64,000 nucleotides of DNA from Halobellus litoreus (GTDB lineage Archaea > Halobacteriota > Halobacteria > Halobacteriales > Haloferacaceae), in assembly GCF_024464595.1 (NCBI RefSeq), contig NZ_JANHAW010000001.1, positions 1,133,083 to 1,197,082 on the forward strand, written 5' to 3'. The notes under the pieces are model-generated. The model ran no database searches, was not told the origin of the DNA, and saw only the letters and a list, made by a program, of their open reading frames with translations. The position numbers and the translations under genes are program-made. This document shows positions 1 through 64,000 of this stretch, one piece after another; position 1 is the first letter of the stretch, and each line of letters starts with the position of its first letter.

Positions 1-51
1 GCGGAACGTCTTATAGTGTCGGTCGGCTCCAGGACGGCAGCAGCCCGGAAC

Positions 52-66
52 CCCGCTCGTGGCGGG
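52..66. terminator. GC-rich hairpin at window start
   Basis: Inverted repeat CCCGC (52-56) / GCGGG (62-66) with a 5-base loop lies in the gene-free first 180 bases. A second short repeat, TCGCGA, occurs twice around position 70-91. It may end a gene lying before the window; there is no T-run, so the terminator call is weak. Confidence 0.25.
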
Positions 67-183
67 ATCGCGAGAGCTCGCGCTCGCGATGCTGTTTCTC
101 TCCACTGCGAGTCCCAACTCGCACGTCACCACGCAGTATCTCGGTGGGGACGCTTTTTGTACTCGCCGGCGATGGGTCGGGGT

Positions 184-969
184 ATGCCGACGCCTGTCGC
201 GGCCTGCCAACTCGCGCTCTCAGATCTCGACGCCGAGGCGAACCTCGCAGCCGTCGAGTCGCGCGTTCGCGGACTGCCCGACGAGGTCGCGGTCGCGCTC
301 TTCCCCGAGTACGCGCTCACCGGCTTCGTCGCCGACCAGCGCGTCGCCGAGGTCGCGCTCTCCCGAGACGGGCCGGAAGTCGAGCGCCTCGAATCGCTCG
401 CCCGCGAGTCGGGGACGGCGCTTCTCGTCGGGTTCGTCGAGCGCGCGGCGGACGGCGAACGCGGGCGGGAGGCACTCTACAACACGACAGTGTACGTCGC
501 GCCGGACGGCGCACGCGCGTTCTATCGGAAGCGACACCTGTGGGAAGGCGAGCGCGAGGTGCTCGACGCCGGCACCGAGCGGGTCGTCGTCGACACCCCC
601 GTCGGGAAAGCGGGGATCCTCACCTGTTACGATCTCAACTTCGTCGGCGACAGCGCGGCGTTCACGCGGGACCGGGTGGACGCGCTGTTCGTGGTCGGCG
701 CGTGGCCCGCCGCCTACAGCGAGAACTGGACCCTGCTCCTCCGCGCTCGGGCCCTGGACGGCGTCCGCTGGGTCGTCGGCGCGGGGCGGACGGGTCGCCG
801 CGAGGTCCCCGACGCCAGGGCCGTCGCGTACGCCGGGCGATCGCTCGTCGCACGGCCGGACGGCGGGATCCACGCGTCGCTCGACCGACGGGAGGACGAC
901 CTCGTCGCCGAACTAGATCCCGAGACCCTCGCCGCACAGCGGGACCTCGTCGGAATCTACGGCGAGTAG
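184..969 (+). CDS. Carbon-nitrogen hydrolase (nitrilase superfamily)
   Basis: The 261-residue cytosolic protein belongs to the nitrilase/amidase superfamily, which hydrolyses non-peptide C-N bonds such as amides or nitriles. The full catalytic triad is visible: Glu42 in FPEYALTGF, Lys116 in YRKRHLW and Cys148 in ILTCYDLNF. Length is usual for single-domain members. I chose the ATG at 184 rather than the in-frame ATG at 172 because the protein core starts at once (PVAACQL) and a T-rich box near 152-158 sits about 27 bases upstream, as in a leaderless transcript. Substrate cannot be told from the sequence. The gene stands alone, 78 bases before the next one. Confidence 0.9.
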   Translation: MPTPVAACQLALSDLDAEANLAAVESRVRGLPDEVAVALFPEYALTGFVADQRVAEVALSRDGPEVERLESLARESGTALLVGFVERAADGERGREALYNTTVYVAPDGARAFYRKRHLWEGEREVLDAGTERVVVDTPVGKAGILTCYDLNFVGDSAAFTRDRVDALFVVGAWPAAYSENWTLLLRARALDGVRWVVGAGRTGRREVPDARAVAYAGRSLVARPDGGIHASLDRREDDLVAELDPETLAAQRDLVGIYGE

Positions 970-1047
970 GACCGGGGCCCGGGACGACCGCCCGCGCGAC
1001 GCGTCGCCGACGGCGACTTTTTCACGTCGGCCGCCCTCGGTCGAGGT

Positions 1048-1458
1048 ATGACAGACAACGCGTCGGAGACCGACCGCGAACTCTCACTCGGCGTCCCCAG
1101 AGGCGTCCTCGAATCGCTCCCCGACGACGGCGACAGCGCCGTCGCGGACATGAAGCAGGCCGTCGCTGGGTTAGAGGGGAGTCTCGAAGACGCGATCGAG
1201 TCGGCCGACTCCGACGCGGAGGCGGCGAGTTACGCCGTCGACGTCGTCGAGCACCTCGAAGACCGGATGGAGACGTACGACGAGTTCGTCCCCGAACTCC
1301 GGGCATGGGGACAGTCGCCGATCTACGCCATCGCCTGGCGGAACCTCTACGCGGAACTGATCGCGCAGATCTACGAACACAAGTGGCTCGCCGCCCACAT
1401 CGACCGCGAGCGGAACTACCGCCTCGTCGAGGACGGGATCCGCTTCGGCGACCGCTGA
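1048..1458 (+). CDS. Conserved haloarchaeal protein of unknown function
   Basis: This 136-residue acidic soluble protein resembles a small haloarchaeal family that I recall as DUF5788, but I cannot verify that. It has no signal peptide or membrane segment. The C-terminal half carries the more conserved-looking stretch (WGQSPIYAIAWRNLY, then IYEHKWLAAHI), predicted helical and rich in aromatic residues. A T-run (TTTTT, 1018-1022) lies about 27 bases before the ATG, fitting its own leaderless promoter. No catalytic motif is visible, so I assign no function. Confidence 0.75.
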   Translation: MTDNASETDRELSLGVPRGVLESLPDDGDSAVADMKQAVAGLEGSLEDAIESADSDAEAASYAVDVVEHLEDRMETYDEFVPELRAWGQSPIYAIAWRNLYAELIAQIYEHKWLAAHIDRERNYRLVEDGIRFGDR

Positions 1459-1533
1459 CCGGTCGCCACCGGGAACGGCGCCGGCCCCGCACGGGCGCGC
1501 ACCTTTTTTGCCCGCTGCGCCCCAGAGTCGAGT

Positions 1534-1827
1534 ATGTCCGTTCAACTGCGGTTTTTCGCCACCTTTCGCGAAGCGGTGGGGACGAAGACGATCACCCGAG
1601 AGTACGACGCCAGGACCGTCGGCGACGTCCTCGTCGCCCTCGAAGACGAGTTCGAGGGGTTGGCCGGCGAGATTCTCGAAAACGGGACGGTGCGACCGCA
1701 GGTCAACGTCCTCCTGAACGGCCGCGACGTCGAACACGAACGGGGGATCGAGACGCCGATCGAACCCGACGACACGCTGAGCATCTTTCCGCCGGTCGCC
1801 GGCGGTGCGCGGGGAGGGGTTCCGTGA
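1534..1827 (+). CDS. Ubiquitin-like small archaeal modifier / MoaD-family protein
   Basis: This 97-residue beta-grasp protein of the MoaD/ThiS/SAMP type resembles Haloferax SAMP3 from the RFFATFRE start to the FPPVAGG end of the fold. In the family the C-terminal Gly-Gly is adenylated by an E1-like enzyme, then used for protein modification or as a sulfur carrier for molybdopterin. Here the diglycine (residues 90-91) is not terminal: six residues, ARGGVP, follow. The next gene begins inside this tail (GTGA overlap at 1824-1827), so the tail may come from the gene fusion of reading signals and would need trimming to activate the modifier. The T-run near 1504 fits a promoter. Confidence 0.88.
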   Translation: MSVQLRFFATFREAVGTKTITREYDARTVGDVLVALEDEFEGLAGEILENGTVRPQVNVLLNGRDVEHERGIETPIEPDDTLSIFPPVAGGARGGVP

Positions 1828-2093
1828 GCGACGCGCGAGTACGCAGAGAGAAGTCCTTCCGCGGGATCTCTCTCAGACTGGCGCGACACTACCTCGAAAA
1901 ACTCGGCGGCGACGCCGTCAGCGACGACCGCGTCGCGGCCGAGGACTGGACGGCATCGCTGTCGGCGGAGAAGGTCTCGATCGGCCCGACGCTGAAACTC
2001 ACCGAGGTGACCGTCGTCTTCGAGGGCGACCCCGACACCCTCGAAACGCTGATCGACCGCTTCTCGCAGAAGGCGATGCGCGCCGGTGGGTGA
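1824..2093 (+). CDS. Small protein ending in Gly-Gly, coupled to SAMP gene
   Basis: The 89-residue protein starts at a GTG that overlaps the TGA of the SAMP-like gene, so the two are probably translationally coupled. The sequence is mixed alpha/beta (ISLRLARHYLEKLGG, then LKLTEVTVVFEGD) and ends exactly in RAGG, a terminal diglycine as in activated ubiquitin-like proteins. It resembles a small family found next to or fused with MoaD-like proteins (I recall this as DUF1952, unverified). I infer a role with its partner in sulfur carriage or modification; the diglycine end is seen, its use is not shown. Confidence 0.7.
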   Translation: MSDARVRREKSFRGISLRLARHYLEKLGGDAVSDDRVAAEDWTASLSAEKVSIGPTLKLTEVTVVFEGDPDTLETLIDRFSQKAMRAGG

Positions 2094-2140
2094 GGTGAAC
2101 GGGGAGAGATGTGGGACCTGAACGACGAGGGGTGCGAGAC

Positions 2141-2533
2141 GTGAACGACGAGGCCCGAACGAACGGCGGGGCTGACGCCTCGGCGATCCCACTCGACGGC
2201 GACGTCCTGCTGTACACGGGTGCGACGGCCAGCGTCGCTCCCGAACGCCTGGCACCGTTGCTGCGCGCGGTTCAGGAGCACCTTGGACCGCAGTTCGACG
2301 CGTACCGCCGCACCTACGAACGGGTTCACGCCGACGAGGAGCGCGCCGTCTTTCTGGTTCCCGACGGGCACTGGGCCGACGTCGGTTCCGAACTCGACCT
2401 CCCCGAGCGCGAGGTCGACGCGGTGCGCCGGGCACACGCCCAGCAGCTCAGGCGAATCGGCACGAAGACCGACAGACGCGACGAACTGGAGACCGCACTC
2501 GAAATTCGGGAGGCGGTCGTCGTGGGTCGTTGA
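2141..2533 (+). CDS. Hypothetical haloarchaeal protein
   Basis: I do not recognise this 130-residue acidic protein. It has no membrane segment or metal motif. The middle (VQEHLGPQFDAYRRTYERVH) is predicted helical. The GTG at 2141 is preferred over the GTG at 2111 because the region before it is an imperfect duplication of nearby bases (gggacctgaacgacgagg, then gacgtgaacgacgagg) and lies outside the fold. It follows the SAMP pair by 47 bases on the same strand and may be cotranscribed. Confidence 0.6.
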   Translation: MNDEARTNGGADASAIPLDGDVLLYTGATASVAPERLAPLLRAVQEHLGPQFDAYRRTYERVHADEERAVFLVPDGHWADVGSELDLPEREVDAVRRAHAQQLRRIGTKTDRRDELETALEIREAVVVGR

Positions 2534-2559
2534 GGGTCGAAGCGGAACGCTGTGGTCGG

Positions 2560-2622
2560 GTCGTCACCAGGTCGGTTTCGGTCGTCACCAGGTCGGTTTC
2601 GGTCGTCACCAGGTCGGTCTCG
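2560..2622 (+). repeat. Three tandem copies of a 21-base unit
   Basis: The unit gtcgtcaccaggtcggtttcg occupies 2560-2580 and 2581-2601 exactly, and 2602-2622 with one change (t to c near the end). It lies between the ends of two convergent genes. The unit length is a multiple of three and the run is open in some frames, but no start or codon pattern supports a gene. Confidence 0.95.
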
Positions 2623-2644
2623 CGGTCGTCGCTCGGTCGAGCAA

Positions 2645-3043
2645 TCAGGGGTCCCGGTCGGACTCCTCGGTCGATCCGTACCGTTCCTCGACCGTCCGGA
2701 CGTACTGTGAGATGAACGCCGCCTGCGATCCGGGCTCTCGATCGGTTCCGGAATCGCCGGTCGACGCCCGCTCCCCCTCGGCCTCCGGATCGAGCGCCGA
2801 CGCGCGCTCGGCGTCGACCGAGACGGTCTGCTCGACGTCGATCAGAAGCGCTTCGAGTTCGTCGCGGGGCTGGTGACAGAGGTCTCGATAACACCCCTTG
2901 CAGAGGTGCTCGAAGGACTTGCCGTGTCTCTCCCAGCGGTTGCCGTGCTTGTCGTACTCACGCGCTTCCGAGCGCGGGAGCGACGTGCCGCAGGCGATGC
3001 AGACCACCGTCGTCCCGTCCCGGGTGTTCCGGGAGCGCCACAT
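2645..3043 (-). CDS. Small zinc-finger protein
   Basis: The 132-residue protein has a compact N-terminal zinc-binding region: VCIACGTSL (about residues 14-21) and HLCKGCYRDLCHQ (about 46-57), giving CxxC pairs plus His and an extra Cys. The rest is acidic and low-complexity, ending in a short predicted helix (FISQYVRTVEERYG). Similar zinc-finger proteins are common in haloarchaea and are mostly uncharacterised; nucleic-acid or protein binding is an inference. It reads toward the tandem-repeat gap and divergently from the PUA-protein gene. Confidence 0.75.
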   Translation of the reverse strand: MWRSRNTRDGTTVVCIACGTSLPRSEAREYDKHGNRWERHGKSFEHLCKGCYRDLCHQPRDELEALLIDVEQTVSVDAERASALDPEAEGERASTGDSGTDREPGSQAAFISQYVRTVEERYGSTEESDRDP

Positions 3044-3189
3044 ACGACTACCCAGGCGCCACCGTTACTTAGCGTTTGTCCGCGCGGGCAGTCGACGGCG
3101 CGCAGCGGGTGCGCCGACCGGAGGATCGACCGGGCCAGAGCGCGCGCCGTGTCGCGCCATTTATCGGCCGGCGCACCGTGCGGTCGGAC

Positions 3190-3669
3190 ATGCAGGTCAA
3201 ATCCCGACACCACCTCCGCGCCGACGAGATCAGCGACCTGGAGGCCGCGATCGAGTCGAAGACGGGCGTCGAACTCGACGGCGACGCCTACGAGATGGTC
3301 GAACTCGCCGACGAACCCTTCGACGTCGTCCTCGTCGACGGCGAGACCGACGTCGTGCAGTTCGCGGACGAGGCCTTTCTGACGGTCCAGGGCGCGAACC
3401 GCCACGAGGTGACGAAGGGCGTGGTGACCGTCGACGCCGGGGCCATCTCGTTCGTCAGCGACGGCGCGGACGTGATGCGGCCGGGAATCGTCGAGGCCGA
3501 CGCCACCGTCCGGGAGGGTGACCTCGTGACGATCGCCGAGGAGACGCACGGCAAAGTGCTCGCGATCGGACGAGCGCTCGTCGACGGGGAGGAGATGACG
3601 GGCGACTCGGGGAAAGTCGTCGAGTCGATCCACCACGTCGGCGACGACCTCTTCGAGTTCGTGGTCTAA
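3190..3669 (+). CDS. PUA-domain RNA-binding protein
   Basis: The 159-residue protein has the layout of archaeal MCT-1/Tma20-like proteins: a short N-terminal region followed by a PUA fold from about residue 75 to the end. PUA hallmarks are visible in VMRPGIVEADATVREGDLVTI and THGKVLAIGRAL. The PUA domain binds RNA, and eukaryotic relatives act in translation recycling and initiation; the role here is inferred from that. The ATG at 3190 begins MQVKSRHHL, the usual start of this family. It has no membrane segment. Confidence 0.85.
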   Translation: MQVKSRHHLRADEISDLEAAIESKTGVELDGDAYEMVELADEPFDVVLVDGETDVVQFADEAFLTVQGANRHEVTKGVVTVDAGAISFVSDGADVMRPGIVEADATVREGDLVTIAEETHGKVLAIGRALVDGEEMTGDSGKVVESIHHVGDDLFEFVV

Positions 3670-3794
3670 GCGGGGCAGTGACCCACGACGTCAGTCCGAG
3701 ACGTCCGTTCGGGCTCACACACGGATTCGCCAGTCCGGTCCGGATCGCCCGGGCAGTCGCCCTCTGTACCCGTGTGCGCCGCGATCGACTCCGC

Positions 3795-3829
3795 CGAGAG
3801 TGGCTCTCGCGTCAGACGCTCGTCTGACG
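3795..3829 (+). promoter_or_regulatory. Two adjacent perfect palindromes before sepF
   Basis: Two inverted repeats abut one another: CGAGAG-tgg-CTCTCG (3795-3809) and CGTCAGACG-ct-CGTCTGACG (3810-3829; 9-base arms, no mismatch). The second ends 35 bases before the sepF start, just before where the core promoter should lie. The position suggests an operator for a dimeric regulator, possibly of cell division; the regulator is unknown. Confidence 0.55.
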
Positions 3830-3864
3830 TAAGAACTAACGTGTTACTGCCGTTTGAAGGTGGT

Positions 3865-4218
3865 ATGGGGATTATGAGCAAGATCATCAGCGGGGGCGGA
3901 CAGCATTCGACCGACGAGTACGTCGACCTCGACGTCGACGGCATCGATACCTCCCGCGGTGAGGCCGGAATGAGCGTCCGGATCGCGAAGATCAGCGGCC
4001 AGCAGGACGTCGTCGCGATCAAGGACGCCGTCTACGACGGGGACCTCGTGATCGCGGACATCACGCGTCACACGACCTCCGACAGCACGATGGAGCACAT
4101 CATCGACGACCTCCGACAGGTCGCCGAGGAGGTCGACGGCGACATCGCTCAGAAGGGCGACGACCAGATCATCATTTCGCCCACGGGCGTCGGCGTCGCG
4201 CGTCAGAAACTCAACTGA
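3865..4218 (+). CDS. sepF: Archaeal cell-division protein SepF
   Basis: This 117-residue protein is SepF, the membrane anchor of the FtsZ ring in archaea. It has the N-terminal amphipathic peptide ([11 protein letters not shown]), an acidic linker, and the SepF core with [30 protein letters not shown] and the C-terminal IISPTGVG strand. The start at 3865 keeps the full membrane-binding peptide; a second in-frame ATG is at 3874. It precedes uvrA on the same strand, an order I recall from Haloferax. A double palindrome lies just upstream, suggesting regulated expression. Confidence 0.93.
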
Positions 4219-4295
4219 GGCCGTCTGTCGGCGCCGGTTCCCGGGACCGCCGGAACCGACGAACTTTCCTCTCCGCTCTCCATACCCGAGCGTAG

Positions 4296-7244
<2,949 letters not shown>

Positions 7245-7330
7245 GGTGAAATCGAGACGGTCGGTCGGAGATCGGATGCGAACGCGAGATACCGACGCGT
7301 CGCTGTCGGCCGCGCGAATCGCAGCGGTGG

Positions 7331-7470
7331 CGAACAGTCGGCACCCGCGTCGGCGACGGCCCGTCCGTGCGTCGCCGTTCTCTTCCCGCGCCGACGTGCC
7401 GAGCAATCGCGACCCGACGCGGGGCTGGCTTCAGGTCACGGCGCGTCTGGTCCCGTCTTGGCATATAAAT
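7331..7470 (-). ncRNA. Predicted pseudoknotted small RNA, copy A
   Basis: Minus-strand member of a four-copy family. The TATA-like box ATTTATATG is the complement of 7462-7470. The hairpin arms are 7415-7423 and 7385-7393 (one G-U pair), with a 21-base loop. The loop TCGGCAC (7396-7402) is complementary to the downstream GTGCCGA (7338-7344), predicting a pseudoknot. The variable inner stem 7370-7377 / 7351-7358 is a perfect 8 bp. The RNA would run toward the end of uvrA, and its promoter faces away from the gene starting at 7569. The rest of the 7245-7568 gap shows no gene. Confidence 0.75.
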
Positions 7471-7568
7471 ACACGTTCCAACTCGTTGCGGTAGCGATCG
7501 CTCGATTCCGGCTTCCGCAACTCCAGCCCGACGGGGAGGCCAAGTGACTGCGTCACGTACGAGAATCT

Positions 7569-8678
7569 ATGACTACCTGTTACGCCGCCTCGGGCGCGGG
7601 CGTCCTCGTCGTCCGCAACGTCGCTGCCGACGGCGACGGTCGCGAGGCGTCGAGCGACGATCCCGCCGCCGTCGGACCGACCGCCGGGTACGCGTTCGAG
7701 CGCGACGACGTCGAGTGTCTCGACGCGTCGAGCGACGCCCCCGAACGCGTCTTCTGCGGGACGTTCGACGCGGGACTGCACCGCTCGGTCGACGGCGGAC
7801 GGACCTGGGAGCGCGTCGGCGAGGGCGTCCTCGAACCGTCGGTGACGAGCGTGACCGTCTCGCCGCACGACCCCGACGTCGTCTACGCCGGAACCGAACC
7901 GAGCCGCGCCTACCGCTCCGCCGACGGCGGCGACACGTGGGCGGAACTGGCCGAACTCACCGACTTGCCCTCCGCGCCGACGTGGTCGTTCCCGCCGCGT
8001 CCCGACACGCACCACGTCAGGTGGATCGAGGTCGATCCCGGGGACCCGAACCACCTCTACGTCGCCGTCGAGGCCGGCGCGCTGGTCCAGACCCACGACG
8101 GCGGGGAGACCTGGGAGGAGCGCGCGCCGTCGACCCGCCGCGACACCCACACGATGGCGGTCCACCCCGACGCGCCCGACGTCGTTCGGGCGGCCGCGGG
8201 CGACGGCTACGCCGAGAGCCGCGACGGCGGCAAGTCGTGGTCGTTCCCCCAGGCGGGGCTGAAACACCGCTACTGCTGGAGCGTCGCGATCGATCCGGGC
8301 GACCCGGGGTGCGTGCTCCTCTCCGCGGCGTCGGGCGCACGGCGGGCGCACACGTCCGGGGCGGCCGCGTCGTATCTCTACCGCCGACTGGAGCACCGCG
8401 ACGACGCCGTCGGCGACGCGGCCGGCGCTGCCGAGGAGTCCGGCGCGACCGACGCCGACTGGGAACGCCTCGACGGGGCCGGGGTGCCGACCGGCGAGGG
8501 GCTCCTCCGGCCGGTCCTGGCGCCCGGCACCGTCGACGGCGAACTGTTCGCGCTCACGGACCGGGGGCTGTTCCGAACCGACGACGGCGGCGACAGTTTC
8601 GGCCGCGTCGACGTGGAGTGGCCCGAGACGTTTCGGGGGACGACGGCGAGCGGGCTTGCGGTCGTCGAGGACCGATGA
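7569..8678 (+). CDS. BNR/Asp-box beta-propeller protein (sialidase/sortilin-like fold)
   Basis: The 369-residue protein has five Asp-box motifs of the S-x-D-G-G-x-T-W type: SVDGGRTWERV, SADGGDTWAEL, THDGGETWEER, SRDGGKSWSF and TDDGGDSFGRV. These mark BNR-repeat beta-propellers. Many haloarchaeal members are called glycosyl hydrolases, but the sialidase arginine triad is not evident and no signal peptide is present, so an enzymatic role is doubtful. A basal cytosolic propeller is all that can be supported. The gene lies 98 bases from the promoter of RNA copy A, which points the other way. Confidence 0.75.
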   Translation: MTTCYAASGAGVLVVRNVAADGDGREASSDDPAAVGPTAGYAFERDDVECLDASSDAPERVFCGTFDAGLHRSVDGGRTWERVGEGVLEPSVTSVTVSPHDPDVVYAGTEPSRAYRSADGGDTWAELAELTDLPSAPTWSFPPRPDTHHVRWIEVDPGDPNHLYVAVEAGALVQTHDGGETWEERAPSTRRDTHTMAVHPDAPDVVRAAAGDGYAESRDGGKSWSFPQAGLKHRYCWSVAIDPGDPGCVLLSAASGARRAHTSGAAASYLYRRLEHRDDAVGDAAGAAEESGATDADWERLDGAGVPTGEGLLRPVLAPGTVDGELFALTDRGLFRTDDGGDSFGRVDVEWPETFRGTTASGLAVVEDR

Positions 8679-8742
8679 CGCGAGCCGTCGGCCCCGCGCC
8701 GACCGAGAAGGTATTTGCCGTCGGATCCGGTATGGGTGAGTG

Positions 8743-9825
8743 ATGTACGATTTCGCGGTCGTGGGCGTCGGCCCCGCCGGCGCGCGCTTCGCCCGGCGCG
8801 CGGCCGAGTCCGGCTACGACGTCGTCGCCTTCGAGCAGGGAACCGTCGGGACGCCGCTCGCGTGCTCGGGGCACGTCAGCACCGACATCTGGGACTACGT
8901 CCCCGACGACGCGAAGGCCGACCTCCTCCAGAACCGGGTCTACGGCGCGCGGTTCCACGTCGGCGGCCCCGACTCGGCGGCCTACCCGTTCTACAAGCGC
9001 GAGGAGATCTCGAACGTGATCGACCGGGTCGAACTCGATCGCACGCTCGCCGACTGCGCTCGTGAAGCGGGTGCGGACGTCCGCGAGGAGCACACCGTCG
9101 TCGACGTCGACGAGCGCCACGACGGCGTCGAACTCACCGTCTCGAACGCCGGGGGGACCGAGACCGTCCGGGCGAAGATGGTCGCCGGCTGCGACGGCCC
9201 GACATCGCGCGTGCGCCGACAGTGCGGGCTCCCCGAACCCGCGGAGATCCTCCACGGCGTCCTCGCGTTCGATCCCGACCCCGACGACGGCGACTTCGTC
9301 GACGTCCACCTCACCGCGCCGCGGTTTTTCGCCTGGCGCATCCCGCGCGGCGACGCGGGCGTCGAGTACGGCCTCGCGGCCCCGCCGGGACGCTCGGTCA
9401 ACGACCTGTTCGAGCGACTCACCGACGCCTACGCGGTCGAGACGGAACACTTCTGTTCCGGCGCGATCCCGATCGGCCCGCCCGAGCGGGTGCACGGCCG
9501 GCGCGCGTTCCTGCTCGGCGACGCCGCCGCGCAGACGAAGCCGTTCACCGGCGGAGGCATCCTCTACGGGATGACGGCCGCCGACTGCGCCGCGCGGACC
9601 GTCGACCCCGACGATCCGGGGACGCTCAGGGAGTACGAGTCGGCGTGGCGGTCGGAGCTCTCCCGGGAAATCGCGCTGGGACACTGGCTCCGCCGCGCGT
9701 ACTCGCTTCCGGAACCGATTCAGCGGCTCGGCCTCCGGACGCTCTCGGGCGAGATCGGCGTCCATATGGACCGTCCGACCTCGTTCTTCTCGCGGGAGCA
9801 CCTGACGAAACTGGTCGGCCGGTAG
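8743..9825 (+). CDS. Geranylgeranyl reductase family FAD-dependent oxidoreductase
   Basis: The 360-residue flavoprotein opens with a Rossmann FAD site (VVGVGPAGARFARRAAESGYDVV) and contains the family's second FAD motif, LLGDAAAQTKPFTGGGILYGM. Family members saturate isoprenoid chains of archaeal lipids, quinones or related compounds, but haloarchaea carry many paralogues and this one's substrate is unknown. A GTG lies immediately before the ATG at 8743; the ATG puts the FAD motif at its usual distance from the start. It is convergent with the histidine kinase that ends at 9828, only 2 bases away. Confidence 0.85.
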   Translation: MYDFAVVGVGPAGARFARRAAESGYDVVAFEQGTVGTPLACSGHVSTDIWDYVPDDAKADLLQNRVYGARFHVGGPDSAAYPFYKREEISNVIDRVELDRTLADCAREAGADVREEHTVVDVDERHDGVELTVSNAGGTETVRAKMVAGCDGPTSRVRRQCGLPEPAEILHGVLAFDPDPDDGDFVDVHLTAPRFFAWRIPRGDAGVEYGLAAPPGRSVNDLFERLTDAYAVETEHFCSGAIPIGPPERVHGRRAFLLGDAAAQTKPFTGGGILYGMTAADCAARTVDPDDPGTLREYESAWRSELSREIALGHWLRRAYSLPEPIQRLGLRTLSGEIGVHMDRPTSFFSREHLTKLVGR

Positions 9826-9827
9826 CG

Positions 9828-11630
9828 TTACACCCTGAACCCGTCGCGGTCGATGTCGCGATTCCCGTCTGGGGTCGAGAAGCGCAGTTCGATCGTCGTC
9901 CCGTCGTCTTCGGCGTAGTCAATCCGTCCCCCGACCCGTTCGACCGTCCAGCGGACGAGCCAGAGACCGACCCCGCCGGCGTGTTCCGTCGGGCTCTCCT
10001 CGGTATCCGCGAAGACGGTGTGTTCGTGTTTGGGGATCCCGTCTCCCTGATCCGTGACCGAGAGGAGCGTCTCGTCCGGTCCGGGATCGACCCGAACGAC
10101 GATCGGCGGATCGCCGTGTTCGGCCGCGTTTTCGACGATTTCGGCGACGGCCAGGGGAACGCCCTGATCGCCCCGGATTGGGGCCTCGTCGGGGAGTGAC
10201 GTGTGCACGGGTGCGTTCGGATAGCCGGAGCGGACCTCCTCGATGGCTTCGCGCGTGTCGACGACGAGGTCCCGCGTCTCGACCGTCGCCACCTCGTCGC
10301 TCACGACGTCGCGGAACTGCCTCGCGGTCTCGCTCTGGCCGAGGAGGTCCTCGCCCGCGTCGAGAATTCGCTCGGCCGCGCCGCGGACCGCGGGATCCTC
10401 GTGGTCGGCCAGCTCCTCGGCGTACCCGGTGACGACGTTCATCCGGTTGCGGACGTTGTGTCGAAGCACCCGATCGAGCACCGAGAGTCGGCGTCGGTTT
10501 CTGACCCACTCGGTGACGTCCCGCTGGAATCCGAGGTAGTTGGTCACCGTTCCCGACGCGTCGCTGACCGGCATCACGTCGAGCGCGTTGTAGAACAGTT
10601 CGCCGCTCTTCCGGTAGTTGACGACGATCACGCTGACAGGCAGGTCGCGGTCGATCGCACGCCGGATCCGCGCGACGGTCTGTCGGTCCGTTCGCTCGCC
10701 CTGGAGGAACCGGCAGTTGCGACCGATCGCCGCCTCGCGGTCGTAGCCGGTGATCTCGACGAACTTCTCGTTGACGTAAATCATCGGGTTGTCCGAGAGG
10801 CTCGGGTCGGTGATCGTGATCCCGATGCTCGCCTCGTCCATCGCCCGGCGGTAGAGTTCGAGACGGCGTTCGCGCTCGACCCGCTCCGTCACGTCCTGCA
10901 GGAGGACCAGCAGTTCGTCGCCCTCACCGGTGTGGACGGCGGCGGTTTCGCAGAGCGCGGTCCGATCGCCGACCTCGAGCGAGACCGTTCGGAACGTCGG
11001 CCCGGTGGAGTCGATGTCGGCCGGGGCATCGTCGAGGAGCTCCGAGAACGACGCGCGGTCCGACTCGGCGACGAACGTCTCGAGGGAGAGGCCCGATAGC
11101 GCCGCCGAGTCGCGGTCGAGGAGCTGTTCGGCGGCGCGGTTGGCCGCGCGGATCTCGCCGTCGGCGACCAGCACCTTCGCGTTCGGGGCCAACTCGAACA
11201 GGCGACGGTACCGCTCCTCGGCCTCCCAGAGGTCCTGTGAGAGCCGGCGACGGCGGGCGAGCGTGTCGATCCGGAACTGGAGTCGCGCGGGGTCCAGCGG
11301 CGCGCTCACCACGTCGTCGATCAGCCCGCGAGCCGACGCCTCGATCCCCTCGAAGCTTCGGTCGCGCTCGACGACCAGCAGACAGGGGAGAAACGTCGAC
11401 GCCGCCGCCTGCGCTCGACGGATCTCGTCGGCGAACTGGCGCAGACCGGTCCGGTCGGCGAGGCAGACGTCGAACGCCGGCAGTCGGTCCGACTCGGAGG
11501 CGTCGGAGGGCGTGACGAGACTGTACGCCGACGCGCTCTGCACCCAGTCGACGAGAACGCGCCGGTTCCCGCGGTTCGAAACGAGGACGAGGACGTTCGT
11601 CCCGCGGATCGACTGCGTCCCGTCGGTCAT
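9828..11630 (-). CDS. LOV-domain sensor histidine kinase
   Basis: The 600-residue soluble kinase contains, in order, a degenerate receiver-like domain (about 10-125), a PAS domain (138-250), a LOV-type PAS domain (258-374), a phospho-acceptor helix with His391 in RHNVRNRMNVVTGYAEEL, and a HATPase domain (about 485-588; VENAAEHG, DQGDGIP, GVGLWLV). The LOV domain has the photochemical motif GRNCRFLQG with Cys306, the flavin-binding NYRKSGELFYNAL, and Gln369 before DVT. This is the signature of blue-light receptors that form a cysteinyl-FMN adduct. Its ATG overlaps the stop of the KaiC-like gene (ATGA), implying coupled translation. No response regulator is nearby. Confidence 0.9.
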   Translation of the reverse strand: MTDGTQSIRGTNVLVLVSNRGNRRVLVDWVQSASAYSLVTPSDASESDRLPAFDVCLADRTGLRQFADEIRRAQAAASTFLPCLLVVERDRSFEGIEASARGLIDDVVSAPLDPARLQFRIDTLARRRRLSQDLWEAEERYRRLFELAPNAKVLVADGEIRAANRAAEQLLDRDSAALSGLSLETFVAESDRASFSELLDDAPADIDSTGPTFRTVSLEVGDRTALCETAAVHTGEGDELLVLLQDVTERVERERRLELYRRAMDEASIGITITDPSLSDNPMIYVNEKFVEITGYDREAAIGRNCRFLQGERTDRQTVARIRRAIDRDLPVSVIVVNYRKSGELFYNALDVMPVSDASGTVTNYLGFQRDVTEWVRNRRRLSVLDRVLRHNVRNRMNVVTGYAEELADHEDPAVRGAAERILDAGEDLLGQSETARQFRDVVSDEVATVETRDLVVDTREAIEEVRSGYPNAPVHTSLPDEAPIRGDQGVPLAVAEIVENAAEHGDPPIVVRVDPGPDETLLSVTDQGDGIPKHEHTVFADTEESPTEHAGGVGLWLVRWTVERVGGRIDYAEDDGTTIELRFSTPDGNRDIDRDGFRV

Positions 11631-13135
11631 TTGTGACTATCGGTGCGATCGGAGGGCGAGTCGGAATCGCCGTCGTCCGGCCCGAACGGGCGATCGCTCC
11701 CCCACTCCGGCGTTCCCGTGAGAACCCCGCGGAGCCCGGTCAGCGGTTCCCCGACGTGGACGCCGTTGTCCCGGATCTCGAACTCACGCAGCGTCCGCTC
11801 GAAATCGCCGGTCCGCTTTTTCAGCACGCCGGCCGCCTTGCGGAGTTCGCCGTACGCCTCCAGATATCTGAGAAACAGGAGGTTGTCCGCGAGGTAGCTG
11901 ATGTTCGAACTCGTCGGCTCGAAGTCGCCCGTGACCGAGTCGAGGTCGTCGACGAAGATCGCGCTCACGCCCATCCGCTTGAGGTACCGTCCGAGCGCGT
12001 GCAGTTCCCGGATCAGTTCCGACTCGTCGCCGCGGATCGAGAGCCGGTAGCCGGAGATGCCGTCGATCACGACGAACTCGGCGTCGCGTTGCTCGACTTC
12101 GGTCCGGACCCGCTGGGCGAACTCGTCCGGAGAGATCGAGAGCGGTTCGACCTCTTCGACGGCGAGCGTCCCGTCGGCTTCCAGTTCCTCGATCGGGACG
12201 CCAACCCCCTTCGAGCGGCGGACGAAGGTGTCGCGCGTCTCCTCGAACAGGTAAAAGACCGCGCGGTCGCCTCTCGCAGCCGCCTCGCTCGCGAACTGCG
12301 TCGCCGTCGTCGACTTCCCGACGCCGCTGGGGCCGCTCACCACGGTCACCGTGCTGCTCTCGATGCCGCCGTGGAGCAGTTTGTCGAGTTCGTCGACGCC
12401 CGAAGAGAGCGTCCGCGACTCCCGGATTCGGCCGTGCGAATCGGGCGAAAGTTTCGTGAACACCGACATTCCCGAATCGGAGATCCGCACCGTGTGCGCC
12501 CCCGAGCGGAAGTCCGAGCCGCGGAACTTCGTCACCTCGATCGTCCGCCCCTTCGGCGCGTGATCGAGCCTGATGCTCCCGTCGCAGAGGTACTCCAGCG
12601 TGGCCCGCTCGCCCTCGACGGCGGCCTGGGAACTGAACAAGACGGTCGCCCCCGCGTCGGTGAGGTACTGGACGAACCCGGCGACCTCCTGGCGGTACTG
12701 GTACTCGTCGGGGGCGAGGTACTGGAGGTGGGTCAGCGGGTCGACGAAGACGCGGTCGGGAGCGGTCGCTTCGACCGCCTCGACGATCCGCGCGGCGACG
12801 CCGGAGCCCTCGACGACGTCCGGTTCGAACACGTCGTAGGACTGGTCGTCGACGAACCGGGCCGCGTCGGGCGAGAGGTCGAGAAACGTGATGTCCGACG
12901 TGTCGAAGCCGACCCCCGCCGCGTCGTCAGCGAGGTCCGCGGGGTCCTCCTCGAAGGCGACGAAGAGAGCGTCTTCGCCCGCTTCGATGGCCTCGGAGAG
13001 AAAGTGAAGTCCCGCGATCGTCTTTCCCGTTCCGGCCCCGCCGGTCACCATATACGCCCGCTCCCGGATGAGCCCGCCGTCGAGAATCTCGTCGAGGCCG
13101 GCGATGCCGGTCGAGAGACGATCGCGCTCGTGCAT
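11627..13135 (-). CDS. KaiC-like two-domain ATPase
   Basis: The 502-residue RecA-fold protein has tandem KaiC domains: P-loop GAGTGKT (33-39) with Glu62/Glu63, then P-loop GPSGVGKS (268-275) with Glu298/Glu299. The arginine-rich KFRGSDFRSGAHTVRIS segment (203-219) closes the first domain. In the second, TSSNISYLADNLLFLRYLE aligns with the KaiC phosphorylation segment. From memory of cyanobacterial KaiC, Thr408 matches T426, Ser413 matches S431 and Tyr414 replaces T432. A disordered acidic tail follows residue 480. I chose the ATG at 13135 (MHERDRLSTGIAGLDE), the usual family start. It is first in a two-gene operon with the LOV kinase. Confidence 0.9.
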   Translation of the reverse strand: MHERDRLSTGIAGLDEILDGGLIRERAYMVTGGAGTGKTIAGLHFLSEAIEAGEDALFVAFEEDPADLADDAAGVGFDTSDITFLDLSPDAARFVDDQSYDVFEPDVVEGSGVAARIVEAVEATAPDRVFVDPLTHLQYLAPDEYQYRQEVAGFVQYLTDAGATVLFSSQAAVEGERATLEYLCDGSIRLDHAPKGRTIEVTKFRGSDFRSGAHTVRISDSGMSVFTKLSPDSHGRIRESRTLSSGVDELDKLLHGGIESSTVTVVSGPSGVGKSTTATQFASEAAARGDRAVFYLFEETRDTFVRRSKGVGVPIEELEADGTLAVEEVEPLSISPDEFAQRVRTEVEQRDAEFVVIDGISGYRLSIRGDESELIRELHALGRYLKRMGVSAIFVDDLDSVTGDFEPTSSNISYLADNLLFLRYLEAYGELRKAAGVLKKRTGDFERTLREFEIRDNGVHVGEPLTGLRGVLTGTPEWGSDRPFGPDDGDSDSPSDRTDSHK

Positions 13136-13206
13136 AGTACGGTCGGTGAACCCGGGGCTATTGATTGTTGGGATGCGGTGGCTACTCGGGGAGCCGGCAC
13201 CCCGCG

Positions 13207-14361
13207 CTACTCGCCCGGATACGACGGGAGACGCGCCGAAACGGCGCTCCCCTCGACGAACGGCAGCGGAGCGACGGTCGCCTCGACCGTGCCGTCGGCA
13301 GTTCGGACCACCAGCGACGGCCCGCTTTCGTCGTTGATTTCCGCCGCAACTCCGGCATCGACGAAGCCGAGCGCGATCGATCGACCCAGGCGCGGACTCT
13401 CGACGGCCCGGGTGACCTCGCCGACGGTCTCGTCGGTGTCGCCTCCGCCCCGTCGAGCGACGAGCGACGCGCCGGCGTCCGGCAGCGTCCACCCCTCGTC
13501 GCCGTCGTGTCCGTCGAGTCGGAGCCCGACCAGCCGCTGACTCGGCCGCCCGCGGTTCTCGACCTTCGAGACGACCTCCTGGCCGACGTAACAGCCCTTC
13601 TCGAAATCGAGCGCGTTGCGGACGCCGACCACGTTCGGGATCCGGCCGTCGAGTTCGGTGTCGAAAAGCGGCGTTCCGGCCTCAGTCGTGAGGATCTCCC
13701 AGGTCCGATAGCCGAACGGAACGGCGTTCATCCCGAACGTCAGGAGCGTCTCGAAGACGCGCTCGGCGGCGTCGACGCCGCAGACGATTTCGTACCCCTC
13801 CTCGCCCGCGAGGCCGTCGCCCGCGATGACGGTGACGCCCTCGCCACCCATCGATCCCCGGACGAAGGTGAGTTCGGGTTCGGGCGCGCCGGCCCCGTTG
13901 AGTACGCTCGCGACCTTTTCGGTCGATTTCGAGCCGTGAACGCCGAAAATCGCGAAGTCGGTCGACGCCTCGCGGACCTCGACGTCTTGAATGAAGACCT
14001 TCTCGGCCCACTCGGCGGCCAGCGGTTCCGCGTGCGCCGGCGGAGTGAAGCACAGCAACCGCTCGCCGGCGTTGTAGACGTACAGGTCCGTCTCGATGCG
14101 GCCCTGGGGGTCCAAAAGCAGCGCGTAGACGCCCTCGCCGTCGGATCTGGGGACTCGATTCGACACCGTGTCGTCGACGAACTCGATCCGGTCGTCGCCC
14201 TCGACGACGACGACGCCGTAGCCCATCTCGATCACGCCGGCGCCGTTGCGGACCGCGAGCGTCGTCCGCTCCGGACGGCCGTAGTCGATGACGACCCGAC
14301 GACCGCCGCGCTCCTCGAACGTCGCACCGTGATCCTCGTGTAGTTCCGTGACGACCGTCAT
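13207..14361 (-). CDS. ygfZ: YgfZ/GcvT-fold iron-sulfur assembly protein
   Basis: The 384-residue folate-binding barrel protein is related to the glycine-cleavage T protein. The motif KGCYVGQE with Cys257 is the YgfZ/Iba57 signature. In bacteria this protein supports maturation of certain 4Fe-4S enzymes in a tetrahydrofolate-dependent way; that role is carried over by family. It lies 71 bases upstream of the KaiC-like gene on the same strand and may be in the same transcript. Its start is head-to-head with RNA copy B, whose TATA box is 91 bases away. Confidence 0.85.
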   Translation of the reverse strand: MTVVTELHEDHGATFEERGGRRVVIDYGRPERTTLAVRNGAGVIEMGYGVVVVEGDDRIEFVDDTVSNRVPRSDGEGVYALLLDPQGRIETDLYVYNAGERLLCFTPPAHAEPLAAEWAEKVFIQDVEVREASTDFAIFGVHGSKSTEKVASVLNGAGAPEPELTFVRGSMGGEGVTVIAGDGLAGEEGYEIVCGVDAAERVFETLLTFGMNAVPFGYRTWEILTTEAGTPLFDTELDGRIPNVVGVRNALDFEKGCYVGQEVVSKVENRGRPSQRLVGLRLDGHDGDEGWTLPDAGASLVARRGGGDTDETVGEVTRAVESPRLGRSIALGFVDAGVAAEINDESGPSLVVRTADGTVEATVAPLPFVEGSAVSARLPSYPGE

Positions 14362-14451
14362 TGTCAGTCCCTGCGCGCCCCACGCGGAAAACCGCAGCGT
14401 CCCGCCGGTCGCCGCGCTCCTCGCGGTGGGATCGGCAGCACTCGACGTACG

Positions 14452-14610
14452 TTTATATACGAAGGCGGGACCAGACGCGTCGTGACGTAGAATCCACCCC
14501 GCGTCGGGCAGCGGTTGCTCGGCACGTCGGCGCGGGGAAACCGAACGGACGCGATGGGGCGGTTCGGCCGCCGTGGGCGGCGGTCCGTTCGAGCGGGTGC
14601 CGACTGTTCG
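14452..14610 (+). ncRNA. Predicted pseudoknotted small RNA, copy B
   Basis: Plus-strand copy of the four-member family and the clearest one. The TATA-like box TTTATATAC is at 14452-14460, so the predicted transcript starts near 14481-14484 (GTGACG). The hairpin 14498-14506 / 14528-14536 has a 21-base loop. The loop TCGGCAC (14519-14525) is complementary to GTGCCGA (14597-14603). The inner stem CGAACGGAC (14542-14550) / GTCCGTTCG (14583-14591) is a perfect 9 bp. The 3' motif GTGCCGACTGTTCG ends at 14610, 16 bases from the end of the convergent gene. The spacing fits a real promoter; expression is unproven. Confidence 0.8.
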
Positions 14611-14626
14611 CTACGGGCGCGACGGC

Positions 14627-14929
14627 TCAGAGCCCCAGCCGATCCCGAATCGCGTCGACGACGCTCTGCTCCTCGTTCTGTGCCTCCTGCGGGTCGGGGA
14701 CGACCTTGTCGGCGACGAGGATGACGACCCGGTCGTCATCGCCGTTCTCGACCGAGATGAGGCCGTCCCGCTTCAGCGCCGCCAGCGCGTCCTCGATGTC
14801 GTCGATGTCGGCGTCGACGGCGGCGCGCACCTCGAAGACTGTCATTCCGTCGCCCGCACGATCGACGAGTGCGTCGAGCACCGCCACTTCGACGTCACGC
14901 CGGTCTCGGAACTCGCGCCGCGCTCTCAT
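14627..14929 (-). CDS. Small winged-helix-like protein
   Basis: The 100-residue protein starts MRARREFRDRRDVEVAVLDAL and has a compact helix-turn-helix pattern: GMTVFEVRAAVDADIDDIEDALAALKRDGLISV, followed by a strand pair. This is the shape of a winged-helix DNA-binding domain, as found in several small haloarchaeal regulators. The ATG at 14929 excludes a poorly conserved Arg/Pro-rich extension that would overlap the divergent promoter. No target is evident. It is tail-to-tail with RNA copy B and divergent from the zinc-ribbon gene at 15087. Confidence 0.75.
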   Translation of the reverse strand: MRARREFRDRRDVEVAVLDALVDRAGDGMTVFEVRAAVDADIDDIEDALAALKRDGLISVENGDDDRVVILVADKVVPDPQEAQNEEQSVVDAIRDRLGL

Positions 14930-15086
14930 ACGGAGACGTTGATGCCGATGGGGTATACGCTTACCGCCGGTCGGGGCGGGAAGCCCGACGAGGAGCGACG
15001 GCCGCGGCGGCTCGGGACCGGGGTCGTCTGCCGTCCGTCTGACGCAGGAGGTACACTTTTGGCGCTGACTGCCGGAACAGCGGGTA

Positions 15087-16367
15087 ATGGGACTCAAGTG
15101 CCGTCTTCTCGGGCACGCCTACGGGGACTCCGAGGTCGAACGCAACCGGGAGGAACAGGGGGACGAGGTCGTCGTCACCATCCGCGAGGTGCAGGTGTGT
15201 GAGCGGTGTGGCGCCGAGCAGGTCGTCAGTCAGAACAAAGAGGTGACGGCGATTCGCTCGCCCGCCGAAGTCGGTCTCGACGACGCCGAACCGGCCGACG
15301 GCGACGCCCCGTCGACAGCCGACGATACGCCCGCGCCACCGACACAGTCGGAAACGGCGGACGGACCGGGGACGACGCCCGCCGAATCCGGTGGAGCGGC
15401 CGACGCGAGCACAGACCGACCGGCGGCGGACGCAAGCCCCGAGGGCGCGACCGCGTCGGCGAGCGCGGACGACCGGTCGGACGGCAGCGCTCCCGCTGCG
15501 GGGGCATCCGGCGACGCCGCCGGGGGAGCGGAAGCAGACGGGCAGGTAGCCGACTCGTCGGGTACGGGTCCGGAAAGCGAGCCCGCGGGAGCGTCGGCCG
15601 AACCGATCGAGGACGCCGAATCCGACGGGTGGGAGACCGGGAGCGACGACTGGGACGACGTCGAGGCCGGTCCCGACGCCGACGACGCCGTCATTCTCGA
15701 CGACGAGGAGACCGAGCGAGACGAGGCGCAGTGGCCCGAGGAGACGGACGCCGATCCGACCGGGGCGACGCGGCACCCCGGCCCGGCCGACGACGAGATG
15801 TCGGCGGCCGACGATGCACCGGGGAGCGACGACGCGCCGACGCCCGAGGACGAGGCGGAAGTGACGAACGACGCCGAGATCATCGACGGCGACGCGGCGG
15901 TCGACGACGCGCCGCCGGAACGCGGCCACGGCGAGTGGCCCGAGCGGGACGACGCCCCGTCTGCGAGCCAGTGGCCCGAGCACGACGGCGAGGACGAGGG
16001 CTACGACGCGACGGCCGACGGAGACCCCGACGTCGACCTCGGCGGGAACGGTCTCACGCCGGAGGTGAACGGCCGCGCGGACCTCGACGAGAGCGGCGAC
16101 CGTTCGGTGCAGGGCGTCGCCGTCGAGCGGGACCGTCCGGCCGACCGGCAGCAGCGCGGGGGAGCGGACGCGTCCGAAGCGGCCCAGGACAAGGGGTTCA
16201 TCCGCGCGGGCGAGTCGACGTCGCTCGAATCCGACGTTCCGGACGACCACATCGAGTTCTACTGCCCGAACTGCGGTCACGCTCGAACGGCGGGCGCGTC
16301 CTCGATGCGCGCCGGCGACATCTGTCCGGAGTGCAAACAGGGGTACATCGCCGAGCGCGAACGGTGA
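15087..16367 (+). CDS. Two-ended zinc-ribbon protein with long acidic linker
   Basis: The 426-residue protein has an N-terminal metal site (VCERCGAEQV, residues about 37-44), some 300 residues of Asp/Ala/Glu-rich disordered linker, and a C-terminal zinc ribbon (FYCPNCGH about 393 and GDICPECKQGY about 413). The linker contains repeated QWPE/EWPER motifs (about residues 215-295), which could be short interaction sites. No membrane segment is present. The family seems confined to haloarchaea (I recall a DUF7093-like assignment, unverified). A role as a nucleic-acid or protein-binding scaffold is inference only. Confidence 0.7.
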   Translation: MGLKCRLLGHAYGDSEVERNREEQGDEVVVTIREVQVCERCGAEQVVSQNKEVTAIRSPAEVGLDDAEPADGDAPSTADDTPAPPTQSETADGPGTTPAESGGAADASTDRPAADASPEGATASASADDRSDGSAPAAGASGDAAGGAEADGQVADSSGTGPESEPAGASAEPIEDAESDGWETGSDDWDDVEAGPDADDAVILDDEETERDEAQWPEETDADPTGATRHPGPADDEMSAADDAPGSDDAPTPEDEAEVTNDAEIIDGDAAVDDAPPERGHGEWPERDDAPSASQWPEHDGEDEGYDATADGDPDVDLGGNGLTPEVNGRADLDESGDRSVQGVAVERDRPADRQQRGGADASEAAQDKGFIRAGESTSLESDVPDDHIEFYCPNCGHARTAGASSMRAGDICPECKQGYIAERER

Positions 16368-16442
16368 ATCCCGGGTCCACGGTGCCGACGCCGATCGATC
16401 GGTGACGAAACAAGTAAACCACCACCTATCGAATCACGCTCT

Positions 16443-16823
16443 ATGAAGGAGTACAAGATGCGTCGTGGGGAAACGCTGGAGGACCGCATTCCGGATATGG
16501 AGTCGACCGTCGAGGACTACTTCGGCCCGATTTCGGGGACGATGGAGTACAAGGGAAGCGACCTCTACGTGGTCGAGGAGCCGTCGAACCCGGTGTTCAA
16601 GCGGGTCGTCGCGGGAGCGGTGAGTTACAGCGGCAAGAAGGACCGACTCGGCGTCGAGTTCGAGGAGCGCGATCCGACGGAACTGTCACCCGACGATCTC
16701 GAAGCCGCCGGCGACGCGGTCGACGCGAAGAACGACTTCCTCCTGGAGGCGACCGGACGGGACGCGAAGTCGCGTCGCGACTCGATGAAACGCGACGTCG
16801 AAGACGACGCGCCGGACTACTGA
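16443..16823 (+). CDS. Conserved DUF5611-like protein
   Basis: The 126-residue protein has a compact fold beginning MKEYKMRRGETLEDRIPDMES and continuing through YKGSDLYVVEEPSNPVFKRVVAGAVSYSG, which I recognise as the haloarchaeal DUF5611 type from memory. It has no membrane segment or catalytic motif. A weak TATA-like stretch lies about 30 bases upstream. It could form a transcription unit with the universal stress protein 78 bases downstream, though that gene has its own AT-rich box. Function is unknown. Confidence 0.75.
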   Translation: MKEYKMRRGETLEDRIPDMESTVEDYFGPISGTMEYKGSDLYVVEEPSNPVFKRVVAGAVSYSGKKDRLGVEFEERDPTELSPDDLEAAGDAVDAKNDFLLEATGRDAKSRRDSMKRDVEDDAPDY

Positions 16824-16901
16824 TCGGCACCACCGACCGGGCGACCCGTTGCAACGGGGACGTGATTTTAAATCCCGGAAGCGAGTAGTCGATCGTGACA
16901 G

Positions 16902-17360
16902 ATGGCAATCGAGACGATTCTCCTGGCTGTTGGACCGAGAGATAAAGACCGGATCGGTCGCCTGACCGAGGAAACGCTGGACGTCGCCGTCCCGACGGGC
17001 GCAACAGTCGTCGTCGGGCACGTGTTCACGTCCGAGGAGTACGACGAGGTGCTGGACAAACTGGAGTTCGACCGCGAGGTCGACGAAGTATCCGCCGACG
17101 ACGTCGCCGGCCGCCACGCGACCGTCCGTGAGATCGTTGACCGACTCGACGAGGCCGGCGTCGACTACGAGGTCCGCGGTGCGGTTGGCGACCACGCCGA
17201 CTCGATCGTGGAACTGGCCGAGACGTCCGACGCCGACCGCGTCATCGTCGGCGGCCGTCAGCGCTCGCCGACCGGGAAGGCGGTCTTCGGGAGTACCGCC
17301 CAGACGGTGATGCTCGAGGCCCCGTGTCCGGTCACGTTCGTTCGGAGCGGAACCAAGTGA
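16902..17360 (+). CDS. Universal stress protein (UspA family)
   Basis: The 152-residue single-domain Usp protein starts MAIETILLAVGPRDKDR. It retains the ATP-binding type C-terminal motif: IVGGRQRSPTGKAVFGSTAQTVMLEAPCPVTFV, i.e. G-x-R-x9-G-S-T. Usp proteins are cytosolic dimers that bind nucleotide and respond to stress; the specific signal is unknown. An AT-rich box, ATTTTAAATC (16864-16873), lies about 30 bases upstream and supports its own promoter. Confidence 0.9.
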   Translation: MAIETILLAVGPRDKDRIGRLTEETLDVAVPTGATVVVGHVFTSEEYDEVLDKLEFDREVDEVSADDVAGRHATVREIVDRLDEAGVDYEVRGAVGDHADSIVELAETSDADRVIVGGRQRSPTGKAVFGSTAQTVMLEAPCPVTFVRSGTK

Positions 17361-17553
17361 GGGCGGTCTCCCGCGGACGGCGCTCGGGGGACGGGTCGGC
17401 AGCGACGTCGGACGTCGGGACGGGGCGATCGTGACGCGGTAATCGAACCACTGCGGGGGCGGTTCTGCGACGGAGCCTCGCGGCCGGCGGACGGACCTTC
17501 GCGATCGATCCGAACCCGCTGAGTTAAGTGCGGGGATCACCCGTATCGACACA

Positions 17554-18522
17554 ATGGCCTACTACGTGGGCGTCGACCTCGGGGCGACGAACGTCCGTGC
17601 GGTCGTCGCCGACGACGACGGCACGGTCATCGGACGCAGCGACCGCGGGACTCCGCGGGGGCCAACCGGAATTACGGTCACCGAGGCCGTCCTCCGGGTC
17701 GCGCGGGAAGCGTGTGCCGAGGGCGGTGTGGAGCCCGAACAGGTGAACGCCGCGGGGATCGGCGCGATCGGCCCGCTGGACCTCGCGGAAGGAACGGTCG
17801 AGAACCCCGCGAACCTCCCGGACACCATCGACCGCATCCCGCTCACCGGTCCGCTGTCGGTCCTGTTCGACACCGACCGCGTGTACCTCCACAACGACAC
17901 GAACGCCGGCGTCATCGGCGAGCGGTTCTACTCGGACCGGAATCCCGACGATATGGTCTATCTCACCATCTCCTCGGGCATCGGCGCGGGCGTCTGCGTC
18001 GACGGCAACGTCCTCTCGGGATGGGACGGGAACGCGGGCGAGGTCGGACACATGACCGTCGACCCGCAGGGACTGCTCACCTGCGGCTGCGGCCACGACG
18101 GCCACTGGGAGGCGTACTGTTCGGGCAACAACATCCCGCGATACGCGCAGTTCCTCTACGAGGAGGACGACGTCGAGACGACGCTGCCGATCGAGGCCCC
18201 GGAGTTCTCCGCGGTCGACGTGTTCGCCCACGACGGCGAGGACGAGTTCGCCACGCACGTCGTCGAGCAGCTCGCCCACTGGAACGCGATGGGCGTCGCG
18301 AACATCGTCCACGCGTATGCGCCGCTCATCATCTACGTCGGCGGCGCGGTCGCGCTCAACAACCCCGAGCGGACCCTGGATCCGATCCGCGAGCGGATGG
18401 ACGAGATGGTGATGTCGAACGTGCCCGAGATTCAGTTGACGACGCTCGGCGACGACGTGGTCGTGAAGGGGGCACTCGCCAGCGCGATGACCGACGGGAC
18501 CGGGGACAGAACGCGGCTGTGA
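17554..18522 (+). CDS. glk: ROK-family glucokinase
   Basis: The 322-residue sugar kinase has an N-terminal phosphate motif ([20 protein letters not shown]), the ROK zinc cluster [17 protein letters not shown] (about residues 174-190) and the glucose-binding segments [10 protein letters not shown] and [16 protein letters not shown] glucokinases phosphorylate glucose with ATP at the head of glycolysis; haloarchaea use them in the semiphosphorylated Entner-Doudoroff context or for sugar salvage. The box GAGTTAAG lies 27-33 bases before the ATG. Its stop overlaps the GTG of the next gene by 4 bases, an unusual partner for a glucokinase. Confidence 0.85.
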
Positions 18523-20147
18523 CGCGTCGACGCGACGTTCTACGCGCCGGCGGCGCGCTGTTCGGAGCGGGCGTCGCACTGGGCGGAACGGACGCGCTGG
18601 CCGAGCGCCGCGGGTATCGGGGCGCGTCGACGGCGAGGGCTCATCCCGGACCGTACGAACCGTACGGTTCGATCGACGTCGAGGGCGCGAAGGAGGCGGT
18701 GGTCGGTCCCGACGGCGACGTGGCGTTCCTCGCGACGACCAGCGGGTACGCCGCCGTCGACGTCTCCGTCCCGGACCGCCCCCGACTTCTCGCGGACGTG
18801 CGCGAACCGCTCGCAGAGCGCGACAGCGGGCCGCTCCGCGGCGTCTTCGACGTGAAACTCGACGCGACCGACCCGGGGACGCTCGTCGTCGTCGGCCCGG
18901 CGAACCCGCTGCCCGGCGCGCTCGCGGGGGCGCTCGTCGTCGACGTGAACGACCCGGAGAATCCCGAACGACGGGCGTTCCACGAGACGCCGTTTCCGAT
19001 TCACAACTGCTTCGTCCGCGACGGCGTCGCCTACCTCACCGGCAACGACGGCGATCGAAATCCGCTGATCCTCCTGGACGTCGAGACGGGCGCGGAACTC
19101 GGCCGCTGGGCGCTCGAAGACGCCGCTCCGTCCTGGGGCGAGGTTCCGAGCACGCTGCGGAGCGTCCACGACGTGTTCGTTCGCCACACGACCGCGTTCG
19201 TCGCGATGTGGGACGCCGGCACCTGGATCCTCGACGTCTCCGACCCCGAATCTCCGACCGCCGTGGGCAGCCTCGGCGGCGGCGACCCCGCGGCGTTCGC
19301 GGACCTGTCGCGCTCGGCGGCCCGCCGCGAGGCGACCCTGCCGCCGGGAAACCACCACTACGTCGCGACCGACGAGTCCGGGACGCTCCTGGCCGTCGGC
19401 CGCGAGTCGTGGGGGATCCGAACGGACGGAGCAGAGGACCCGCAGACGGCGGGGGAGAAAGGCGATAGTCCGGAGACGGAGGCGGACGGGGACGCATCCG
19501 CGGAAACGACGTCCCCGGACGGAACCGTCTCGCCGGACGCCTCCGACGGCGGGCCGTCGGGCATCGACCTCTGGGACGTCTCCGATCCCGCCTCGCCCGA
19601 ACCGAAGGCGACGATTCCGGCACCGCCGTCGCCGGACCCGACGTACGGCGGCGTGTGGACCACCGCGCACAACTTCGAGGTCGCGGGCGGCGTCCTCTAC
19701 GCGTCGTGGTACCAGGGCGGCGTCACGCGCCACGACGTCTCCGATCCCGGGTCACCGGAGCGGGTCTCGTGGTGGCGCGATCCGAACGAGGCGAAGTTCT
19801 GGACCGCGCGGCTGGCCCGGGCCGGCGACCGGAAGGGGTTCTTCGTCGCGAGCAGTATGGGCGTCGGCGACGCCCCCGCTCGGCTGTACACGTTTCCCGA
19901 TCACGCCGGCGAGCAGGCCGATCCGCCCGGAGTGCTGCCGGATCGGTCGCCGACGCCGGTCGCCGGGGTCGAGACGCGGTCCGCGGACCCGCCCCTGACG
20001 ACCGGAGCGGGGGCGGCGTCGGCGACGACGGAGTCCCGCCCGTCGGCGGGCGTCGGCATCGGCGCGCCCGGGTTCGGCGTCGCGGCGGGTGTCACCGGCC
20101 TCGCGCTGGCGGCCTGGCGGCTGGCAGGGCGGGCACGGGAGGAGTGA
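18519..20147 (+). CDS. Tat-exported LVIVD-type beta-propeller protein with PGF-CTERM-like tail
   Basis: The 542-residue surface protein starts at a GTG overlapping the glucokinase stop. A twin-arginine signal, [22 protein letters not shown], opens it. The body has repeated propeller blades of the LVIVD type ([69 protein letters not shown]). Residues about 305-340 form an acidic linker. The end has [27 protein letters not shown], a PGF-CTERM-like tripartite signal that archaeosortase A is known to process. The cargo or ligand is unknown. Both the Tat start and the sortase tail are seen in the sequence. Confidence 0.8.
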
Positions 20148-20301
20148 CCTGGATTCGGGACAGTCCCGAGAGGCGGGGTAGCCACCGGTGACGGATGCGG
20201 AGCCGAGACCCTCCTCGAAGACCGTGACACACTTTTCTCGACGGCCGAGGGCTGCGAGTACAACCGCAAGGTTCCAAAGCTTGGGGGTCCTACAGGCAGC
20301 A

Positions 20302-20634
20302 ATGACCGATTCCGAGGACTCGCTCCGGCGGCGCGTCGAGACGTGGATGGTCGGGCAGATGCCGATCATCCAGATGCACGGCGGCGAGAGCGTCGTCCGG
20401 AAGGCCGACCCCGACAGCGGCGAGGTCGTCGTCGAACTGGGCGGGGCCTGCGCCGGGTGCGGCATCTCGAACATCACCGCGGACAACATCAAAGCGGACC
20501 TGCTGATGGAGTTCGAGGAAATCGAGGACGTCCGCGTCAAAGTCCCCAGCGCCGGGGATCACGGGAACAGCACCGTCGAGGGCGGTCGCGGCGGCGAACT
20601 GCAGTACGGCACCGACGACCCCGGCCACTTCTGA
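20302..20634 (+). CDS. NifU C-terminal-domain iron-sulfur scaffold
   Basis: The 110-residue protein is a stand-alone NifU C-terminal (Nfu) domain. The CxxC motif, [20 protein letters not shown] (Cys at about residues 51 and 54), is the cluster ligand pair. Nfu proteins carry 4Fe-4S clusters to target enzymes. The ATG at 20302 starts the known domain length with a short N-terminal helix ([21 protein letters not shown]). The last 25 residues are low-complexity. SufU and SufS lie 39 kb away in the same window, so Fe-S genes are dispersed here. Confidence 0.85.
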
Positions 20635-20682
20635 GCGCGGGCCGACGGCGCGTTTTTGAGTCTCCGAGGCGTTGGGTCGGAC

Positions 20683-21663
20683 GTGGCCGACGCCGACACG
20701 CCGCGGGAGTTCGCCTTCGAACTCGCACTCTGTGCGCACCTCGAAGAGACGACCGAGTGGATCCTCGGTCGGCAACTGGGCGCGGCCGTCGATCGATCGG
20801 GTCGGCGCATCGTCGACGTCGTCGGCGTCGTGCCCGGCCCCGACTTCGACGACCGAGCGCGGATCACCGATCGGACGATTCCGATCAGGGCCATCGAGAG
20901 CGACGTCGGCGTCGGAACGAGCGTTCCGCGAAACCGGACCGTTCGCAACTCCTCCGAACTCCACGACTCGGTCGTCGACGCCGCCGTCGACGCCGGGTTC
21001 TTCGCGACGGAGCGGCACGACGGTCGGGAGTTCCTCCGACAGACGGCTCGATACCCCGACTCGTGGTTCGCTGGGCTCGTCGGCATCGAGAACAAGCCCG
21101 ACCTCGGAGCGCCCGGGGACCTCGCCAGACAGCTCAGAACGGACGTCTCGCTCGGGCTGTTCGAGGAGGTCGTCCTGGCGACCGAGAGCCACGTGACGCG
21201 CGCCCACCTGAATCGGATCCCCGAGGAAGTCGGCGTGTGGCGGTTCGATCCCGAGACTGGACGGCGTGAGGAGATCCGCGAGGCGACGGCGCTCGCGACC
21301 GGCGGCCCGGGCGTCGAACTCGTCGACGAGCGGCCGCTTCGGACCGACGTCGCGCTCGTCGACGGCGACGGGAAAGCGCGGGCCCGAACGCGAGTCGCGG
21401 AGCGAGCCTACGGCAAGGGGTGGCGAACGTACGACCTGCCGGCGTGTGCGCACGCGGAGTCGACCGCCGACGGCCGGCCCCGCTGCGCGGAGTTCGAGCG
21501 GATCGTCGATCCGAGTCGAGCCTGCGGAGCGGCGTGTTCCGCCCGCGATCCCGGAACGAGGCCCGACGTCGACGCCGACGAACTGCGGGACGAACGGACG
21601 CCCTGGCGGCGGGACCCACCCGGCGTCGTGCGCCGGCAGGCGGGACTCGATCGGTTCGGATGA
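20683..21663 (+). CDS. Conserved haloarchaeal DUF5787-like protein
   Basis: The 326-residue protein has the form of a family I recall as DUF5787. The N-terminal half is acidic with an REFAFELALCAHLE start and ILGRQLGAAVD; the middle includes FFATERHDGREFLRQTARYPDSWFAGLVGIENKPDL, a pattern seen in restriction-endonuclease-like folds (the Asp/Glu-x-Lys at IENKPDL is suggestive). The Cys-containing C-terminal part has CAHAE, RCAEF and RACGAACS. I chose GTG 20683 because the earlier TTG adds a poorly supported leader. Nuclease activity is a hypothesis only. Confidence 0.7.
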   Translation: MADADTPREFAFELALCAHLEETTEWILGRQLGAAVDRSGRRIVDVVGVVPGPDFDDRARITDRTIPIRAIESDVGVGTSVPRNRTVRNSSELHDSVVDAAVDAGFFATERHDGREFLRQTARYPDSWFAGLVGIENKPDLGAPGDLARQLRTDVSLGLFEEVVLATESHVTRAHLNRIPEEVGVWRFDPETGRREEIREATALATGGPGVELVDERPLRTDVALVDGDGKARARTRVAERAYGKGWRTYDLPACAHAESTADGRPRCAEFERIVDPSRACGAACSARDPGTRPDVDADELRDERTPWRRDPPGVVRRQAGLDRFG

Positions 21664-21712
21664 GAAGTTCGGATCCGAGTAACTCCGTTCCAGGAAACTG
21701 AAAACCGCCCCG

Positions 21713-21761
21713 GGTTTATACCGCGGTTCCGTGTCATCGTCCAGATGTGAGGTGAACGACG
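21713..21761 (+). promoter_or_regulatory. TATA box and Shine-Dalgarno before doxX
   Basis: GTTTATACC at 21713-21721 is a TATA-like box about 42-49 bases before the DoxX start. GAGGTGAAC (21749-21757) sits a few bases before the ATG and matches the archaeal 16S rRNA tail, so this gene, unlike most in the window, has a ribosome-binding site. Confidence 0.6.
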
Positions 21762-22292
21762 ATGGCAACTTCCATACAAGCCAACCTGGCGAATCCGTTG
21801 GAGTTCGACCTGCAAGGGACGCTCGCAGGCTACTGGGTCGCCGTCCTCCGCGTCGTGACGGGCTACTGGTTCCTCCACGCGGGGATCACCAAGTTCGCGT
21901 TCATCGCGGGCGAGCCGTTCAGCGCGCAGGGGTACCTCGTCAACGCCCCCGCTGCCAGCCCCATCCAGGGCTTCCTCGTCTGGGCCGGACAGACGCCGTG
22001 GCTCCTGGAGTTCACGAACTTTATGATCCCGGTGGGAGAGACGCTCATCGGCCTCGGGCTGGTCGCCGGCGCGCTCGTCCGGCTGGCGAGCTTCTTCGGC
22101 GGCGTCCTGATGGTGTTCTTCTACCTCGGGAACGCCAGTTGGTCGCACGGGCTGGTCAACGGCGACCTGATGGGTCTGCTGCTGTTCGTCACGGTGGGGA
22201 TCCTCGGCGCGGGTCGCGTCCTCGGGCTGGACGCCATCCTCGAGCAGACCGAACTCGGGAAGAAGCGCATCGCGAAGTGCCTGCTCGGGTAG
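21762..22292 (+). CDS. DoxX-family membrane protein
   Basis: The 176-residue protein has four predicted membrane segments beginning at YWVAVLRVVTGYWFLHAGITKFAF. The conserved DoxX features are the GYWFLHAGITKF helix and the GETLIGLGLVAGALVRLASFFGG helix. DoxX relatives are subunits of terminal oxidases or thiosulfate:quinone oxidoreductase, or act in oxidative-stress membrane complexes; which applies here is not clear. It reads convergently toward the PhnP-like gene. A ribosome-binding site supports the start. Confidence 0.88.
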   Translation: MATSIQANLANPLEFDLQGTLAGYWVAVLRVVTGYWFLHAGITKFAFIAGEPFSAQGYLVNAPAASPIQGFLVWAGQTPWLLEFTNFMIPVGETLIGLGLVAGALVRLASFFGGVLMVFFYLGNASWSHGLVNGDLMGLLLFVTVGILGAGRVLGLDAILEQTELGKKRIAKCLLG

Positions 22293-22374
22293 CAGTGCCC
22301 GCTCCGACGGCAGCCACCTGACGCCTTCTCGACTTCGCTGCCGACGCGTCGAGCGGTGGGGACGTAGTCCCCGA

Positions 22375-23199
22375 TCACAACTCGTAGGTCTCGCCGTCGA
22401 CCGCCAGCGGTTCCTCGAACGCCTCCTCGGCGGGATAGAAATGCGCCGTGTGGACGATACGCGTCTCCGAGGCGGAGAGGTCTGCGGCGAGGTCCAACGC
22501 GCCCTCTCTGGTCATATGTTTCTGCCCGAAGGTTCGCGGGACGCCGGCGTCGTCGAAGTGTTTCCCGCCGCGCGGGTGGTGTTCGCTCAACGACGCCGGA
22601 ACGATGCCGTCCGCGAGGAGTAGGTCGGGGTCGTCGAGGACGGTCCGCGACTCCTCGGGGACCCCGTAGCTCGTGTCGCCCGAAAGCGACAGCTTCGCCC
22701 CCGTCTCGGGGTCCTCGACCGCGAGACCGTAACAGAGCAGCGGCGGGTGGTCGACGGGGACGAGCGTCACCTCCAGCCCGCAGACCGCGAACGGTTCGAA
22801 AGGAGAGCGAGCGTGGACGCTCACGCGATCCAGGTAGTCGTACTTTCGCGAGACGGTCTCGGCGACGCTCTCTTCGGTCTGCGGGTCGATCTCGTCGGCG
22901 GCGTAGACCGGGAGGTCGTCGAACAGGCGATAGGCGTTGCCCAGTCCGTCGAGGTGGTCGAAGTGAATGTGCGTGACGATCCCGGCGTCCGGAAGGGCAA
23001 CCTCCTGGGTCAGAAACTGGTGACGGAAGTCCGGGCTGAAGTCGACGAGCAGCGTCTCGCCGGTCCGCTCGTTCTCGACGTGGACCGAAAACCGGGTGCG
23101 TTCGACGCCGCGGCGGCGCGCTTCGGCGCACGTCCCGCAGTCGCACCCCACGGTCGGGGTCCCGGTCGTATCGCCCGTCCCGAGGAGAGTGACCCGCAT
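22375..23199 (-). CDS. PhnP-like metallo-beta-lactamase-fold hydrolase
   Basis: The 274-residue MBL-fold protein starts MRVTLLGTGDTTGTPTVGCDCGTCAEARRR, the N-terminal pattern of PhnP/RNase Z-like phosphodiesterases with a CxCxxC site. The metal-binding motif is HIHFDHLDG (residues about 76-84), followed by HARSPFEPF, LVPVDHPP and SGDTSYG. The usual activity is cyclic phosphodiester hydrolysis; substrate cannot be named. It is convergent with doxX. Confidence 0.85.
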   Translation of the reverse strand: MRVTLLGTGDTTGTPTVGCDCGTCAEARRRGVERTRFSVHVENERTGETLLVDFSPDFRHQFLTQEVALPDAGIVTHIHFDHLDGLGNAYRLFDDLPVYAADEIDPQTEESVAETVSRKYDYLDRVSVHARSPFEPFAVCGLEVTLVPVDHPPLLCYGLAVEDPETGAKLSLSGDTSYGVPEESRTVLDDPDLLLADGIVPASLSEHHPRGGKHFDDAGVPRTFGQKHMTREGALDLAADLSASETRIVHTAHFYPAEEAFEEPLAVDGETYEL

Positions 23200-23346
23200 C
23201 GTAGAGGAGTGAGAGCGGCCGGATCATAAGCGTGGCCGAAGAGACCCCGCGAGGCGGCACCGTCCACTGCCGGGAGCGACGGCGACCGCGGGAACGGGGC
23301 CCGTCGAGTCAGAAGCATTTTGCGGGTTGCCGTCGTCGGTCTAGAT

Positions 23347-23619
23347 ATGTCTCACGAACTGCTGCAGGAGGCGAGCGAGCGCCTCCGACAGGCGGCGGAA
23401 GCGACGAGCGGCGACGACGTCCAGCGCCGCGTGTACGACCAGTCGGACGCGCTCGCGACGCTCGCGGCGCGGGATCGCACGCCCGACCACGGTCGCCTGG
23501 CTCGGCACATGAACGTCCTCGCCGAACTCGCCGAGGAGACCGACGGAGCGGCCCACGAGGCGGTCGTCGACGCCCGCTCGAAGGTGTCCGAGTTCCGCGA
23601 GGGCGTCGAAGGCGTCTGA
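23347..23619 (+). CDS. Small helical conserved protein
   Basis: The 90-residue protein (MSHELLQEASERLRQAAEATSGD) is almost entirely helical by pattern, with heptad-like spacing. Similar small haloarchaeal proteins exist with no known role. The ATG at 23347 follows a TTTTGCGGG box about 26-30 bases upstream. It lies convergent to the rubrerythrin-like gene. No metal or catalytic motif is seen. Confidence 0.7.
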   Translation: MSHELLQEASERLRQAAEATSGDDVQRRVYDQSDALATLAARDRTPDHGRLARHMNVLAELAEETDGAAHEAVVDARSKVSEFREGVEGV

Positions 23620-23700
23620 CGAGCGACCGACGCCCGTCGTCCGCCTATCGGCCGTCTGAGGCCGTCAACCCCTCTATTTCGACTGGAGATTGCGGACTGT

Positions 23701-23714
23701 TCACAAATCTGTGA
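23701..23714. terminator. Short stem-loop between convergent genes
   Basis: TCACA (23701-23705) and TGTGA (23710-23714) flank a 4-base loop in the gap between two convergent gene ends. It may help end transcription on both strands. The stem is only 5 bp. Confidence 0.3.
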
Positions 23715-23787
23715 GGTCGGCGGCGGCCGCTCGAACCGAGCGACTCGTTCAGAAACCCGCCCCCGATCGCGACGCCGCCAATTCGTC

Positions 23788-24405
23788 TCAGCAGACGTTC
23801 TTCGGCTTGATGCCCATCGATTCGAGCGTCTCGACGTAGTCCGCGTAGGCGGCTTCGATCACCGCGTCGGCGGCGCCGCGGGCGCGTTCCCACTCCGCTT
23901 CCGACGCACACTCGGCGTCGAGGGCGTCGACGACGCGGTCCCGTTCGGCCTCCAACGCCGAACGGAGGTCGCGGAAGTCGTCGGCGGCCATCGGGTCGGC
24001 GTCGCCGACGAAGAAGCCGACCATCTGCCCCGCGTGCTCGCCGGCGACGAGGTAGCGGCCGAGCAGCCCGCCGAGCCGGGCCGGTGCCGAGTCGAGTCCC
24101 GAGAGGGCGTCGTACAGTCGGGGCTGCTCGTCGAGTTCGGGGTCCTCGGCGACGGCCGCGGCGTGCCCGCGGGCGTCCTCGGCGAGGTCCGCGAACAGGT
24201 CGGCCGTCGCTCCCGAATCCGTGTTCTCGATCCACGTGTCGAGCGTCGCCGCGAGCGCGAGCGCGTCGGTCGCGGCCGCCGCGCGGACGCGGTCGCCGTC
24301 CATCTCGCCGCCGGTCAGGGCGTACATCGCCTTCGAGGAACCCAGCCGCGAGAACGCCGTCTCGTGTTCGTCGCGCAGTTCCGCCGCGAGGTCGGCTCCG
24401 TTCAT
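23788..24405 (-). CDS. Rubrerythrin-like four-helix protein, degenerate ligands
   Basis: This 205-residue helical protein resembles the rubrerythrin/ferritin-like group (MNGADLAAELRDEHETAFSRLGSSKAMYALTGGEMDGDRVR). One E-x2-H-like motif is visible in AEDARGH, and another acidic pair is present in RDEHE, but the remaining diiron ligands are not obvious. It could be a ferritin-like protein that has lost its metal, or a rubrerythrin-shaped regulator. It ends in PKNVC, leaving a single terminal Cys. It is divergent from the SpoIIM gene across a gap with a direct repeat. Confidence 0.6.
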   Translation of the reverse strand: MNGADLAAELRDEHETAFSRLGSSKAMYALTGGEMDGDRVRAAAATDALALAATLDTWIENTDSGATADLFADLAEDARGHAAAVAEDPELDEQPRLYDALSGLDSAPARLGGLLGRYLVAGEHAGQMVGFFVGDADPMAADDFRDLRSALEAERDRVVDALDAECASEAEWERARGAADAVIEAAYADYVETLESMGIKPKNVC

Positions 24406-24436
24406 ACCCGTTCTTCGGCGTCCCGCCGCTTGTAGG

Positions 24437-24472
24437 CATCGACACGCGGCACTTTCCATCGACACGCGGCAC
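24437..24472. repeat. Two 16-base direct repeats in divergent promoter
   Basis: CATCGACACGCGGCAC occurs exactly at 24437-24452 and 24457-24472. The units are spaced by 20 bases, about two helical turns, in the 135-base gap between two divergent gene starts (24405 and 24541). That placement suggests a tandem operator shared by both genes. Confidence 0.8.
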
Positions 24473-24540
24473 GTTCGCTCCGTCGGAATGCGATCTCGCC
24501 GTCCCGAAGGTCTTTGCTCGCGGATCGAGATGTTCGGACC

Positions 24541-26103
24541 GTGAATCCCTCCACCGCCCTCCGGACCGGCGGCCGGTTGCTCTGGGAGCGATCGGCGTCG
24601 GTGATCCCCGTGTATCTGCTCGCGTCCGGGCTGTACGGCGTCGCCCGCGTGCCGTTCCTCGTGGCCGGTCTGCTCGCCGTCTGGTTTCTCGGGACGACCG
24701 GCCGACTCGACCCCTTCGTCGACGTGCTCCGGGAGACGGGGGCGGGGCCGGGGTCGGTGTCCCCAGATCCGGCCGAGGTCGAACGGATCGCTCCCGACCT
24801 GGGGGAGGCAGTCGCCGGGCTCCTGACGCCCGAAACCGTGGCGCTCCTCGTCGCGGGCGGACTGCTCTCCCTCCTCCTGGCGCTCCTCGCTTCGGCGGTC
24901 GGAGGGGCTGCCGCCGTCGGCGGCCTGTACGGGCTGTTGCGCGGTGAGGACGGCGTCCGCGCGGCGGTCGACGGCGCGCGGCGGTACTGGCGTTCGATCC
25001 TCGGAGTCAGACTCCTGCTCCTCGCCGCGCTCGCGGGCGTCGGCCTCCCGCTCGTCGGTTTCTTCGCTGCCGTCGGGGGATTCGTCACCACGACGATGGC
25101 CGCCGCGTCGTCCACCGGAACCACTCGGTCGTGGGCGGTGCTTGGGCTCGCCGTCCTCCTCGGGCTCTTCGCCCTCCTCGTCGGTGCGCTGCTCGTCGCC
25201 GGGGTCTACGTCCTCTTCGCGTTCGCCGAGCAGGCGGTCGTCGTCGACGACGTCGGGACGGTGGCGGCGGTCCGGCGAAGCGTCCGGTTCCCCTTCCGCC
25301 GACCGTGGGACGCGCTCGGGTACGTCGCCGTCGCGTTCGGCGCGCTCGTCGTCTCCGGCGCAATCGGGAGTTCGGCGGCGGCGTTCGGCGCGACGCGGGT
25401 GACGGCCCTCGTCGGGGCGGTCCTCCTTCCGCCGGTCGTCGACGGCTTCAAGACCTCGCTGTACGCCGAGCGAGAGCTCCCGTCGGACGCCGAACTGGCC
25501 CGCCCCGAAGAACGACTGCGCGCGGCGTTCGTCGGCGGACTCCGCGCCGTCGGCGGATTCGTCCGGGGGCATCCGGCCGCGAACCTCGCGTCGCTCGGCG
25601 TCTTCGCTGCCGGCGGCCTCGTCGGCTGGCGCGCCACGTCGTCGTTCGGGCTTTCGCTCCCGATCGGCGGCGACGTCGCGAACGTCTTCGGTTCCTTCCC
25701 GCTCGGGACGTTCTTCAACCTCGCGGTGAACAACTGGCTGGTCGCCGCCGATCTGGCTTACAGCGGCCTCGCGGTCGGCGTCCCCGCGGTCGTCGGCCTC
25801 GGGTTCAACGGAATCGTCGTGGGTGCCGTCGGCGGTGTCTTCGATCCCGTCGCCTTCGTCGCGCTCGTCGCGCCCCACGGCGTCGTCGAAATCCCCGCGA
25901 TCGTCGTCGGCGGCGCGCTCGGACTCTGGCTGGGGGGCGTCGTCCTCGGCGTCGTTCGGCGACGAGGCCACGGCGACGACGTTGCCGCGGCGATCCGCGA
26001 GGCCTACCGGGTGCTCCTCGGACTGGTTCCGCTGTTCGTCCTCGCGGCGTTCATCGAGGCGTTCCTCACGCCGGCGATCGCGAGCCTCGTGCTCGGCGGC
26101 TAA
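24541..26103 (+). CDS. Membrane protein with C-terminal SpoIIM domain
   Basis: The 520-residue polytopic protein has an N-terminal half of about six membrane segments with a long extracellular or cytosolic stretch (about 40-85), then a C-terminal SpoIIM-type domain (about 345-520: NLASLGVFAAGGLVGWRATS, GTFFNLAVNNW, FVALVAPHGVVEIPAIVVGG). SpoIIM/DUF95 proteins are of unclear function in archaea, being linked in bacteria to membrane remodelling. The GTG at 24541 starts VNPSTALRTGGRLLWER; an ATG 27 bases upstream would lie in the promoter. It looks like a fusion of two membrane modules. Confidence 0.8.
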   Translation: MNPSTALRTGGRLLWERSASVIPVYLLASGLYGVARVPFLVAGLLAVWFLGTTGRLDPFVDVLRETGAGPGSVSPDPAEVERIAPDLGEAVAGLLTPETVALLVAGGLLSLLLALLASAVGGAAAVGGLYGLLRGEDGVRAAVDGARRYWRSILGVRLLLLAALAGVGLPLVGFFAAVGGFVTTTMAAASSTGTTRSWAVLGLAVLLGLFALLVGALLVAGVYVLFAFAEQAVVVDDVGTVAAVRRSVRFPFRRPWDALGYVAVAFGALVVSGAIGSSAAAFGATRVTALVGAVLLPPVVDGFKTSLYAERELPSDAELARPEERLRAAFVGGLRAVGGFVRGHPAANLASLGVFAAGGLVGWRATSSFGLSLPIGGDVANVFGSFPLGTFFNLAVNNWLVAADLAYSGLAVGVPAVVGLGFNGIVVGAVGGVFDPVAFVALVAPHGVVEIPAIVVGGALGLWLGGVVLGVVRRRGHGDDVAAAIREAYRVLLGLVPLFVLAAFIEAFLTPAIASLVLGG

Positions 26104-26117
26104 CGCGCCGGCGGACG

Positions 26118-26333
26118 CTATCGCCCGTCGCGACCGAGGAGGAGATACAGTACGATTCCGAGTATCGGCGCGAGGAAGACGACGATAGCCCAGAGGAACG
26201 CCGGGTGGCTGCTGTTCTTCTGTGCGTCCTGATACGTCCACACGACCAGGGCGAGGCCGACGAGCAGCAGGAACAAGCCGAAAATGGCGAACAAGCCGGC
26301 TGCTCCGGACTGCAGGAGTACGGTGGAGGGCAC
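26118..26333 (-). CDS. Small PLDc_N-type membrane protein
   Basis: This 71-residue protein has two membrane segments: AGLFAIFGLFLLLVGLALVVW and AFLWAIVVFLAPILGIVLYLLLGR. The pattern (WTYQDAQ-KNSS-HPAFLWAI...GIVLYLLLGR) is that of the phospholipase-D N-terminal membrane module, found alone in many haloarchaea. It has no catalytic part. The GTG at 26333 is the likely start; a TTG at 26342 would add three residues. Function unknown. Confidence 0.75.
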   Translation of the reverse strand: MPSTVLLQSGAAGLFAIFGLFLLLVGLALVVWTYQDAQKNSSHPAFLWAIVVFLAPILGIVLYLLLGRDGR

Positions 26334-26467
26334 AGTACACAACGGAAAGTTCCGTCAAATAGGTCTTGTGGTTCACCCGCAGTGACACGCGGTCGGCGAA
26401 ACAGCCCGCAGAGGGGGGTTCGAGGGTACGGGAAGTCGTCAGCGGGGGGGTCGACGGGACCGGGTCG

Positions 26468-27334
26468 TTACTCGGCGTCGCCCGTCTCGATCGGCGCGCC
26501 GACGAGGTTGCCCCACTCCGTCCAGGAGCCGTCGTAGTTGACGACCTCGTCGTAGCCGAGCAGTTCGTGGAGGGCGAACCACGCGATCGAGGAGCGCTCG
26601 CCGATCCGGCAGTAGGCGACGGTCGTCTCGGAGCCGTCGATGCCCTGGTCGGCGTAGAGTTCCCGCAGTTCCTCGGCGGACTTGAACGTCCCGTCGTCGT
26701 TGACGGTCGCCGCCCACGAGATGTTCTGCGCGCCGGGGATGTGGCCGCCGCGCTGGGCCGTCTCCTGCAGTCCCGGCGGCGCGAGGATGTCGCCGCGGAA
26801 CTCCTCGGGCGAGCGGACGTCCACCAGGGGCAGTCCCTCGTCGACGGCGTGGTCGACGTCGTCGCGGTACGCGCGAATGGACTCGAACGGCCCCTTCGCA
26901 GTGTAGTCGACGGGGGAGAAGTCCGGGACTTCGTCGGTGGTCGGGTAGTCGTTGTCGATCCAGTAGTCGCGGCCGCCGTTCAGGAGTTTCACGTCCTCGT
27001 GGCCGTAGTACTTGAACTGCCAGTAGGTGTAGGCGGCGAACCAGTTGGAGTTGTCGCCGTACAGCACCACGGTGGAGTCCTCGGAGATGCCGTGGCTGCC
27101 GAGCAGGTCCTCGAAGTCGTCCTTGTCGAGGATGTCGCGGTTCGTCTGATCCTGGAGTTGGCTCTCCCAGTTGAACCCGATCGCGCCGGGCGCGTGGCTC
27201 TCGTCGTACGCCTCGGTGTCGACGTCGACTTCCACCAGGCGATGGTCGGGGTCGTCGCTCTGGAATGCGTCGAGGTTGTCTTCCACCCACTCCGGGGACA
27301 CGAGCACGTCTTTGGCGTAACCGTCGTCTGTCAT
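26468..27334 (-). CDS. Thiosulfate sulfurtransferase (two-domain rhodanese)
   Basis: The 288-residue protein has two rhodanese domains. Cys242 in YCRIGERSS is the catalytic residue; the first domain (HRLVEVDVDTEAYDESHAPGAI) lacks a Cys at that place, as expected of tandem rhodaneses. It moves a sulfane sulfur atom from thiosulfate or another donor to a thiophilic acceptor such as cyanide. The start MTDDGYAKDVLVSPEW matches the family. It is divergent from a second rhodanese across 253 bases. Confidence 0.92.
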   Translation of the reverse strand: MTDDGYAKDVLVSPEWVEDNLDAFQSDDPDHRLVEVDVDTEAYDESHAPGAIGFNWESQLQDQTNRDILDKDDFEDLLGSHGISEDSTVVLYGDNSNWFAAYTYWQFKYYGHEDVKLLNGGRDYWIDNDYPTTDEVPDFSPVDYTAKGPFESIRAYRDDVDHAVDEGLPLVDVRSPEEFRGDILAPPGLQETAQRGGHIPGAQNISWAATVNDDGTFKSAEELRELYADQGIDGSETTVAYCRIGERSSIAWFALHELLGYDEVVNYDGSWTEWGNLVGAPIETGDAE

Positions 27335-27587
27335 TGCGTACTCCCCTACGCACTCATCCCGTATAATCCTCACAACTACGGCGTGTACTGCCCGTCCTCC
27401 CACTATCCAGAAATTCTTGCCGCATCAGACGAACCTGACAGGACGTGAGCGTGCCGCGCCGGACCCACGGGGACCGTACGGGCGGGGCTTCGAGGAACAA
27501 GCCGCAATATTTTCTCCTTTCTCTGACACCGGGCGAATGCGGGTCGGATCGGCCACGTTGAAGAGTCGGCCGACGGTACGTACACGT

Positions 27588-28370
27588 ATGTACGAGAACG
27601 TCGTCGTCTCGGCCGACTGGCTGGCCGAGCGACTCGACGAGGTACGCGTGATCGACGTCCGCGACGCCTGGGAGTTCGACGGCATCGGCCACGTCCCGGG
27701 CGCGGCGAACGTTCCCTTCGCGGAGTTCCGCAGCGAGGCGGGCGACGAGGGGATGCTCCCCGGGCGGGAAACGTGGGAGTCGCTCCTTTCGACCGCCGGC
27801 GTCGGCCCCGACGACGACGTCGTCGCCTACGACGACACCCACGGGGTCTTCGCCGCCAGGTTCCTCGTGACGGCCGAACTGTACGGCCACCCGCCAGAGC
27901 GTCTTCACCTCCTCGACGGCGACTTCAGCGCCTGGAACCGGGAGCACGAGACGACGGGCGAGTCGTCGTCGCCGGCGGCGACCGACTACGCGGTCCGCGA
28001 GCCCGAGCACTCTCCGCTCGTCGACTACGAGACGGTCCGCGACGCGCTCGGCGACGACGGAACCGTGATCGTCGACACCCGCGACCCGGCGGAGTACGCC
28101 GAGGGCCACCTCCCCGGCGCGGTCAATCTCGACTGGCGGGAACTCGTCGACGACGAGACGCGCGGGCTGAAACCCGAGTCCGAACTGCGGGGGATCCTCG
28201 AAACCGCCGGCATCGCTCCCGACGGGCGCGTCCTGCTGTACTGCAACACCGCGCGGCGGATCAGTCACACGTACGTCGTCCTGCGGTCGCTCGGCTACGC
28301 GGACGTCGGCTTCTACGAGGGGAGCCTGACCGAGTGGACCGAGCGGGGCGGGCCGGTCGAGACGGCGTAG
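27588..28370 (+). CDS. Thiosulfate sulfurtransferase, second tandem rhodanese
   Basis: The 260-residue tandem rhodanese has domain one (VRVIDVRDAWEFDGIGHVPGAANVPF), with a short catalytic loop lacking Cys, and domain two with Cys219 in LLYCNTARRISHTY. The catalytic loop, CNTARRI, differs from the CRIGERS of its divergent neighbour, so the two probably have different substrates. The ATG at 27588 sits inside a near palindrome (CGTAC-acgtat-GTACG, 27579-27594). The two genes share a promoter gap of 253 bases. Confidence 0.88.
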   Translation: MYENVVVSADWLAERLDEVRVIDVRDAWEFDGIGHVPGAANVPFAEFRSEAGDEGMLPGRETWESLLSTAGVGPDDDVVAYDDTHGVFAARFLVTAELYGHPPERLHLLDGDFSAWNREHETTGESSSPAATDYAVREPEHSPLVDYETVRDALGDDGTVIVDTRDPAEYAEGHLPGAVNLDWRELVDDETRGLKPESELRGILETAGIAPDGRVLLYCNTARRISHTYVVLRSLGYADVGFYEGSLTEWTERGGPVETA

Positions 28371-28455
28371 GCGTCACCCCTTCCCGCTCGACGGCCTGTC
28401 CCTCCGTCCGATCCCGGTCGAATACTTTTATCCGGTCGCTCGCGGAGACACGACT

Positions 28456-29346
28456 ATGCCGATGCGCCAACTCCGGGCCTGCGACTTCTGCGGCGACGAC
28501 GCCGCGGGCGTCTACGAGGTCCTCCCGCCGGAACTGTCGCCGACGGAGGCCGAACAGCGACGGGTCGTGCTCTGTGAGAACTGTCTGTCGACGCTCGAAG
28601 GCGTCGTCGACCCGCTGCTGGATCGACTGGGGGTCGATCGCGACGCGGACGCCGACGCAGTGGAAGAGCCGCCGTCGCACGACGACGAAACGTCGAAGCC
28701 GGCCGCAGCGTCGGCGGGTGCGGAGGCGACGGCCGACGCGAAGACGGCGGATACGGAAGCGACGACCGACGAGACGACGACTGACGCGGAAGCGACGGCC
28801 GACGCGACGACGGCGGATGCGACCCCCTCCGACTCGGATTCCGCGTCCGACGACACGGGAGCCGAAGGCGCCGCGAGCGACGCCGACTCCCCGAACCGGG
28901 CCGATTCGCCGCACGCGTCAGAGACTCCCGACAGACCGAGCGCGTTCAACGCGCCGGAGGGATTCACGGACATCGCCGAATCCGACGAGATCGATCTGGG
29001 TAGCTCGCCCGACGATCCCCGCCCCGACTCGTCGGCAAACGGCAACGCCGACGCCGCACCGACGTCAGATTCCCCGGACCGACGCGACGACGACGTCGCT
29101 GCCGACGGACCGGATCGCGAGACGGCGTCGGACCCGAGTGGAGACGGAATCGGTGCAGAGCCCGACGACTTCCGGACCGTGATGCGTCTGCTGGGCAACC
29201 GGGAGTTCCCGATCGGCCGGAACGAGGTCGTCGAACTCGCCGCGGGCGCGTACGACCTCGACGACGCGCACGTCGAGCGGATCATCGATCACGCGATCGA
29301 CCGCGGCGTGCTCACCGACGAGGGCGGCACGCTCACCCGGTCCTGA
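28456..29346 (+). CDS. Zinc-finger protein with acidic linker and C-terminal helical domain
   Basis: The 296-residue protein starts with CDFCGDDAAGV and LCENCLSTLEG (CxxC pairs, residues about 9-41), so a zinc finger. Residues about 65-235 are low-complexity (Asp, Ala, Thr, Glu), including repeats of the TADATTADTEA kind. The last 65 residues (FRTVMRLLGNREFPIGRNEVVELAAGAYDLDDAHVERIIDHAI) form a helix-rich, winged-helix-like domain. A TATA-like box (ACTTTTAT) lies near 28425-28432. It may bind nucleic acid with the two ends; that is an inference. Confidence 0.7.
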   Translation: MPMRQLRACDFCGDDAAGVYEVLPPELSPTEAEQRRVVLCENCLSTLEGVVDPLLDRLGVDRDADADAVEEPPSHDDETSKPAAASAGAEATADAKTADTEATTDETTTDAEATADATTADATPSDSDSASDDTGAEGAASDADSPNRADSPHASETPDRPSAFNAPEGFTDIAESDEIDLGSSPDDPRPDSSANGNADAAPTSDSPDRRDDDVAADGPDRETASDPSGDGIGAEPDDFRTVMRLLGNREFPIGRNEVVELAAGAYDLDDAHVERIIDHAIDRGVLTDEGGTLTRS

Positions 29347-29371
29347 GGACGGGCCGCGCGGACGACGGCGG

Positions 29372-30046
29372 TCAGAGTGTTCCCTTCGTGCTCGGCGTGT
29401 CGCTCCGGCGGGGATCGACGCGAGTCGCGTCGTCGAGCGAGCGCGCGAGCGCCTTGAACAGCGCCTCGACCTCGTGGTGCGCGTTGACGCCGTCGACCTC
29501 CGCGTGCAGCGTCAGCCCGGCGTTCATCGCCAGCGAGTACGCGAAGTGCCGGGCCATATCGCTCGTGAAATCGCCGATCTGATCCTGGGAGAACTCGCCC
29601 TCGAAGTCGAAGTGCGGCCGGCCGCTGACGTCGACGACGACGCCCGCGACGGCCTCGTCCAGCGGGACCTTGCGGTCGGCGTAGCGGACGATCCCGCGCT
29701 TGTCGCCGAGGGCTTCCGTGAACGCCTCGCCGAGGACGATCGCGACGTCCTCGACGGTGTGGTGGTCGTCGATCTCCAGATCGCCGTCGCAGCGGACGGT
29801 CAGGTCGAACAGGCCGTGCTTCGCGAACGCTTCGAGCATGTGGTCGAAGAAGCCGATCCCCGTCTCGATCGCGCTGTCGCCGTCGCCGTCGACGGAAAGC
29901 GTCACATCGATCGTCGTCTCGGCGGTCTCGCGGGAGACGGCCGCGGTGCGGCCGGACGCGCCTTCCTCGCCGGCGGTTTCGTCGCGCTCTGTGTCGCCGG
30001 CTTCCTCGTCGGCATCCCCGGCGGCGTCCTCGTCGGCGTCGGTCAT
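29372..30046 (-). CDS. hisB: Imidazoleglycerol-phosphate dehydratase
   Basis: HisB catalyses the sixth step of histidine synthesis. The protein has 224 residues, about 30 more than usual because of an acidic N-terminal extension (residues 1-32). The family signatures are [13 protein letters not shown] and [20 protein letters not shown] with metal-binding histidines, and [23 protein letters not shown]. The extension is typical haloarchaeal acidic sequence. The gene is divergent from hisG, whose start is 121 bases away. Confidence 0.95.
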
Positions 30047-30167
30047 ACCGGCGAATCGACGCCCGCGCCTATCATCGTTGTGCCTCTCGCCTCGTGCTCC
30101 CGCCCCGGTCTCGCCTCTCCCGACCCGCGAGCGAAAGTGGTACGTCGCGGGCGCGTGATTTCGGGGT

Positions 30168-31013
30168 ATGCGCATCGCCGTCCCCAACAAGGGCCGCCTG
30201 CACGAGCCGAGCGTCGACCTGCTGGAACGGGCCGGACTCCACATCGAGAGCGCCGCGGACCGGAAACTGTACGCCGAGACCGTCGATCCCGACGTGAGCG
30301 TGCTGTTCGCCCGCGCGGCCGACATCCCCGAGTACGTCTGGGACGGGGCCGCCGCGGTCGGCATCACCGGCCGCGACCAGGTCGTCGAGTCCGGCCGCGA
30401 CCTGGTCGAACTCGTCGATCTCGAATTCGGCCGCTGTCGGCTCGTCCTCGCCGCGCCGGAGGACGGCGACATCGCCGAGCCGGCCGACGTGGCGGGCAAG
30501 AGCGTCGCGACCGAGTTCCCCCGGATTACGCGGGAGTATCTGGAACGCGAGGGAATCGACGCCGACGTCGTCGAGGTGACCGGCGCGACCGAACTGACGC
30601 CGCACGTCGAGATGGCCGACGCCATCGTCGACATCACCTCGACGGGCACGACGCTGCGGATGAACCGCCTCGCGGTCGTCGGCGAAGTGCTCGAATCCTC
30701 GGTCCGGCTCTACGCCCACCCCGACCACGCCGACGATCCGAAGGTCGACCAGCTGGTGACGGCCTTCGAGTCGGTGCTCGCGGCCGAGAACAAGCGCTAC
30801 GTGATGATGAACGCGCCGCGGGAGCGACTCGACGACGTCCGTGAGGTCATCCCCGGCCTGGGCGGCCCGACGGTGATGGACGTCGCCGGCGACGACCACG
30901 TCGCGGTACACGTCGTCGTCGACGAGCGCGACGTCTTCGAGGTCGTCAACGATCTGAAAGCCGTCGGCGCGTCTGGGATCCTCGTTACCGAGATCGAACG
31001 GCTCGTCGAGTAG
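30168..31013 (+). CDS. hisG: ATP phosphoribosyltransferase (long form)
   Basis: HisG commits ATP and PRPP to histidine synthesis. This is the long form of 281 residues with the C-terminal regulatory (ACT-like) domain, consistent with feedback control by histidine. The start [23 protein letters not shown] is conserved. The PRPP/phosphate signature [18 protein letters not shown] is present at about residues 152-169. It shares a divergent promoter gap with hisB. Other his genes in the window (hisA, hisI) are not linked to it. Confidence 0.95.
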
Positions 31014-31028
31014 GCGGGCAGTGGCTCG

Positions 31029-31418
31029 TTATCCGGGCGCGCTCGTCGCGAGCGCCCAGATCCCGAAGAGGATCGTCCCCAGAATGACGCTGACGACGAA
31101 GTGGATGAGCGTGATGTAAGCGGACAGTTTTCGGGACTCACCGTAGACGTACGCGATCGCGACGCCGTCGAGGGCGAGCGCGACGAACAAGCCGCCGAAC
31201 AAGACGGGGTCGTTCTCGGCGAACGTCGCGATCAGGATGCTGATCGCCGCCGGAACCGGTCCGACGAGGAACGCGTTGCGGACGGGAACGTCGCCGAGGA
31301 CGTTCCGCGCGGCGATGTGGGCCGTGATCGAGAGAAAGACCGCGAACGAGGCGAACGTGCCGGCGATGGCGAGCGGGCCGCCGCCGGCGGACTGCAGCGG
31401 GATCGATATTGGAGACAC
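31029..31418 (-). CDS. Small four-helix membrane protein
   Basis: The 129-residue protein has four predicted membrane segments (LAIAGTFASFAVFLSITAHIAA, AFLVGPVPAAISILIATF, LFGGLFVALALDGVAIAYVYG, YITLIHFVVSVILGTILFGIWAL). I recognise it as a small haloarchaeal family without function. It ends 15 bases from hisG, convergent, and its start lies 12 bases after the stop of tbp on the same strand, so a tbp-membrane protein transcript is possible. Confidence 0.7.
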   Translation of the reverse strand: MSPISIPLQSAGGGPLAIAGTFASFAVFLSITAHIAARNVLGDVPVRNAFLVGPVPAAISILIATFAENDPVLFGGLFVALALDGVAIAYVYGESRKLSAYITLIHFVVSVILGTILFGIWALATSAPG

Positions 31419-31430
31419 GGAAGCGACCCG

Positions 31431-31994
31431 TCAGTCGTCGAGGAGACCGAGATCGCTCAGCCGGGAGACGATCACGTCGACGGCTTCGCGGGCGTCGTCG
31501 GGGGCTTTCCCGCCGGTGATGACGAGTTTGCCGGAACCGAACAGGAGCGCGACGACGGAGGGCTCGTCGAGGCGGTAGACGAGGCCGGGGAACTGCTCGG
31601 GTTCGTACTCGATGTTCTCCAGCCCGAGCCCGATGGCGATGGCGTTGAGGTTGAGGTTTCGACCCAGATCGGCGGACGTGACGATGTTCTGAACCGTGAT
31701 CTCGGGGTCGTCGTCGACGGGAATCTTCAGTTCGCGGAGCTTCTCGAAGACGATGTGGAGGCTCTCGTGGACGTCGTCGGTCGACTTCGCGCCGGTGCAG
31801 ACGATCTTGCCGGAGCGGAAGATAAGCGCCGCGGACTTCGGCTCCTGCGTCCGATAGACGAGACCGGGAAATTGCTCGGGGTCGTAATCAGCGCCCTCGA
31901 GGTCCATCGCCACGCTCTGGAGGTCGAGCTCCTGACCGATCCCGGTGGAGGCGACGACGTTCTCGATGTTGATCGTGTCCTTGGGGTCGCTCAT
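31431..31994 (-). CDS. tbp: TATA-box-binding protein
   Basis: TBP recruits TFB and RNA polymerase to archaeal promoters. The 187-residue saddle shows its two direct repeats: NIENVVASTGIGQELDLQSVA...PGLVYRTQEPKSAALIFRSGKIVCTGAKS and VQNIVTSADLGRNLNLNAIA...PGLVYRLDEPSVVALLFGSGKLVITGGKA. Haloarchaea often carry several tbp genes; only one is in this window. The TATA-like CTTAAATAC is the complement of 32013-32021, about 20-27 bases upstream of the start, fitting leaderless transcription. It is divergent from the tRNA methylase gene. Confidence 0.97.
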   Translation of the reverse strand: MSDPKDTINIENVVASTGIGQELDLQSVAMDLEGADYDPEQFPGLVYRTQEPKSAALIFRSGKIVCTGAKSTDDVHESLHIVFEKLRELKIPVDDDPEITVQNIVTSADLGRNLNLNAIAIGLGLENIEYEPEQFPGLVYRLDEPSVVALLFGSGKLVITGGKAPDDAREAVDVIVSRLSDLGLLDD

Positions 31995-32135
31995 ATATCG
32001 ACTTAAACGACGTATTTAAGGTTTAAAAAGGTTGGTGCGTTCGACCGTCGACTCGCGTTCCGTGAATTTTCTCCCGTGGGCGCCGCTTTCCAGCCGATCC
32101 GACACCCTGATTTGCGACGCCGACGAGGTTCGCCC

Positions 32136-33125
32136 GTGTACTCCCTGGAACTCGCGGGCGAAGCCGACGACGAGGCCTTCGCCGCCCTCGAAGCCGAGCG
32201 TGCGGCCGCCTCCGCCGTCTCGCGCGTCGCGCCCGGCCTCGCGACGGCCCGCGGCGTGCGCGTCGACCGCGTGCCGACGCTCGCGTACACGCGCCACGTC
32301 TCCGAACTCGTCGGGCGGGCAGAAGCGACCGTCTCCGACGCCGCAGCGGTCCTCACGGCCGCATCGCTCGACCGAACGGGAAGCGTGGCCGTCCGCGCCC
32401 GGAACGTCCGTTCGACGGCCGACGTGAGCACGGCCGACGCCGAACGCGAACTCGGCGGCGTGCTCGTCGATCGCGGGTTCGCCGTCGATCTCGACGACCC
32501 CGACCACGAACTCCGGGTCTGTTTCTCCGAGGACGTCTGCCTCCTCGGCTGGGCGGTCGCCGAACGCGACGCGGCCTTCGGGTCGCGCGCGCCCACCGAC
32601 CGGCCGTTCTTCCAGCCGGGGAGTATGGCCCCGATGGACGCCCGCGCGTACGTCAACCTCGCGGCCGGGCCGTCGCTTCCGGACGCGACGCTTTTGGACC
32701 CGATGTGCGGGACCGGCGGCCTCCTCATCGAGGCGGGTCTGGTCGGCGCGCGGGCACTCGGTTCCGACGCCCAGTGGAAGATGGTCCGCGGGACGACGGA
32801 GAACCTCGCGGCCTACCTTCCGAGAGCCCGCTGGGACGTCGTCCGCGGCGACGCGACGGAACTCCCCTTCGCCGACGCCGCCGCCGACGCCGTCGTCTTC
32901 GACGCGCCGTACGGCCGGCAGTCGAAGATCGCCGGACACGAGCTCGCCGACCTCGTCGGCGGCGCGCTCGTCGAGGCGGCGCGGGTCGCCTCCGCCTGCG
33001 TCCTCGTCGCCGACCGCTCCTGGGAATCGGCGGCCGAAGACGCCGGCTGGACGGTCACAGAACGGTTCGAACGGCGGGTCCACGGGTCGCTGGTACGCCA
33101 CGTTCACGTCCTGGATCGGGCGTAG
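32136..33125 (+). CDS. tRNA guanine-10 N2-methyltransferase family protein
   Basis: The 329-residue protein resembles archaeal Trm-G10 enzymes that methylate guanosine 10 of tRNA. A degenerate THUMP-like N-terminal region (about 1-150) is followed by a Rossmann methyltransferase: DPMCGTGGLLIEAG (SAM motif, about 189-202) and VVFDAPYGRQSKI, the catalytic motif, here DAPY where relatives have DPPY. GTG 32136 starts VYSLELAGE, the normal family start; an earlier in-frame GTG at 32076 adds an unmatched Arg-rich stretch. Confidence 0.85.
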   Translation: MYSLELAGEADDEAFAALEAERAAASAVSRVAPGLATARGVRVDRVPTLAYTRHVSELVGRAEATVSDAAAVLTAASLDRTGSVAVRARNVRSTADVSTADAERELGGVLVDRGFAVDLDDPDHELRVCFSEDVCLLGWAVAERDAAFGSRAPTDRPFFQPGSMAPMDARAYVNLAAGPSLPDATLLDPMCGTGGLLIEAGLVGARALGSDAQWKMVRGTTENLAAYLPRARWDVVRGDATELPFADAAADAVVFDAPYGRQSKIAGHELADLVGGALVEAARVASACVLVADRSWESAAEDAGWTVTERFERRVHGSLVRHVHVLDRA

Positions 33126-33161
33126 TCCGACCCGCCTCGGCCGCGATGTGAACTGTGCCGA

Positions 33162-34274
33162 CTACTCGAAGCCGCTGACCAGCGTCACGAGCCACTGGGC
33201 GGGGTCGTTGCGGCGGCGGACCTCGACCCGCTCGACCCACTTCACCCACTGGAAGCCGCGGCGGCCGGGTGCGACGAGGCGGATCGGCGCGCCGTGGCCG
33301 TGGCTGAGCCGCTCCTCGCCGACGTGCGTCGCGAGGAGGGCGTCCCGCGCCTCGTCGACGGGCAGCGACCAGCGGTACCCCGTCACCGAGACGAACCGGA
33401 CGAACCGCGCGTCCCCGCGGACGCCGGCCGCGTCGAGCAGGTCGCCGACGCGGACTCCGCGCCAGCGCTGCACCGTGTACCAGCCGCTCGTGCAGTCCAG
33501 GAGCGCTTCCTTGTCGGCCGTCGAGACAGCTTCGCTGCGCTCCGGATCGAGCGCGTCGTATCCGTATTCGAGCGGCGTCTCCACCTCGCCCGCGACGGTC
33601 AGCGTCCACGCCGATCGGTCGACCGGGTCGGGGTCGTCCGCGACCCACGAGGTGACCGGAAAGCTCCCGTTGCCCGACCCCTCCCGCGGCTGCGAACCGG
33701 TGAAGCGACGGTCCCGACCGGGGGTGTCGAGGACGCGGTTCGTGAGTTCCTGGCTTCGGTAGGCCACCGCCCCGCCGAGCAGCAGGCCGGCGTACCTGAG
33801 CGTCGTTCTCCGTCCCTCGAAGTCCCGTCGTCGGGGGAGCCGAAACCGGGACCTGAGGTGCCACGCGAGCAGCGGTACGAGCACCAACCCGAACCCGACG
33901 TGCACGCTCAGGAGCGTCCAGTAGGCGAGGCGAACGTCGAGACCGAACACCCAGGCGATCCCGGTCGCGAGCGCCCCCAGCGTCGCGAGCAGCGTGAGGA
34001 CCGACACGGCCGTGGATGCCCGCCACTCGCTGGGCCGGGTGAGTCGATGCCGGACCCTGGCGAGTTTGAACCCCAGCAGCGCCACGAACGTCAGTCCGAG
34101 GATCCGGTGGAGCCAGAAGAGCGGCCACCCAGAGGGCGATCCGACGGTAAACGAGACGAACCCGGTGACGACTTCGAGGACGACGACCGCGAGGAGCGAC
34201 CAGTCGACGAGCCGCGGAGGCGGGCTGACGGCGTCGGCCGCGCGTCGCGCGAGGGAGGCCTCCTCGGTCTCCAT
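33162..34274 (-). CDS. Sulfite-oxidase-like molybdopterin protein with membrane domain
   Basis: The 370-residue protein has an N-terminal cytochrome-b-like membrane part with about four to five segments (residues about 22-165; LLAVVVLEVVTGFVSF, LFWLHRILGLTFVALLGFKLA, FGLVLVPLLAWHL) with paired histidines that could bind haem. The C-terminal part (about 210-360) is a molybdopterin oxidoreductase (SUOX) domain with Cys in LLDCTSGWYTVQRW and GHGAPIRLVAPGRRGFQWVKWV. It is a membrane-anchored relative of YedY/MsrP-type enzymes. The substrate is not known. Confidence 0.8.
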   Translation of the reverse strand: METEEASLARRAADAVSPPPRLVDWSLLAVVVLEVVTGFVSFTVGSPSGWPLFWLHRILGLTFVALLGFKLARVRHRLTRPSEWRASTAVSVLTLLATLGALATGIAWVFGLDVRLAYWTLLSVHVGFGLVLVPLLAWHLRSRFRLPRRRDFEGRRTTLRYAGLLLGGAVAYRSQELTNRVLDTPGRDRRFTGSQPREGSGNGSFPVTSWVADDPDPVDRSAWTLTVAGEVETPLEYGYDALDPERSEAVSTADKEALLDCTSGWYTVQRWRGVRVGDLLDAAGVRGDARFVRFVSVTGYRWSLPVDEARDALLATHVGEERLSHGHGAPIRLVAPGRRGFQWVKWVERVEVRRRNDPAQWLVTLVSGFE

Positions 34275-34440
34275 ACTTGAGAGATGGTCTCACACGGCAA
34301 GAAGCGTTGCGGCCGCGGGAGGTCCCGCCCCGTCCGCGCTCACCGCCCGAGCACCCATCCGAACAGCAACTTCTCGAGGTAACCGACCCGAGGCCGGGAC
34401 AGAAATCCGACGCGGAGCGAGTCGAGAGACGTGGACCGCG

Positions 34441-35046
34441 TCACCGCTCCCGCGCGGCGACGACCGACTCACCGGCGCGGACCGAATCGCCCTCCTCGAC
34501 GAGGAGGTCTTCGCGGTCGTACGTCGGCGGGAGAAGGACGTCCGCTCGGGAGCCGAAGTCGATGTGGCCGATCCGCTGGGCGCGGTCGAGGTCGTCGCCC
34601 GCCTCGACGTAGGGGTGGATCCGCCGGGCGAACGCGCCGGCGATGAGCGAGAGCTCCGCCGGGCCCTCGTCGGTCTCGACGTCGACGTCGACGCGCTCGT
34701 TTCGCTCGGACTCCTTCGAGAACGCCGGCAGGTGTTTTCCCGGCCGGTGAGTGACGCGCTCGACGCGCCCGTCGAACGGCGCGCGGTTCACGTGGACGTC
34801 GGTGACGTTCATAAATACGCCCACGCGGACCTGATCGCCCTCCTCGCGGACGACGGAGACGCGTCCGTCGGCGGGCGAGACCACGCCCGGGCCGGAGGGG
34901 CGACGCTCGGGGTCGCGGAAGAACCACGCGACGAAGCCGCCGACCGCGAGGGCGAGCAGGGACAGCGGCGGGGCGAGCACGGCCAGCACCGCCGCGGCGG
35001 CGAACGCCGGGACCGCGAACTGACGGACGCCTGGCGCGAAGCGCAT
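34441..35046 (-). CDS. asd: Phosphatidylserine decarboxylase
   Basis: This 201-residue membrane-anchored enzyme converts archaetidylserine to archaetidylethanolamine in membrane lipid synthesis. Two N-terminal membrane segments (FAVPAFAAAAVLAVLAPPLSLLALAVGGFVAWFF) precede the enzyme. The family self-cleaves to make a pyruvoyl group; the site is Gly165-Ser166 in GHIDFGSRADV. NVTDVHVNRAPFDG is the other family motif. It is 1 base from the RFC-like gene upstream on the same strand, so they probably form a transcript. Confidence 0.9.
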   Translation of the reverse strand: MRFAPGVRQFAVPAFAAAAVLAVLAPPLSLLALAVGGFVAWFFRDPERRPSGPGVVSPADGRVSVVREEGDQVRVGVFMNVTDVHVNRAPFDGRVERVTHRPGKHLPAFSKESERNERVDVDVETDEGPAELSLIAGAFARRIHPYVEAGDDLDRAQRIGHIDFGSRADVLLPPTYDREDLLVEEGDSVRAGESVVAARER

Positions 35047-35047
35047 C

Positions 35048-36142
35048 TCAGGCGAACGCCTCCCCGTCGAGTGCTGACTGCCCGCCGGCCCACGCGGCGA
35101 GCAGGTGCGTGAGGTGGAGCCGGCCGTCGTTTCCCTCCGCGAGGTCGAGGTCGGCTGCGCCGGCGAGACGGTGCAGGCGGACGAGGTTGGCCTCGCCGAA
35201 CTCCTCGGGGTAGGTGTCGGCGACGCGGAGCAGTTCCGAGAGCAGTTCCTGGCCGCCGAATCCCTCCTCGTCGAGCAGTGTCGTCAACTGCTTTCTGGCG
35301 TCGCGGATCTCTCCCGTCGCAGCGGCGTCGAGCACGGCTCTGATCGCGTCGTCGTGACCGGCCGCAGACAGCGCCGTCTGCGCGGCGTCGACGGTGATCG
35401 CGCCGTCGCCCTCGACGGCGGCGTGCTGTGCGGCGAGCACTGCGTACCGGAGGTCGCCGTCGGCTTTCGAGGCGACGAGATTCAGCGCCATCGGCTCGAC
35501 TTCGACTCCCTCGTCGTCGGCGACGTCCGACAGCACCGTCTCGATTTCGTCGGTCGTCGGCGCGCGAACCGGAACCGGGAAACACCGCGAGCGGATCGGC
35601 GGAATGAGCTTCGAGGGCTGCCGCGTCGTGATCACGAACTGCGTGCTCCGGTGGTACTGTTCCATCACGCGCCGGAGCGCCTGCTGGAAGTCCTCGCGGA
35701 TGGTCTCGGCGTTGTCGAGCAGGACGGTCTTGTACCTTCCCGAGGCGGGTTTGTACGAGGACAGCTCCTGCATCACGTGCGAGATCATATCGCGCTTGGA
35801 CCAGTCCCGCTTGTACTTGTTCCCCTTCCCGCCGCGGCGGTACTGCTTCGAGAACTCGGTCTGTCCCTGGAGAAAGCGAGAAAATCGAGGGTCTTCACGG
35901 ATCTCCTTCTTGCTCCGATCGAAGAAGTCAGCGACGTTGATCTCGACCAGGTCGGCGTCGGGGTCCGCGTGCGCCTCGCGTGCCAGCGCGCGCACGGCCG
36001 CCGTCTTGCCGACGCCCGCCGGTCCCTGGACGACCAGGTTCATCGGCTCGTCGACGGTCCGAGAGAGCCGTTCTCGGACCTCCGCTTGCGGCAGTTCCGC
36101 GAGCGATGGGGCGTGCTTCTCCGTCCACAGGGGCGCGTCCAT
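35048..36142 (-). CDS. rfcC: Replication factor C small-subunit paralogue
   Basis: The 364-residue AAA+ protein is an RFC small-subunit-like clamp loader. It has Walker A QGPAGVGKT (39-47), an inserted basic segment KQYRRGGKGNKYKRDWSKRD (99-118), and the arginine-finger SRC motif (185-187). The Walker B region reads LLDNAE (141-146), so the catalytic Glu of the usual DEAD is Asn here. Haloarchaea have an additional RFC subunit of this type, which I recall as RfcC. It may load PCNA without hydrolysing ATP itself. It precedes asd by one base. Confidence 0.85.
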   Translation of the reverse strand: MDAPLWTEKHAPSLAELPQAEVRERLSRTVDEPMNLVVQGPAGVGKTAAVRALAREAHADPDADLVEINVADFFDRSKKEIREDPRFSRFLQGQTEFSKQYRRGGKGNKYKRDWSKRDMISHVMQELSSYKPASGRYKTVLLDNAETIREDFQQALRRVMEQYHRSTQFVITTRQPSKLIPPIRSRCFPVPVRAPTTDEIETVLSDVADDEGVEVEPMALNLVASKADGDLRYAVLAAQHAAVEGDGAITVDAAQTALSAAGHDDAIRAVLDAAATGEIRDARKQLTTLLDEEGFGGQELLSELLRVADTYPEEFGEANLVRLHRLAGAADLDLAEGNDGRLHLTHLLAAWAGGQSALDGEAFA

Positions 36143-36195
36143 TGCCGTCGGCTAATCGGCGGGGGGGTAAGAAACTCTCCCTCTCCTCGCCGGAA

Positions 36196-36714
36196 CTACC
36201 CCGAACGCTCGCGTGCGGCGTCGTCGCGTTCGGCGTTACCCCGCTCCTCCCGTCGGTCGGTTTTAGCGTTCGCTCGCCGTCTCGATGCTCGATCTCGGGC
36301 GTTCTCGGGCGTGTCGGTTTCGAGCAGCACTTCGAGTTTCCGCTCGAACTGCTCCTCGGAGAGGTCACCGCGCGCGTACCGGTCGCGGAGACGCGCGAGC
36401 GCCGCGTCGACGCCGTCGGTGTCGCCCCGATCGGCGGCCGCTGCCCCCGGCTGTCGGGCGTCTGTGTTCTCGTGACGATCCCTCTCTGCCCCCCGCTGCC
36501 GTCCGCGCAGCAGCGACACGAGCGGGACGATCACTGCGTAACCGATGACGAAGATGACCCAGAAGTCGATCGCAGAGAGGATCGGGACGCCGAAAAGCGA
36601 GCCGAGACCCGCCCCGAGAACCAGGAGTGCGACCGCTCCGACGACTGGATCGTCCGAATCGGCGAGATCCTCGTCCCACCAGCGATCGGATCTGGGACTC
36701 CGGCTTCCGTCCAT
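36196..36714 (-). CDS. SHOCT-domain membrane protein
   Basis: The 172-residue protein has two membrane segments (DPVVGAVALLVLGAGLGSLFGVPILSAIDFWVIFVIGYAVIVPLVSLL) and a SHOCT motif near residue 110 (ALARLRDRYARGDLSEEQFERKLEVLL), a short domain that mediates oligomerisation in many membrane-linked proteins. The C-terminus is basic and disordered. The ATG at 36714 starts MDGSRSPRSDRWWDED. Function unknown. Confidence 0.75.
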   Translation of the reverse strand: MDGSRSPRSDRWWDEDLADSDDPVVGAVALLVLGAGLGSLFGVPILSAIDFWVIFVIGYAVIVPLVSLLRGRQRGAERDRHENTDARQPGAAAADRGDTDGVDAALARLRDRYARGDLSEEQFERKLEVLLETDTPENARDRASRRRANAKTDRREERGNAERDDAARERSG

Positions 36715-36795
36715 ACCGACGACCTCCGACGGGAGGAGCAAAAAGGTGTACCGTCCATCCGACACGCGTTTACCCGACCGTCACGCAGGACGGGT

Positions 36796-37731
36796 ATGTC
36801 GATGCGCGTGACGTTTCTCGGGACGGGCGGGGCCGTACCGACGACCCAGCGTGGTCCGAGTGCGTTCCTCGTCGAACGCGAGGGGGAGCGACTGCTGTTC
36901 GATTGCGGGGAGGGGACGCAGCGGCAGATGATGCGGTTCGGAACCGGCTTTTCGGTCTCGCACCTGTTCGTCACGCACCTCCACGGCGACCACGTGCTCG
37001 GGATTCCGGGGTTGATCCAGACGATGGACTTCAACGACCGGTCGGAAGCGCTCGCGATCTACGGCCCGCCGGGATCGAAGGGCCACCTCACGAACCTCGT
37101 CGAGGCCGGCGGCTACCGGCCGGGGTTCCCGCTCACCGTTCGCGAGGCCCGCCCCGGTGCCGTCGCGCTCGACGCCGACGACTACGAGATCCGAACGTTC
37201 GCGACGGAGCACCGCAACGTCAGTTCGGTTGGCTACGCGCTCGTCGAGGACGACAGGCGCGGGCGCTTCGACCGCGAGAAGGCGGAGGACCTGGGCGTGC
37301 CCGTCGGGCCGAAGTTCGGTCGACTCCACGACGGCGAGAGCGTCGAACTGGCGGACGGAACGGTCGTCGATCCGGAGGAAGTCGTCGGCGACCCCCGTCC
37401 CGGACGGCGATTCGTCTACACGGGCGACACCCGACCCGTCGACGCCACCGTCGACGTCGTCGACGCGCCGGATTTACTCGTCCACGACGCCACGTTCGCC
37501 GAGGAGTGGGCCGACCGGGCGGGTCAGACCGGCCACTCGACGGGGCGGGAGGCCGCCGAAATAGCGAACCGCGCCGGTGCGAGGCGGCTCGCGCTCACCC
37601 ACATCTCCTCGCGGTACGCCGCGGACGCCTCGCCGATCGAACGGGAGGCCAGAGAGGTCTTCGACGGCGAGACGGCGTTCGTTCCCGACGACGGCCGGAC
37701 GGTCGACGTCCCGTACCCCGACGACGAGTGA
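36796..37731 (+). CDS. rnz: Ribonuclease Z (tRNA 3'-processing)
   Basis: RNase Z cleaves the 3' trailer from tRNA precursors. The 311-residue MBL-fold protein has the motif THLHGDHVLGIPG (60-72), FDCGEGTQRQMMRFG upstream, and downstream FVYTGDTRPVD, HDATFAEE and LALTHISSRY. It is the full short-form length. ATG 36796 starts MSMRVTFLGTGGAVP, as in the family. RNA copy C lies 53 bases past the stop, pointing toward it. Confidence 0.95.
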   Translation: MSMRVTFLGTGGAVPTTQRGPSAFLVEREGERLLFDCGEGTQRQMMRFGTGFSVSHLFVTHLHGDHVLGIPGLIQTMDFNDRSEALAIYGPPGSKGHLTNLVEAGGYRPGFPLTVREARPGAVALDADDYEIRTFATEHRNVSSVGYALVEDDRRGRFDREKAEDLGVPVGPKFGRLHDGESVELADGTVVDPEEVVGDPRPGRRFVYTGDTRPVDATVDVVDAPDLLVHDATFAEEWADRAGQTGHSTGREAAEIANRAGARRLALTHISSRYAADASPIEREAREVFDGETAFVPDDGRTVDVPYPDDE

Positions 37732-37783
37732 GGGCGTCACCGTCGAATCGGGAACGGGCCGGTCCGAGGACTGCGTACAGGGG

Positions 37784-37932
37784 CGAACAGTCGGCACCCG
37801 CTCGGGCCGTCCGCCAGCGGCTCGCTCACTGGCGGCCGCTCCCTTGTCCCGCGTCGGTGTGCCGAGCAACCGCGTGTCGACGCGGGGCGAGTCTCACGTC
37901 ACGCGACGTCTGGCCGGCCGATCGTATATAAA
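37784..37932 (-). ncRNA. Predicted pseudoknotted small RNA, copy C
   Basis: Minus-strand member of the family. The TATA-like TTTATATAC is the complement of 37924-37932. The arms 37878-37886 / 37848-37856 are perfectly paired (CCCGCGTCG with CGACGCGGG), with a 21-base loop. The loop TCGGCAC (complement of 37859-37865) pairs with GTGCCGA (complement of 37791-37797). The inner stem 37829-37835 / 37811-37817 is a perfect 7 bp, with a different sequence from the other copies. It runs toward the end of rnz and faces away from the gene at 38022. Confidence 0.78.
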
Positions 37933-37957
37933 CGCTCGCCGGAGCGAACCGCGTCGA

Positions 37958-38000
37958 CCGGGTCTGCACCCGTCGGCGGACCCGGCGTGGAATATATATC
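37958..38000 (+). promoter_or_regulatory. Inverted repeat and TATA box before the DUF460-type gene
   Basis: CCGGGTC (37958-37964) and GACCCGG (37979-37985) form a perfect 7-base inverted repeat immediately before an AATATATATC box (37991-38000). The start codon at 38022 lies 22 bases after the box, so the transcript is probably leaderless and the repeat is placed as an operator. The binding protein is unknown. Confidence 0.5.
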
Positions 38001-38021
38001 CGCACGCGACCAAACGAGGGT

Positions 38022-40001
38022 GTGAACGACCGGACGAGCGCCCTCGACACCCTCGTCTTAGGCGTGGACATCCAGAGCGGTGACGTCCGCGGCGACGCGC
38101 CTTCCTACGCCCTCGTGGCCTTCGACGGCGAGCACGTCGACCGCGACGTCGTCTCCCACCGGAAGCTCCGCAGGCTGCTCGACCGCGAGGAGCCCGCAAT
38201 GGTGGCGACGGACAATATGTACGAGCTCGCGGCCGACAAGGACGCGCTCGTCCACTTCCTGCGCGCGCTGCCGACCGAGACGAAACTGGTGCAGGTGACC
38301 GGCGCGGAGCGGCCGGAACCGCTCTCGCGAGTCGCCTCCAGACACGGCGTGCCGTACGGCAAAAAGCCGATGAAGGAGGCCGAGGCGGCGGCGCGGCTCG
38401 CGGCGGCCAACGTCGGTTACGAGGTGTCGGCCTTCGGCGACACGACGACGGTGAAGGTGTCCCGCGGACGCTCGACCGGCAAGGGCGGCTGGAGCCAGGA
38501 CCGCTACACCCGGCGGATCCACGGGTCGGTGAAGCGTCGATCCCGCGAGGTGAAAGAGCGCCTGAAGCAGGCGGGCCTGGAATTCGAGACCGACGTGACC
38601 GAGAAGTACGGCGGATACGCGAACGCCGTCTTCACCGTCGAGGCGCCGCCGGCGGACATCCCCGTCTCGGAGGGGCGCTCCGGCGACACGCGGATCGAGA
38701 TCGAGCGCGAGCGCCACGACGGCATCGAGTTCGAACCGCTGGTCAAGCGTCGCGACCACGTCGTCGTCGGGATCGACCCGGGCACGACGACGGCCGCGGC
38801 GGTCGTGAGCCTCGACGGGCAGGTCCTCGACGTCTACTCGACGCGGACGGCCGACACCGCCGACGTGATCGAGTGGCTGATCGAGCGCGGCCGACCCGTC
38901 GTCGTCGCGGCCGACGTGACGCCGATGCCCGAGACCGTCGAGAAGTTCCGGCGGAGCTTCGACGCCGCCGGCTGGACGCCGAACTCGGACCTCCCGATCG
39001 ACGAGAAACTCCACCGGACGCGCGAGGCGGCCTACGAGAACGACCACCAGCGCGACGCGCTCGCGGCGGCGCTCTTCGCCCGCGACGACCACGAGGACCA
39101 GATCGAGCGGATCTCACAGAAGGTACCGGTGGACGTCGAGCGCGGCGAGGTGATCTCCCGCGTCGTCGCCGGCGAGGAGTCCGTGGAGGCGGTGCTCCGC
39201 GACCTCGCTGACGACGAGGAGAGCGAGGAGTCCGACTCCGAGCACGAGGAGCGCGAACTCACTGAAGAGGAAGAGGAGATCCGGCGGCTCCGCGAGCGGG
39301 TCGAGCGCCTCGAATCGCACGTCGACGACCTGAACGAGACGATCGACGAGCGCGAGGAGACCATCGAGGAGTACGAGGAGGAACTCTCCGAGGCCAAGCG
39401 CGAGGAGCGCCGGCAGGCCAGAGAGCGCCGCGAAGTCAAGCGCCTCGAACGCGAGAACGACCGGCTGGAGCGACGCGTCGAGGGGTTAGCGGACGAGAAC
39501 GAGGAACTCGACGAGAAGCTAGAGCGGCTGAAGCGCCTCTGGAAACTCGATCACTCGAACTTCGCCGACGTCGACACCGACGGCGACCTCGTCTCGGTGA
39601 AGGTGATCGAGCAGTTCACCCGCGACGCCATCGAGACTGCCGACGAGGAGTACGGGCTGGCCGCCGGCGACGTGGTCTACCTCCGGGACGCCTCGGGTGC
39701 GGGCCGCTCCACCGCCGAGCGCCTCGCGGAGATCGGCCCGCGGGTCGTGCTCCGCTCCGGGGGCAACCTCTCTGAGGTGGCCGACCGGATCCTCTTCGAG
39801 CACGAGATTCCGGTCTCGCCGGCCGATGACGTCGCGATCCAGGAGGTCGACGAGCTCGCCGTCGCCAGCGAGGCCGACGTCGAGGCGGCGATCACGGACT
39901 GGGAGCGACGGGCCGAGGAGCGACAGAAGGAACGGAAGGCGTCGATGGTCGATCAGATCATCTCCGAGCACCGCGCGGAGACGCGGAGCGAGAGTCGGTA
40001 G
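38022..40001 (+). CDS. DUF460-type RNase-H-fold protein with acidic coiled coil
   Basis: The 659-residue protein is a large conserved archaeal family I recognise as DUF460. It has an N-terminal RNase-H-like half with VLGVDIQSGD (about 12-21), a second RNase-H-like core with VVVGIDPGTTTAAAVVSLDG (about 245-264) typical of RuvC/YqgF folds, then a charged coiled coil (about 375-500) and a C-terminal alpha/beta part (RSTAERLAEIGPRVVLRSGGN). The function is unknown; nucleic-acid processing is a reasonable guess from the folds. The GTG start lies 22 bases from a TATA box. RNA copy C is head-to-head, 90 bases away. Confidence 0.82.
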   Translation: MNDRTSALDTLVLGVDIQSGDVRGDAPSYALVAFDGEHVDRDVVSHRKLRRLLDREEPAMVATDNMYELAADKDALVHFLRALPTETKLVQVTGAERPEPLSRVASRHGVPYGKKPMKEAEAAARLAAANVGYEVSAFGDTTTVKVSRGRSTGKGGWSQDRYTRRIHGSVKRRSREVKERLKQAGLEFETDVTEKYGGYANAVFTVEAPPADIPVSEGRSGDTRIEIERERHDGIEFEPLVKRRDHVVVGIDPGTTTAAAVVSLDGQVLDVYSTRTADTADVIEWLIERGRPVVVAADVTPMPETVEKFRRSFDAAGWTPNSDLPIDEKLHRTREAAYENDHQRDALAAALFARDDHEDQIERISQKVPVDVERGEVISRVVAGEESVEAVLRDLADDEESEESDSEHEERELTEEEEEIRRLRERVERLESHVDDLNETIDEREETIEEYEEELSEAKREERRQARERREVKRLERENDRLERRVEGLADENEELDEKLERLKRLWKLDHSNFADVDTDGDLVSVKVIEQFTRDAIETADEEYGLAAGDVVYLRDASGAGRSTAERLAEIGPRVVLRSGGNLSEVADRILFEHEIPVSPADDVAIQEVDELAVASEADVEAAITDWERRAEERQKERKASMVDQIISEHRAETRSESR

Positions 40002-40026
40002 GGCGGCCGTCGAGCGTCCTAGCCGC

Positions 40027-40344
40027 CTATCGCACGCCGGCGTTCGCGCCCGCCTCGTAGGGGGCGTCGGGCCGGCCGAGGAAGTAGTACGCGACGAAGC
40101 CGACGAACGGGAGGAAAAAGCAGATACCCGTCCAGCCGACCGCCGACTCGCTCCCGCGGCCGGTCGCGTCGATGTAGACCCACCCCGGGAGCGCGACGTG
40201 GGCGACGAGGAAGTACAGCGCGAAGCCGGTGAAGTACGCGAACGTCGCGAGGTCGCTGATGACGATCCACATCACCAAGAGCGGGAGCAGCGCCACCGCG
40301 ACCAGCCCGATGAGGACGATGAACGGCGAACGGGTCGTTGCCAT
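40027..40344 (-). CDS. Small multi-pass membrane protein
   Basis: The 105-residue protein has three predicted membrane segments: FIVLIGLVAVALLPLLVMWIVI, FAYFTGFALYFLVAHVALPG and GICFFLPFVGFVAYYFLGR. The third resembles a PLDc_N-like segment. It lies convergent to the DUF460-type gene and divergent from tyrS. No function can be named. Confidence 0.65.
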   Translation of the reverse strand: MATTRSPFIVLIGLVAVALLPLLVMWIVISDLATFAYFTGFALYFLVAHVALPGWVYIDATGRGSESAVGWTGICFFLPFVGFVAYYFLGRPDAPYEAGANAGVR

Positions 40345-40462
40345 CGGGGCTCCCTTGGGACCGCGCGGGTATGATGCTTTCCAGTGCGTGCGGCTCGGAG
40401 TCGCCCGCCTCCGACGACGCCATCCCAGAAGTCATATGCCGGCGTCGCGACTTCCCTCCAGT

Positions 40463-41458
40463 ATGGACGCCTACGACCGGATCACCCGGAACGTCTCCGA
40501 GGTGGTCACAGAGGAGGAAGTGCGCGCGCTAGCCGAGTCCCCGGACGGAAAGCGGGCGTACGTCGGCTACGAGCCCTCCGGCGTCCTCCACATCGGCCAC
40601 ATGCTGACGGCAAACAAACTGATCGAACTGCAGGATGCCGGCTTCGAGGTCGTCGTCCTCTTGGCCGACGTCCACGCCTACCTCAACGGGAAGGGGACGT
40701 TCGAGGAGATCCGCGAGACCGCGACCCGGATGCAGGAGCAGTTCGTCGCCTACGGCCTCGAAGCGTCCCAGACGGAGTTCGTTCTGGGCTCGGATTTCCA
40801 ACTCGACGAGGAGTACGTCCTCGATCTGCACGCCCTGGAGCTTGAGACGTCGCTCTCGCGGGCCGAGCGCGCGATGGCCGAGATCGCCGGCGGCGACACC
40901 GCGACGGTCGCGCAGGCGGTCTACCCGCTGATGCAGGCGCTCGACATCGTCTACCTCGACGTCGACCTCGCGATCGGCGGGATGGAACAGCGAAAGGTCC
41001 ACATGCTCGCCCGCGACACGCTGCCGAGCATCGACGCCGACTCGCCGACCTGTCTGCACACGCCGCTGATCGCGGATCTGACGACCGGCGTCGGCAAGAT
41101 GTCGACCTCCTCCGGCGTCTCCATCTCGATGGAGGACGCCGAATCGGACATCGAGGAGAAAGTCAACAAGGCGTACTGCCCGCCGACGGCCGATCCCGAC
41201 CCGACCGACGAGGGCGAGGAGCGGGAGAACCCGGTCCTCCAGATCTTCGAGTACCACGTCTTCCCGCGGTTCGGCGAGGTCGTCGTCGAGCGCCCCGACA
41301 AATACGGCGGCGACCTGACCTACGAGACGTACCAGGCTCTCGAAGACGACCTCGAATCCGGCGAACTCCACCCGGCGGACGCGAAGGGCGCGCTCACGGC
41401 GTACCTGAACGCCCTCATCGAACCCGGCCGCGAGAAGATCCGCCAACAACGGAACTGA
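40463..41458 (+). CDS. tyrS: Tyrosyl-tRNA synthetase
   Basis: The 331-residue class I synthetase charges tRNA-Tyr. It has YEPSGVLHIGHM (36-47; HIGH at 43-46), ADVHAYLNGKGT in the tyrosine-binding region, and KMSTSSG (about 211-217), the KMSKS-type loop. The size and YEPSG loop fit archaeal TyrRS rather than TrpRS. The ATG at 40463 starts MDAYDRITRN, as in the family. Confidence 0.95.
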   Translation: MDAYDRITRNVSEVVTEEEVRALAESPDGKRAYVGYEPSGVLHIGHMLTANKLIELQDAGFEVVVLLADVHAYLNGKGTFEEIRETATRMQEQFVAYGLEASQTEFVLGSDFQLDEEYVLDLHALELETSLSRAERAMAEIAGGDTATVAQAVYPLMQALDIVYLDVDLAIGGMEQRKVHMLARDTLPSIDADSPTCLHTPLIADLTTGVGKMSTSSGVSISMEDAESDIEEKVNKAYCPPTADPDPTDEGEERENPVLQIFEYHVFPRFGEVVVERPDKYGGDLTYETYQALEDDLESGELHPADAKGALTAYLNALIEPGREKIRQQRN

Positions 41459-41609
41459 GCGGGCCTGGTCGCCGCCGCGGGGCTGATTATGACGGTCCCG
41501 GCCGGACCGATTCCCAGGTCTCGACGCGGTATCGAGGGCCCGGCGGCCACACAGCGTCTGACGGCCGTCTTGCGGAGATTGATACGCCTGCCGCGTCGAA
41601 GCGTGTACG

Positions 41610-41780
41610 ATGGGGATGAAAGAAATCGCACTCGGGGCGTACGCGCTCTGTCTCGGAGGGCTGTTCCTGTTCTCGGAGTCGGGCGTCACGACCGGGTTCG
41701 GAGTCGCGCTCATCGCGGTCACCTGGATCGCGGTCTTCTCCCGCTACCGCCTCAAACGCGCATCGCGGCAGCGAGGGTGA
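41610..41780 (+). CDS. Small two-segment membrane protein (56 residues)
   Basis: A short gene missed by length filters. ATG 41610 gives MGMKEIALGAYALCLGGLFLFSES and a second membrane segment GFGVALIAVTWIAVFSRYRLK, ending in a basic tail (RASRQRG) at TGA 41778-41780. Both segments are strongly hydrophobic with a positive C-terminal end, the expected form of a real membrane protein. It overlaps the end of hisA (opposite strand) by 29 bases. Function unknown. Confidence 0.65.
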   Translation: MGMKEIALGAYALCLGGLFLFSESGVTTGFGVALIAVTWIAVFSRYRLKRASRQRG

Positions 41781-42477
41781 ACGCCCCCTCGTAGAGCGCG
41801 GTGCCGACGACGACCGCCGCCGCACCGGCGTCCCTCAGCGCCCGGACGTCGTCGAGCGACGCGACGCCTCCCGACGCGACCACCGGGACGTCGACCGCGT
41901 CGACGACGCGCTTCGTCACCTCGGTCTGGACGCCCTCCTGCTTCCCCTCGACGTCGACGTCGGTGAAGAGGATCGACCCCGCGCCCAGGTCCTCGTACCT
42001 GCTGGCGGCCGCCGCCGGATCGAGGCCGGTCTCCTCGGTCCAGCCGGAGACGACGACCTCGCCGTCTCTCGCGTCGAGGCTCACCATCACCCGGCCGGGG
42101 TACGCCTCGGAGATCTCCGCGACCAACTCGGGCTCTTCGACCGCCGCCGTCCCGAGGATCACGCGCTCGACGCCGCGGTCAAGCAGGTCGGTGGCGTCGG
42201 CGGCGGTCCGGATCCCGCCGCCGAGTTGCACCGGGACGTCGACCGCGTCGACGACGGCCTCGACGGCGTCGGCGTTCTCGCGTTCGCCCTCGAACGCGCC
42301 GTCGAGGTCGACGAGGTGCAGCGTCTCCGCGCCGGCGTCGACCCAGCGTTTCGCGGCGGCGACGGGGTCGCCGTAGCGTTTCTCGGTGCCGCGTTCGCCC
42401 TGTACGAGCTGCACCACCTCGCCGTCCTGCATATCGACCGCGGGGACGACCTCGAAGTCGGGAAACGGATCGCTCAT
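41752..42477 (-). CDS. hisA: Phosphoribosylformimino-5-aminoimidazole carboxamide ribotide isomerase
   Basis: HisA is the fourth step of histidine synthesis, a (beta/alpha)8 barrel. The 241 residues match full length. FEVVPAVDMQDGEVVQLVQGE carries the catalytic Asp; the second half has the matching phosphate site (VVASGGVASLDDVRAL). It lies alone on its strand, far from the other his genes in the window. Confidence 0.93.
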   Translation of the reverse strand: MSDPFPDFEVVPAVDMQDGEVVQLVQGERGTEKRYGDPVAAAKRWVDAGAETLHLVDLDGAFEGERENADAVEAVVDAVDVPVQLGGGIRTAADATDLLDRGVERVILGTAAVEEPELVAEISEAYPGRVMVSLDARDGEVVVSGWTEETGLDPAAAASRYEDLGAGSILFTDVDVEGKQEGVQTEVTKRVVDAVDVPVVASGGVASLDDVRALRDAGAAAVVVGTALYEGAFTLAAAMRV

Positions 42478-42571
42478 AGGGGACGCTCGGCGGCGACGCG
42501 GCCTAAAGTCTCCGGAGCGCCGCGGCGCGCGGCGAGTGTTCGGCGCGCGCTTCTCACTCTCTCGGCGGTGC

Positions 42572-42802
42572 TTACTCCGTCAGCGGCAGCAGTATACCGA
42601 ACACGAACGGAGAGAAGAGCGCGATCACCACCCCGAGCCACTCGGCGTCCACGAGTATCGCGTGCTCCCAGGCGGGTACCGCCGTTCCGGTCGCCGCGAG
42701 CGCGAATTCGCCGAGCGCGCCCAGCGCGAACAGGCCGATGCCGAGGAGGAAACTCCGCTTCGTCAGTGTCGGAAAGTCGAGGTCGCCGTAGCGTCCCGTC
42801 AT
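42572..42802 (-). CDS. Small conserved membrane protein
   Basis: The 76-residue protein starts MTGRYGDLDFPTLTKRSFLLG and has two membrane segments: SFLLGIGLFALGALGEFALAAT and LVDAEWLGVVIALFSPFVFGILLPL. It is followed, in the divergent direction, by another small membrane protein at 42961. The MTGRYGDLDF start resembles a common haloarchaeal small membrane family, without assigned function. Confidence 0.7.
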   Translation of the reverse strand: MTGRYGDLDFPTLTKRSFLLGIGLFALGALGEFALAATGTAVPAWEHAILVDAEWLGVVIALFSPFVFGILLPLTE

Positions 42803-42960
42803 ATCACTCCGGCTGTCGGCGCTGCACTACAGAATTTCGGTTGGGGAATCGACGACGGACCGGGTGGTAATCTGCGAAATCGACAGCGCTCACGTTCCCG
42901 CCGGAGCGCGGTGTTCCGCCGATCGAAAGAGCCACAACACTGCCCCGGATACGGCCGGCT

Positions 42961-43221
42961 ATGACGACTGCCGTACTCGAACTCTTCCCGGCGCTCCTCG
43001 AACTCTCGGCGTTCGGATTGGGTGCGCTCGGACTCTCGCTGGCCGGGGCATACGTCGAGCGGTTCGCGCTCGCGACCGTCCAGCACGGGCAACCGTTACT
43101 GGGGCTCTGGGCGGCCGCGATGGGTGCTGTCGCGCTGTTCTTCGCGTACTCGCTCACGGTCGATAGAGTCCTGCCGGCGCTTCTGGAACTCACCGGACGG
43201 GCGTCGCCGGCGACCGAGTAA
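42961..43221 (+). CDS. Small membrane protein
   Basis: The 86-residue protein has two to three predicted membrane segments (VLELFPALLELSAFGLGALGLSLAGAYVE, LGLWAAAMGAVALFFAYSLTVDRVLPALLEL). The gene stands in the gap before glmM. Function is not recognised; the start ATG is the first in frame after the divergent promoter region. Confidence 0.6.
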   Translation: MTTAVLELFPALLELSAFGLGALGLSLAGAYVERFALATVQHGQPLLGLWAAAMGAVALFFAYSLTVDRVLPALLELTGRASPATE

Positions 43222-43342
43222 TCGCCCGGCGCGACCAGCGGGAGCGGTCGACCGGACGATCGATGCCGGGATCATCGTCCGCTCGCGACCGCGTACGACC
43301 GTGTCGCAACCGCTTTCACGCAGGACCGAAGAGAGAGACGTA

Positions 43343-44710
43343 ATGAGACTGTTCGGTTCGAGCGGCACTCGGGGCGTCGTCGGCGACGGCCTGACGCCCG
43401 AGTTCGTCCTCCGGATCGCCAAGGCGGCCGGCACGGTCTGGGAGACCGACCGCGCCGTCGTCGCCCGGGACGCCCGCACGACCGGCGAGATGCTTTCGAA
43501 CGCGGCCACGAGCGGACTCGAGAGCGTCGGCGTCGACGTCGACCGCCTCGGCCCGACGCCGACCCCGAGCGCCGTCCGCTACGCCGGCGAGACGGCCCGC
43601 CCGGCGATCGTGATCACGGCCTCGCACAACCCGCCGGAGTACAACGGCGTGAAACTCGTCGGCGCGGACGGCGTCGAACTCGGCGTCGCCGACCTCGAAG
43701 AGATCGAGTCGCACGTGCTTGAGGACCGGTTTTCCACCGCCGCGTGGGACGCCGTCGGCGAGTCGCGGCGGATCGAGTCGGCGAACCGCGAGTACGTCGC
43801 GGACCTCCTCGACGCCGTCGACCGTGAGTCGATCGCCGCGGCCGACCTCACGGTCGCGCTCGATCCCGGTCACGGTCCGGGCGCGCTGACGAGTCCGGAG
43901 TTCTTCCGCGAACTCGGCTGCGAGGTCGTCACCGTCAACGCCAACGCCGACGGCCACTTCCCCGGCCGCCCCTCCGAACCCGTCGAGTCCAACCTGCGAG
44001 ACCTCGAATCGCTGGTGCGAGCGGCCGACGCCGACGTCGGGATCGCCCACGACGGCGACGCAGACCGGGCGGTCTTCGTCGACGAGCGCGGCGAGTTCGT
44101 CGCCGGCGAGGCCTCCCTGGCCGCGCTCGCCGCCGCGGAACTGGACGCGGGCGACACCGCCGTGGCCGCGGTGAACGTCTCCCAGCGTCTCGTCGACGTC
44201 TGCGACGACGCCGGCGCGACGCTCGAACTCACGCCGATCGGCGCGACGAACATCATCACGCGAATCCGGGACCTCCACGCCGCCGGCGAGCGCGTTCCGA
44301 TCGCCGGCGAGGGCAACGGCGGAATCTTCTATCCAGAGTATCGGCTGGTCCGCGACGGCGCCTACGTCGGCGCGAAGTTCCTCGAACTCGTCGCCGAGCG
44401 GCCGGCCTCGGCGGTCGTCGCTCCCTACACCGACTACGAGAACGTCCGAATCAACCTCGCATACGACTCAGAGGCGGAACTGGACGCGATGCTCGACGCC
44501 GCCCGTGACTTCGCCGAATCCGTCGACGCCGACCCGAACACGATCGACGGCTACCGCCTCGACTACGGCGACGCCTGGGTGCTCGTCCGCCCGTCCGGTA
44601 CCGAACCGAAGGTGCGCGTCTACGCCGAGGCGGGCGACGCGGAACGCGCGTCGGACCTCGCCGAGCAGGCGGCCGACCGCCTGCGTGACGCGCTCGCGGA
44701 ACTGTACTGA
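43343..44710 (+). CDS. glmM: Phosphoglucosamine mutase
   Basis: GlmM converts glucosamine-6-phosphate to glucosamine-1-phosphate for UDP-GlcNAc synthesis. The 455-residue phosphohexomutase has TASHNPPEYNG with the phosphorylated Ser94, the metal loop HDGDADRAVF (about 236-245), the sugar loop EGNGG and the C-terminal phosphate loop RPSGTEPKVRVY. The start MRLFGSSGTRG is conserved. Haloarchaea have several paralogues of this superfamily, so a phosphomannomutase role is possible. Confidence 0.88.
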   Translation: MRLFGSSGTRGVVGDGLTPEFVLRIAKAAGTVWETDRAVVARDARTTGEMLSNAATSGLESVGVDVDRLGPTPTPSAVRYAGETARPAIVITASHNPPEYNGVKLVGADGVELGVADLEEIESHVLEDRFSTAAWDAVGESRRIESANREYVADLLDAVDRESIAAADLTVALDPGHGPGALTSPEFFRELGCEVVTVNANADGHFPGRPSEPVESNLRDLESLVRAADADVGIAHDGDADRAVFVDERGEFVAGEASLAALAAAELDAGDTAVAAVNVSQRLVDVCDDAGATLELTPIGATNIITRIRDLHAAGERVPIAGEGNGGIFYPEYRLVRDGAYVGAKFLELVAERPASAVVAPYTDYENVRINLAYDSEAELDAMLDAARDFAESVDADPNTIDGYRLDYGDAWVLVRPSGTEPKVRVYAEAGDAERASDLAEQAADRLRDALAELY

Positions 44711-44755
44711 CCGTTCGTCGACCACGCGGACGCTTCCGCCCGAGCCCCGCCTGCG

Positions 44756-45031
44756 TCACAGTGCGAGCGCGCCGAACAGCACACAGAGCGCGCCGAGCGC
44801 CAGGAGGACGAACCCGCGTTCGATCGCGACGTCGTCGCGGGGGTCGTCAGGGGCGTCGGCGCCTCCCGCCGCCGCGTTCCCGCGAGCGCCGGCCCGGTCG
44901 GTCGCGGGGTCGATCCCCTCGTCGCGCTCGGCGTCCAACCGTCGGATCGCCCGTCTCGACCGGAGGTCGCGCGCGCCGTAGTACAGACACAGCGCCCCGG
45001 CGCCGAACGCGACGACCGAGACGACCACCAT
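44756..45031 (-). CDS. Small membrane protein with acidic loop
   Basis: The 91-residue protein has a membrane segment at each end (MVVVSVVAFGAGALCLYYGARDL and GFVLLALGALCVLFGALAL) and a 45-residue acidic Gly/Ala loop between them. Its ATG overlaps the stop of the coiled-coil gene upstream (ATGA), so the two are translationally coupled. Role unknown. Confidence 0.65.
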   Translation of the reverse strand: MVVVSVVAFGAGALCLYYGARDLRSRRAIRRLDAERDEGIDPATDRAGARGNAAAGGADAPDDPRDDVAIERGFVLLALGALCVLFGALAL

Positions 45032-46233
45032 CAGCCGCGAGAGCCGTCGGTCGGCCCCGTCTCCTCGTGCAGCGTCGCTTCGAGTCGGTCACGGGCGTCG
45101 CGGAGGCGCTCGAGTTCGGCCGCGGCCGCGCCGGAGTTGACTCGTTCGCGCGCCTCGGCGTCCAGTTCCTCGTGCGCGCGGGCGACGAACCGCAGTTCCT
45201 CGTAGTCGTCGCGGCGCGTGCGGTCCCGCACCGTCCGGAGGCGCGCGACCGTCTCCTCGCTCGCGAAGCGGCCGAGCAGCGACATCGCCTCGCGGGCCCA
45301 GAGTCGAAGGGACTCGGCCGTCGGCGGCGGGAGCTCGACCGTCAGCGGGTCCGCCGAGAGGCGTTCGAGATACGTGCGGTGGACCGCGACGGTCGTCTGC
45401 AACAGCGCGGGATCCTCGGCGTAGTGGTCGAGTTTCGACCCCGAGTAGTCGGCGTACTCCAGGAGCGTGGGAATCGGTTCGTCGGCGTCGGGGCTCTCGC
45501 GGGCGAACTCCCTGAGGTCCCGCGGCGGCGACCGGAACTCGACGAGCGGGAACGAGTCCGCACGCTCCAAGAGCGCGATCACCTCGGCGGCCGCCGCCGA
45601 CTCGTAGAACTCCCGGAACTCCTCGGTGACGGCGTCGTTGTACGCTCGAATGGGCTCGCGGAGTTCTTCGACCGGCGCGTCGAGGTCGGCGTCGGCGAAG
45701 GCGAGCGTCTCCTCGCGTCGTTCGATCTCCTCGTCGAGGTCGCGGAGGCAGAGCTTCGCGTCCCGGCGGGCCTTCGAGACCGCCTCCTCGGTCTCCTCGC
45801 GCCGATCCAGGAGGGCGACGTAGTCGGCGGCGGCTTCGAGGTCGTCGCGCGCGCCCTCGAAGTCGTCCTCGCTCAGTCGACGGCGGTCCATCCGCTCGGC
45901 GGCGGCCTCGAAGGCGTCCGTGGCGGGAACGTCGTCGGAGAGTTCCTCCAGGAGGCCGAGGAACTTGTCCTGGAACTCAACGTACGCCTGGAAGTCACCG
46001 GTTCCGGTCGCCGAATCCTCGTACTGATCGAGCAGCCGGTGGGCCTTCCGGTACGTGTCGGCGGCGGCGACGACGGCCTCCTCGCCGGCGTCGTCGATCT
46101 CCGATTCGACCGTCTCGCGACGCTCCCGGGCCGCTCGGAGGTCGTCGACGCGCGCCTCGGCGGCGTCCAGCAGCGCCGCCGCGCCCTCGGCCCCGCGTTC
46201 CGCGTCGTCCGTGCTCGACTCTGACTCTGCCAT
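45031..46233 (-). CDS. Coiled-coil conserved haloarchaeal protein
   Basis: The 400-residue acidic protein begins with MAESESSTDDAERGAEGAAALLDAAE and has long coiled-coil-like helices (about 20-60, 130-200 and 340-400) around a more globular middle (TDAFEAAAERMDRRRL... YNDAVTEEFREFYESAAAAEV). It overlaps the next gene by 4 bases (ATGA) and follows hisI by 5 bases on the same strand. I recall this as a haloarchaeal DUF7118-like family, unverified. A structural or scaffolding role is only an inference from the coils. Confidence 0.7.
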   Translation of the reverse strand: MAESESSTDDAERGAEGAAALLDAAEARVDDLRAARERRETVESEIDDAGEEAVVAAADTYRKAHRLLDQYEDSATGTGDFQAYVEFQDKFLGLLEELSDDVPATDAFEAAAERMDRRRLSEDDFEGARDDLEAAADYVALLDRREETEEAVSKARRDAKLCLRDLDEEIERREETLAFADADLDAPVEELREPIRAYNDAVTEEFREFYESAAAAEVIALLERADSFPLVEFRSPPRDLREFARESPDADEPIPTLLEYADYSGSKLDHYAEDPALLQTTVAVHRTYLERLSADPLTVELPPPTAESLRLWAREAMSLLGRFASEETVARLRTVRDRTRRDDYEELRFVARAHEELDAEARERVNSGAAAAELERLRDARDRLEATLHEETGPTDGSRG

Positions 46234-46238
46234 CGATC

Positions 46239-46607
46239 TCACTCGTAGACGTCGTCGGGATCGAACACGCGCTCGCCGACGTGCTCGCCGTCGACCGTGC
46301 GGTAGAAGCACGACCGGTGGCCCGTGTGACACGCGCCGCCGGTCTGCTCGACGAGGTACAGCAGCGTGTCGGCGTCGCAGTCGACGCGGATCTCCTCGAC
46401 CGACTGCGTGTGCCCGCTCGTCGCGCCCTTCTCCCAGAGCTCGTCGCGGCTGCGGGAGTAGTAGTGCGCCCGGCCGGTCTCGCGCGTCCGTTCGAGCGCC
46501 TCCGGCGAGACGTACGCCAGCATCAACACCTCGCCGGTGTCGGCGTCCTGTGCCACGGCGGGGACGAGTCCGTCCGCGCCGAAGTCGACCTCGACGTCCT
46601 CTGTCAT
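46239..46607 (-). CDS. hisI: Phosphoribosyl-AMP cyclohydrolase
   Basis: HisI opens the adenine ring of phosphoribosyl-AMP in histidine synthesis. The 122-residue stand-alone form has the metal motifs [10 protein letters not shown] and [14 protein letters not shown] with Cys and His ligands, and [18 protein letters not shown]. The stand-alone HisE is not in the window. It is the first gene of a run with the coiled-coil protein and the small membrane protein. Confidence 0.95.
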
Positions 46608-46678
46608 TGGTTCGACCGACGGGAGTCCGGCCGATAGGTCTTTTGCCCCCGTCGCACGGCGTCGGCGTCGAAACGGCG

Positions 46679-47752
46679 TCAGAAGACGCCGAGCGCACCG
46701 AGCGCGCCGAAGACGATGTCGCCGTACGTGAAGGCCACGAGCGTCCCGACGAACATCGGGACGAGGAACGGAATCCCCGGCGAGATCCAGACCTCCTCCT
46801 GCTCGGAGACGACGTCGAGTCCGCCGCGGAGTTTCTCCGGGGTGGTCCCGTAGGCGCTCCCCTCGATGTCGTCGAGGAACGCCTCGGCCGCCCACGGGTC
46901 GTCGGCCTCGGCGGCGACTCCGACGTCGCCGCCGTCGGTCTCGTCCGGTACCTCGCCGTCGCGTTCGGGCGAGATCCCGCCGTCGGACTCGACGCCCGTA
47001 GCCGCCTCACTCGGATTCGCGGAACCGTCGCTCGCGCCGTCGCCCCCCACGTCGACCGCCCCGTCGGTCGGATCGTACGTGTCACCGACGCTCCCGGGAG
47101 CACGGAACCGTTCGGGAGCCGCCCGTAACTCGTCGAGGGTCAGCCCCCGCCAGCGGAGATACATCCGCAAGGCGTCGATGTCGAGGCCGTTCCGGGAGAA
47201 GCCGTCGGGGGTTTCGTAGAGGCGGCCGTGCGCCTCGGCGAGATCGGCGACGTCGACCCGCGTGCCGAGAAACGAGACCGGAAACCGGACCTCGCCGTCG
47301 AGGACGTTCCGAACGCCGAGCGCGAGCGGGTAGGCGGCGGCGAGGAGCACCGTGTTCGTGAGAATCGTCATCGAGAAGACGCCGAGCGTCGTCACGACCT
47401 CCGGTAGCGCGAACCCGAGGAAGTAGTACGTCGGGAAGGTGGGGAGAAGAATGGCGATCGTGATGAGCGCCTTCGCGTCCGCGCCGCCGAAGCCGCCGAT
47501 CCACCAGAAGCCGTAGGCGATCGGCGCGACCAGAAAGAGGCTGATGGCGACGCGGACGAAGAACAGCACGTCCGCGGACGTCGCAAGCGAGAGGTGGCCG
47601 ACGGCGTCCCACGCGAGGAGGAGGAGACCCAGTCCGACCAGGGGGTACCAGGTCCGCGTCGGCACCCGCCTGGTCTCGACGTCCCGCCACGCCGTCCACC
47701 CGAGAACCGGGAGCACGACCAGTCGAAGCAGATCCGGAGCGCTGGCGAACAT
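46679..47752 (-). CDS. pibD: Prepilin/preflagellin peptidase (type A24)
   Basis: The 357-residue membrane aspartic protease cleaves class III signal peptides of pilins and archaellins. It has Asp24 in [10 protein letters not shown] and Asp92 in GFGGADAK (the GxGD-type motif), the two catalytic aspartates. There are about six membrane segments with a long acidic insert (about 215-300) between the two C-terminal ones. The insert is unusual in length and low-complexity. No pilin or archaellin genes are nearby. Confidence 0.88.
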
Positions 47753-47910
47753 ACAGGGGAAGCGAACCGGGGGGAGTTGTAGTTTGCGTCTGTACGTTTA
47801 GCAGTATTTAGTTGAGAGTAAAACCGTCCGGAACGGTGCGGAGAAGACCTTGGACCCGCCCGCGGCTATCCCGTCTGAACCTTTTTACCCGAGAGCGCCA
47901 CAGAGCGAGT

Positions 47911-49761
47911 GTGGACCCCGATCGGATTCCCTCGTCGTTTCCGGCCCCGAGCTACCGCGGCGCGCAGGAGGAGGCGCTGTCGGACATCCGCGACGCGTTC
48001 GCCGCCGGGAACGACGTCGTCCTCGTCCGCGCGCCGACGGGGAGCGGGAAGTCCCTTCTCGCGCGGGCGATCGCGGGCGCGGCGGCGACGACCGACGACG
48101 TCTCGCCCGCCGAGGCGACCGACGCGTACTACACCACGCCGCAGGTCTCCCAACTCGACGACGTCGCCGAGGACCCGCTGCTCGACGACCTGAACGTGAT
48201 CAGGGGGAAGTCGAACTACACGTGCATCCTGAACGGCGAGACCGACACGCCGGTCGACCGCGCCCCGTGCGCGAGACACTCGGGCTTCGACTGCTCGGTC
48301 CGGCACCGCTGTCCGTACTTCTCCGACCGGGCGATCGCTTCTAACCGCCGCATCGCGGCGATGACGCTGGCGTACTTTATGCAGACCGCCGGATCCGACG
48401 TCTTCCGGAAGCGCGACGTCGTCGTGATCGACGAGGCGCACGGCCTCTCGGAGTGGGCGGAGATGTACGCGACCGTGGATCTGAACCCGCGGACGGTGCC
48501 GGTGTGGGACGACGTGGGGATTCCGGACGTCGCCGCCGACGGCGATCCGCTCGAACGGACCGTGCGCTTCGCCGAGACGCTCGCCGGTGTGGCCGAGCGC
48601 GCGAAGGACGAGTTGCTCAGAAAGCCCGAACTGACGCCCGAAGAGGCGGCGCGGCGCGACCGGTTACAGGAACTTCGCTCGGAACTCCAGTGGTTCGTCG
48701 AGGACTACCGAAACCCCGAGAGCCCGACGACCTGGGTCGTCGACCAGCCCGACGGCGAGGGGAGCGCGATCACGATCAAGCCGCTCGATCCGGCGCGCTA
48801 CCTCCATCACACGGTCTGGGACCGCGGCAACAAGTTCGCGCTCCTGTCGGCGACGATCCTGAATAAGGCGTCGTTCTGTCGGGGCGTCGGCCTCGACCCT
48901 GCGAGCGTCGCCCTCGTCGACGTCGAGCACACCTTTCCGGTCGAGAACCGCCCGCTGTACGACGTGACTCGGGGGAAGATGACGTACGACGAGCGCGACG
49001 AGACGCTCCCGAAGGTGGCGCGAACGCTCGTCCGAATTATGGCGAACCACCCGGACGAGAAGGGCCTCGTGCACTGTCACTCCTACGCGATCCAGTCGGA
49101 ACTCCGCCGCCGGCTCGCCCAACTCGGCCTCGGGGGTCGCGTTCGCGTGCACGACCGAGAGGACCGCGACGCCGAACTGGAGTCCTGGAAGACGACCGAC
49201 GACCCCGACGTCTTCCTCTCGGTCAAGATGGAGGAGGCCTTAGACCTCGACGGTGAGCTCTGTCGCTGGCAGGTCGTCTGCAAGGCGCCGTACCTCAACA
49301 CGAACGACTCGCGGGTCGAACGCCGGCTCGAAGACGGGCAGTGGGCGTGGTACCGGCGCGCGGCGCTCCGAACCGTCATCCAGGCGTGCGGCCGCGTCGT
49401 CCGTTCGCCGGAGGACTACGGTGCGACCTACCTGGCCGACTCGTCGCTGCTCGACCTGTTCGAGCGGACGCGGAGCGATATGCCGGGGTGGTTCCGCGAG
49501 CAGGTCGATCGACTGTCGGAACCGGACCTCCCCGAGTTCGATCAGGTCGCGGCCGGCGGTGCGTCCGGTTCAGCTGCGGGATCGGGCCGCTCGAAATCGT
49601 CGGCGACGAACCGTCGCCGGACGTCGAACCGAAGCGGCGGACGATCGGCGACGGGGTCGTCGCGGTCGACGGGACCGAGCGGAGAGCGCGCTACTTCCGA
49701 CGGAGCCAGTGACGACGACCGGTCGAATCACCCGCTCTCGGACGTCTGGGGGGACGGGTAG
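47911..49761 (+). CDS. XPD/Rad3-like DNA helicase with iron-sulfur cluster
   Basis: The 616-residue superfamily 2 helicase has Walker A APTGSGKS (41-48), a four-Cys iron-sulfur set (Cys105, Cys120, Cys128, Cys134), a DEAH box (174-177) and the C-terminal helicase motifs (QACGRVVRSPEDYG). This is the XPD/Rad3/DinG type that unwinds 5' to 3' and is used in repair. About 70 residues at the end are disordered (Ser/Gly/Arg-rich). GTG 47911 is chosen because a T-rich box at 47881-47886 lies about 27 bases upstream; an extra Arg-rich leader would precede it otherwise. Confidence 0.88.
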   Translation: MDPDRIPSSFPAPSYRGAQEEALSDIRDAFAAGNDVVLVRAPTGSGKSLLARAIAGAAATTDDVSPAEATDAYYTTPQVSQLDDVAEDPLLDDLNVIRGKSNYTCILNGETDTPVDRAPCARHSGFDCSVRHRCPYFSDRAIASNRRIAAMTLAYFMQTAGSDVFRKRDVVVIDEAHGLSEWAEMYATVDLNPRTVPVWDDVGIPDVAADGDPLERTVRFAETLAGVAERAKDELLRKPELTPEEAARRDRLQELRSELQWFVEDYRNPESPTTWVVDQPDGEGSAITIKPLDPARYLHHTVWDRGNKFALLSATILNKASFCRGVGLDPASVALVDVEHTFPVENRPLYDVTRGKMTYDERDETLPKVARTLVRIMANHPDEKGLVHCHSYAIQSELRRRLAQLGLGGRVRVHDREDRDAELESWKTTDDPDVFLSVKMEEALDLDGELCRWQVVCKAPYLNTNDSRVERRLEDGQWAWYRRAALRTVIQACGRVVRSPEDYGATYLADSSLLDLFERTRSDMPGWFREQVDRLSEPDLPEFDQVAAGGASGSAAGSGRSKSSATNRRRTSNRSGGRSATGSSRSTGPSGERATSDGASDDDRSNHPLSDVWGDG

Positions 49762-49816
49762 CGGCCGTTGTCGTGGTCATCGCGCAGCGGTACGGTCCAC
49801 CAGTCGGACCGGCCGA

Positions 49817-49903
49817 TCAGAAGAGTAGCGCCGCCCCGTAGGCGAACGAGGAACCGACCATCAGAAGGACGAGTATCAGCGCGAGCACCTGCTGTCGATC
49901 CAT
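49817..49903 (-). CDS. 28-residue single-span membrane microprotein
   Basis: ATG at 49903 reads MDRQQVLALILVLLMVGSSF and continues AYGAALLF to a TGA at 49817-49819. It is one strong hydrophobic helix with a basic/acidic start (DRQQ). I recall closely similar tiny proteins in other haloarchaea, which supports it being real. It is too short for routine gene callers. It reads convergently to the helicase gene. Function unknown. Confidence 0.6.
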   Translation of the reverse strand: MDRQQVLALILVLLMVGSSFAYGAALLF

Positions 49904-50159
49904 AGCCAGTGTTCGACCCCCGGTAATTCAATTCTTTCGCCCGACGACCGCTTCCAAGGGGGCCGCTGTGTAGGTTCACAGCGAATCGGCTCGATCCCGA
50001 AACAGATACATAATGAATGTTAATTTGGGTTTGGATACAACGTATGAACTCTAATATTATCGGACGAACGTTTTCTACAATCGCGTCTTCGTTGTTCATT
50101 GAGACTCTATCTCACAGAATACTTAACACTACCCGGATCGTGTGTCAGCGTGTCCGGCA
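49904..50159. promoter_or_regulatory. AT-rich gap before the HTH-like small gene
   Basis: This 256-base gap is much richer in A and T than its surroundings (stretches such as taatgaatgttaatttgg and actctaatattatcgg, 50010-50060). No gene of size is supported. The stretch CAGAATACTTAACAC (50115-50129) is a TATA-like box about 35-40 bases before the next start at 50160. The composition suggests a regulated or recently acquired promoter. Confidence 0.5.
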
Positions 50160-50348
50160 ATGTACACCCACGGGCTGAACACGGCGATGACCCTGTACCG
50201 GAACGGAACACTGACGCTCTCACAGGCGGCGTCTCGGGCGGGCCGCTCGAGGGACGCGTTCGCCACGGCGCTCGTGCGGCACGGCATTTCCGTTCGCGAG
50301 AATCATGTTCGCTCGCGGACTGCGGAGGAATCGCTTCGGGCCGACTGA
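50160..50348 (+). CDS. Small UPF0175-like helix-turn-helix protein
   Basis: The 62-residue protein (MYTHGLNTAMTLYRNGTLTLSQAASRAGRSRDAFATALVRHGI) resembles the short haloarchaeal DNA-binding proteins of the UPF0175 sort. The helix-turn-helix is TLTLSQAASRAGRSRDAFATAL. I chose ATG 50160 because the upstream in-frame stretch starts in the AT-rich promoter. It might regulate its own gene or act as an antitoxin, but no toxin-like partner is seen. Confidence 0.6.
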   Translation: MYTHGLNTAMTLYRNGTLTLSQAASRAGRSRDAFATALVRHGISVRENHVRSRTAEESLRAD

Positions 50349-50402
50349 GGTTTCGTCCCGCTGCTTCTCACTCGATCGATGCCTTCAGCGCCCGCCGTAC
50401 CA

Positions 50403-51530
50403 TTATTCGTCGTTCTCGCTGCCCGCGTCTCCGGCGGGAAGAATGTGTAGGCCGGCACGACTTTTCAACACCGACACGGTGTCGGCGTCGCTGTCGACGT
50501 ACGACGGCCGCGAGATGGTCTTCGATTCGTACGTCTCGGGATCGAGCACCTGGATCGCGTACTCGTCCTCGACGGCCACGACGGTCGTCTCGGCCGCCTC
50601 GTCGGCGGTCCCGATCAGGCGGGCGTCGGGGGTCTCGCCCTCTTCGAAGGCGGCCTCGTAGGGCTCGCCGGAGGTGAGCCGAACGCCCTTGAGGTTCCCG
50701 CGGACGCTCCTCACCAGCACTGGCCCCTCGTCGTCGTCGGGGTTCACCACGTCACCGGGCGTGAACTTCGGGAGCCGAACGGCGTAGGTCACCCGGTAGA
50801 CCTCGTTGCCGTCGCCGTCCTCCGTCACGAGCGTCGGGTACTCCTCGACGTTGCCGCCGAGTTCCCGGACGATCCGCTTCGCGACGCCGCCACCCATCTG
50901 GTTCGTCGAGATCTTGATGTCGGTGCCGTCGTCAGTTTCGGTGATCTCGGAGATGAACGCCTCGCGGTCGCCCGTCGCCTCGCGCTCTGCGATGTAGGAC
51001 TCCGCGATCTCGACCGCGCGTTCTTCCTCTTCGGCGGTCGGCGTCCGGTCCTCGGCCCGCACTTGGACGATGCTGGCGTAGTAGCCGCCGGCGATCCGGC
51101 CGCAGCGCTCGCAGGTCTGTCGGGAGATGTAGACCGGGACCGTCACGGTCTCCTCGCGGTAGGTGTCGCGGACGATGCCACCGAACGTGCAGTGCATCCG
51201 GATGGTGTTCTCGTCGATCTGTTCGGGCTCGACGCCCCAGCGGACGTCCTCGGCCTTCAGGTGGATGCCGAGGGCCTCGGTCACCTGCTCGATCGCGACG
51301 TCGGTGTAATCTTCGGCGTCGACGTCGACCCAGCGGTTGCCCTCGTAGACCGCGCCGCACTGCGAACAGACGCGGACCTCGATCCGGTCGGGCGCGTCGA
51401 CGAGATCGAAGTCCTCGAAGTAACAGTCGTCACAGAGGACGGCGTCGCGCTCGCGAGGTTCACCGGGGAGCGGGTCCTCGCGCTCCGGAACCGGATCCCC
51501 ACAGCGAGGGCAGAAGTCTCCCGAACTCAT
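50403..51530 (-). CDS. nmd3: NMD3-like ribosome-associated protein
   Basis: The 375-residue protein is the archaeal form of NMD3, the factor that in eukaryotes binds and exports the large ribosomal subunit. The zinc cysteines are visible: FCPRCGDP and LCDDCYFED (about 7-36), VCSQCGAVYE (about 54-63) and TCERCGRIAGG (about 138-148). The remaining part is an eIF5A-like/OB region. In archaea it is thought to act in ribosome maturation. The ATG at 51530 begins MSSGDFCPRCG. Confidence 0.88.
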   Translation of the reverse strand: MSSGDFCPRCGDPVPEREDPLPGEPRERDAVLCDDCYFEDFDLVDAPDRIEVRVCSQCGAVYEGNRWVDVDAEDYTDVAIEQVTEALGIHLKAEDVRWGVEPEQIDENTIRMHCTFGGIVRDTYREETVTVPVYISRQTCERCGRIAGGYYASIVQVRAEDRTPTAEEEERAVEIAESYIAEREATGDREAFISEITETDDGTDIKISTNQMGGGVAKRIVRELGGNVEEYPTLVTEDGDGNEVYRVTYAVRLPKFTPGDVVNPDDDEGPVLVRSVRGNLKGVRLTSGEPYEAAFEEGETPDARLIGTADEAAETTVVAVEDEYAIQVLDPETYESKTISRPSYVDSDADTVSVLKSRAGLHILPAGDAGSENDE

Positions 51531-51660
51531 CGGTTCCCGTAGACGACCGAGGCGGTTAAGCGCGACGAAGCGAACCGAATGCGGCGTGCTGTCTCGGCGC
51601 GTGCTCGAACGGCCGCCGTTCCTGCAACACCGTTTATTACCCCGAAGCCGTAGGTCGGGT

Positions 51661-52530
51661 ATGGAGTGGAAACCCGACTGGGGACTCAGGGGCCGGATGG
51701 TCCTCACGATGTTCCTGCTTTTCGCCCTCTATCTCGTCTTCGTGGGGGCGCTGTGGCAGACGAACTCGTTCGTCTTCCTCCCGCTGATGGGCGTGTTCGT
51801 CCTCGCACAGTTCTTCTTCAGCGACAAACTGGCGCTGTACAGTATGGGCGCGAAGAAGGTCTCCGAGGAGGAGTATCCGGAGCTTCACGCGACGGTGTCG
51901 CGGCTCAGCCAGCAGGCCGACCTGCCGAAGCCCACCGTCGCCGTCGCCGACTCGCGCGTCCCGAACGCCTTCGCGGCCGGGCGTTCGCAGAAAAAGTCGA
52001 CGGTCTGCGTGACGACCGGCCTCCTCCGGACGCTCGACCGCGACGAACTGGAAGGCGTGATCGCCCACGAACTCGCGCACGTGAAGAACCGCGACGTGAT
52101 GGTGATGACCATCGCGTCGTTCCTCTCGACGGTCGCGTTCATGATCGTCCGGATGGGCTTCTGGTTCGGCGGCGGGCGGAACCGCCAGGGCGGCGGCGGC
52201 TTCCTCGTCGCCATCGTCGCCTCGCTCGTCGTCTGGATCGTCTCGTTCTTCCTGATCCGCGCGCTCTCGCGGTACCGCGAGTTCGCGGCCGATCGAGGGG
52301 GTGCGCTCATCACGGGCCGGCCCTCGGCGCTCGCCTCCGCGCTCCTGAAGATCGACGGCCGGATGGACAAGGTCCCGAAGGAGGACCTCCGCGAGCAGTC
52401 GGAGATGAACGCGTTCTTCATCGTGCCGCTGAAGAGCGACGTCATCGGACGACTGTTCAGCACCCACCCGGCGACCGAGAAGCGCGTCGACCGCCTGCGC
52501 AACCTCGAACGCGAACTGGAGTCGCGGTGA
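51661..52530 (+). CDS. htpX: HtpX-type membrane zinc metalloprotease
   Basis: The 289-residue M48 protease degrades misfolded membrane proteins. It has two N-terminal membrane segments (RMVLTMFLLFALYLVFVGALW, FVFLPLMGVFVLAQFFF), the HELAH motif (136-140), two more segments after it, and the third ligand region REFAADRGGA. Length is typical. A TATA-like TTTATTACC lies about 25-35 bases upstream. It is followed after 27 bases by the PspAB-like gene, an arrangement known from other haloarchaea. Confidence 0.95.
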   Translation: MEWKPDWGLRGRMVLTMFLLFALYLVFVGALWQTNSFVFLPLMGVFVLAQFFFSDKLALYSMGAKKVSEEEYPELHATVSRLSQQADLPKPTVAVADSRVPNAFAAGRSQKKSTVCVTTGLLRTLDRDELEGVIAHELAHVKNRDVMVMTIASFLSTVAFMIVRMGFWFGGGRNRQGGGGFLVAIVASLVVWIVSFFLIRALSRYREFAADRGGALITGRPSALASALLKIDGRMDKVPKEDLREQSEMNAFFIVPLKSDVIGRLFSTHPATEKRVDRLRNLERELESR

Positions 52531-52557
52531 GATGTCACTACCGGAGGACACACGCTG

Positions 52558-53193
52558 ATGGGACTCTTCGACACGATCCGAACCGTCCTCGGCACGAACG
52601 CCGAGGCGGACGCGACGCGCGACGCCGACCCGGAGGACCTCTTCGGGATGAGCACCGCCTACGTCACGATGGAGGCCGACCTCGGGTTCGTCTCCGTCGG
52701 CGCCGCGGCGCTCTGTTTCTCGGGCGTCGACAGCACTGACTTCGCCGAGACCGTCGACGACGTCGAGGCGATCCTCCGCGCCGGCGAGGAGGAGACCGGC
52801 ACGGAGTTCGAACTCCGCGAGGACAGCCACGGCTGGGAGTGGGTCGTCCTCCGCGACGACGACCCCGAAGACCTGGTGACGAGCGTCCACTTCGCGGCCG
52901 ACGAGTTCATCGAGCGGGGCTACGGCTCGCGGATCCTCGCCGCGGTCTTCGGCTTCGAGCGGATCGAAGACCGTCGTGGTGGCGACGACGGCGACGCCGA
53001 CCGCGCCTACTGGATCTACTCGTTCCGGCGGGGCGCGTACTACCCGTTCGCCCCGAAGCGCGGCAAGGAGCGGGACCAGCGTCTGGAGTTCAAGCTGGAG
53101 TCGATGCTCGACGGCGAGTTGGGACTGGAGGACGACGAGTCCTACTGGTACCCGATGTGGCCCGACCGCGACGGCGGCCATCCCTGGGAGTGA
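52558..53193 (+). CDS. pspAB: PspAB-like protein, partner of HtpX
   Basis: The 211-residue protein MGLFDTIRTVLGTNAEADATR matches haloarchaeal proteins called PspA-associated PspAB, found next to HtpX. It is soluble and acidic, with WEWVVLRDDD and YWIYSFRRGAYYPFAPKRGKERDQRLEFKLE as the conserved parts. A role in envelope stress is inferred only from the HtpX neighbour; no PspA gene is in the window. Confidence 0.82.
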   Translation: MGLFDTIRTVLGTNAEADATRDADPEDLFGMSTAYVTMEADLGFVSVGAAALCFSGVDSTDFAETVDDVEAILRAGEEETGTEFELREDSHGWEWVVLRDDDPEDLVTSVHFAADEFIERGYGSRILAAVFGFERIEDRRGGDDGDADRAYWIYSFRRGAYYPFAPKRGKERDQRLEFKLESMLDGELGLEDDESYWYPMWPDRDGGHPWE

Positions 53194-53202
53194 GCGGTCT
53201 GG

Positions 53203-53341
53203 CGGACAGTCGGCACGACGGTTTCTGCCCGGACACTCCGGATTCGGACCGGTTCTCCCGCGTCGACGTGCCGAACAACCGCTGCTCGACGCGGGGCGGA
53301 TCTCAGCTCACGTCGGGACTGGCCCCGTCTTCGTATGTAAA
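53203..53341 (-). ncRNA. Predicted pseudoknotted small RNA, copy D
   Basis: Minus-strand and most divergent copy. The TATA-like TTTACATAC is the complement of 53333-53341. The hairpin arms 53287-53295 / 53257-53265 are perfectly paired, with the same 21-base loop. The loop TCGGCAC (complement of 53268-53274) pairs with GTGCCGA (complement of 53210-53216). The 3' motif has one change (ACTGTCCG) and the inner stem is only about 5 bp (53229-53233 / 53237-53241). It runs toward pspAB and faces away from the lipoprotein gene at 53409. Confidence 0.72.
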
Positions 53342-53408
53342 CGCTCGCCGCGATCGGCGGTGGCCGTTCCCGTGGCTATTTTATTCTCCACCCGAGTAGC
53401 TTCGCTCG

Positions 53409-54068
53409 ATGCCCTCCAACGCGCCCTCGCCGAGTAGGCGACGGCTCCTCCAGTCGATCGCTGCCGTCCTCGGGGCCTCCGCGCTCGCCGGCTGCGGCGG
53501 CAGCGGTTCCGCTTCAGGCACCGCCCGCGCGGGTCCGAACGTCGAACCCCCCCAAGACGCTCTGACCGATCCGACGCACGTCAGCCTCCGGAACTCCGAA
53601 CTGGCCCCGATCGTCGAGGATCCGGATTCGGAGACGGACGCGTCGGAGAGCGATACCGCCGGCACGCCGCGGTTCGACGACTGGCAACACGACCTCGTCG
53701 TCGACGCCGAGCGAGCCGGGTCGCTCACGTTCGCGGACGTCGACGGCGCCGACGAGGCCCGCGCGCTCCTCGACGAGACCGACTTCGAGTCGGAGTCGGT
53801 GTACGTCGAGGGGCACGTCGTCCCCGAGTGCTACGAGCGACGGCTCTGCTGGGTTCGGTGGACCGACTCGGAGATCGAGACCGACTACGCGCGGATCCTT
53901 CGGGACGCGGACGTCGCCTGCGAGGCCGACGCCGACGACTTCGTGACGAACCTCATCCGCATCCCGGCCGCGCTGAACCCCGACGACGTCCGGAGCTACG
54001 GATCCAGCAGCGGTAGCGGTCCCTGTCGCCGTCCTGCGGGCGAACGAACGGAGGGTGAGTCCGCGTGA
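53409..54068 (+). CDS. Tat lipoprotein of unknown function
   Basis: The 219-residue protein has a twin-arginine signal with a lipobox: RRRLLQSIAAVLGASALAGC, so it is exported and lipid-anchored at Cys32. The mature part contains paired Cys (VPECYERRLCWVRW) and an acidic repeat-like region. It is coupled to the next lipoprotein gene by a 4-base overlap. Nothing links it to a known family. Confidence 0.78.
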   Translation: MPSNAPSPSRRRLLQSIAAVLGASALAGCGGSGSASGTARAGPNVEPPQDALTDPTHVSLRNSELAPIVEDPDSETDASESDTAGTPRFDDWQHDLVVDAERAGSLTFADVDGADEARALLDETDFESESVYVEGHVVPECYERRLCWVRWTDSEIETDYARILRDADVACEADADDFVTNLIRIPAALNPDDVRSYGSSSGSGPCRRPAGERTEGESA

Positions 54069-55423
54069 ACCGAGATCCCGAGCGGTCGCGAGGTCGCGGG
54101 CTGGGTCTCGGCCGTCGGCAGTTTCTCGCGTTGACGGGCGCTGTCGGCGTCTCCTCGCTCGCCGGCTGTGCGGATCGGGTCCTCGGTTCGAACCGGGAGA
54201 CGATCGACGGCGACGCGCTCGCCGAACTGGTCGCGGGCGACGCACCGATGGTCCCGAAAACCGTTCCGGTCGACATCGAGGCATCGTTCGTCGACGAGCA
54301 GCGCGCGGCCGCGAAGTCGAAGCTCGACGACGTCCCCGGGCCGTTCGACGAGGAGCAGATCCCGAACGGGGTGATCCGCGAACGGCTGAACGGCGAGTAC
54401 GACGCCGCGAGGGAGTCGGTCCGGGCCGTCTCGGACGCCGAAACGCCCTACGAACGGCTCGGGCACGCGACCCGTGCCCGCACGAGCGCACACGAGGTGC
54501 TGACCGCCTGGCGCGCGATCGAGTCGGAGGCGACCGTCGCCGACCTCCGAGAGGCGCAGTCGGCGGTTCGGGACCAGGCCGACGCGTTCACCTCCCGGTG
54601 GTCGTACGTCGGCGACGGCCCGGTCCGCGCGGCCGTCGTCCACGCCGAGATCGAGCGGGAGATACGCGGGGTGCGAAACTGGCTGTCGTTCCGGGAGCGA
54701 GCGCTCGACCACGCCAGCAGGAACGTCCTCGACTTCGCGGACCTCGCGGTCGACGTCGAACGCGCCCGCGTCGACGTCGCGGTCGCATCGTATCTCTACG
54801 ACCGGTTCCGGGAGAGCCTCGCCGCCGAGCGCAACCGCCGAGAACGGTTCGAGAGCACGCGAGAGACGCTTCGTGACCGGCTCGGGAGACGGAGCGAGTC
54901 GCTGCCGGCCGAGACCGACGACCCAACGTCGCTCGTCGACCGGGAGATCGACGAGACCGTCGGCGTCGTTGCGCTCGGGGATCTGCTCAGGGACGCGCAG
55001 TGGCGCATCGAGGACGTCGACGGCGGGGACGCGCCGCATCTCGCGAGCGCTGCGGTCGACGCGGCGGCCACCTTCACGTACGTCCGGGCGTTCGAACGCC
55101 TCCGCGAACGAATCGAGGGCGGCGACGACGTCGCGGTCGGGACGGCCGAGGACGTCGCCGCCCTGCGTTCGGAAGCCATCGACGCCATCGCCGCCGCGCG
55201 GGACGCCGAGGCCGGCGGACTCGTCGCCGAGGCCACGCTCCCGCAGTTCGCGCGGGAGATTCAGTGGACGGACGACCGGTTCGAACGCAGTTCGGGAGCC
55301 GTGGCCGTCAGTTCCATTCGCTGGGACGCCGCGAAGTACGTCGTCGTCGCCGAGACGTGCCGCGCCGTCCCGACCGCCAGTGCCGACGTGGTAGCCGTCC
55401 TTCGCGGCGAGAGCGACGCGTAG
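54065..55423 (+). CDS. Second Tat lipoprotein, helical
   Basis: The 452-residue protein starts at a GTG overlapping the previous stop (GTGA). It has the Tat-lipobox signal GRRQFLALTGAVGVSSLAGC, with lipid Cys at about residue 35. The rest is a long helical bundle (ESVRAVSDAETPYERLGHA, then many RRERFESTRETLRDRLG-type helices). It is a haloarchaeal family of unknown role. The pair of genes probably makes a cell-surface complex; that is inferred from coupling only. Confidence 0.78.
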   Translation: MNRDPERSRGRGLGLGRRQFLALTGAVGVSSLAGCADRVLGSNRETIDGDALAELVAGDAPMVPKTVPVDIEASFVDEQRAAAKSKLDDVPGPFDEEQIPNGVIRERLNGEYDAARESVRAVSDAETPYERLGHATRARTSAHEVLTAWRAIESEATVADLREAQSAVRDQADAFTSRWSYVGDGPVRAAVVHAEIEREIRGVRNWLSFRERALDHASRNVLDFADLAVDVERARVDVAVASYLYDRFRESLAAERNRRERFESTRETLRDRLGRRSESLPAETDDPTSLVDREIDETVGVVALGDLLRDAQWRIEDVDGGDAPHLASAAVDAAATFTYVRAFERLRERIEGGDDVAVGTAEDVAALRSEAIDAIAAARDAEAGGLVAEATLPQFAREIQWTDDRFERSSGAVAVSSIRWDAAKYVVVAETCRAVPTASADVVAVLRGESDA

Positions 55424-55592
55424 CCAGCGGGCGACGCGTCCGGTTCGGACGCTCGGCGGTAACGGGTCGGCACTCCCTCCGATATGAACCCTCGCAGAGC
55501 CTCGCAGCGGCACGCCGTTCCGTGCTGCGTTTTCACTTTCACTTTGGTGTTAACGAGGGTTTATGTGCAAGCCCGACCCAGAAGCGGATACA

Positions 55593-56624
55593 ATGCCAGA
55601 AGACGACCTCGAGAGTCTTCCCGGAGTGGGCCCCGCGACAGCAGACAAACTGACCGACTCGGGATTCGAGAGCTATCAGGCGATCGCCGTCGCGAGCCCG
55701 GGAGAGATGTCCAACACCGCCGACGTCGGCGAGTCGACGGCGGCCGACATCATCAACGCCGCCCGCGACGCCGCCGACATCGGCGGGTTCGAGACGGGCG
55801 CGACCGTCCTCGAACGGCGCGAGAAGATCGGGAAGCTCTCGTGGCTGATCCCCGAGGTCGACGAACTGCTGGGCGGCGGCATCGAGACGCAGTCGATCAC
55901 CGAGGTGTACGGCGAGTTCGGAGCGGGCAAGTCGCAGGTCACGCACCAGATGGCCGTCAACGTCCAACTGCCGGAGGAACACGGCGGCCTCGGCGGTTCG
56001 TGCATCTTCATCGACTCCGAGGACACGTTCCGACCAGAGCGGATCGACGACATGATCCGCGGCCTCGACGACGAGATCATCGCCGAACTGCTGGAGCGAC
56101 GCGAGATCGAGGGGTCACCCGGCGACGAGGAGACGATGAACGACCTCCTGGACAGCTTCCTCGACCACATCCACGTCGCGAAGGCGTTCAACTCCAACCA
56201 CCAGATCCTGCTGGCGGAGAAGGCCAAAGAGCTCGCCCGCGACAACGAAGAGGCGGAGTTCCCCGTCCGCCTGCTCTGCGTCGACTCGCTCACCGCGCAC
56301 TTCCGGGCGGAGTACGTCGGCCGCGGCGAACTCGCCGAGCGGCAGCAGAAACTCAACAAGCACCTCCACGACCTGATGCGCATCGGCGACCTCTACAACA
56401 CGGCCGTGCTGGTGACGAATCAGGTCGCTTCCAACCCCGACTCGTACTTCGGCGACCCGACCCAGCCGATCGGCGGCAACATCCTCGGACACACCTCGAC
56501 GTTCCGGATGTATCTCCGGAAGTCGAAGGGCGATAAGCGGATCGTCAAACTCGTCGACGCGCCGAACCTCGCCGACGGCGAGGCCGTGATGCGCGTCCAG
56601 GACGGCGGGCTCAAGCCCGAATAG
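55593..56624 (+). CDS. radA: DNA repair and recombination protein RadA
   Basis: The archaeal RecA/Rad51 recombinase forms filaments on single-stranded DNA and pairs it with a homologous duplex. The 343-residue protein has the N-terminal helix-hairpin-helix ([20 protein letters not shown]), Walker A GEFGAGKS (107-114) and DNA-binding loops. No intein interrupts it. TATA-like GGTTTATGTG (55558-55567) lies about 27-35 bases before the ATG. Confidence 0.97.
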
Positions 56625-56633
56625 GTCTCCCAC

Positions 56634-56740
56634 CCATTTTCCACGGGGAGTCCCGCGCACCCCACGGCGCAGGAACCTGTCTCGCCGGCCGAAACGAAGC
56701 AAGGCGTCTGAGACGCGGCGCGTCTCACGGCGGAAAATGG
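56634..56740. repeat. Inverted repeat with inner hairpin after radA
   Basis: CCATTTTCC (56634-56642) and GGAAAATGG (56732-56740) are perfect inverses 89 bases apart. Inside lies TGAGACGC-ggc-GCGTCTCA (56709-56727), an 8-bp stem with a 3-base loop. It begins 10 bases after the radA stop. It could be a terminator, an RNA-processing site or a small mobile remnant. The stretch from 56740 to about 56830 is AT-rich with no gene. Confidence 0.7.
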
Positions 56741-56823
56741 CAAATTTCACATAATATAATCGTTCGCACGGCGTCCTGACCGGTGTGCGGAAGTCGTCGA
56801 GAAGGGGGGGATCTTCGACGCTC

Positions 56824-56842
56824 GGTATAAATGTCTTATACG
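56824..56842 (+). promoter_or_regulatory. TATA-like box before the demethylase operon
   Basis: GGTATAAATGTCTTATACGG (56823-56842) has two TATA-like elements, TATAAATG and CTTATACG, in an AT-rich setting. A transcript from it would start near 56855 and cover the small protein at 56888 and the demethylase at 57045. Confidence 0.55.
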
Positions 56843-56887
56843 GTTAAGCTACAAACCAATGCGGGTACGGGACTTCTATTCAGTTGT

Positions 56888-57037
56888 ATGCCACAGAGAG
56901 TCCACAGCGACGATCAGGACAGCGCGAGTGAAACAGAATACTACCTCCCCGCTGGGGCCAGCCCATCGTTCATAACCAGTCGACTCGAGCGGATCTGGGC
57001 GGCGCTGTTCAACCACCACGTCGGACCACGGAAATAG
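56888..57037 (+). CDS. 49-residue protein before dmdA-like gene
   Basis: MPQRVHSDDQDSASETEYYL and the following ASPSFITSRLERIWAALFNHHVGPRK make a small acidic-then-basic protein. An upstream ATG at 56831 overlaps the TATA-like box and is unlikely to be used. It stops 7 bases before the DmdA-like start, so co-translation is plausible. It has no known relatives that I can recall, so reality of the gene is moderate. Confidence 0.5.
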   Translation: MPQRVHSDDQDSASETEYYLPAGASPSFITSRLERIWAALFNHHVGPRK

Positions 57038-57044
57038 CTCTCTA

Positions 57045-58412
57045 ATGTCGAGAGAGCAACACCATCCGAACCACCACAGTGTGGACCAATCGGATCGCAC
57101 CGTTCCCAGGAATCTGCGTCAAACTGGCGACGCAGACGTCGACCTCGTGATCTCGAACCGGGTCCGCAAGTCCCCGTTCTGGCACCTCTCCGTCGAGGAG
57201 GGCTGCCACGAGGCGACGGTGTACAACCATATGTATCACCCTCGGGCGTTCATCGACCCCGAGGACGGCGGGTCGAAAGCCGAGTACGACCTGCTGGTCA
57301 ACGACGTCGCGCTGTGGGACGTCGCGGTCGAGCGCCAGATTCGCGTCAAAGGCCCCGACGCCGAGTCGTTCGTCAACTACGTCATCACGCGGGACGCGAC
57401 CGACATCGAGCCGATGCGTGGCAAGTACGCCATCTGCTGCAACTACGACGGCGGTATCCTCAACGACTTCGTCCTGTTACGACCCGAGGAGGACGAGTTC
57501 TGGTTCTCCATCGCCGACGCCGACCTGTTGCAGTGGTTGCAAGGTGTCACGGTCGGGAACGACTTCGCGGTCGACATCGACGAGATCGACGTCTCGCCGA
57601 TGCAGATTCAGGGCCCGAAATCGCCCGACGTGATCGAGTCGCTCATCGATGACCCGGTCGAAGACGTGCCGTACTACGGGCTGTTGGAAGCGACTATCAA
57701 CGACGTCCCCGTGTTAGTGAGCCAAACGGGCTTCTCCGGAGAGGCGGGGTTCGAGATCTACGTCCGCGAGGCGACGACGAACGCCGAAGCAGTGTGGAAC
57801 CCGGTACTCGAAACGGTCAAGGACCACGGCGGTGCCGCGGCGCCGGTAAACGGTCGGCGGCGGATCGCTGCCGGAATCCTGTCGCTGGGACAGGATATGG
57901 ACCACGAGACGTCGCCGTTCCAAGTCAATCTCGGCTATCAGGTCCCCGACGACAAGGACGCGGACTACGTCGGCAAAGCCGAACTGGAACGCCAGAAGGA
58001 AGCCATCGAAAACGGCGAGTTCCCGTTCACGCACAAACTGGTCGGGCTGAAAATGGCAGGCGACCCGATTCTGGAGTGGGCCTCGGATTACTGGCTCGTT
58101 TCGGACCCGGAGACGGGCGAGGAGTGTGGATACCTGACGTCTGCGGGATGGAATCCGGATCTCGAGGCCAACCTGGGCCTCGGATTCGTGCCAGCGGAGA
58201 AACTGCAGTCCGCGACCGACGTGCCGCTCGACGACTCGATCTACGACGCCGACATCGACCTGGAGTTCGAGGTACACCTCCCGGACGAGTACGCCGAGAC
58301 GCCCGGCGAACCCGTCTATGCGACGCTGGCGAAGGTGCCGTTCAAAGAGTCGGTCAATCCCAGCGCTCGCGAGCAGGCCAAGATACACGCCAGGGACCGT
58401 ATGGACGAGTGA
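57045..58412 (+). CDS. DmdA-like tetrahydrofolate-dependent demethylase (GcvT family)
   Basis: The 455-residue protein is a GcvT-fold enzyme closest in pattern to the dimethylsulfoniopropionate demethylase DmdA: YNHM near residue 62, DVAVERQIRVKGPDAESF, SIADADLLQWLQGVTVGNDF and GFSGEAGFEIYVRE are the shared segments. It is 80 residues or so longer than marine DmdA. The reaction would move a methyl group from a sulfonium, ammonium or glycine compound to THF. Substrate is not certain: glycine betaine or DMSP are both possible. It is preceded by a 49-residue protein and followed by a HTH-10 regulator. Confidence 0.8.
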   Translation: MSREQHHPNHHSVDQSDRTVPRNLRQTGDADVDLVISNRVRKSPFWHLSVEEGCHEATVYNHMYHPRAFIDPEDGGSKAEYDLLVNDVALWDVAVERQIRVKGPDAESFVNYVITRDATDIEPMRGKYAICCNYDGGILNDFVLLRPEEDEFWFSIADADLLQWLQGVTVGNDFAVDIDEIDVSPMQIQGPKSPDVIESLIDDPVEDVPYYGLLEATINDVPVLVSQTGFSGEAGFEIYVREATTNAEAVWNPVLETVKDHGGAAAPVNGRRRIAAGILSLGQDMDHETSPFQVNLGYQVPDDKDADYVGKAELERQKEAIENGEFPFTHKLVGLKMAGDPILEWASDYWLVSDPETGEECGYLTSAGWNPDLEANLGLGFVPAEKLQSATDVPLDDSIYDADIDLEFEVHLPDEYAETPGEPVYATLAKVPFKESVNPSAREQAKIHARDRMDE

Positions 58413-58541
58413 GAACCGTTTTCTCCGAAGCCGAGCCGTGACGAACTCGGCAGAGTACGACTCCGAGACGCGACTCGTCCGCAGCACTCACGACCGACGC
58501 GGGTAAGCCACCGGGCGACCGCCGGCAAAACCCCGGTCGCA

Positions 58542-58555
58542 TACATCGCAATGTA
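58542..58555. promoter_or_regulatory. Short palindrome between demethylase and regulator
   Basis: TACAT-cgca-ATGTA (58542-58555) has perfect 5-base arms and sits 71 bases before the regulator start. A second repeat, GTAC-gtaatt-GTAC, is at about 58579-58592. These could be sites for the HTH-10 protein acting on its own promoter. The repeats are short. Confidence 0.35.
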
Positions 58556-58625
58556 GATGTCACTGCGCGTCGCAGACGTACGTAATTGTACAGCGTAGCG
58601 CAGTACGCGCCTACCCTCCTGAACA

Positions 58626-59291
58626 ATGAGTGATATTAAAGCGGTCGTCCAAGTCGAGCACCCCGACATAGTTCTCACAGAAACAGTCACGCACGACAGG
58701 AGCTCGAAAGTCAAGTCGGTGTCGGAGGCAGGAACTGACCCGACGTCGGGAAAATTCTTCTATCACATCGAGTCGTCCGACTTCGGCCAGTTCGAAGACG
58801 GACTGCGGAACGATAGGACCATCGGCGAGTTCGAGCGAGTCAGTGAAACCAGAGACGAGAAGGCGATCTACAGCTTCGAGTACACAGACGAAGCGAAGAT
58901 CCTTTCACCGATAATTTCGGCGGCGAACGGGGTCATCCTCGATATGGAGAACGACGGGAGCGCTTGGATCCTCACTATATGGATGCCCGAGCGGACGGAT
59001 CTCGTCCACCTCTGGGACTATGCACAGCAGAACGGTATCGATATCGAGTTACTGCGCGTGAACGAATACGCCAGTTTAGGGGATACGGACGCTGGGTTGA
59101 CCGACAGCCAACGAGAAGCCCTCCTCGTCGCAGTCGAAACGGGATATTTCGAAGAACCGCGGAACGCGACGCTCAGCGAGGTCGCGGCCACCCTGGATAT
59201 CTCCCAACCCGCAGCCAGTGGTCTCCTTCGACGCGGAATCAAGCGACTCATCGTCTCGTCCCTGATGGAGGACAGTGAAAAGCCGGAGTGA
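58626..59291 (+). CDS. Bat-type HTH-10 transcriptional regulator
   Basis: The 221-residue protein ends with the haloarchaeal HTH-10 domain (LTDSQREALLVAVETGYFEEPRNATLSEVAATLDISQPAASGLLRRGIKRLI, residues about 155-208), as in Bat and DmsR. The N-terminal 150 residues are the ligand-sensing type with alternating strands. Base composition looks less GC-rich than that of its neighbours. It directly follows the DmdA-like gene, so it most likely senses a methylated substrate and controls that gene. Confidence 0.88.
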   Translation: MSDIKAVVQVEHPDIVLTETVTHDRSSKVKSVSEAGTDPTSGKFFYHIESSDFGQFEDGLRNDRTIGEFERVSETRDEKAIYSFEYTDEAKILSPIISAANGVILDMENDGSAWILTIWMPERTDLVHLWDYAQQNGIDIELLRVNEYASLGDTDAGLTDSQREALLVAVETGYFEEPRNATLSEVAATLDISQPAASGLLRRGIKRLIVSSLMEDSEKPE

Positions 59292-59316
59292 GCTACGGTG
59301 ACGGTGAGGAGGGTGT

Positions 59317-59736
59317 CTACTCCTCAGTCGTCGTCTCGTCGATATCGACGTCGCCCTCGTGAATCTTCGCGCCGTCCTGGGCCACCTGCCGGGCGAGCAC
59401 GGCGCACTTGATCCGCATCGGGGAGATGTCGACGCCGAGCATCTCCGTCACGTCGTCGGTGTCCATCGCGTCGAGTTCCGACAGCGTCAGTCCCCGGAGT
59501 TTCTCCGAGAGCATACTCGCGGAGGCCTGGCTGATCGCACAGCCGTCGCCGGTGAACGTCACGTACTCGATGGTCTCGTCGTCGTCTTCGAGTCTGACGT
59601 TCACCGTGATCGTATCGCCGCAGGAGGGGTTCTCCCCGGTGTGTGAGAAGTCCGGATCGGACATCTCGCCCTTGTTCCGGGGGTTCTTGTAGTGATCCAG
59701 AATCTGCTGCCGATACATATCCGAGCCCATTCCCAT
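59317..59736 (-). CDS. sufU: SufU/IscU-type iron-sulfur scaffold
   Basis: The 139-residue scaffold has the three conserved cysteines and the Asp: Cys39 and Asp41 in NPSCGDT, Cys66 in GDGCAIS and Cys111 in IKCAVLA. SufU receives sulfur from SufS and builds or relays Fe-S clusters; some bind zinc. I take the ATG at 59736 (MGMGSDMYRQQILDHY); the next at 59730 is possible. SufS is on the same strand 1.4 kb upstream, separated by two unrelated genes. Confidence 0.92.
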   Translation of the reverse strand: MGMGSDMYRQQILDHYKNPRNKGEMSDPDFSHTGENPSCGDTITVNVRLEDDDETIEYVTFTGDGCAISQASASMLSEKLRGLTLSELDAMDTDDVTEMLGVDISPMRIKCAVLARQVAQDGAKIHEGDVDIDETTTEE

Positions 59737-59842
59737 CGTTGGCGGGGATACGGCGGTGTCGCGCAAAAGGGTTCCGCCAGTGGTCCCCTCGTGAAGCCCG
59801 TCGACGGCAGCTGGCCGCGTTCGCGCCGCGGTCGACGGAGGA

Positions 59843-60352
59843 TCAGAACAGTCCCAGGCTTCGACCCAGGTCCGCCAGCGTGTTGATTACGGTCCACTTG
59901 ACGGCGTTGGTAGCGCCGATGCCGGACAGGGAGATGTCACCGTCCGCGACCGCGTCCCGGAAGACGACCGCAGGGTTCTCCGCGTTCAGCGTCTCGTTGA
60001 GGGTTTCGCGGTCGGTCGACATCCGCAGCGTCGCGTCCGAGCGCTCGCCCTGATCGAGTTCCGTCATCCGCAACTGCCCGTCCAGTCGGAACGAGAACGT
60101 CGCCGTCGCCCCGTCGGCGTCGGTCACGGCGAGATTCACCGTCTCGCCCTGCAACTGGTCGCCCGCGATGCCCAAGTCGACGCTCGTGATCGACTCGTTG
60201 TAGACCGAGACCATTCCCTCGAACTCCTCGAACGTCGAGTCGGCCCAGTCGGGCTGATCCGACTGCGCACTAGTAATGCCGCTCGTCACGACGAGCAGCG
60301 CGATCAGCGCGGCGATCCATCGACCGTCGCCGCGGAGAAATCTTGCATCCAT
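59843..60352 (-). CDS. Exported SCP2-like protein
   Basis: The 169-residue protein has an N-terminal signal (MDARFLRGDGRWIAALIALLVVTSGITSAQS). The mature part shows a strand-rich pattern (VNLAVTDADGATATFSFRLDG) and a helical end resembling sterol-carrier-like folds, though this is weak. It lies between the MscS gene and sufU on the same strand. Function unknown. An AT-rich gap precedes it. Confidence 0.65.
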   Translation of the reverse strand: MDARFLRGDGRWIAALIALLVVTSGITSAQSDQPDWADSTFEEFEGMVSVYNESITSVDLGIAGDQLQGETVNLAVTDADGATATFSFRLDGQLRMTELDQGERSDATLRMSTDRETLNETLNAENPAVVFRDAVADGDISLSGIGATNAVKWTVINTLADLGRSLGLF

Positions 60353-60424
60353 AGTTTTCAGACGCTCACAAGCATAATAAAAAGCATATGATGAGTGCTA
60401 ACACGCGTCGATCAAGGCGAAGAG

Positions 60425-60997
60425 TCAGTCCGACGTGTCGGCGTCGTGACCGGCGTCCAACTGCGTCCACTTCTTCTCGACGTCGCGGTTCGCGACGACG
60501 ACGGTCCGCCCCTCTTCGTCTCGAAAGCGCGTCTTCCGCAGTTCGATCGCGGTCACGACGCCGGTGACCGGGTCAGATTTCACCTCGTCGCCGGGGTTGA
60601 AGTCCGGATCGCGGAGCAGGTACACCCCCGCGACGGTGTCGGCGATCATGTTCGAGAGCGCGTAGGAGACGCCGAGCGCGACGAAGCCGGCCGCAGTCCC
60701 GAGACTCGCCGCGATCTCGCCCATCCCGAGGATCTCGAGCAGCGTCAGCGCGGCTCCGAACCACAGGAAGATCCCGACGAGCGTCACGCCGAGATCGACG
60801 ATGAGACCCTGTTCGTCGGGGTAGATCGCCGCGAGCGCCCGGCCGAGCGCGCCGGTCACCAGTCGGATTCCGACGTACGCCAGCAGGAGAAAGACGGCTC
60901 CCGTGAGGAGCTTCGGCGCGGCCTGCTGTATCCCCGCCCCGAACTCGTTGATCGCCCGTTGGATCGTCTGGAAAACGAACCCGCCTGCTGTGGTCAT
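60425..60997 (-). CDS. MscS-family mechanosensitive channel
   Basis: The 190-residue small MscS-type channel has three membrane segments (LLTGAVFLLLAYVGIRLV, IVDLGVTLVGIFLWFGAALTLLEILG, and the pore helix FVALGVSYALSNMIADTVAGVYLL). A short cytosolic beta domain follows (FNPGDEVKSDPVTGVVTAIELRKTRFRDEEGR). It releases osmolytes under hypo-osmotic stress, an important job in a halophile. It is about 100 residues shorter than E. coli MscS because the C-terminal domain is truncated. Confidence 0.85.
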   Translation of the reverse strand: MTTAGGFVFQTIQRAINEFGAGIQQAAPKLLTGAVFLLLAYVGIRLVTGALGRALAAIYPDEQGLIVDLGVTLVGIFLWFGAALTLLEILGMGEIAASLGTAAGFVALGVSYALSNMIADTVAGVYLLRDPDFNPGDEVKSDPVTGVVTAIELRKTRFRDEEGRTVVVANRDVEKKWTQLDAGHDADTSD

Positions 60998-61117
60998 CGA
61001 TGTCGTGGCGTCACGCGGCTGTCACTAAGTGTTTCGGGGACAGCAACGCGAGAGGGTCACAACGCCCCGGATGCGAAGACGCGGGCTTTGGGAGACGAGA
61101 GCCGTGATTTCCGTCTG

Positions 61118-62395
61118 TCAGGCGAACAGCTGCCGGGCGTCGTCGACAGCGTCGACGAGCGCGTCGATCTCGGACTTCTCGTTGTACACGTAGAACGACG
61201 CGCGGGTCGAGGCGGGCACGCCGAGTTTGTCGTGTAACGGCTGGGTACAGTGGTCGCCGGCGCGGATCGCGACGCCGTGGTCGTTGAGGATGCTCGAGAG
61301 GTCGTGGGCGTGCACGCCGTCGAGGTTGAACGCGACCAGTCCGCCGCGGTCGTCGCCGGGCGGGCCGTAGACCTCGACGTCGTCGAACTCGGTCAGCCGG
61401 TCGTAGGCGTACGCCGCGAGCAGTTCCTCGTGAGCCTGGACGCGCTCCATCCCGATCTCGTCGAGGTAGTCGATCGCGGCGTGCAGGGCAATCCCCTGCG
61501 CGATGACCGGCGTGCCGGCCTCGAACTTCCAGGGGAGGTCCTCCCACGTCGAGTCCTCGTAGGTGACGCTGCGGATCATCTCGCCGCCGTAGAGGTACGG
61601 CTGCATCGAGTCGAGGATCTCTTCTTTCCCGTAGAGCACGCCGATGCCGGTCGGCCCGAGCATCTTGTGCCCCGAGAACGCGAGGAAGTCGGCGTCGATC
61701 TCGCCGACGTCCACGGGACGGGTCGGGACCGACTGCGCGCCGTCGACGAAGACGTACGCGTCGTGGTCGTGCGCCAGGTCCGCCAGGTCGCCGACCGGGA
61801 CGACCGTCCCGAGCGTGTTCGAGACGTGCACGGCCGAGACCATCGCGGTCGAGTCGTCGATCAGTTCGGCGGCGTGATCCATATCCAGCCGGCCGTCGTC
61901 GTCGACCCGAATGTACTCGACGCTCGCGCCGGTCTTCTTCGCGATCTGCTGCCAGGTGACCAAAGAGGCGTGGTGTTCCATCTCGGTCAGGACGACCGTA
62001 TCGCCCGGCCCCAACTCGGCGAGTCCCCACGCGTAGGCGACGAGGTTCAGCGACTCGGTGGTGTTCTTCGTGAAGACGATCTCCTCACGCCCCTCGGCGC
62101 CGATGAACTCCGCGACGCGGTCGTGGGCCGCCTCGTAGGCGACGGAGGCCTCCTGGCTCAGGTGGTGGATGCCGCGGTGGACGTTCGAGTTGTACCCGTA
62201 GTAGTAGTCGACGATGGACTCGACGACGGGCTTCGGCGTCTGACTGGTCGCGGCGTTGTCGAGGTAGACGAGCGGCCGGGTGTCGTCGGGACCCTCGCCC
62301 GGGGTCTCGATGTCGCCGCCGACCTGTCGATCGAGAATCGGGAAGTCCTCGCGGATGGCTTCCACGTCGATCGGATACTGTTCCTGCGTTCTCAT
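61118..62395 (-). CDS. sufS: Cysteine desulfurase SufS
   Basis: SufS takes sulfur from cysteine and supplies it for Fe-S clusters. The 425-residue PLP enzyme has Lys244 in FSGHKMLGP (PLP Schiff base) and Cys383 in RAGDHCTQPLH (persulfide carrier). The start is MRTQEQYPIDVEAIREDFPILD, as in the family. It has a 20-residue haloarchaeal insert (PGEGPDDTR) near residue 35. A partner SufU is downstream. Confidence 0.96.
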   Translation of the reverse strand: MRTQEQYPIDVEAIREDFPILDRQVGGDIETPGEGPDDTRPLVYLDNAATSQTPKPVVESIVDYYYGYNSNVHRGIHHLSQEASVAYEAAHDRVAEFIGAEGREEIVFTKNTTESLNLVAYAWGLAELGPGDTVVLTEMEHHASLVTWQQIAKKTGASVEYIRVDDDGRLDMDHAAELIDDSTAMVSAVHVSNTLGTVVPVGDLADLAHDHDAYVFVDGAQSVPTRPVDVGEIDADFLAFSGHKMLGPTGIGVLYGKEEILDSMQPYLYGGEMIRSVTYEDSTWEDLPWKFEAGTPVIAQGIALHAAIDYLDEIGMERVQAHEELLAAYAYDRLTEFDDVEVYGPPGDDRGGLVAFNLDGVHAHDLSSILNDHGVAIRAGDHCTQPLHDKLGVPASTRASFYVYNEKSEIDALVDAVDDARQLFA

Positions 62396-62713
62396 TGGGG
62401 TCTGATAACGGCTGCAGCACTAACACGGCTTCGGTCTGGGCGGGCGAATGCAACCGGTGTTGGTTACAAGATCGTACTTTCAGAAGGTATGAGACGAACT
62501 ATCTGTTCCGCAAGTGGCGTCTATTTTTCAGCCGATCCGGAGATCTGTAGATAAAATCCCCCTTGTAGAGTAGCTGTCTCGTCCTCTGTTTCCAGGATGT
62601 TCTTCCGCGAGCGAGGCCGAAGGCCGAGCGAGCGGCGTCTTTTTGGTCCAGCTTTTTGCAACGAGCGGTGCGCCGGAGGCGCACCCGAGTCAGCAAAAAG
62701 GTGGGGGCGTTTT
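62396..62713. terminator. Gene-free gap with bidirectional terminator-like palindrome
   Basis: This 318-base gap holds no gene. Its right side has nested repeats: CTTTTTGC (62652-62659) and GCAAAAAG (62693-62700) outside, and GTGCGCC-gga-GGCGCAC (62668-62684) inside, a perfect 7-bp stem. To the left lies GGCC-gaa-GGCC (62615-62625) with TTTTT (62640-62644) after it. The block should stop transcription on both strands, especially after the DUF424-like gene. I recall similar blocks in other haloarchaeal genomes. Confidence 0.65.
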
Positions 62714-63013
62714 CTACATCCACAGCAACTGCGCGTGCAGCGTGCCGTCGACCGAGAGCACGCGCTCCTCGTCGACGATGCCGGCGTCGATCGCGACGGT
62801 GACGGCGCGCTCGCCGACCAGGTTGGCGACGCTGGCGCGGGTGAGGCTGTCGACGACGGTCTCCGCATCGGCGTCCCGGGCCTGCTCGCCGCCGTAGAAC
62901 GCCTCGGTCACGTCGAGTTCGATCTCGCCCTCCGAGTAGGTCTCGCCCAGGCACTCGGGGTCGCAGACGGAGACGAGCAGGCCGTCCGACGTCTGTCGTT
63001 CGCGGAGGAGCAT
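62714..63013 (-). CDS. DUF424-like archaeal protein
   Basis: The 99-residue protein MLLRERQTSDGLLVSVCDPE is the conserved archaeal DUF424 type. It contains the pattern VSVCDPECLGETYSEGEIELDVTEAFYGG. Its ATG overlaps the stop of the TPR gene upstream (ATGA), so both are on one transcript. In archaea the family is near translation genes; a function is not known. Confidence 0.82.
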   Translation of the reverse strand: MLLRERQTSDGLLVSVCDPECLGETYSEGEIELDVTEAFYGGEQARDADAETVVDSLTRASVANLVGERAVTVAIDAGIVDEERVLSVDGTLHAQLLWM

Positions 63014-63795
63014 CACCGGCGCTGCTGGCGCTCTTGCGGCTGCCTCTGCTGTCCTTGCTGCTGTTGCAGCATCTCCTGTTCGCGTTCCTGACGCAGTTCG
63101 TTCGCCTGCTGCTGGACCTCCTCGGCCTGTTCGTCCTCGCCGAGTTCCTCCAGCGCGCGAGCCTTCTCTTCGAGGACGTCGGCGGTGCGCATCCCGAGGC
63201 GGATGGCGTTGTCGAAGGCGTTGACGGCCTCCTCGTTGAGCCCGCGTTCGGCGAGGAAGAACCCGCGGTTGTACCACGCCTGCGGGAAGCGCGGGTCGAT
63301 CTCGACGGCGCGCTCGGCGTGGTGCAGCGCCGCCTCGATCTCGCCGGCGTTCCAGAGCGCGTAGGCGAGGTTCGTCTCCGCCGACGCGGCGTGTTCGGAC
63401 TCCTCGTTGGCGCGGAGCGCCTCCCGATACGCGCCGATGGCCTCGTCCCACTCCTCCAACTCGGCGTGGGCCGCGCCCTTGTTTACCCAGGCCTCCTGCG
63501 CTTCGAGCGACTCCTCGTCGGCGAAGCGCGCCGCGCGCTCGAAGGTCTCGGTGGCCTCCTCGAAGCGGTTGATCTGCATATACGAGAGCCCGACGTCGAC
63601 GAGTTGCTCGACGTCGACCTGGTCGGAGGCGACGTTTCGCCTGTCGAGTTCGTCGGTGAGGACCCGCGTGTCGACGGGGTCGACCTTCGTCGGGTCGACC
63701 TTCAACTCCGGCGGGTCGAGTGTGAACTCCTCGTAGTCCTCGTCGAAGCCCTGCCCCGAGGAGAACTCGTGGTCGTCTCGCTCGCCGTCTGTCAT
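63013..63795 (-). CDS. TPR-repeat protein
   Basis: The 260-residue protein has about four tetratricopeptide repeats (for example LVDVGLSYMQINRFEEATETFERAARFA, AWVNKGAAHAELEEWDEAIGAYREAL, AEIEAALHHAERAVEIDPRFPQAWYNRGFF, NEEAVNAFDNAIRLG). TPRs bind partner proteins. The end is a Gln-rich tail (QQQQGQQRQPQERQQRR). The start MTDGERDDHEFSSG lies 79 bases from thpR, divergent. It is coupled to the DUF424-like gene. Confidence 0.85.
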   Translation of the reverse strand: MTDGERDDHEFSSGQGFDEDYEEFTLDPPELKVDPTKVDPVDTRVLTDELDRRNVASDQVDVEQLVDVGLSYMQINRFEEATETFERAARFADEESLEAQEAWVNKGAAHAELEEWDEAIGAYREALRANEESEHAASAETNLAYALWNAGEIEAALHHAERAVEIDPRFPQAWYNRGFFLAERGLNEEAVNAFDNAIRLGMRTADVLEEKARALEELGEDEQAEEVQQQANELRQEREQEMLQQQQGQQRQPQERQQRR

Positions 63796-63873
63796 ACCTC
63801 TCGTTTCTCGGCCGGGACGGTTAAGCACTGCGTCACGCGGTGGTTTAACGTCTCGCGACGCGTACGGTCCGGT

Positions 63874-64000
63874 ATGCGACTGTTCGTCAGCATCGACCTC
63901 CCGGACCGCCTCGCCGAGGCCGTCGCCGACGCGCAGGAGCGCATCGCCGAGGCCGAGGGACTGCGCTTCGTCGATCCCACACAGGCGCACCTGACGCTGT
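63874..64000 (+). CDS. thpR: RNA 2',3'-cyclic phosphodiesterase ThpR, start only
   Basis: The first 42 residues of a 2H phosphoesterase are present, MRLFVSIDLPDRLAEAVADA and on to DPTQAHLTL, where HLTL is the first catalytic H-x-T motif. The rest is cut off by the window edge. ThpR opens cyclic phosphate ends of RNA; the family was first called 2'-5' RNA ligase. Confidence 0.88.
   Translation, partial: MRLFVSIDLPDRLAEAVADAQERIAEAEGLRFVDPTQAHLTL

Follow-up and report, generated by a model that had tools for sequence, protein, structure and literature searches.

Two overlapping genes in Halobellus litoreus encode a KaiC-like double-domain ATPase and a LOV histidine kinase, and their products probably form one signalling complex: a KaiC hexamer and a dedicated LOV histidine kinase, with the sensor-kinase docked on KaiC. 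The case for this complex draws on the ATGA overlap between the two genes and its conservation, statistics on partner kinases, the occurrence of the pairing in two KaiC clades, a receiver-like domain shared by KaiC partners, and the cirC locus of Haloferax. Collectively, these observations suggest a light-linked KaiC signalling module, not a proven clock. The window (the whole 64,000-nucleotide stretch of DNA that was analysed) contains the following features of the pair:

11627..13135, minus strand: gene for the KaiC-like double-domain ATPase, 502 aa (PF06745 twice; closest PDB chains are KaiC, best E 6.6e-61)
12452..13120, minus strand: CI-like ATPase domain, residues 6-228, with Walker A GGAGTGKT and catalytic EE at residues 62-63
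11705..12421, minus strand: CII-like ATPase domain, residues 239-477, with Walker A GPSGVGKS and a catalytic EE
11894..11899, minus strand: Ser413-Tyr414, aligned to the KaiC phosphosites Ser431-Thr432
11627..11630, minus strand: ATGA stop/start overlap, KaiC TGA over kinase ATG (from the sequence)
9828..11630, minus strand: gene for the LOV histidine kinase, 600 aa (domain and structure-sequence matches)
11238..11600, minus strand: N-terminal degenerate receiver domain, residues about 11-131, common to KaiC partners (profile matches PDB receivers)
10872..11216, minus strand: first PAS domain, residues about 139-253 (PAS matches in two stretches)
10482..10865, minus strand: LOV domain, residues about 256-383, with GRNCRFLQ (303-310) and the photoactive Cys306 (YtvA_fam, E 3e-42)
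9867..10481, minus strand: histidine kinase core with phosphoacceptor His391, N box NAAEHG, and G boxes DQGDGIP and GGVGLWL (PF02518, HATPase_c, E 6e-14)

The KaiC-like protein carries two PF06745 domains (E 8e-71), and its intact Walker A motifs and catalytic EE pairs, two of each, identify it as a KaiC-family ATPase. Its scores lie below the cut-offs of the NCBI equivalog for 'circadian clock protein KaiC' (NF006799; 271 bits against 408) and of TIGR02655 (182 bits against 546). We aligned 125 sequences, 124 of them haloarchaeal KaiCs plus one reference: all have Ser at the Ser431 position and Thr or Ser at the Thr426-equivalent. The Thr432 position is Tyr in 122 of the 125, with the reference keeping Thr; a Methylobacter KaiC (L014) has Ser-Thr at the Ser431-Thr432 positions.

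An earlier note, made from this DNA, had reported that the TGA of the KaiC gene overlaps the ATG of the kinase gene, and had described a light-sensing kinase and a KaiC-like protein with intact active sites. We confirm the overlap, and the active-site residues are present in the two KaiC domains, in the LOV domain and in the kinase core. Inspection of the sequence directly upstream of the kinase ATG reveals no evident ribosome-binding site, which would fit translation of the kinase by reinitiation. In Haloferax volcanii, genes that overlap in this way are tightly coupled in translation, and such overlaps are over-represented among genes for subunits of heteromeric complexes (PMC10666635; PMC6728339). 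The matches from a contig search for the locus were confined to five haloarchaeal loci, the closest to it, and two bacterial loci of distant relation. The nearest named relatives at the locus are Halobellus species, with KaiC identities of 88, 77 and 74 percent. The ATGA junction is kept in three further Halobellus loci (L009, L010, L013), and most tandem relatives have comparable overlaps or very short gaps between KaiC and kinase.

Each protein of the pair served as a query against 392 genomes of the order; we then retrieved the 120 loci surrounding the best KaiC matches and scored the genes next to KaiC in them. A histidine kinase lies within 450 bases in 93 of 125 KaiC rows, or roughly three quarters. 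Conserved adjacency, which the earlier note had put forward as a check, is found in many haloarchaeal genera and is not confined to one genome. A cleaned set of 91 partner kinases (one wrong pick removed, duplicates merged) includes 46 with a LOV domain that has the Cys, 11 with a LOV-like domain without it, and 34 with other sensors, so that LOV is absent from about a third. As the locus sample is biased towards KaiCs like that of the window and a single genus (g2) accounts for 20 loci, the fairer count is by genus: 15 of 33 genera have LOV-Cys partners. The home genome has about 40 HATPase matches and four GRNCRFLQ proteins, three of which, including the window's, are HATPase kinases. Set against its other kinases, 2 of 39 of which have LOV-Cys, the genus-level proportion is significantly higher (p 6e-5).

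On a KaiC tree built by a quick method with SH-aLRT support, the LOV label falls mainly in two clades, one tandem and one divergent. The tandem clade comprises 27 rows including the window's: 15 have LOV-Cys partners, 9 have LOV partners that lack the Cys, and 3 have no kinase. The divergent, head-to-head clade comprises 32 rows, 29 of them LOV-Cys. The two clades differ in gene order, as one frozen operon would not, and this favours a functional link between the genes. It bears on a rival account, an ordinary operon in which two signalling proteins are co-expressed without acting on each other. Haloarchaea are kinase-rich, as the home genome illustrates, and overlapping genes are frequent in general (PMC10666635), but such an operon would explain neither the conservation of the pairing in two gene orders nor a partner domain that is nearly confined to KaiC neighbours and around which partners swap. 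We thus regard it as very unlikely. Chance adjacency of the KaiC and the kinase was also considered and rejected.

The N termini of the partner kinases are alike whatever sensor follows. A profile search locates a receiver-like domain of about 120 residues in 89 of the 93 kinase neighbours. The remaining four are an unrelated kinase present twice, one wrong pick beside the correct kinase and one frameshifted gene. The domain is not tied to kinases. It is also N-terminal in Bat-type regulators downstream of KaiC (L124, L140, L151, L166), and where the kinase is missing it occurs in short proteins that combine it with a PAS domain (L081 and L084, which were scanned, and L082, by similarity). In another KaiC group, KaiC is followed by small receiver proteins. 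An automatic count over 122 KaiC loci gave 98 strong and 11 weak neighbours with the domain; the overlap filter of this count missed divergent pairs, and after allowing for these the share of KaiC loci with such a neighbour comes to about 95 percent.

Single members of the domain return nothing informative from Pfam, and none reaches PF00072 at E 0.1. A profile of the domain (A2) searched against solved structures matches receivers, with PleD first (E 2e-17) and CpxR at E 1.6e-7. Among 54 sequences, the central Asp of receivers is kept in 53, and the first acidic residue was seen in none, nor was the Lys among the residues listed. With these two residues apparently missing, we take the domain to be a degenerate receiver whose phosphorylation by the usual route is unlikely. 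KaiA and CikA likewise use degenerate receiver domains. The predicted structure of the kinase, with six sequences as input, has a mean pLDDT of 60 and values of about 30 over the N-terminal domain; given this very low confidence, the receiver assignment relies on the profiles, and the proposed docking on sequence and gene order.

Across 15 genomes searched and the window's own, matches to the domain form two score classes, and we call those above 80 bits strong. Of 23 strong matches, 22 adjoin KaiC and one (L220) does not. The window's genome has one strong match, the LOV kinase, with the next match at 38.9 bits. In another archaeal family of the phylum, the domain directly follows single-domain KaiCs in three genomes (L237-L239). 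Kinases without a KaiC can carry it as well, as in the other matches in that family (about 47-96 bits) and in three from haloarchaea (71-75 bits). The receiver-like domain lacks a Pfam entry and occurs almost exclusively beside KaiC; the association is strong, not absolute. Between different genera, KaiC distances follow those of the receiver-like domain (r 0.52) more closely than those of the kinase core (r 0.40), both above permutations, with shared ancestry contributing to these correlations.

The sensor of the window's kinase has the sequence hallmarks of a LOV photoreceptor. It aligns to the YtvA LOV domain in 4gcz (YF1; E 9e-37), its motif follows GXNCRFLQ with the Cys in place, and the flavin positions N, C, R, Q, R, N, N, Q of that alignment are retained. 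The phosphoacceptor His, N box and G boxes of the kinase core are conserved across relatives and mark the protein as a histidine kinase. An alternative is that the LOV domain senses flavin redox state or oxygen and that the module integrates redox and energy state, with light not the physiological signal. Ten tandem partners have Pro or Met where the Cys would be, one divergent partner has Phe there, and many partners bear other PAS or GAF sensors. Adduct chemistry is thus not essential to the module, as the ten tandem relatives indicate. Against this alternative, the Cys and flavin-binding residues are kept in 46 partners from 15 genera, and photoactivity in vitro has been demonstrated for the LOV domain of one haloarchaeal kinase (PMC12202551). 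On balance, a purely redox- or oxygen-sensing role seems unlikely, though it deserves more weight than the ordinary operon.

Returning to a light-linked complex of KaiC and kinase, we propose that the N-terminal degenerate receiver of the kinase would dock onto the KaiC ring. The LOV domain would respond to blue light, or to the redox state of its flavin, by a change in the coiled segment leading into the kinase core, a mechanism familiar from other LOV kinases. Kinase output may be gated or scaled by the nucleotide state of KaiC (ATP or ADP) or by its autophosphorylation at Ser413 in CII. This output would pass to a response regulator encoded elsewhere; none was recognised beside the pair in the window. 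In some relatives REC-HalX proteins, two of them confirmed by Pfam, adjoin KaiC or the partner kinase, which makes them the leading candidates for such a regulator. Other haloarchaea may use the same chassis of KaiC and receiver domain with other sensors or with Bat-type DNA-binding output. The binding of the kinase to KaiC, the direction of control and the response to light are what we infer from conserved gene order and domain content. A broader formulation, which we offer tentatively and hold to be somewhat less probable than not, is a KaiC signalling family of haloarchaea and some other archaea of the phylum, in which the degenerate receiver docks interchangeable sensor-outputs. Its LOV branch would have a photoreceptor kinase acting directly on or under KaiC, possibly with a daily timer based on KaiC alone.

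A published locus in Haloferax provides a further connection. H. volcanii CirC is described as the only double-domain KaiC of that organism, 'adjacent to fixL' and with orc2 upstream; the accessible parts of that 2014 report interpret the 'fixL' neighbour as an oxygen sensor and mention neither LOV nor conservation (PMC3941300). We compared the published cirC primers with two loci from congeners (L158, L161) and found 35 of 36 bases matched, with equal spacing in both, while the exact forward primer was absent from the 15 genomes of the genus that were searched. The identity of the cirC locus accordingly follows from near primer matches at the right spacing together with the upstream ORF, since the order at L158 is an ORF resembling Orc1/Cdc6 (by reading), KaiC and LOV kinase. 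At both loci the LOV kinase starts inside the KaiC stop, that of L158 contains GRNCRFLQ, and the KaiCs fall in the window's tandem clade. Judging from these congeners, the 'fixL' beside H. volcanii cirC is very likely a LOV kinase. Like the window, the Haloferax cirC locus places a double-domain KaiC beside a PAS histidine kinase; the two kinases differ, that of Haloferax containing several additional PAS domains.

The Haloferax data also bear on whether the KaiC could act as a timer by itself, an hourglass with day-scale autophosphorylation that LOV entrains to light and the kinase reads out as time. In the portions of the H. volcanii study available, transcripts of cirC, like those of three other KaiC genes, rise in the dark, and in strains deleted for cirB, cirC or cirD the remaining cir transcripts lose their light/dark pattern and are arrhythmic (PMC3941300). 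The CII Ser is invariant, both ATP sites are intact, and full-length KaiCs without KaiA still autophosphorylate (PMC5520375). However, the same portions describe cir expression as steady through 12 h of continuous light or darkness, so that a free-running rhythm is not demonstrated there (PMC3941300), and in Haloquadratum the light/dark transcript difference is absent (PMC5496347). The Thr432 position is occupied by Tyr, and clock partners are missing: KaiA has no match in the window's genome, and KaiB has none above the curated cut-off in 384 genomes of the order and no match in the window's own genome, with Synechococcus controls positive in both searches. A KaiC-only timer or hourglass is thus improbable, if slightly less so than the ordinary operon.

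These searches extend the earlier note's statement that KaiA and KaiB are missing from the window and undercut its analogy to the cyanobacterial pairing of KaiC with SasA. A domain scan finds no match to the KaiB-like domain PF07689 in the kinase. We rejected a SasA-like kinase, as the protein is without an N-terminal KaiB-like thioredoxin-fold domain and its N terminus matches receivers, and a full KaiABC clock, as the genome has no KaiA and the order no KaiB. A clock is not supported given these absences and, in the accessible parts of the Haloferax work, responses to light and dark only; a self-sustained oscillator of the cyanobacterial type is unlikely here. Of the light-dependent signalling or timing module that the note had envisaged, light-linked signalling stands as a reasonable reading of the conserved coupling, while clock-type timing is not supported. 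The note had further supposed the module to be undescribed in haloarchaea. This needs narrowing, since a KaiC beside a sensor kinase and light/dark cirC transcripts were published in 2014, as far as the accessible parts of that source go (PMC3941300), but we did not find the LOV identity, the conservation or the shared receiver-like domain described, and a search of the available literature returned no paper linking KaiC with LOV in archaea.

Few partners are known for archaeal KaiC homologues, which is one reason why KaiC-based timing in archaea is still an open question. The pairing supplies a conserved, testable KaiC partner that combines a light-sensor domain with a candidate for docking. 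It also reinterprets the cirC-fixL locus published from Haloferax, a genetically tractable organism, and the receiver-like domain offers a sequence signature for finding KaiC partners with any sensor. If the proposal is correct, it would represent a link from photoreceptor to KaiC that is not known in cyanobacterial clocks.

A comparison with known systems places the module between several of them. It resembles the cyanobacterial KaiABC-SasA-CikA clock in having a double-domain KaiC, a kinase partner and a conserved Ser431-equivalent. It differs in that KaiA (in this genome), KaiB (in the order) and a KaiB-like kinase domain are absent and in that Thr432 is replaced by Tyr. The haloarchaeal pair includes a direct LOV photoreceptor domain, whereas the clock input of Synechococcus has no known photoreceptor (PMC5520375). 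With LOV histidine kinases such as YF1 (a YtvA-FixL chimera), those of Brucella and Rhizobium and the source of the haloarchaeal LOV domain of PMC12202551, the window's kinase shares a LOV domain, a coiled linker, a kinase core and the conserved flavin residues; unlike them, it is paired with a KaiC gene and carries two further domains at its N terminus, the degenerate receiver and a PAS domain. Some Bat-type haloarchaeal regulators (GAF-BAT-HTH_10) are KaiC partners with the same N-terminal domain, though their output is DNA binding, where that of the window's protein is a kinase. Archaeal KaiC-like ATPases were reportedly described by Makarova, Galperin and Koonin in 2017 (mBio) as signalling hubs linked to two-component and other partners. 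Relative to those hubs, the LOV-kinase partner and the shared receiver-like domain are here resolved and quantified, and, as far as the accessible papers go, a photoreceptor kinase with a partner-defining domain appears to be an undescribed variant of the KaiC hub.

The degenerate receiver domain found at the N terminus of KaiC-partner kinases also forms the N terminus of GAF-BAT-HTH_10 (Bat-type) regulators encoded downstream of KaiC. These regulators follow some double-domain KaiC genes, at four loci:

L124:7539-9125, Bat-type regulator after double-domain KaiC
L151:7477-9186, Bat-type regulator after double-domain KaiC
L166:7406-9229, Bat-type regulator after double-domain KaiC
L140:7651-9780, Bat-type regulator after double-domain KaiC

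The strongest score for this domain belongs to a partner-type kinase in genome G166, despite its lack of a KaiC neighbour. Directly upstream of this kinase, and of KaiC at another locus, lie confirmed REC-HalX proteins that are possibly the cognate response regulators:

L220:5863-7413, partner-type kinase without adjoining KaiC (G166)
L220:5191-5817, REC-HalX response regulator directly upstream of the kinase
L138:5199-5993, REC-HalX response regulator directly upstream of KaiC

Weak receiver matches occupy a comparable position in L132, L129, L154, L165 and L176, where REC-HalX identity is putative. At L237, L238 and L239, which represent another family within the phylum, the gene immediately after a single-domain KaiC encodes a PAS-HisKA protein that bears the degenerate receiver.

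The window's genome (G000) encodes three further GRNCRFLQ LOV proteins, none with a strong match to the KaiC-partner domain:

L197, C1:880783
L198, C1:900051
L199, C1:983834

A KaiC-family gene (L001) lies about 5 kb from the first of these.

Two genes flank the window pair:

13207-14361, same strand as kaiC, GCV_T (aminomethyltransferase-like), upstream, its end 71 bases from kaiC
8740-9825, convergent with the LOV kinase gene, FAD-dependent reductase-like

Near the KaiC of L081 there is likewise an FAD gene, with the same Pfam assignment as the reductase-like one.

Nearly all haloarchaeal double-domain KaiCs, including the window protein (11894-11899) and its relatives, carry Ser-Tyr where clock KaiC has Ser431-Thr432.
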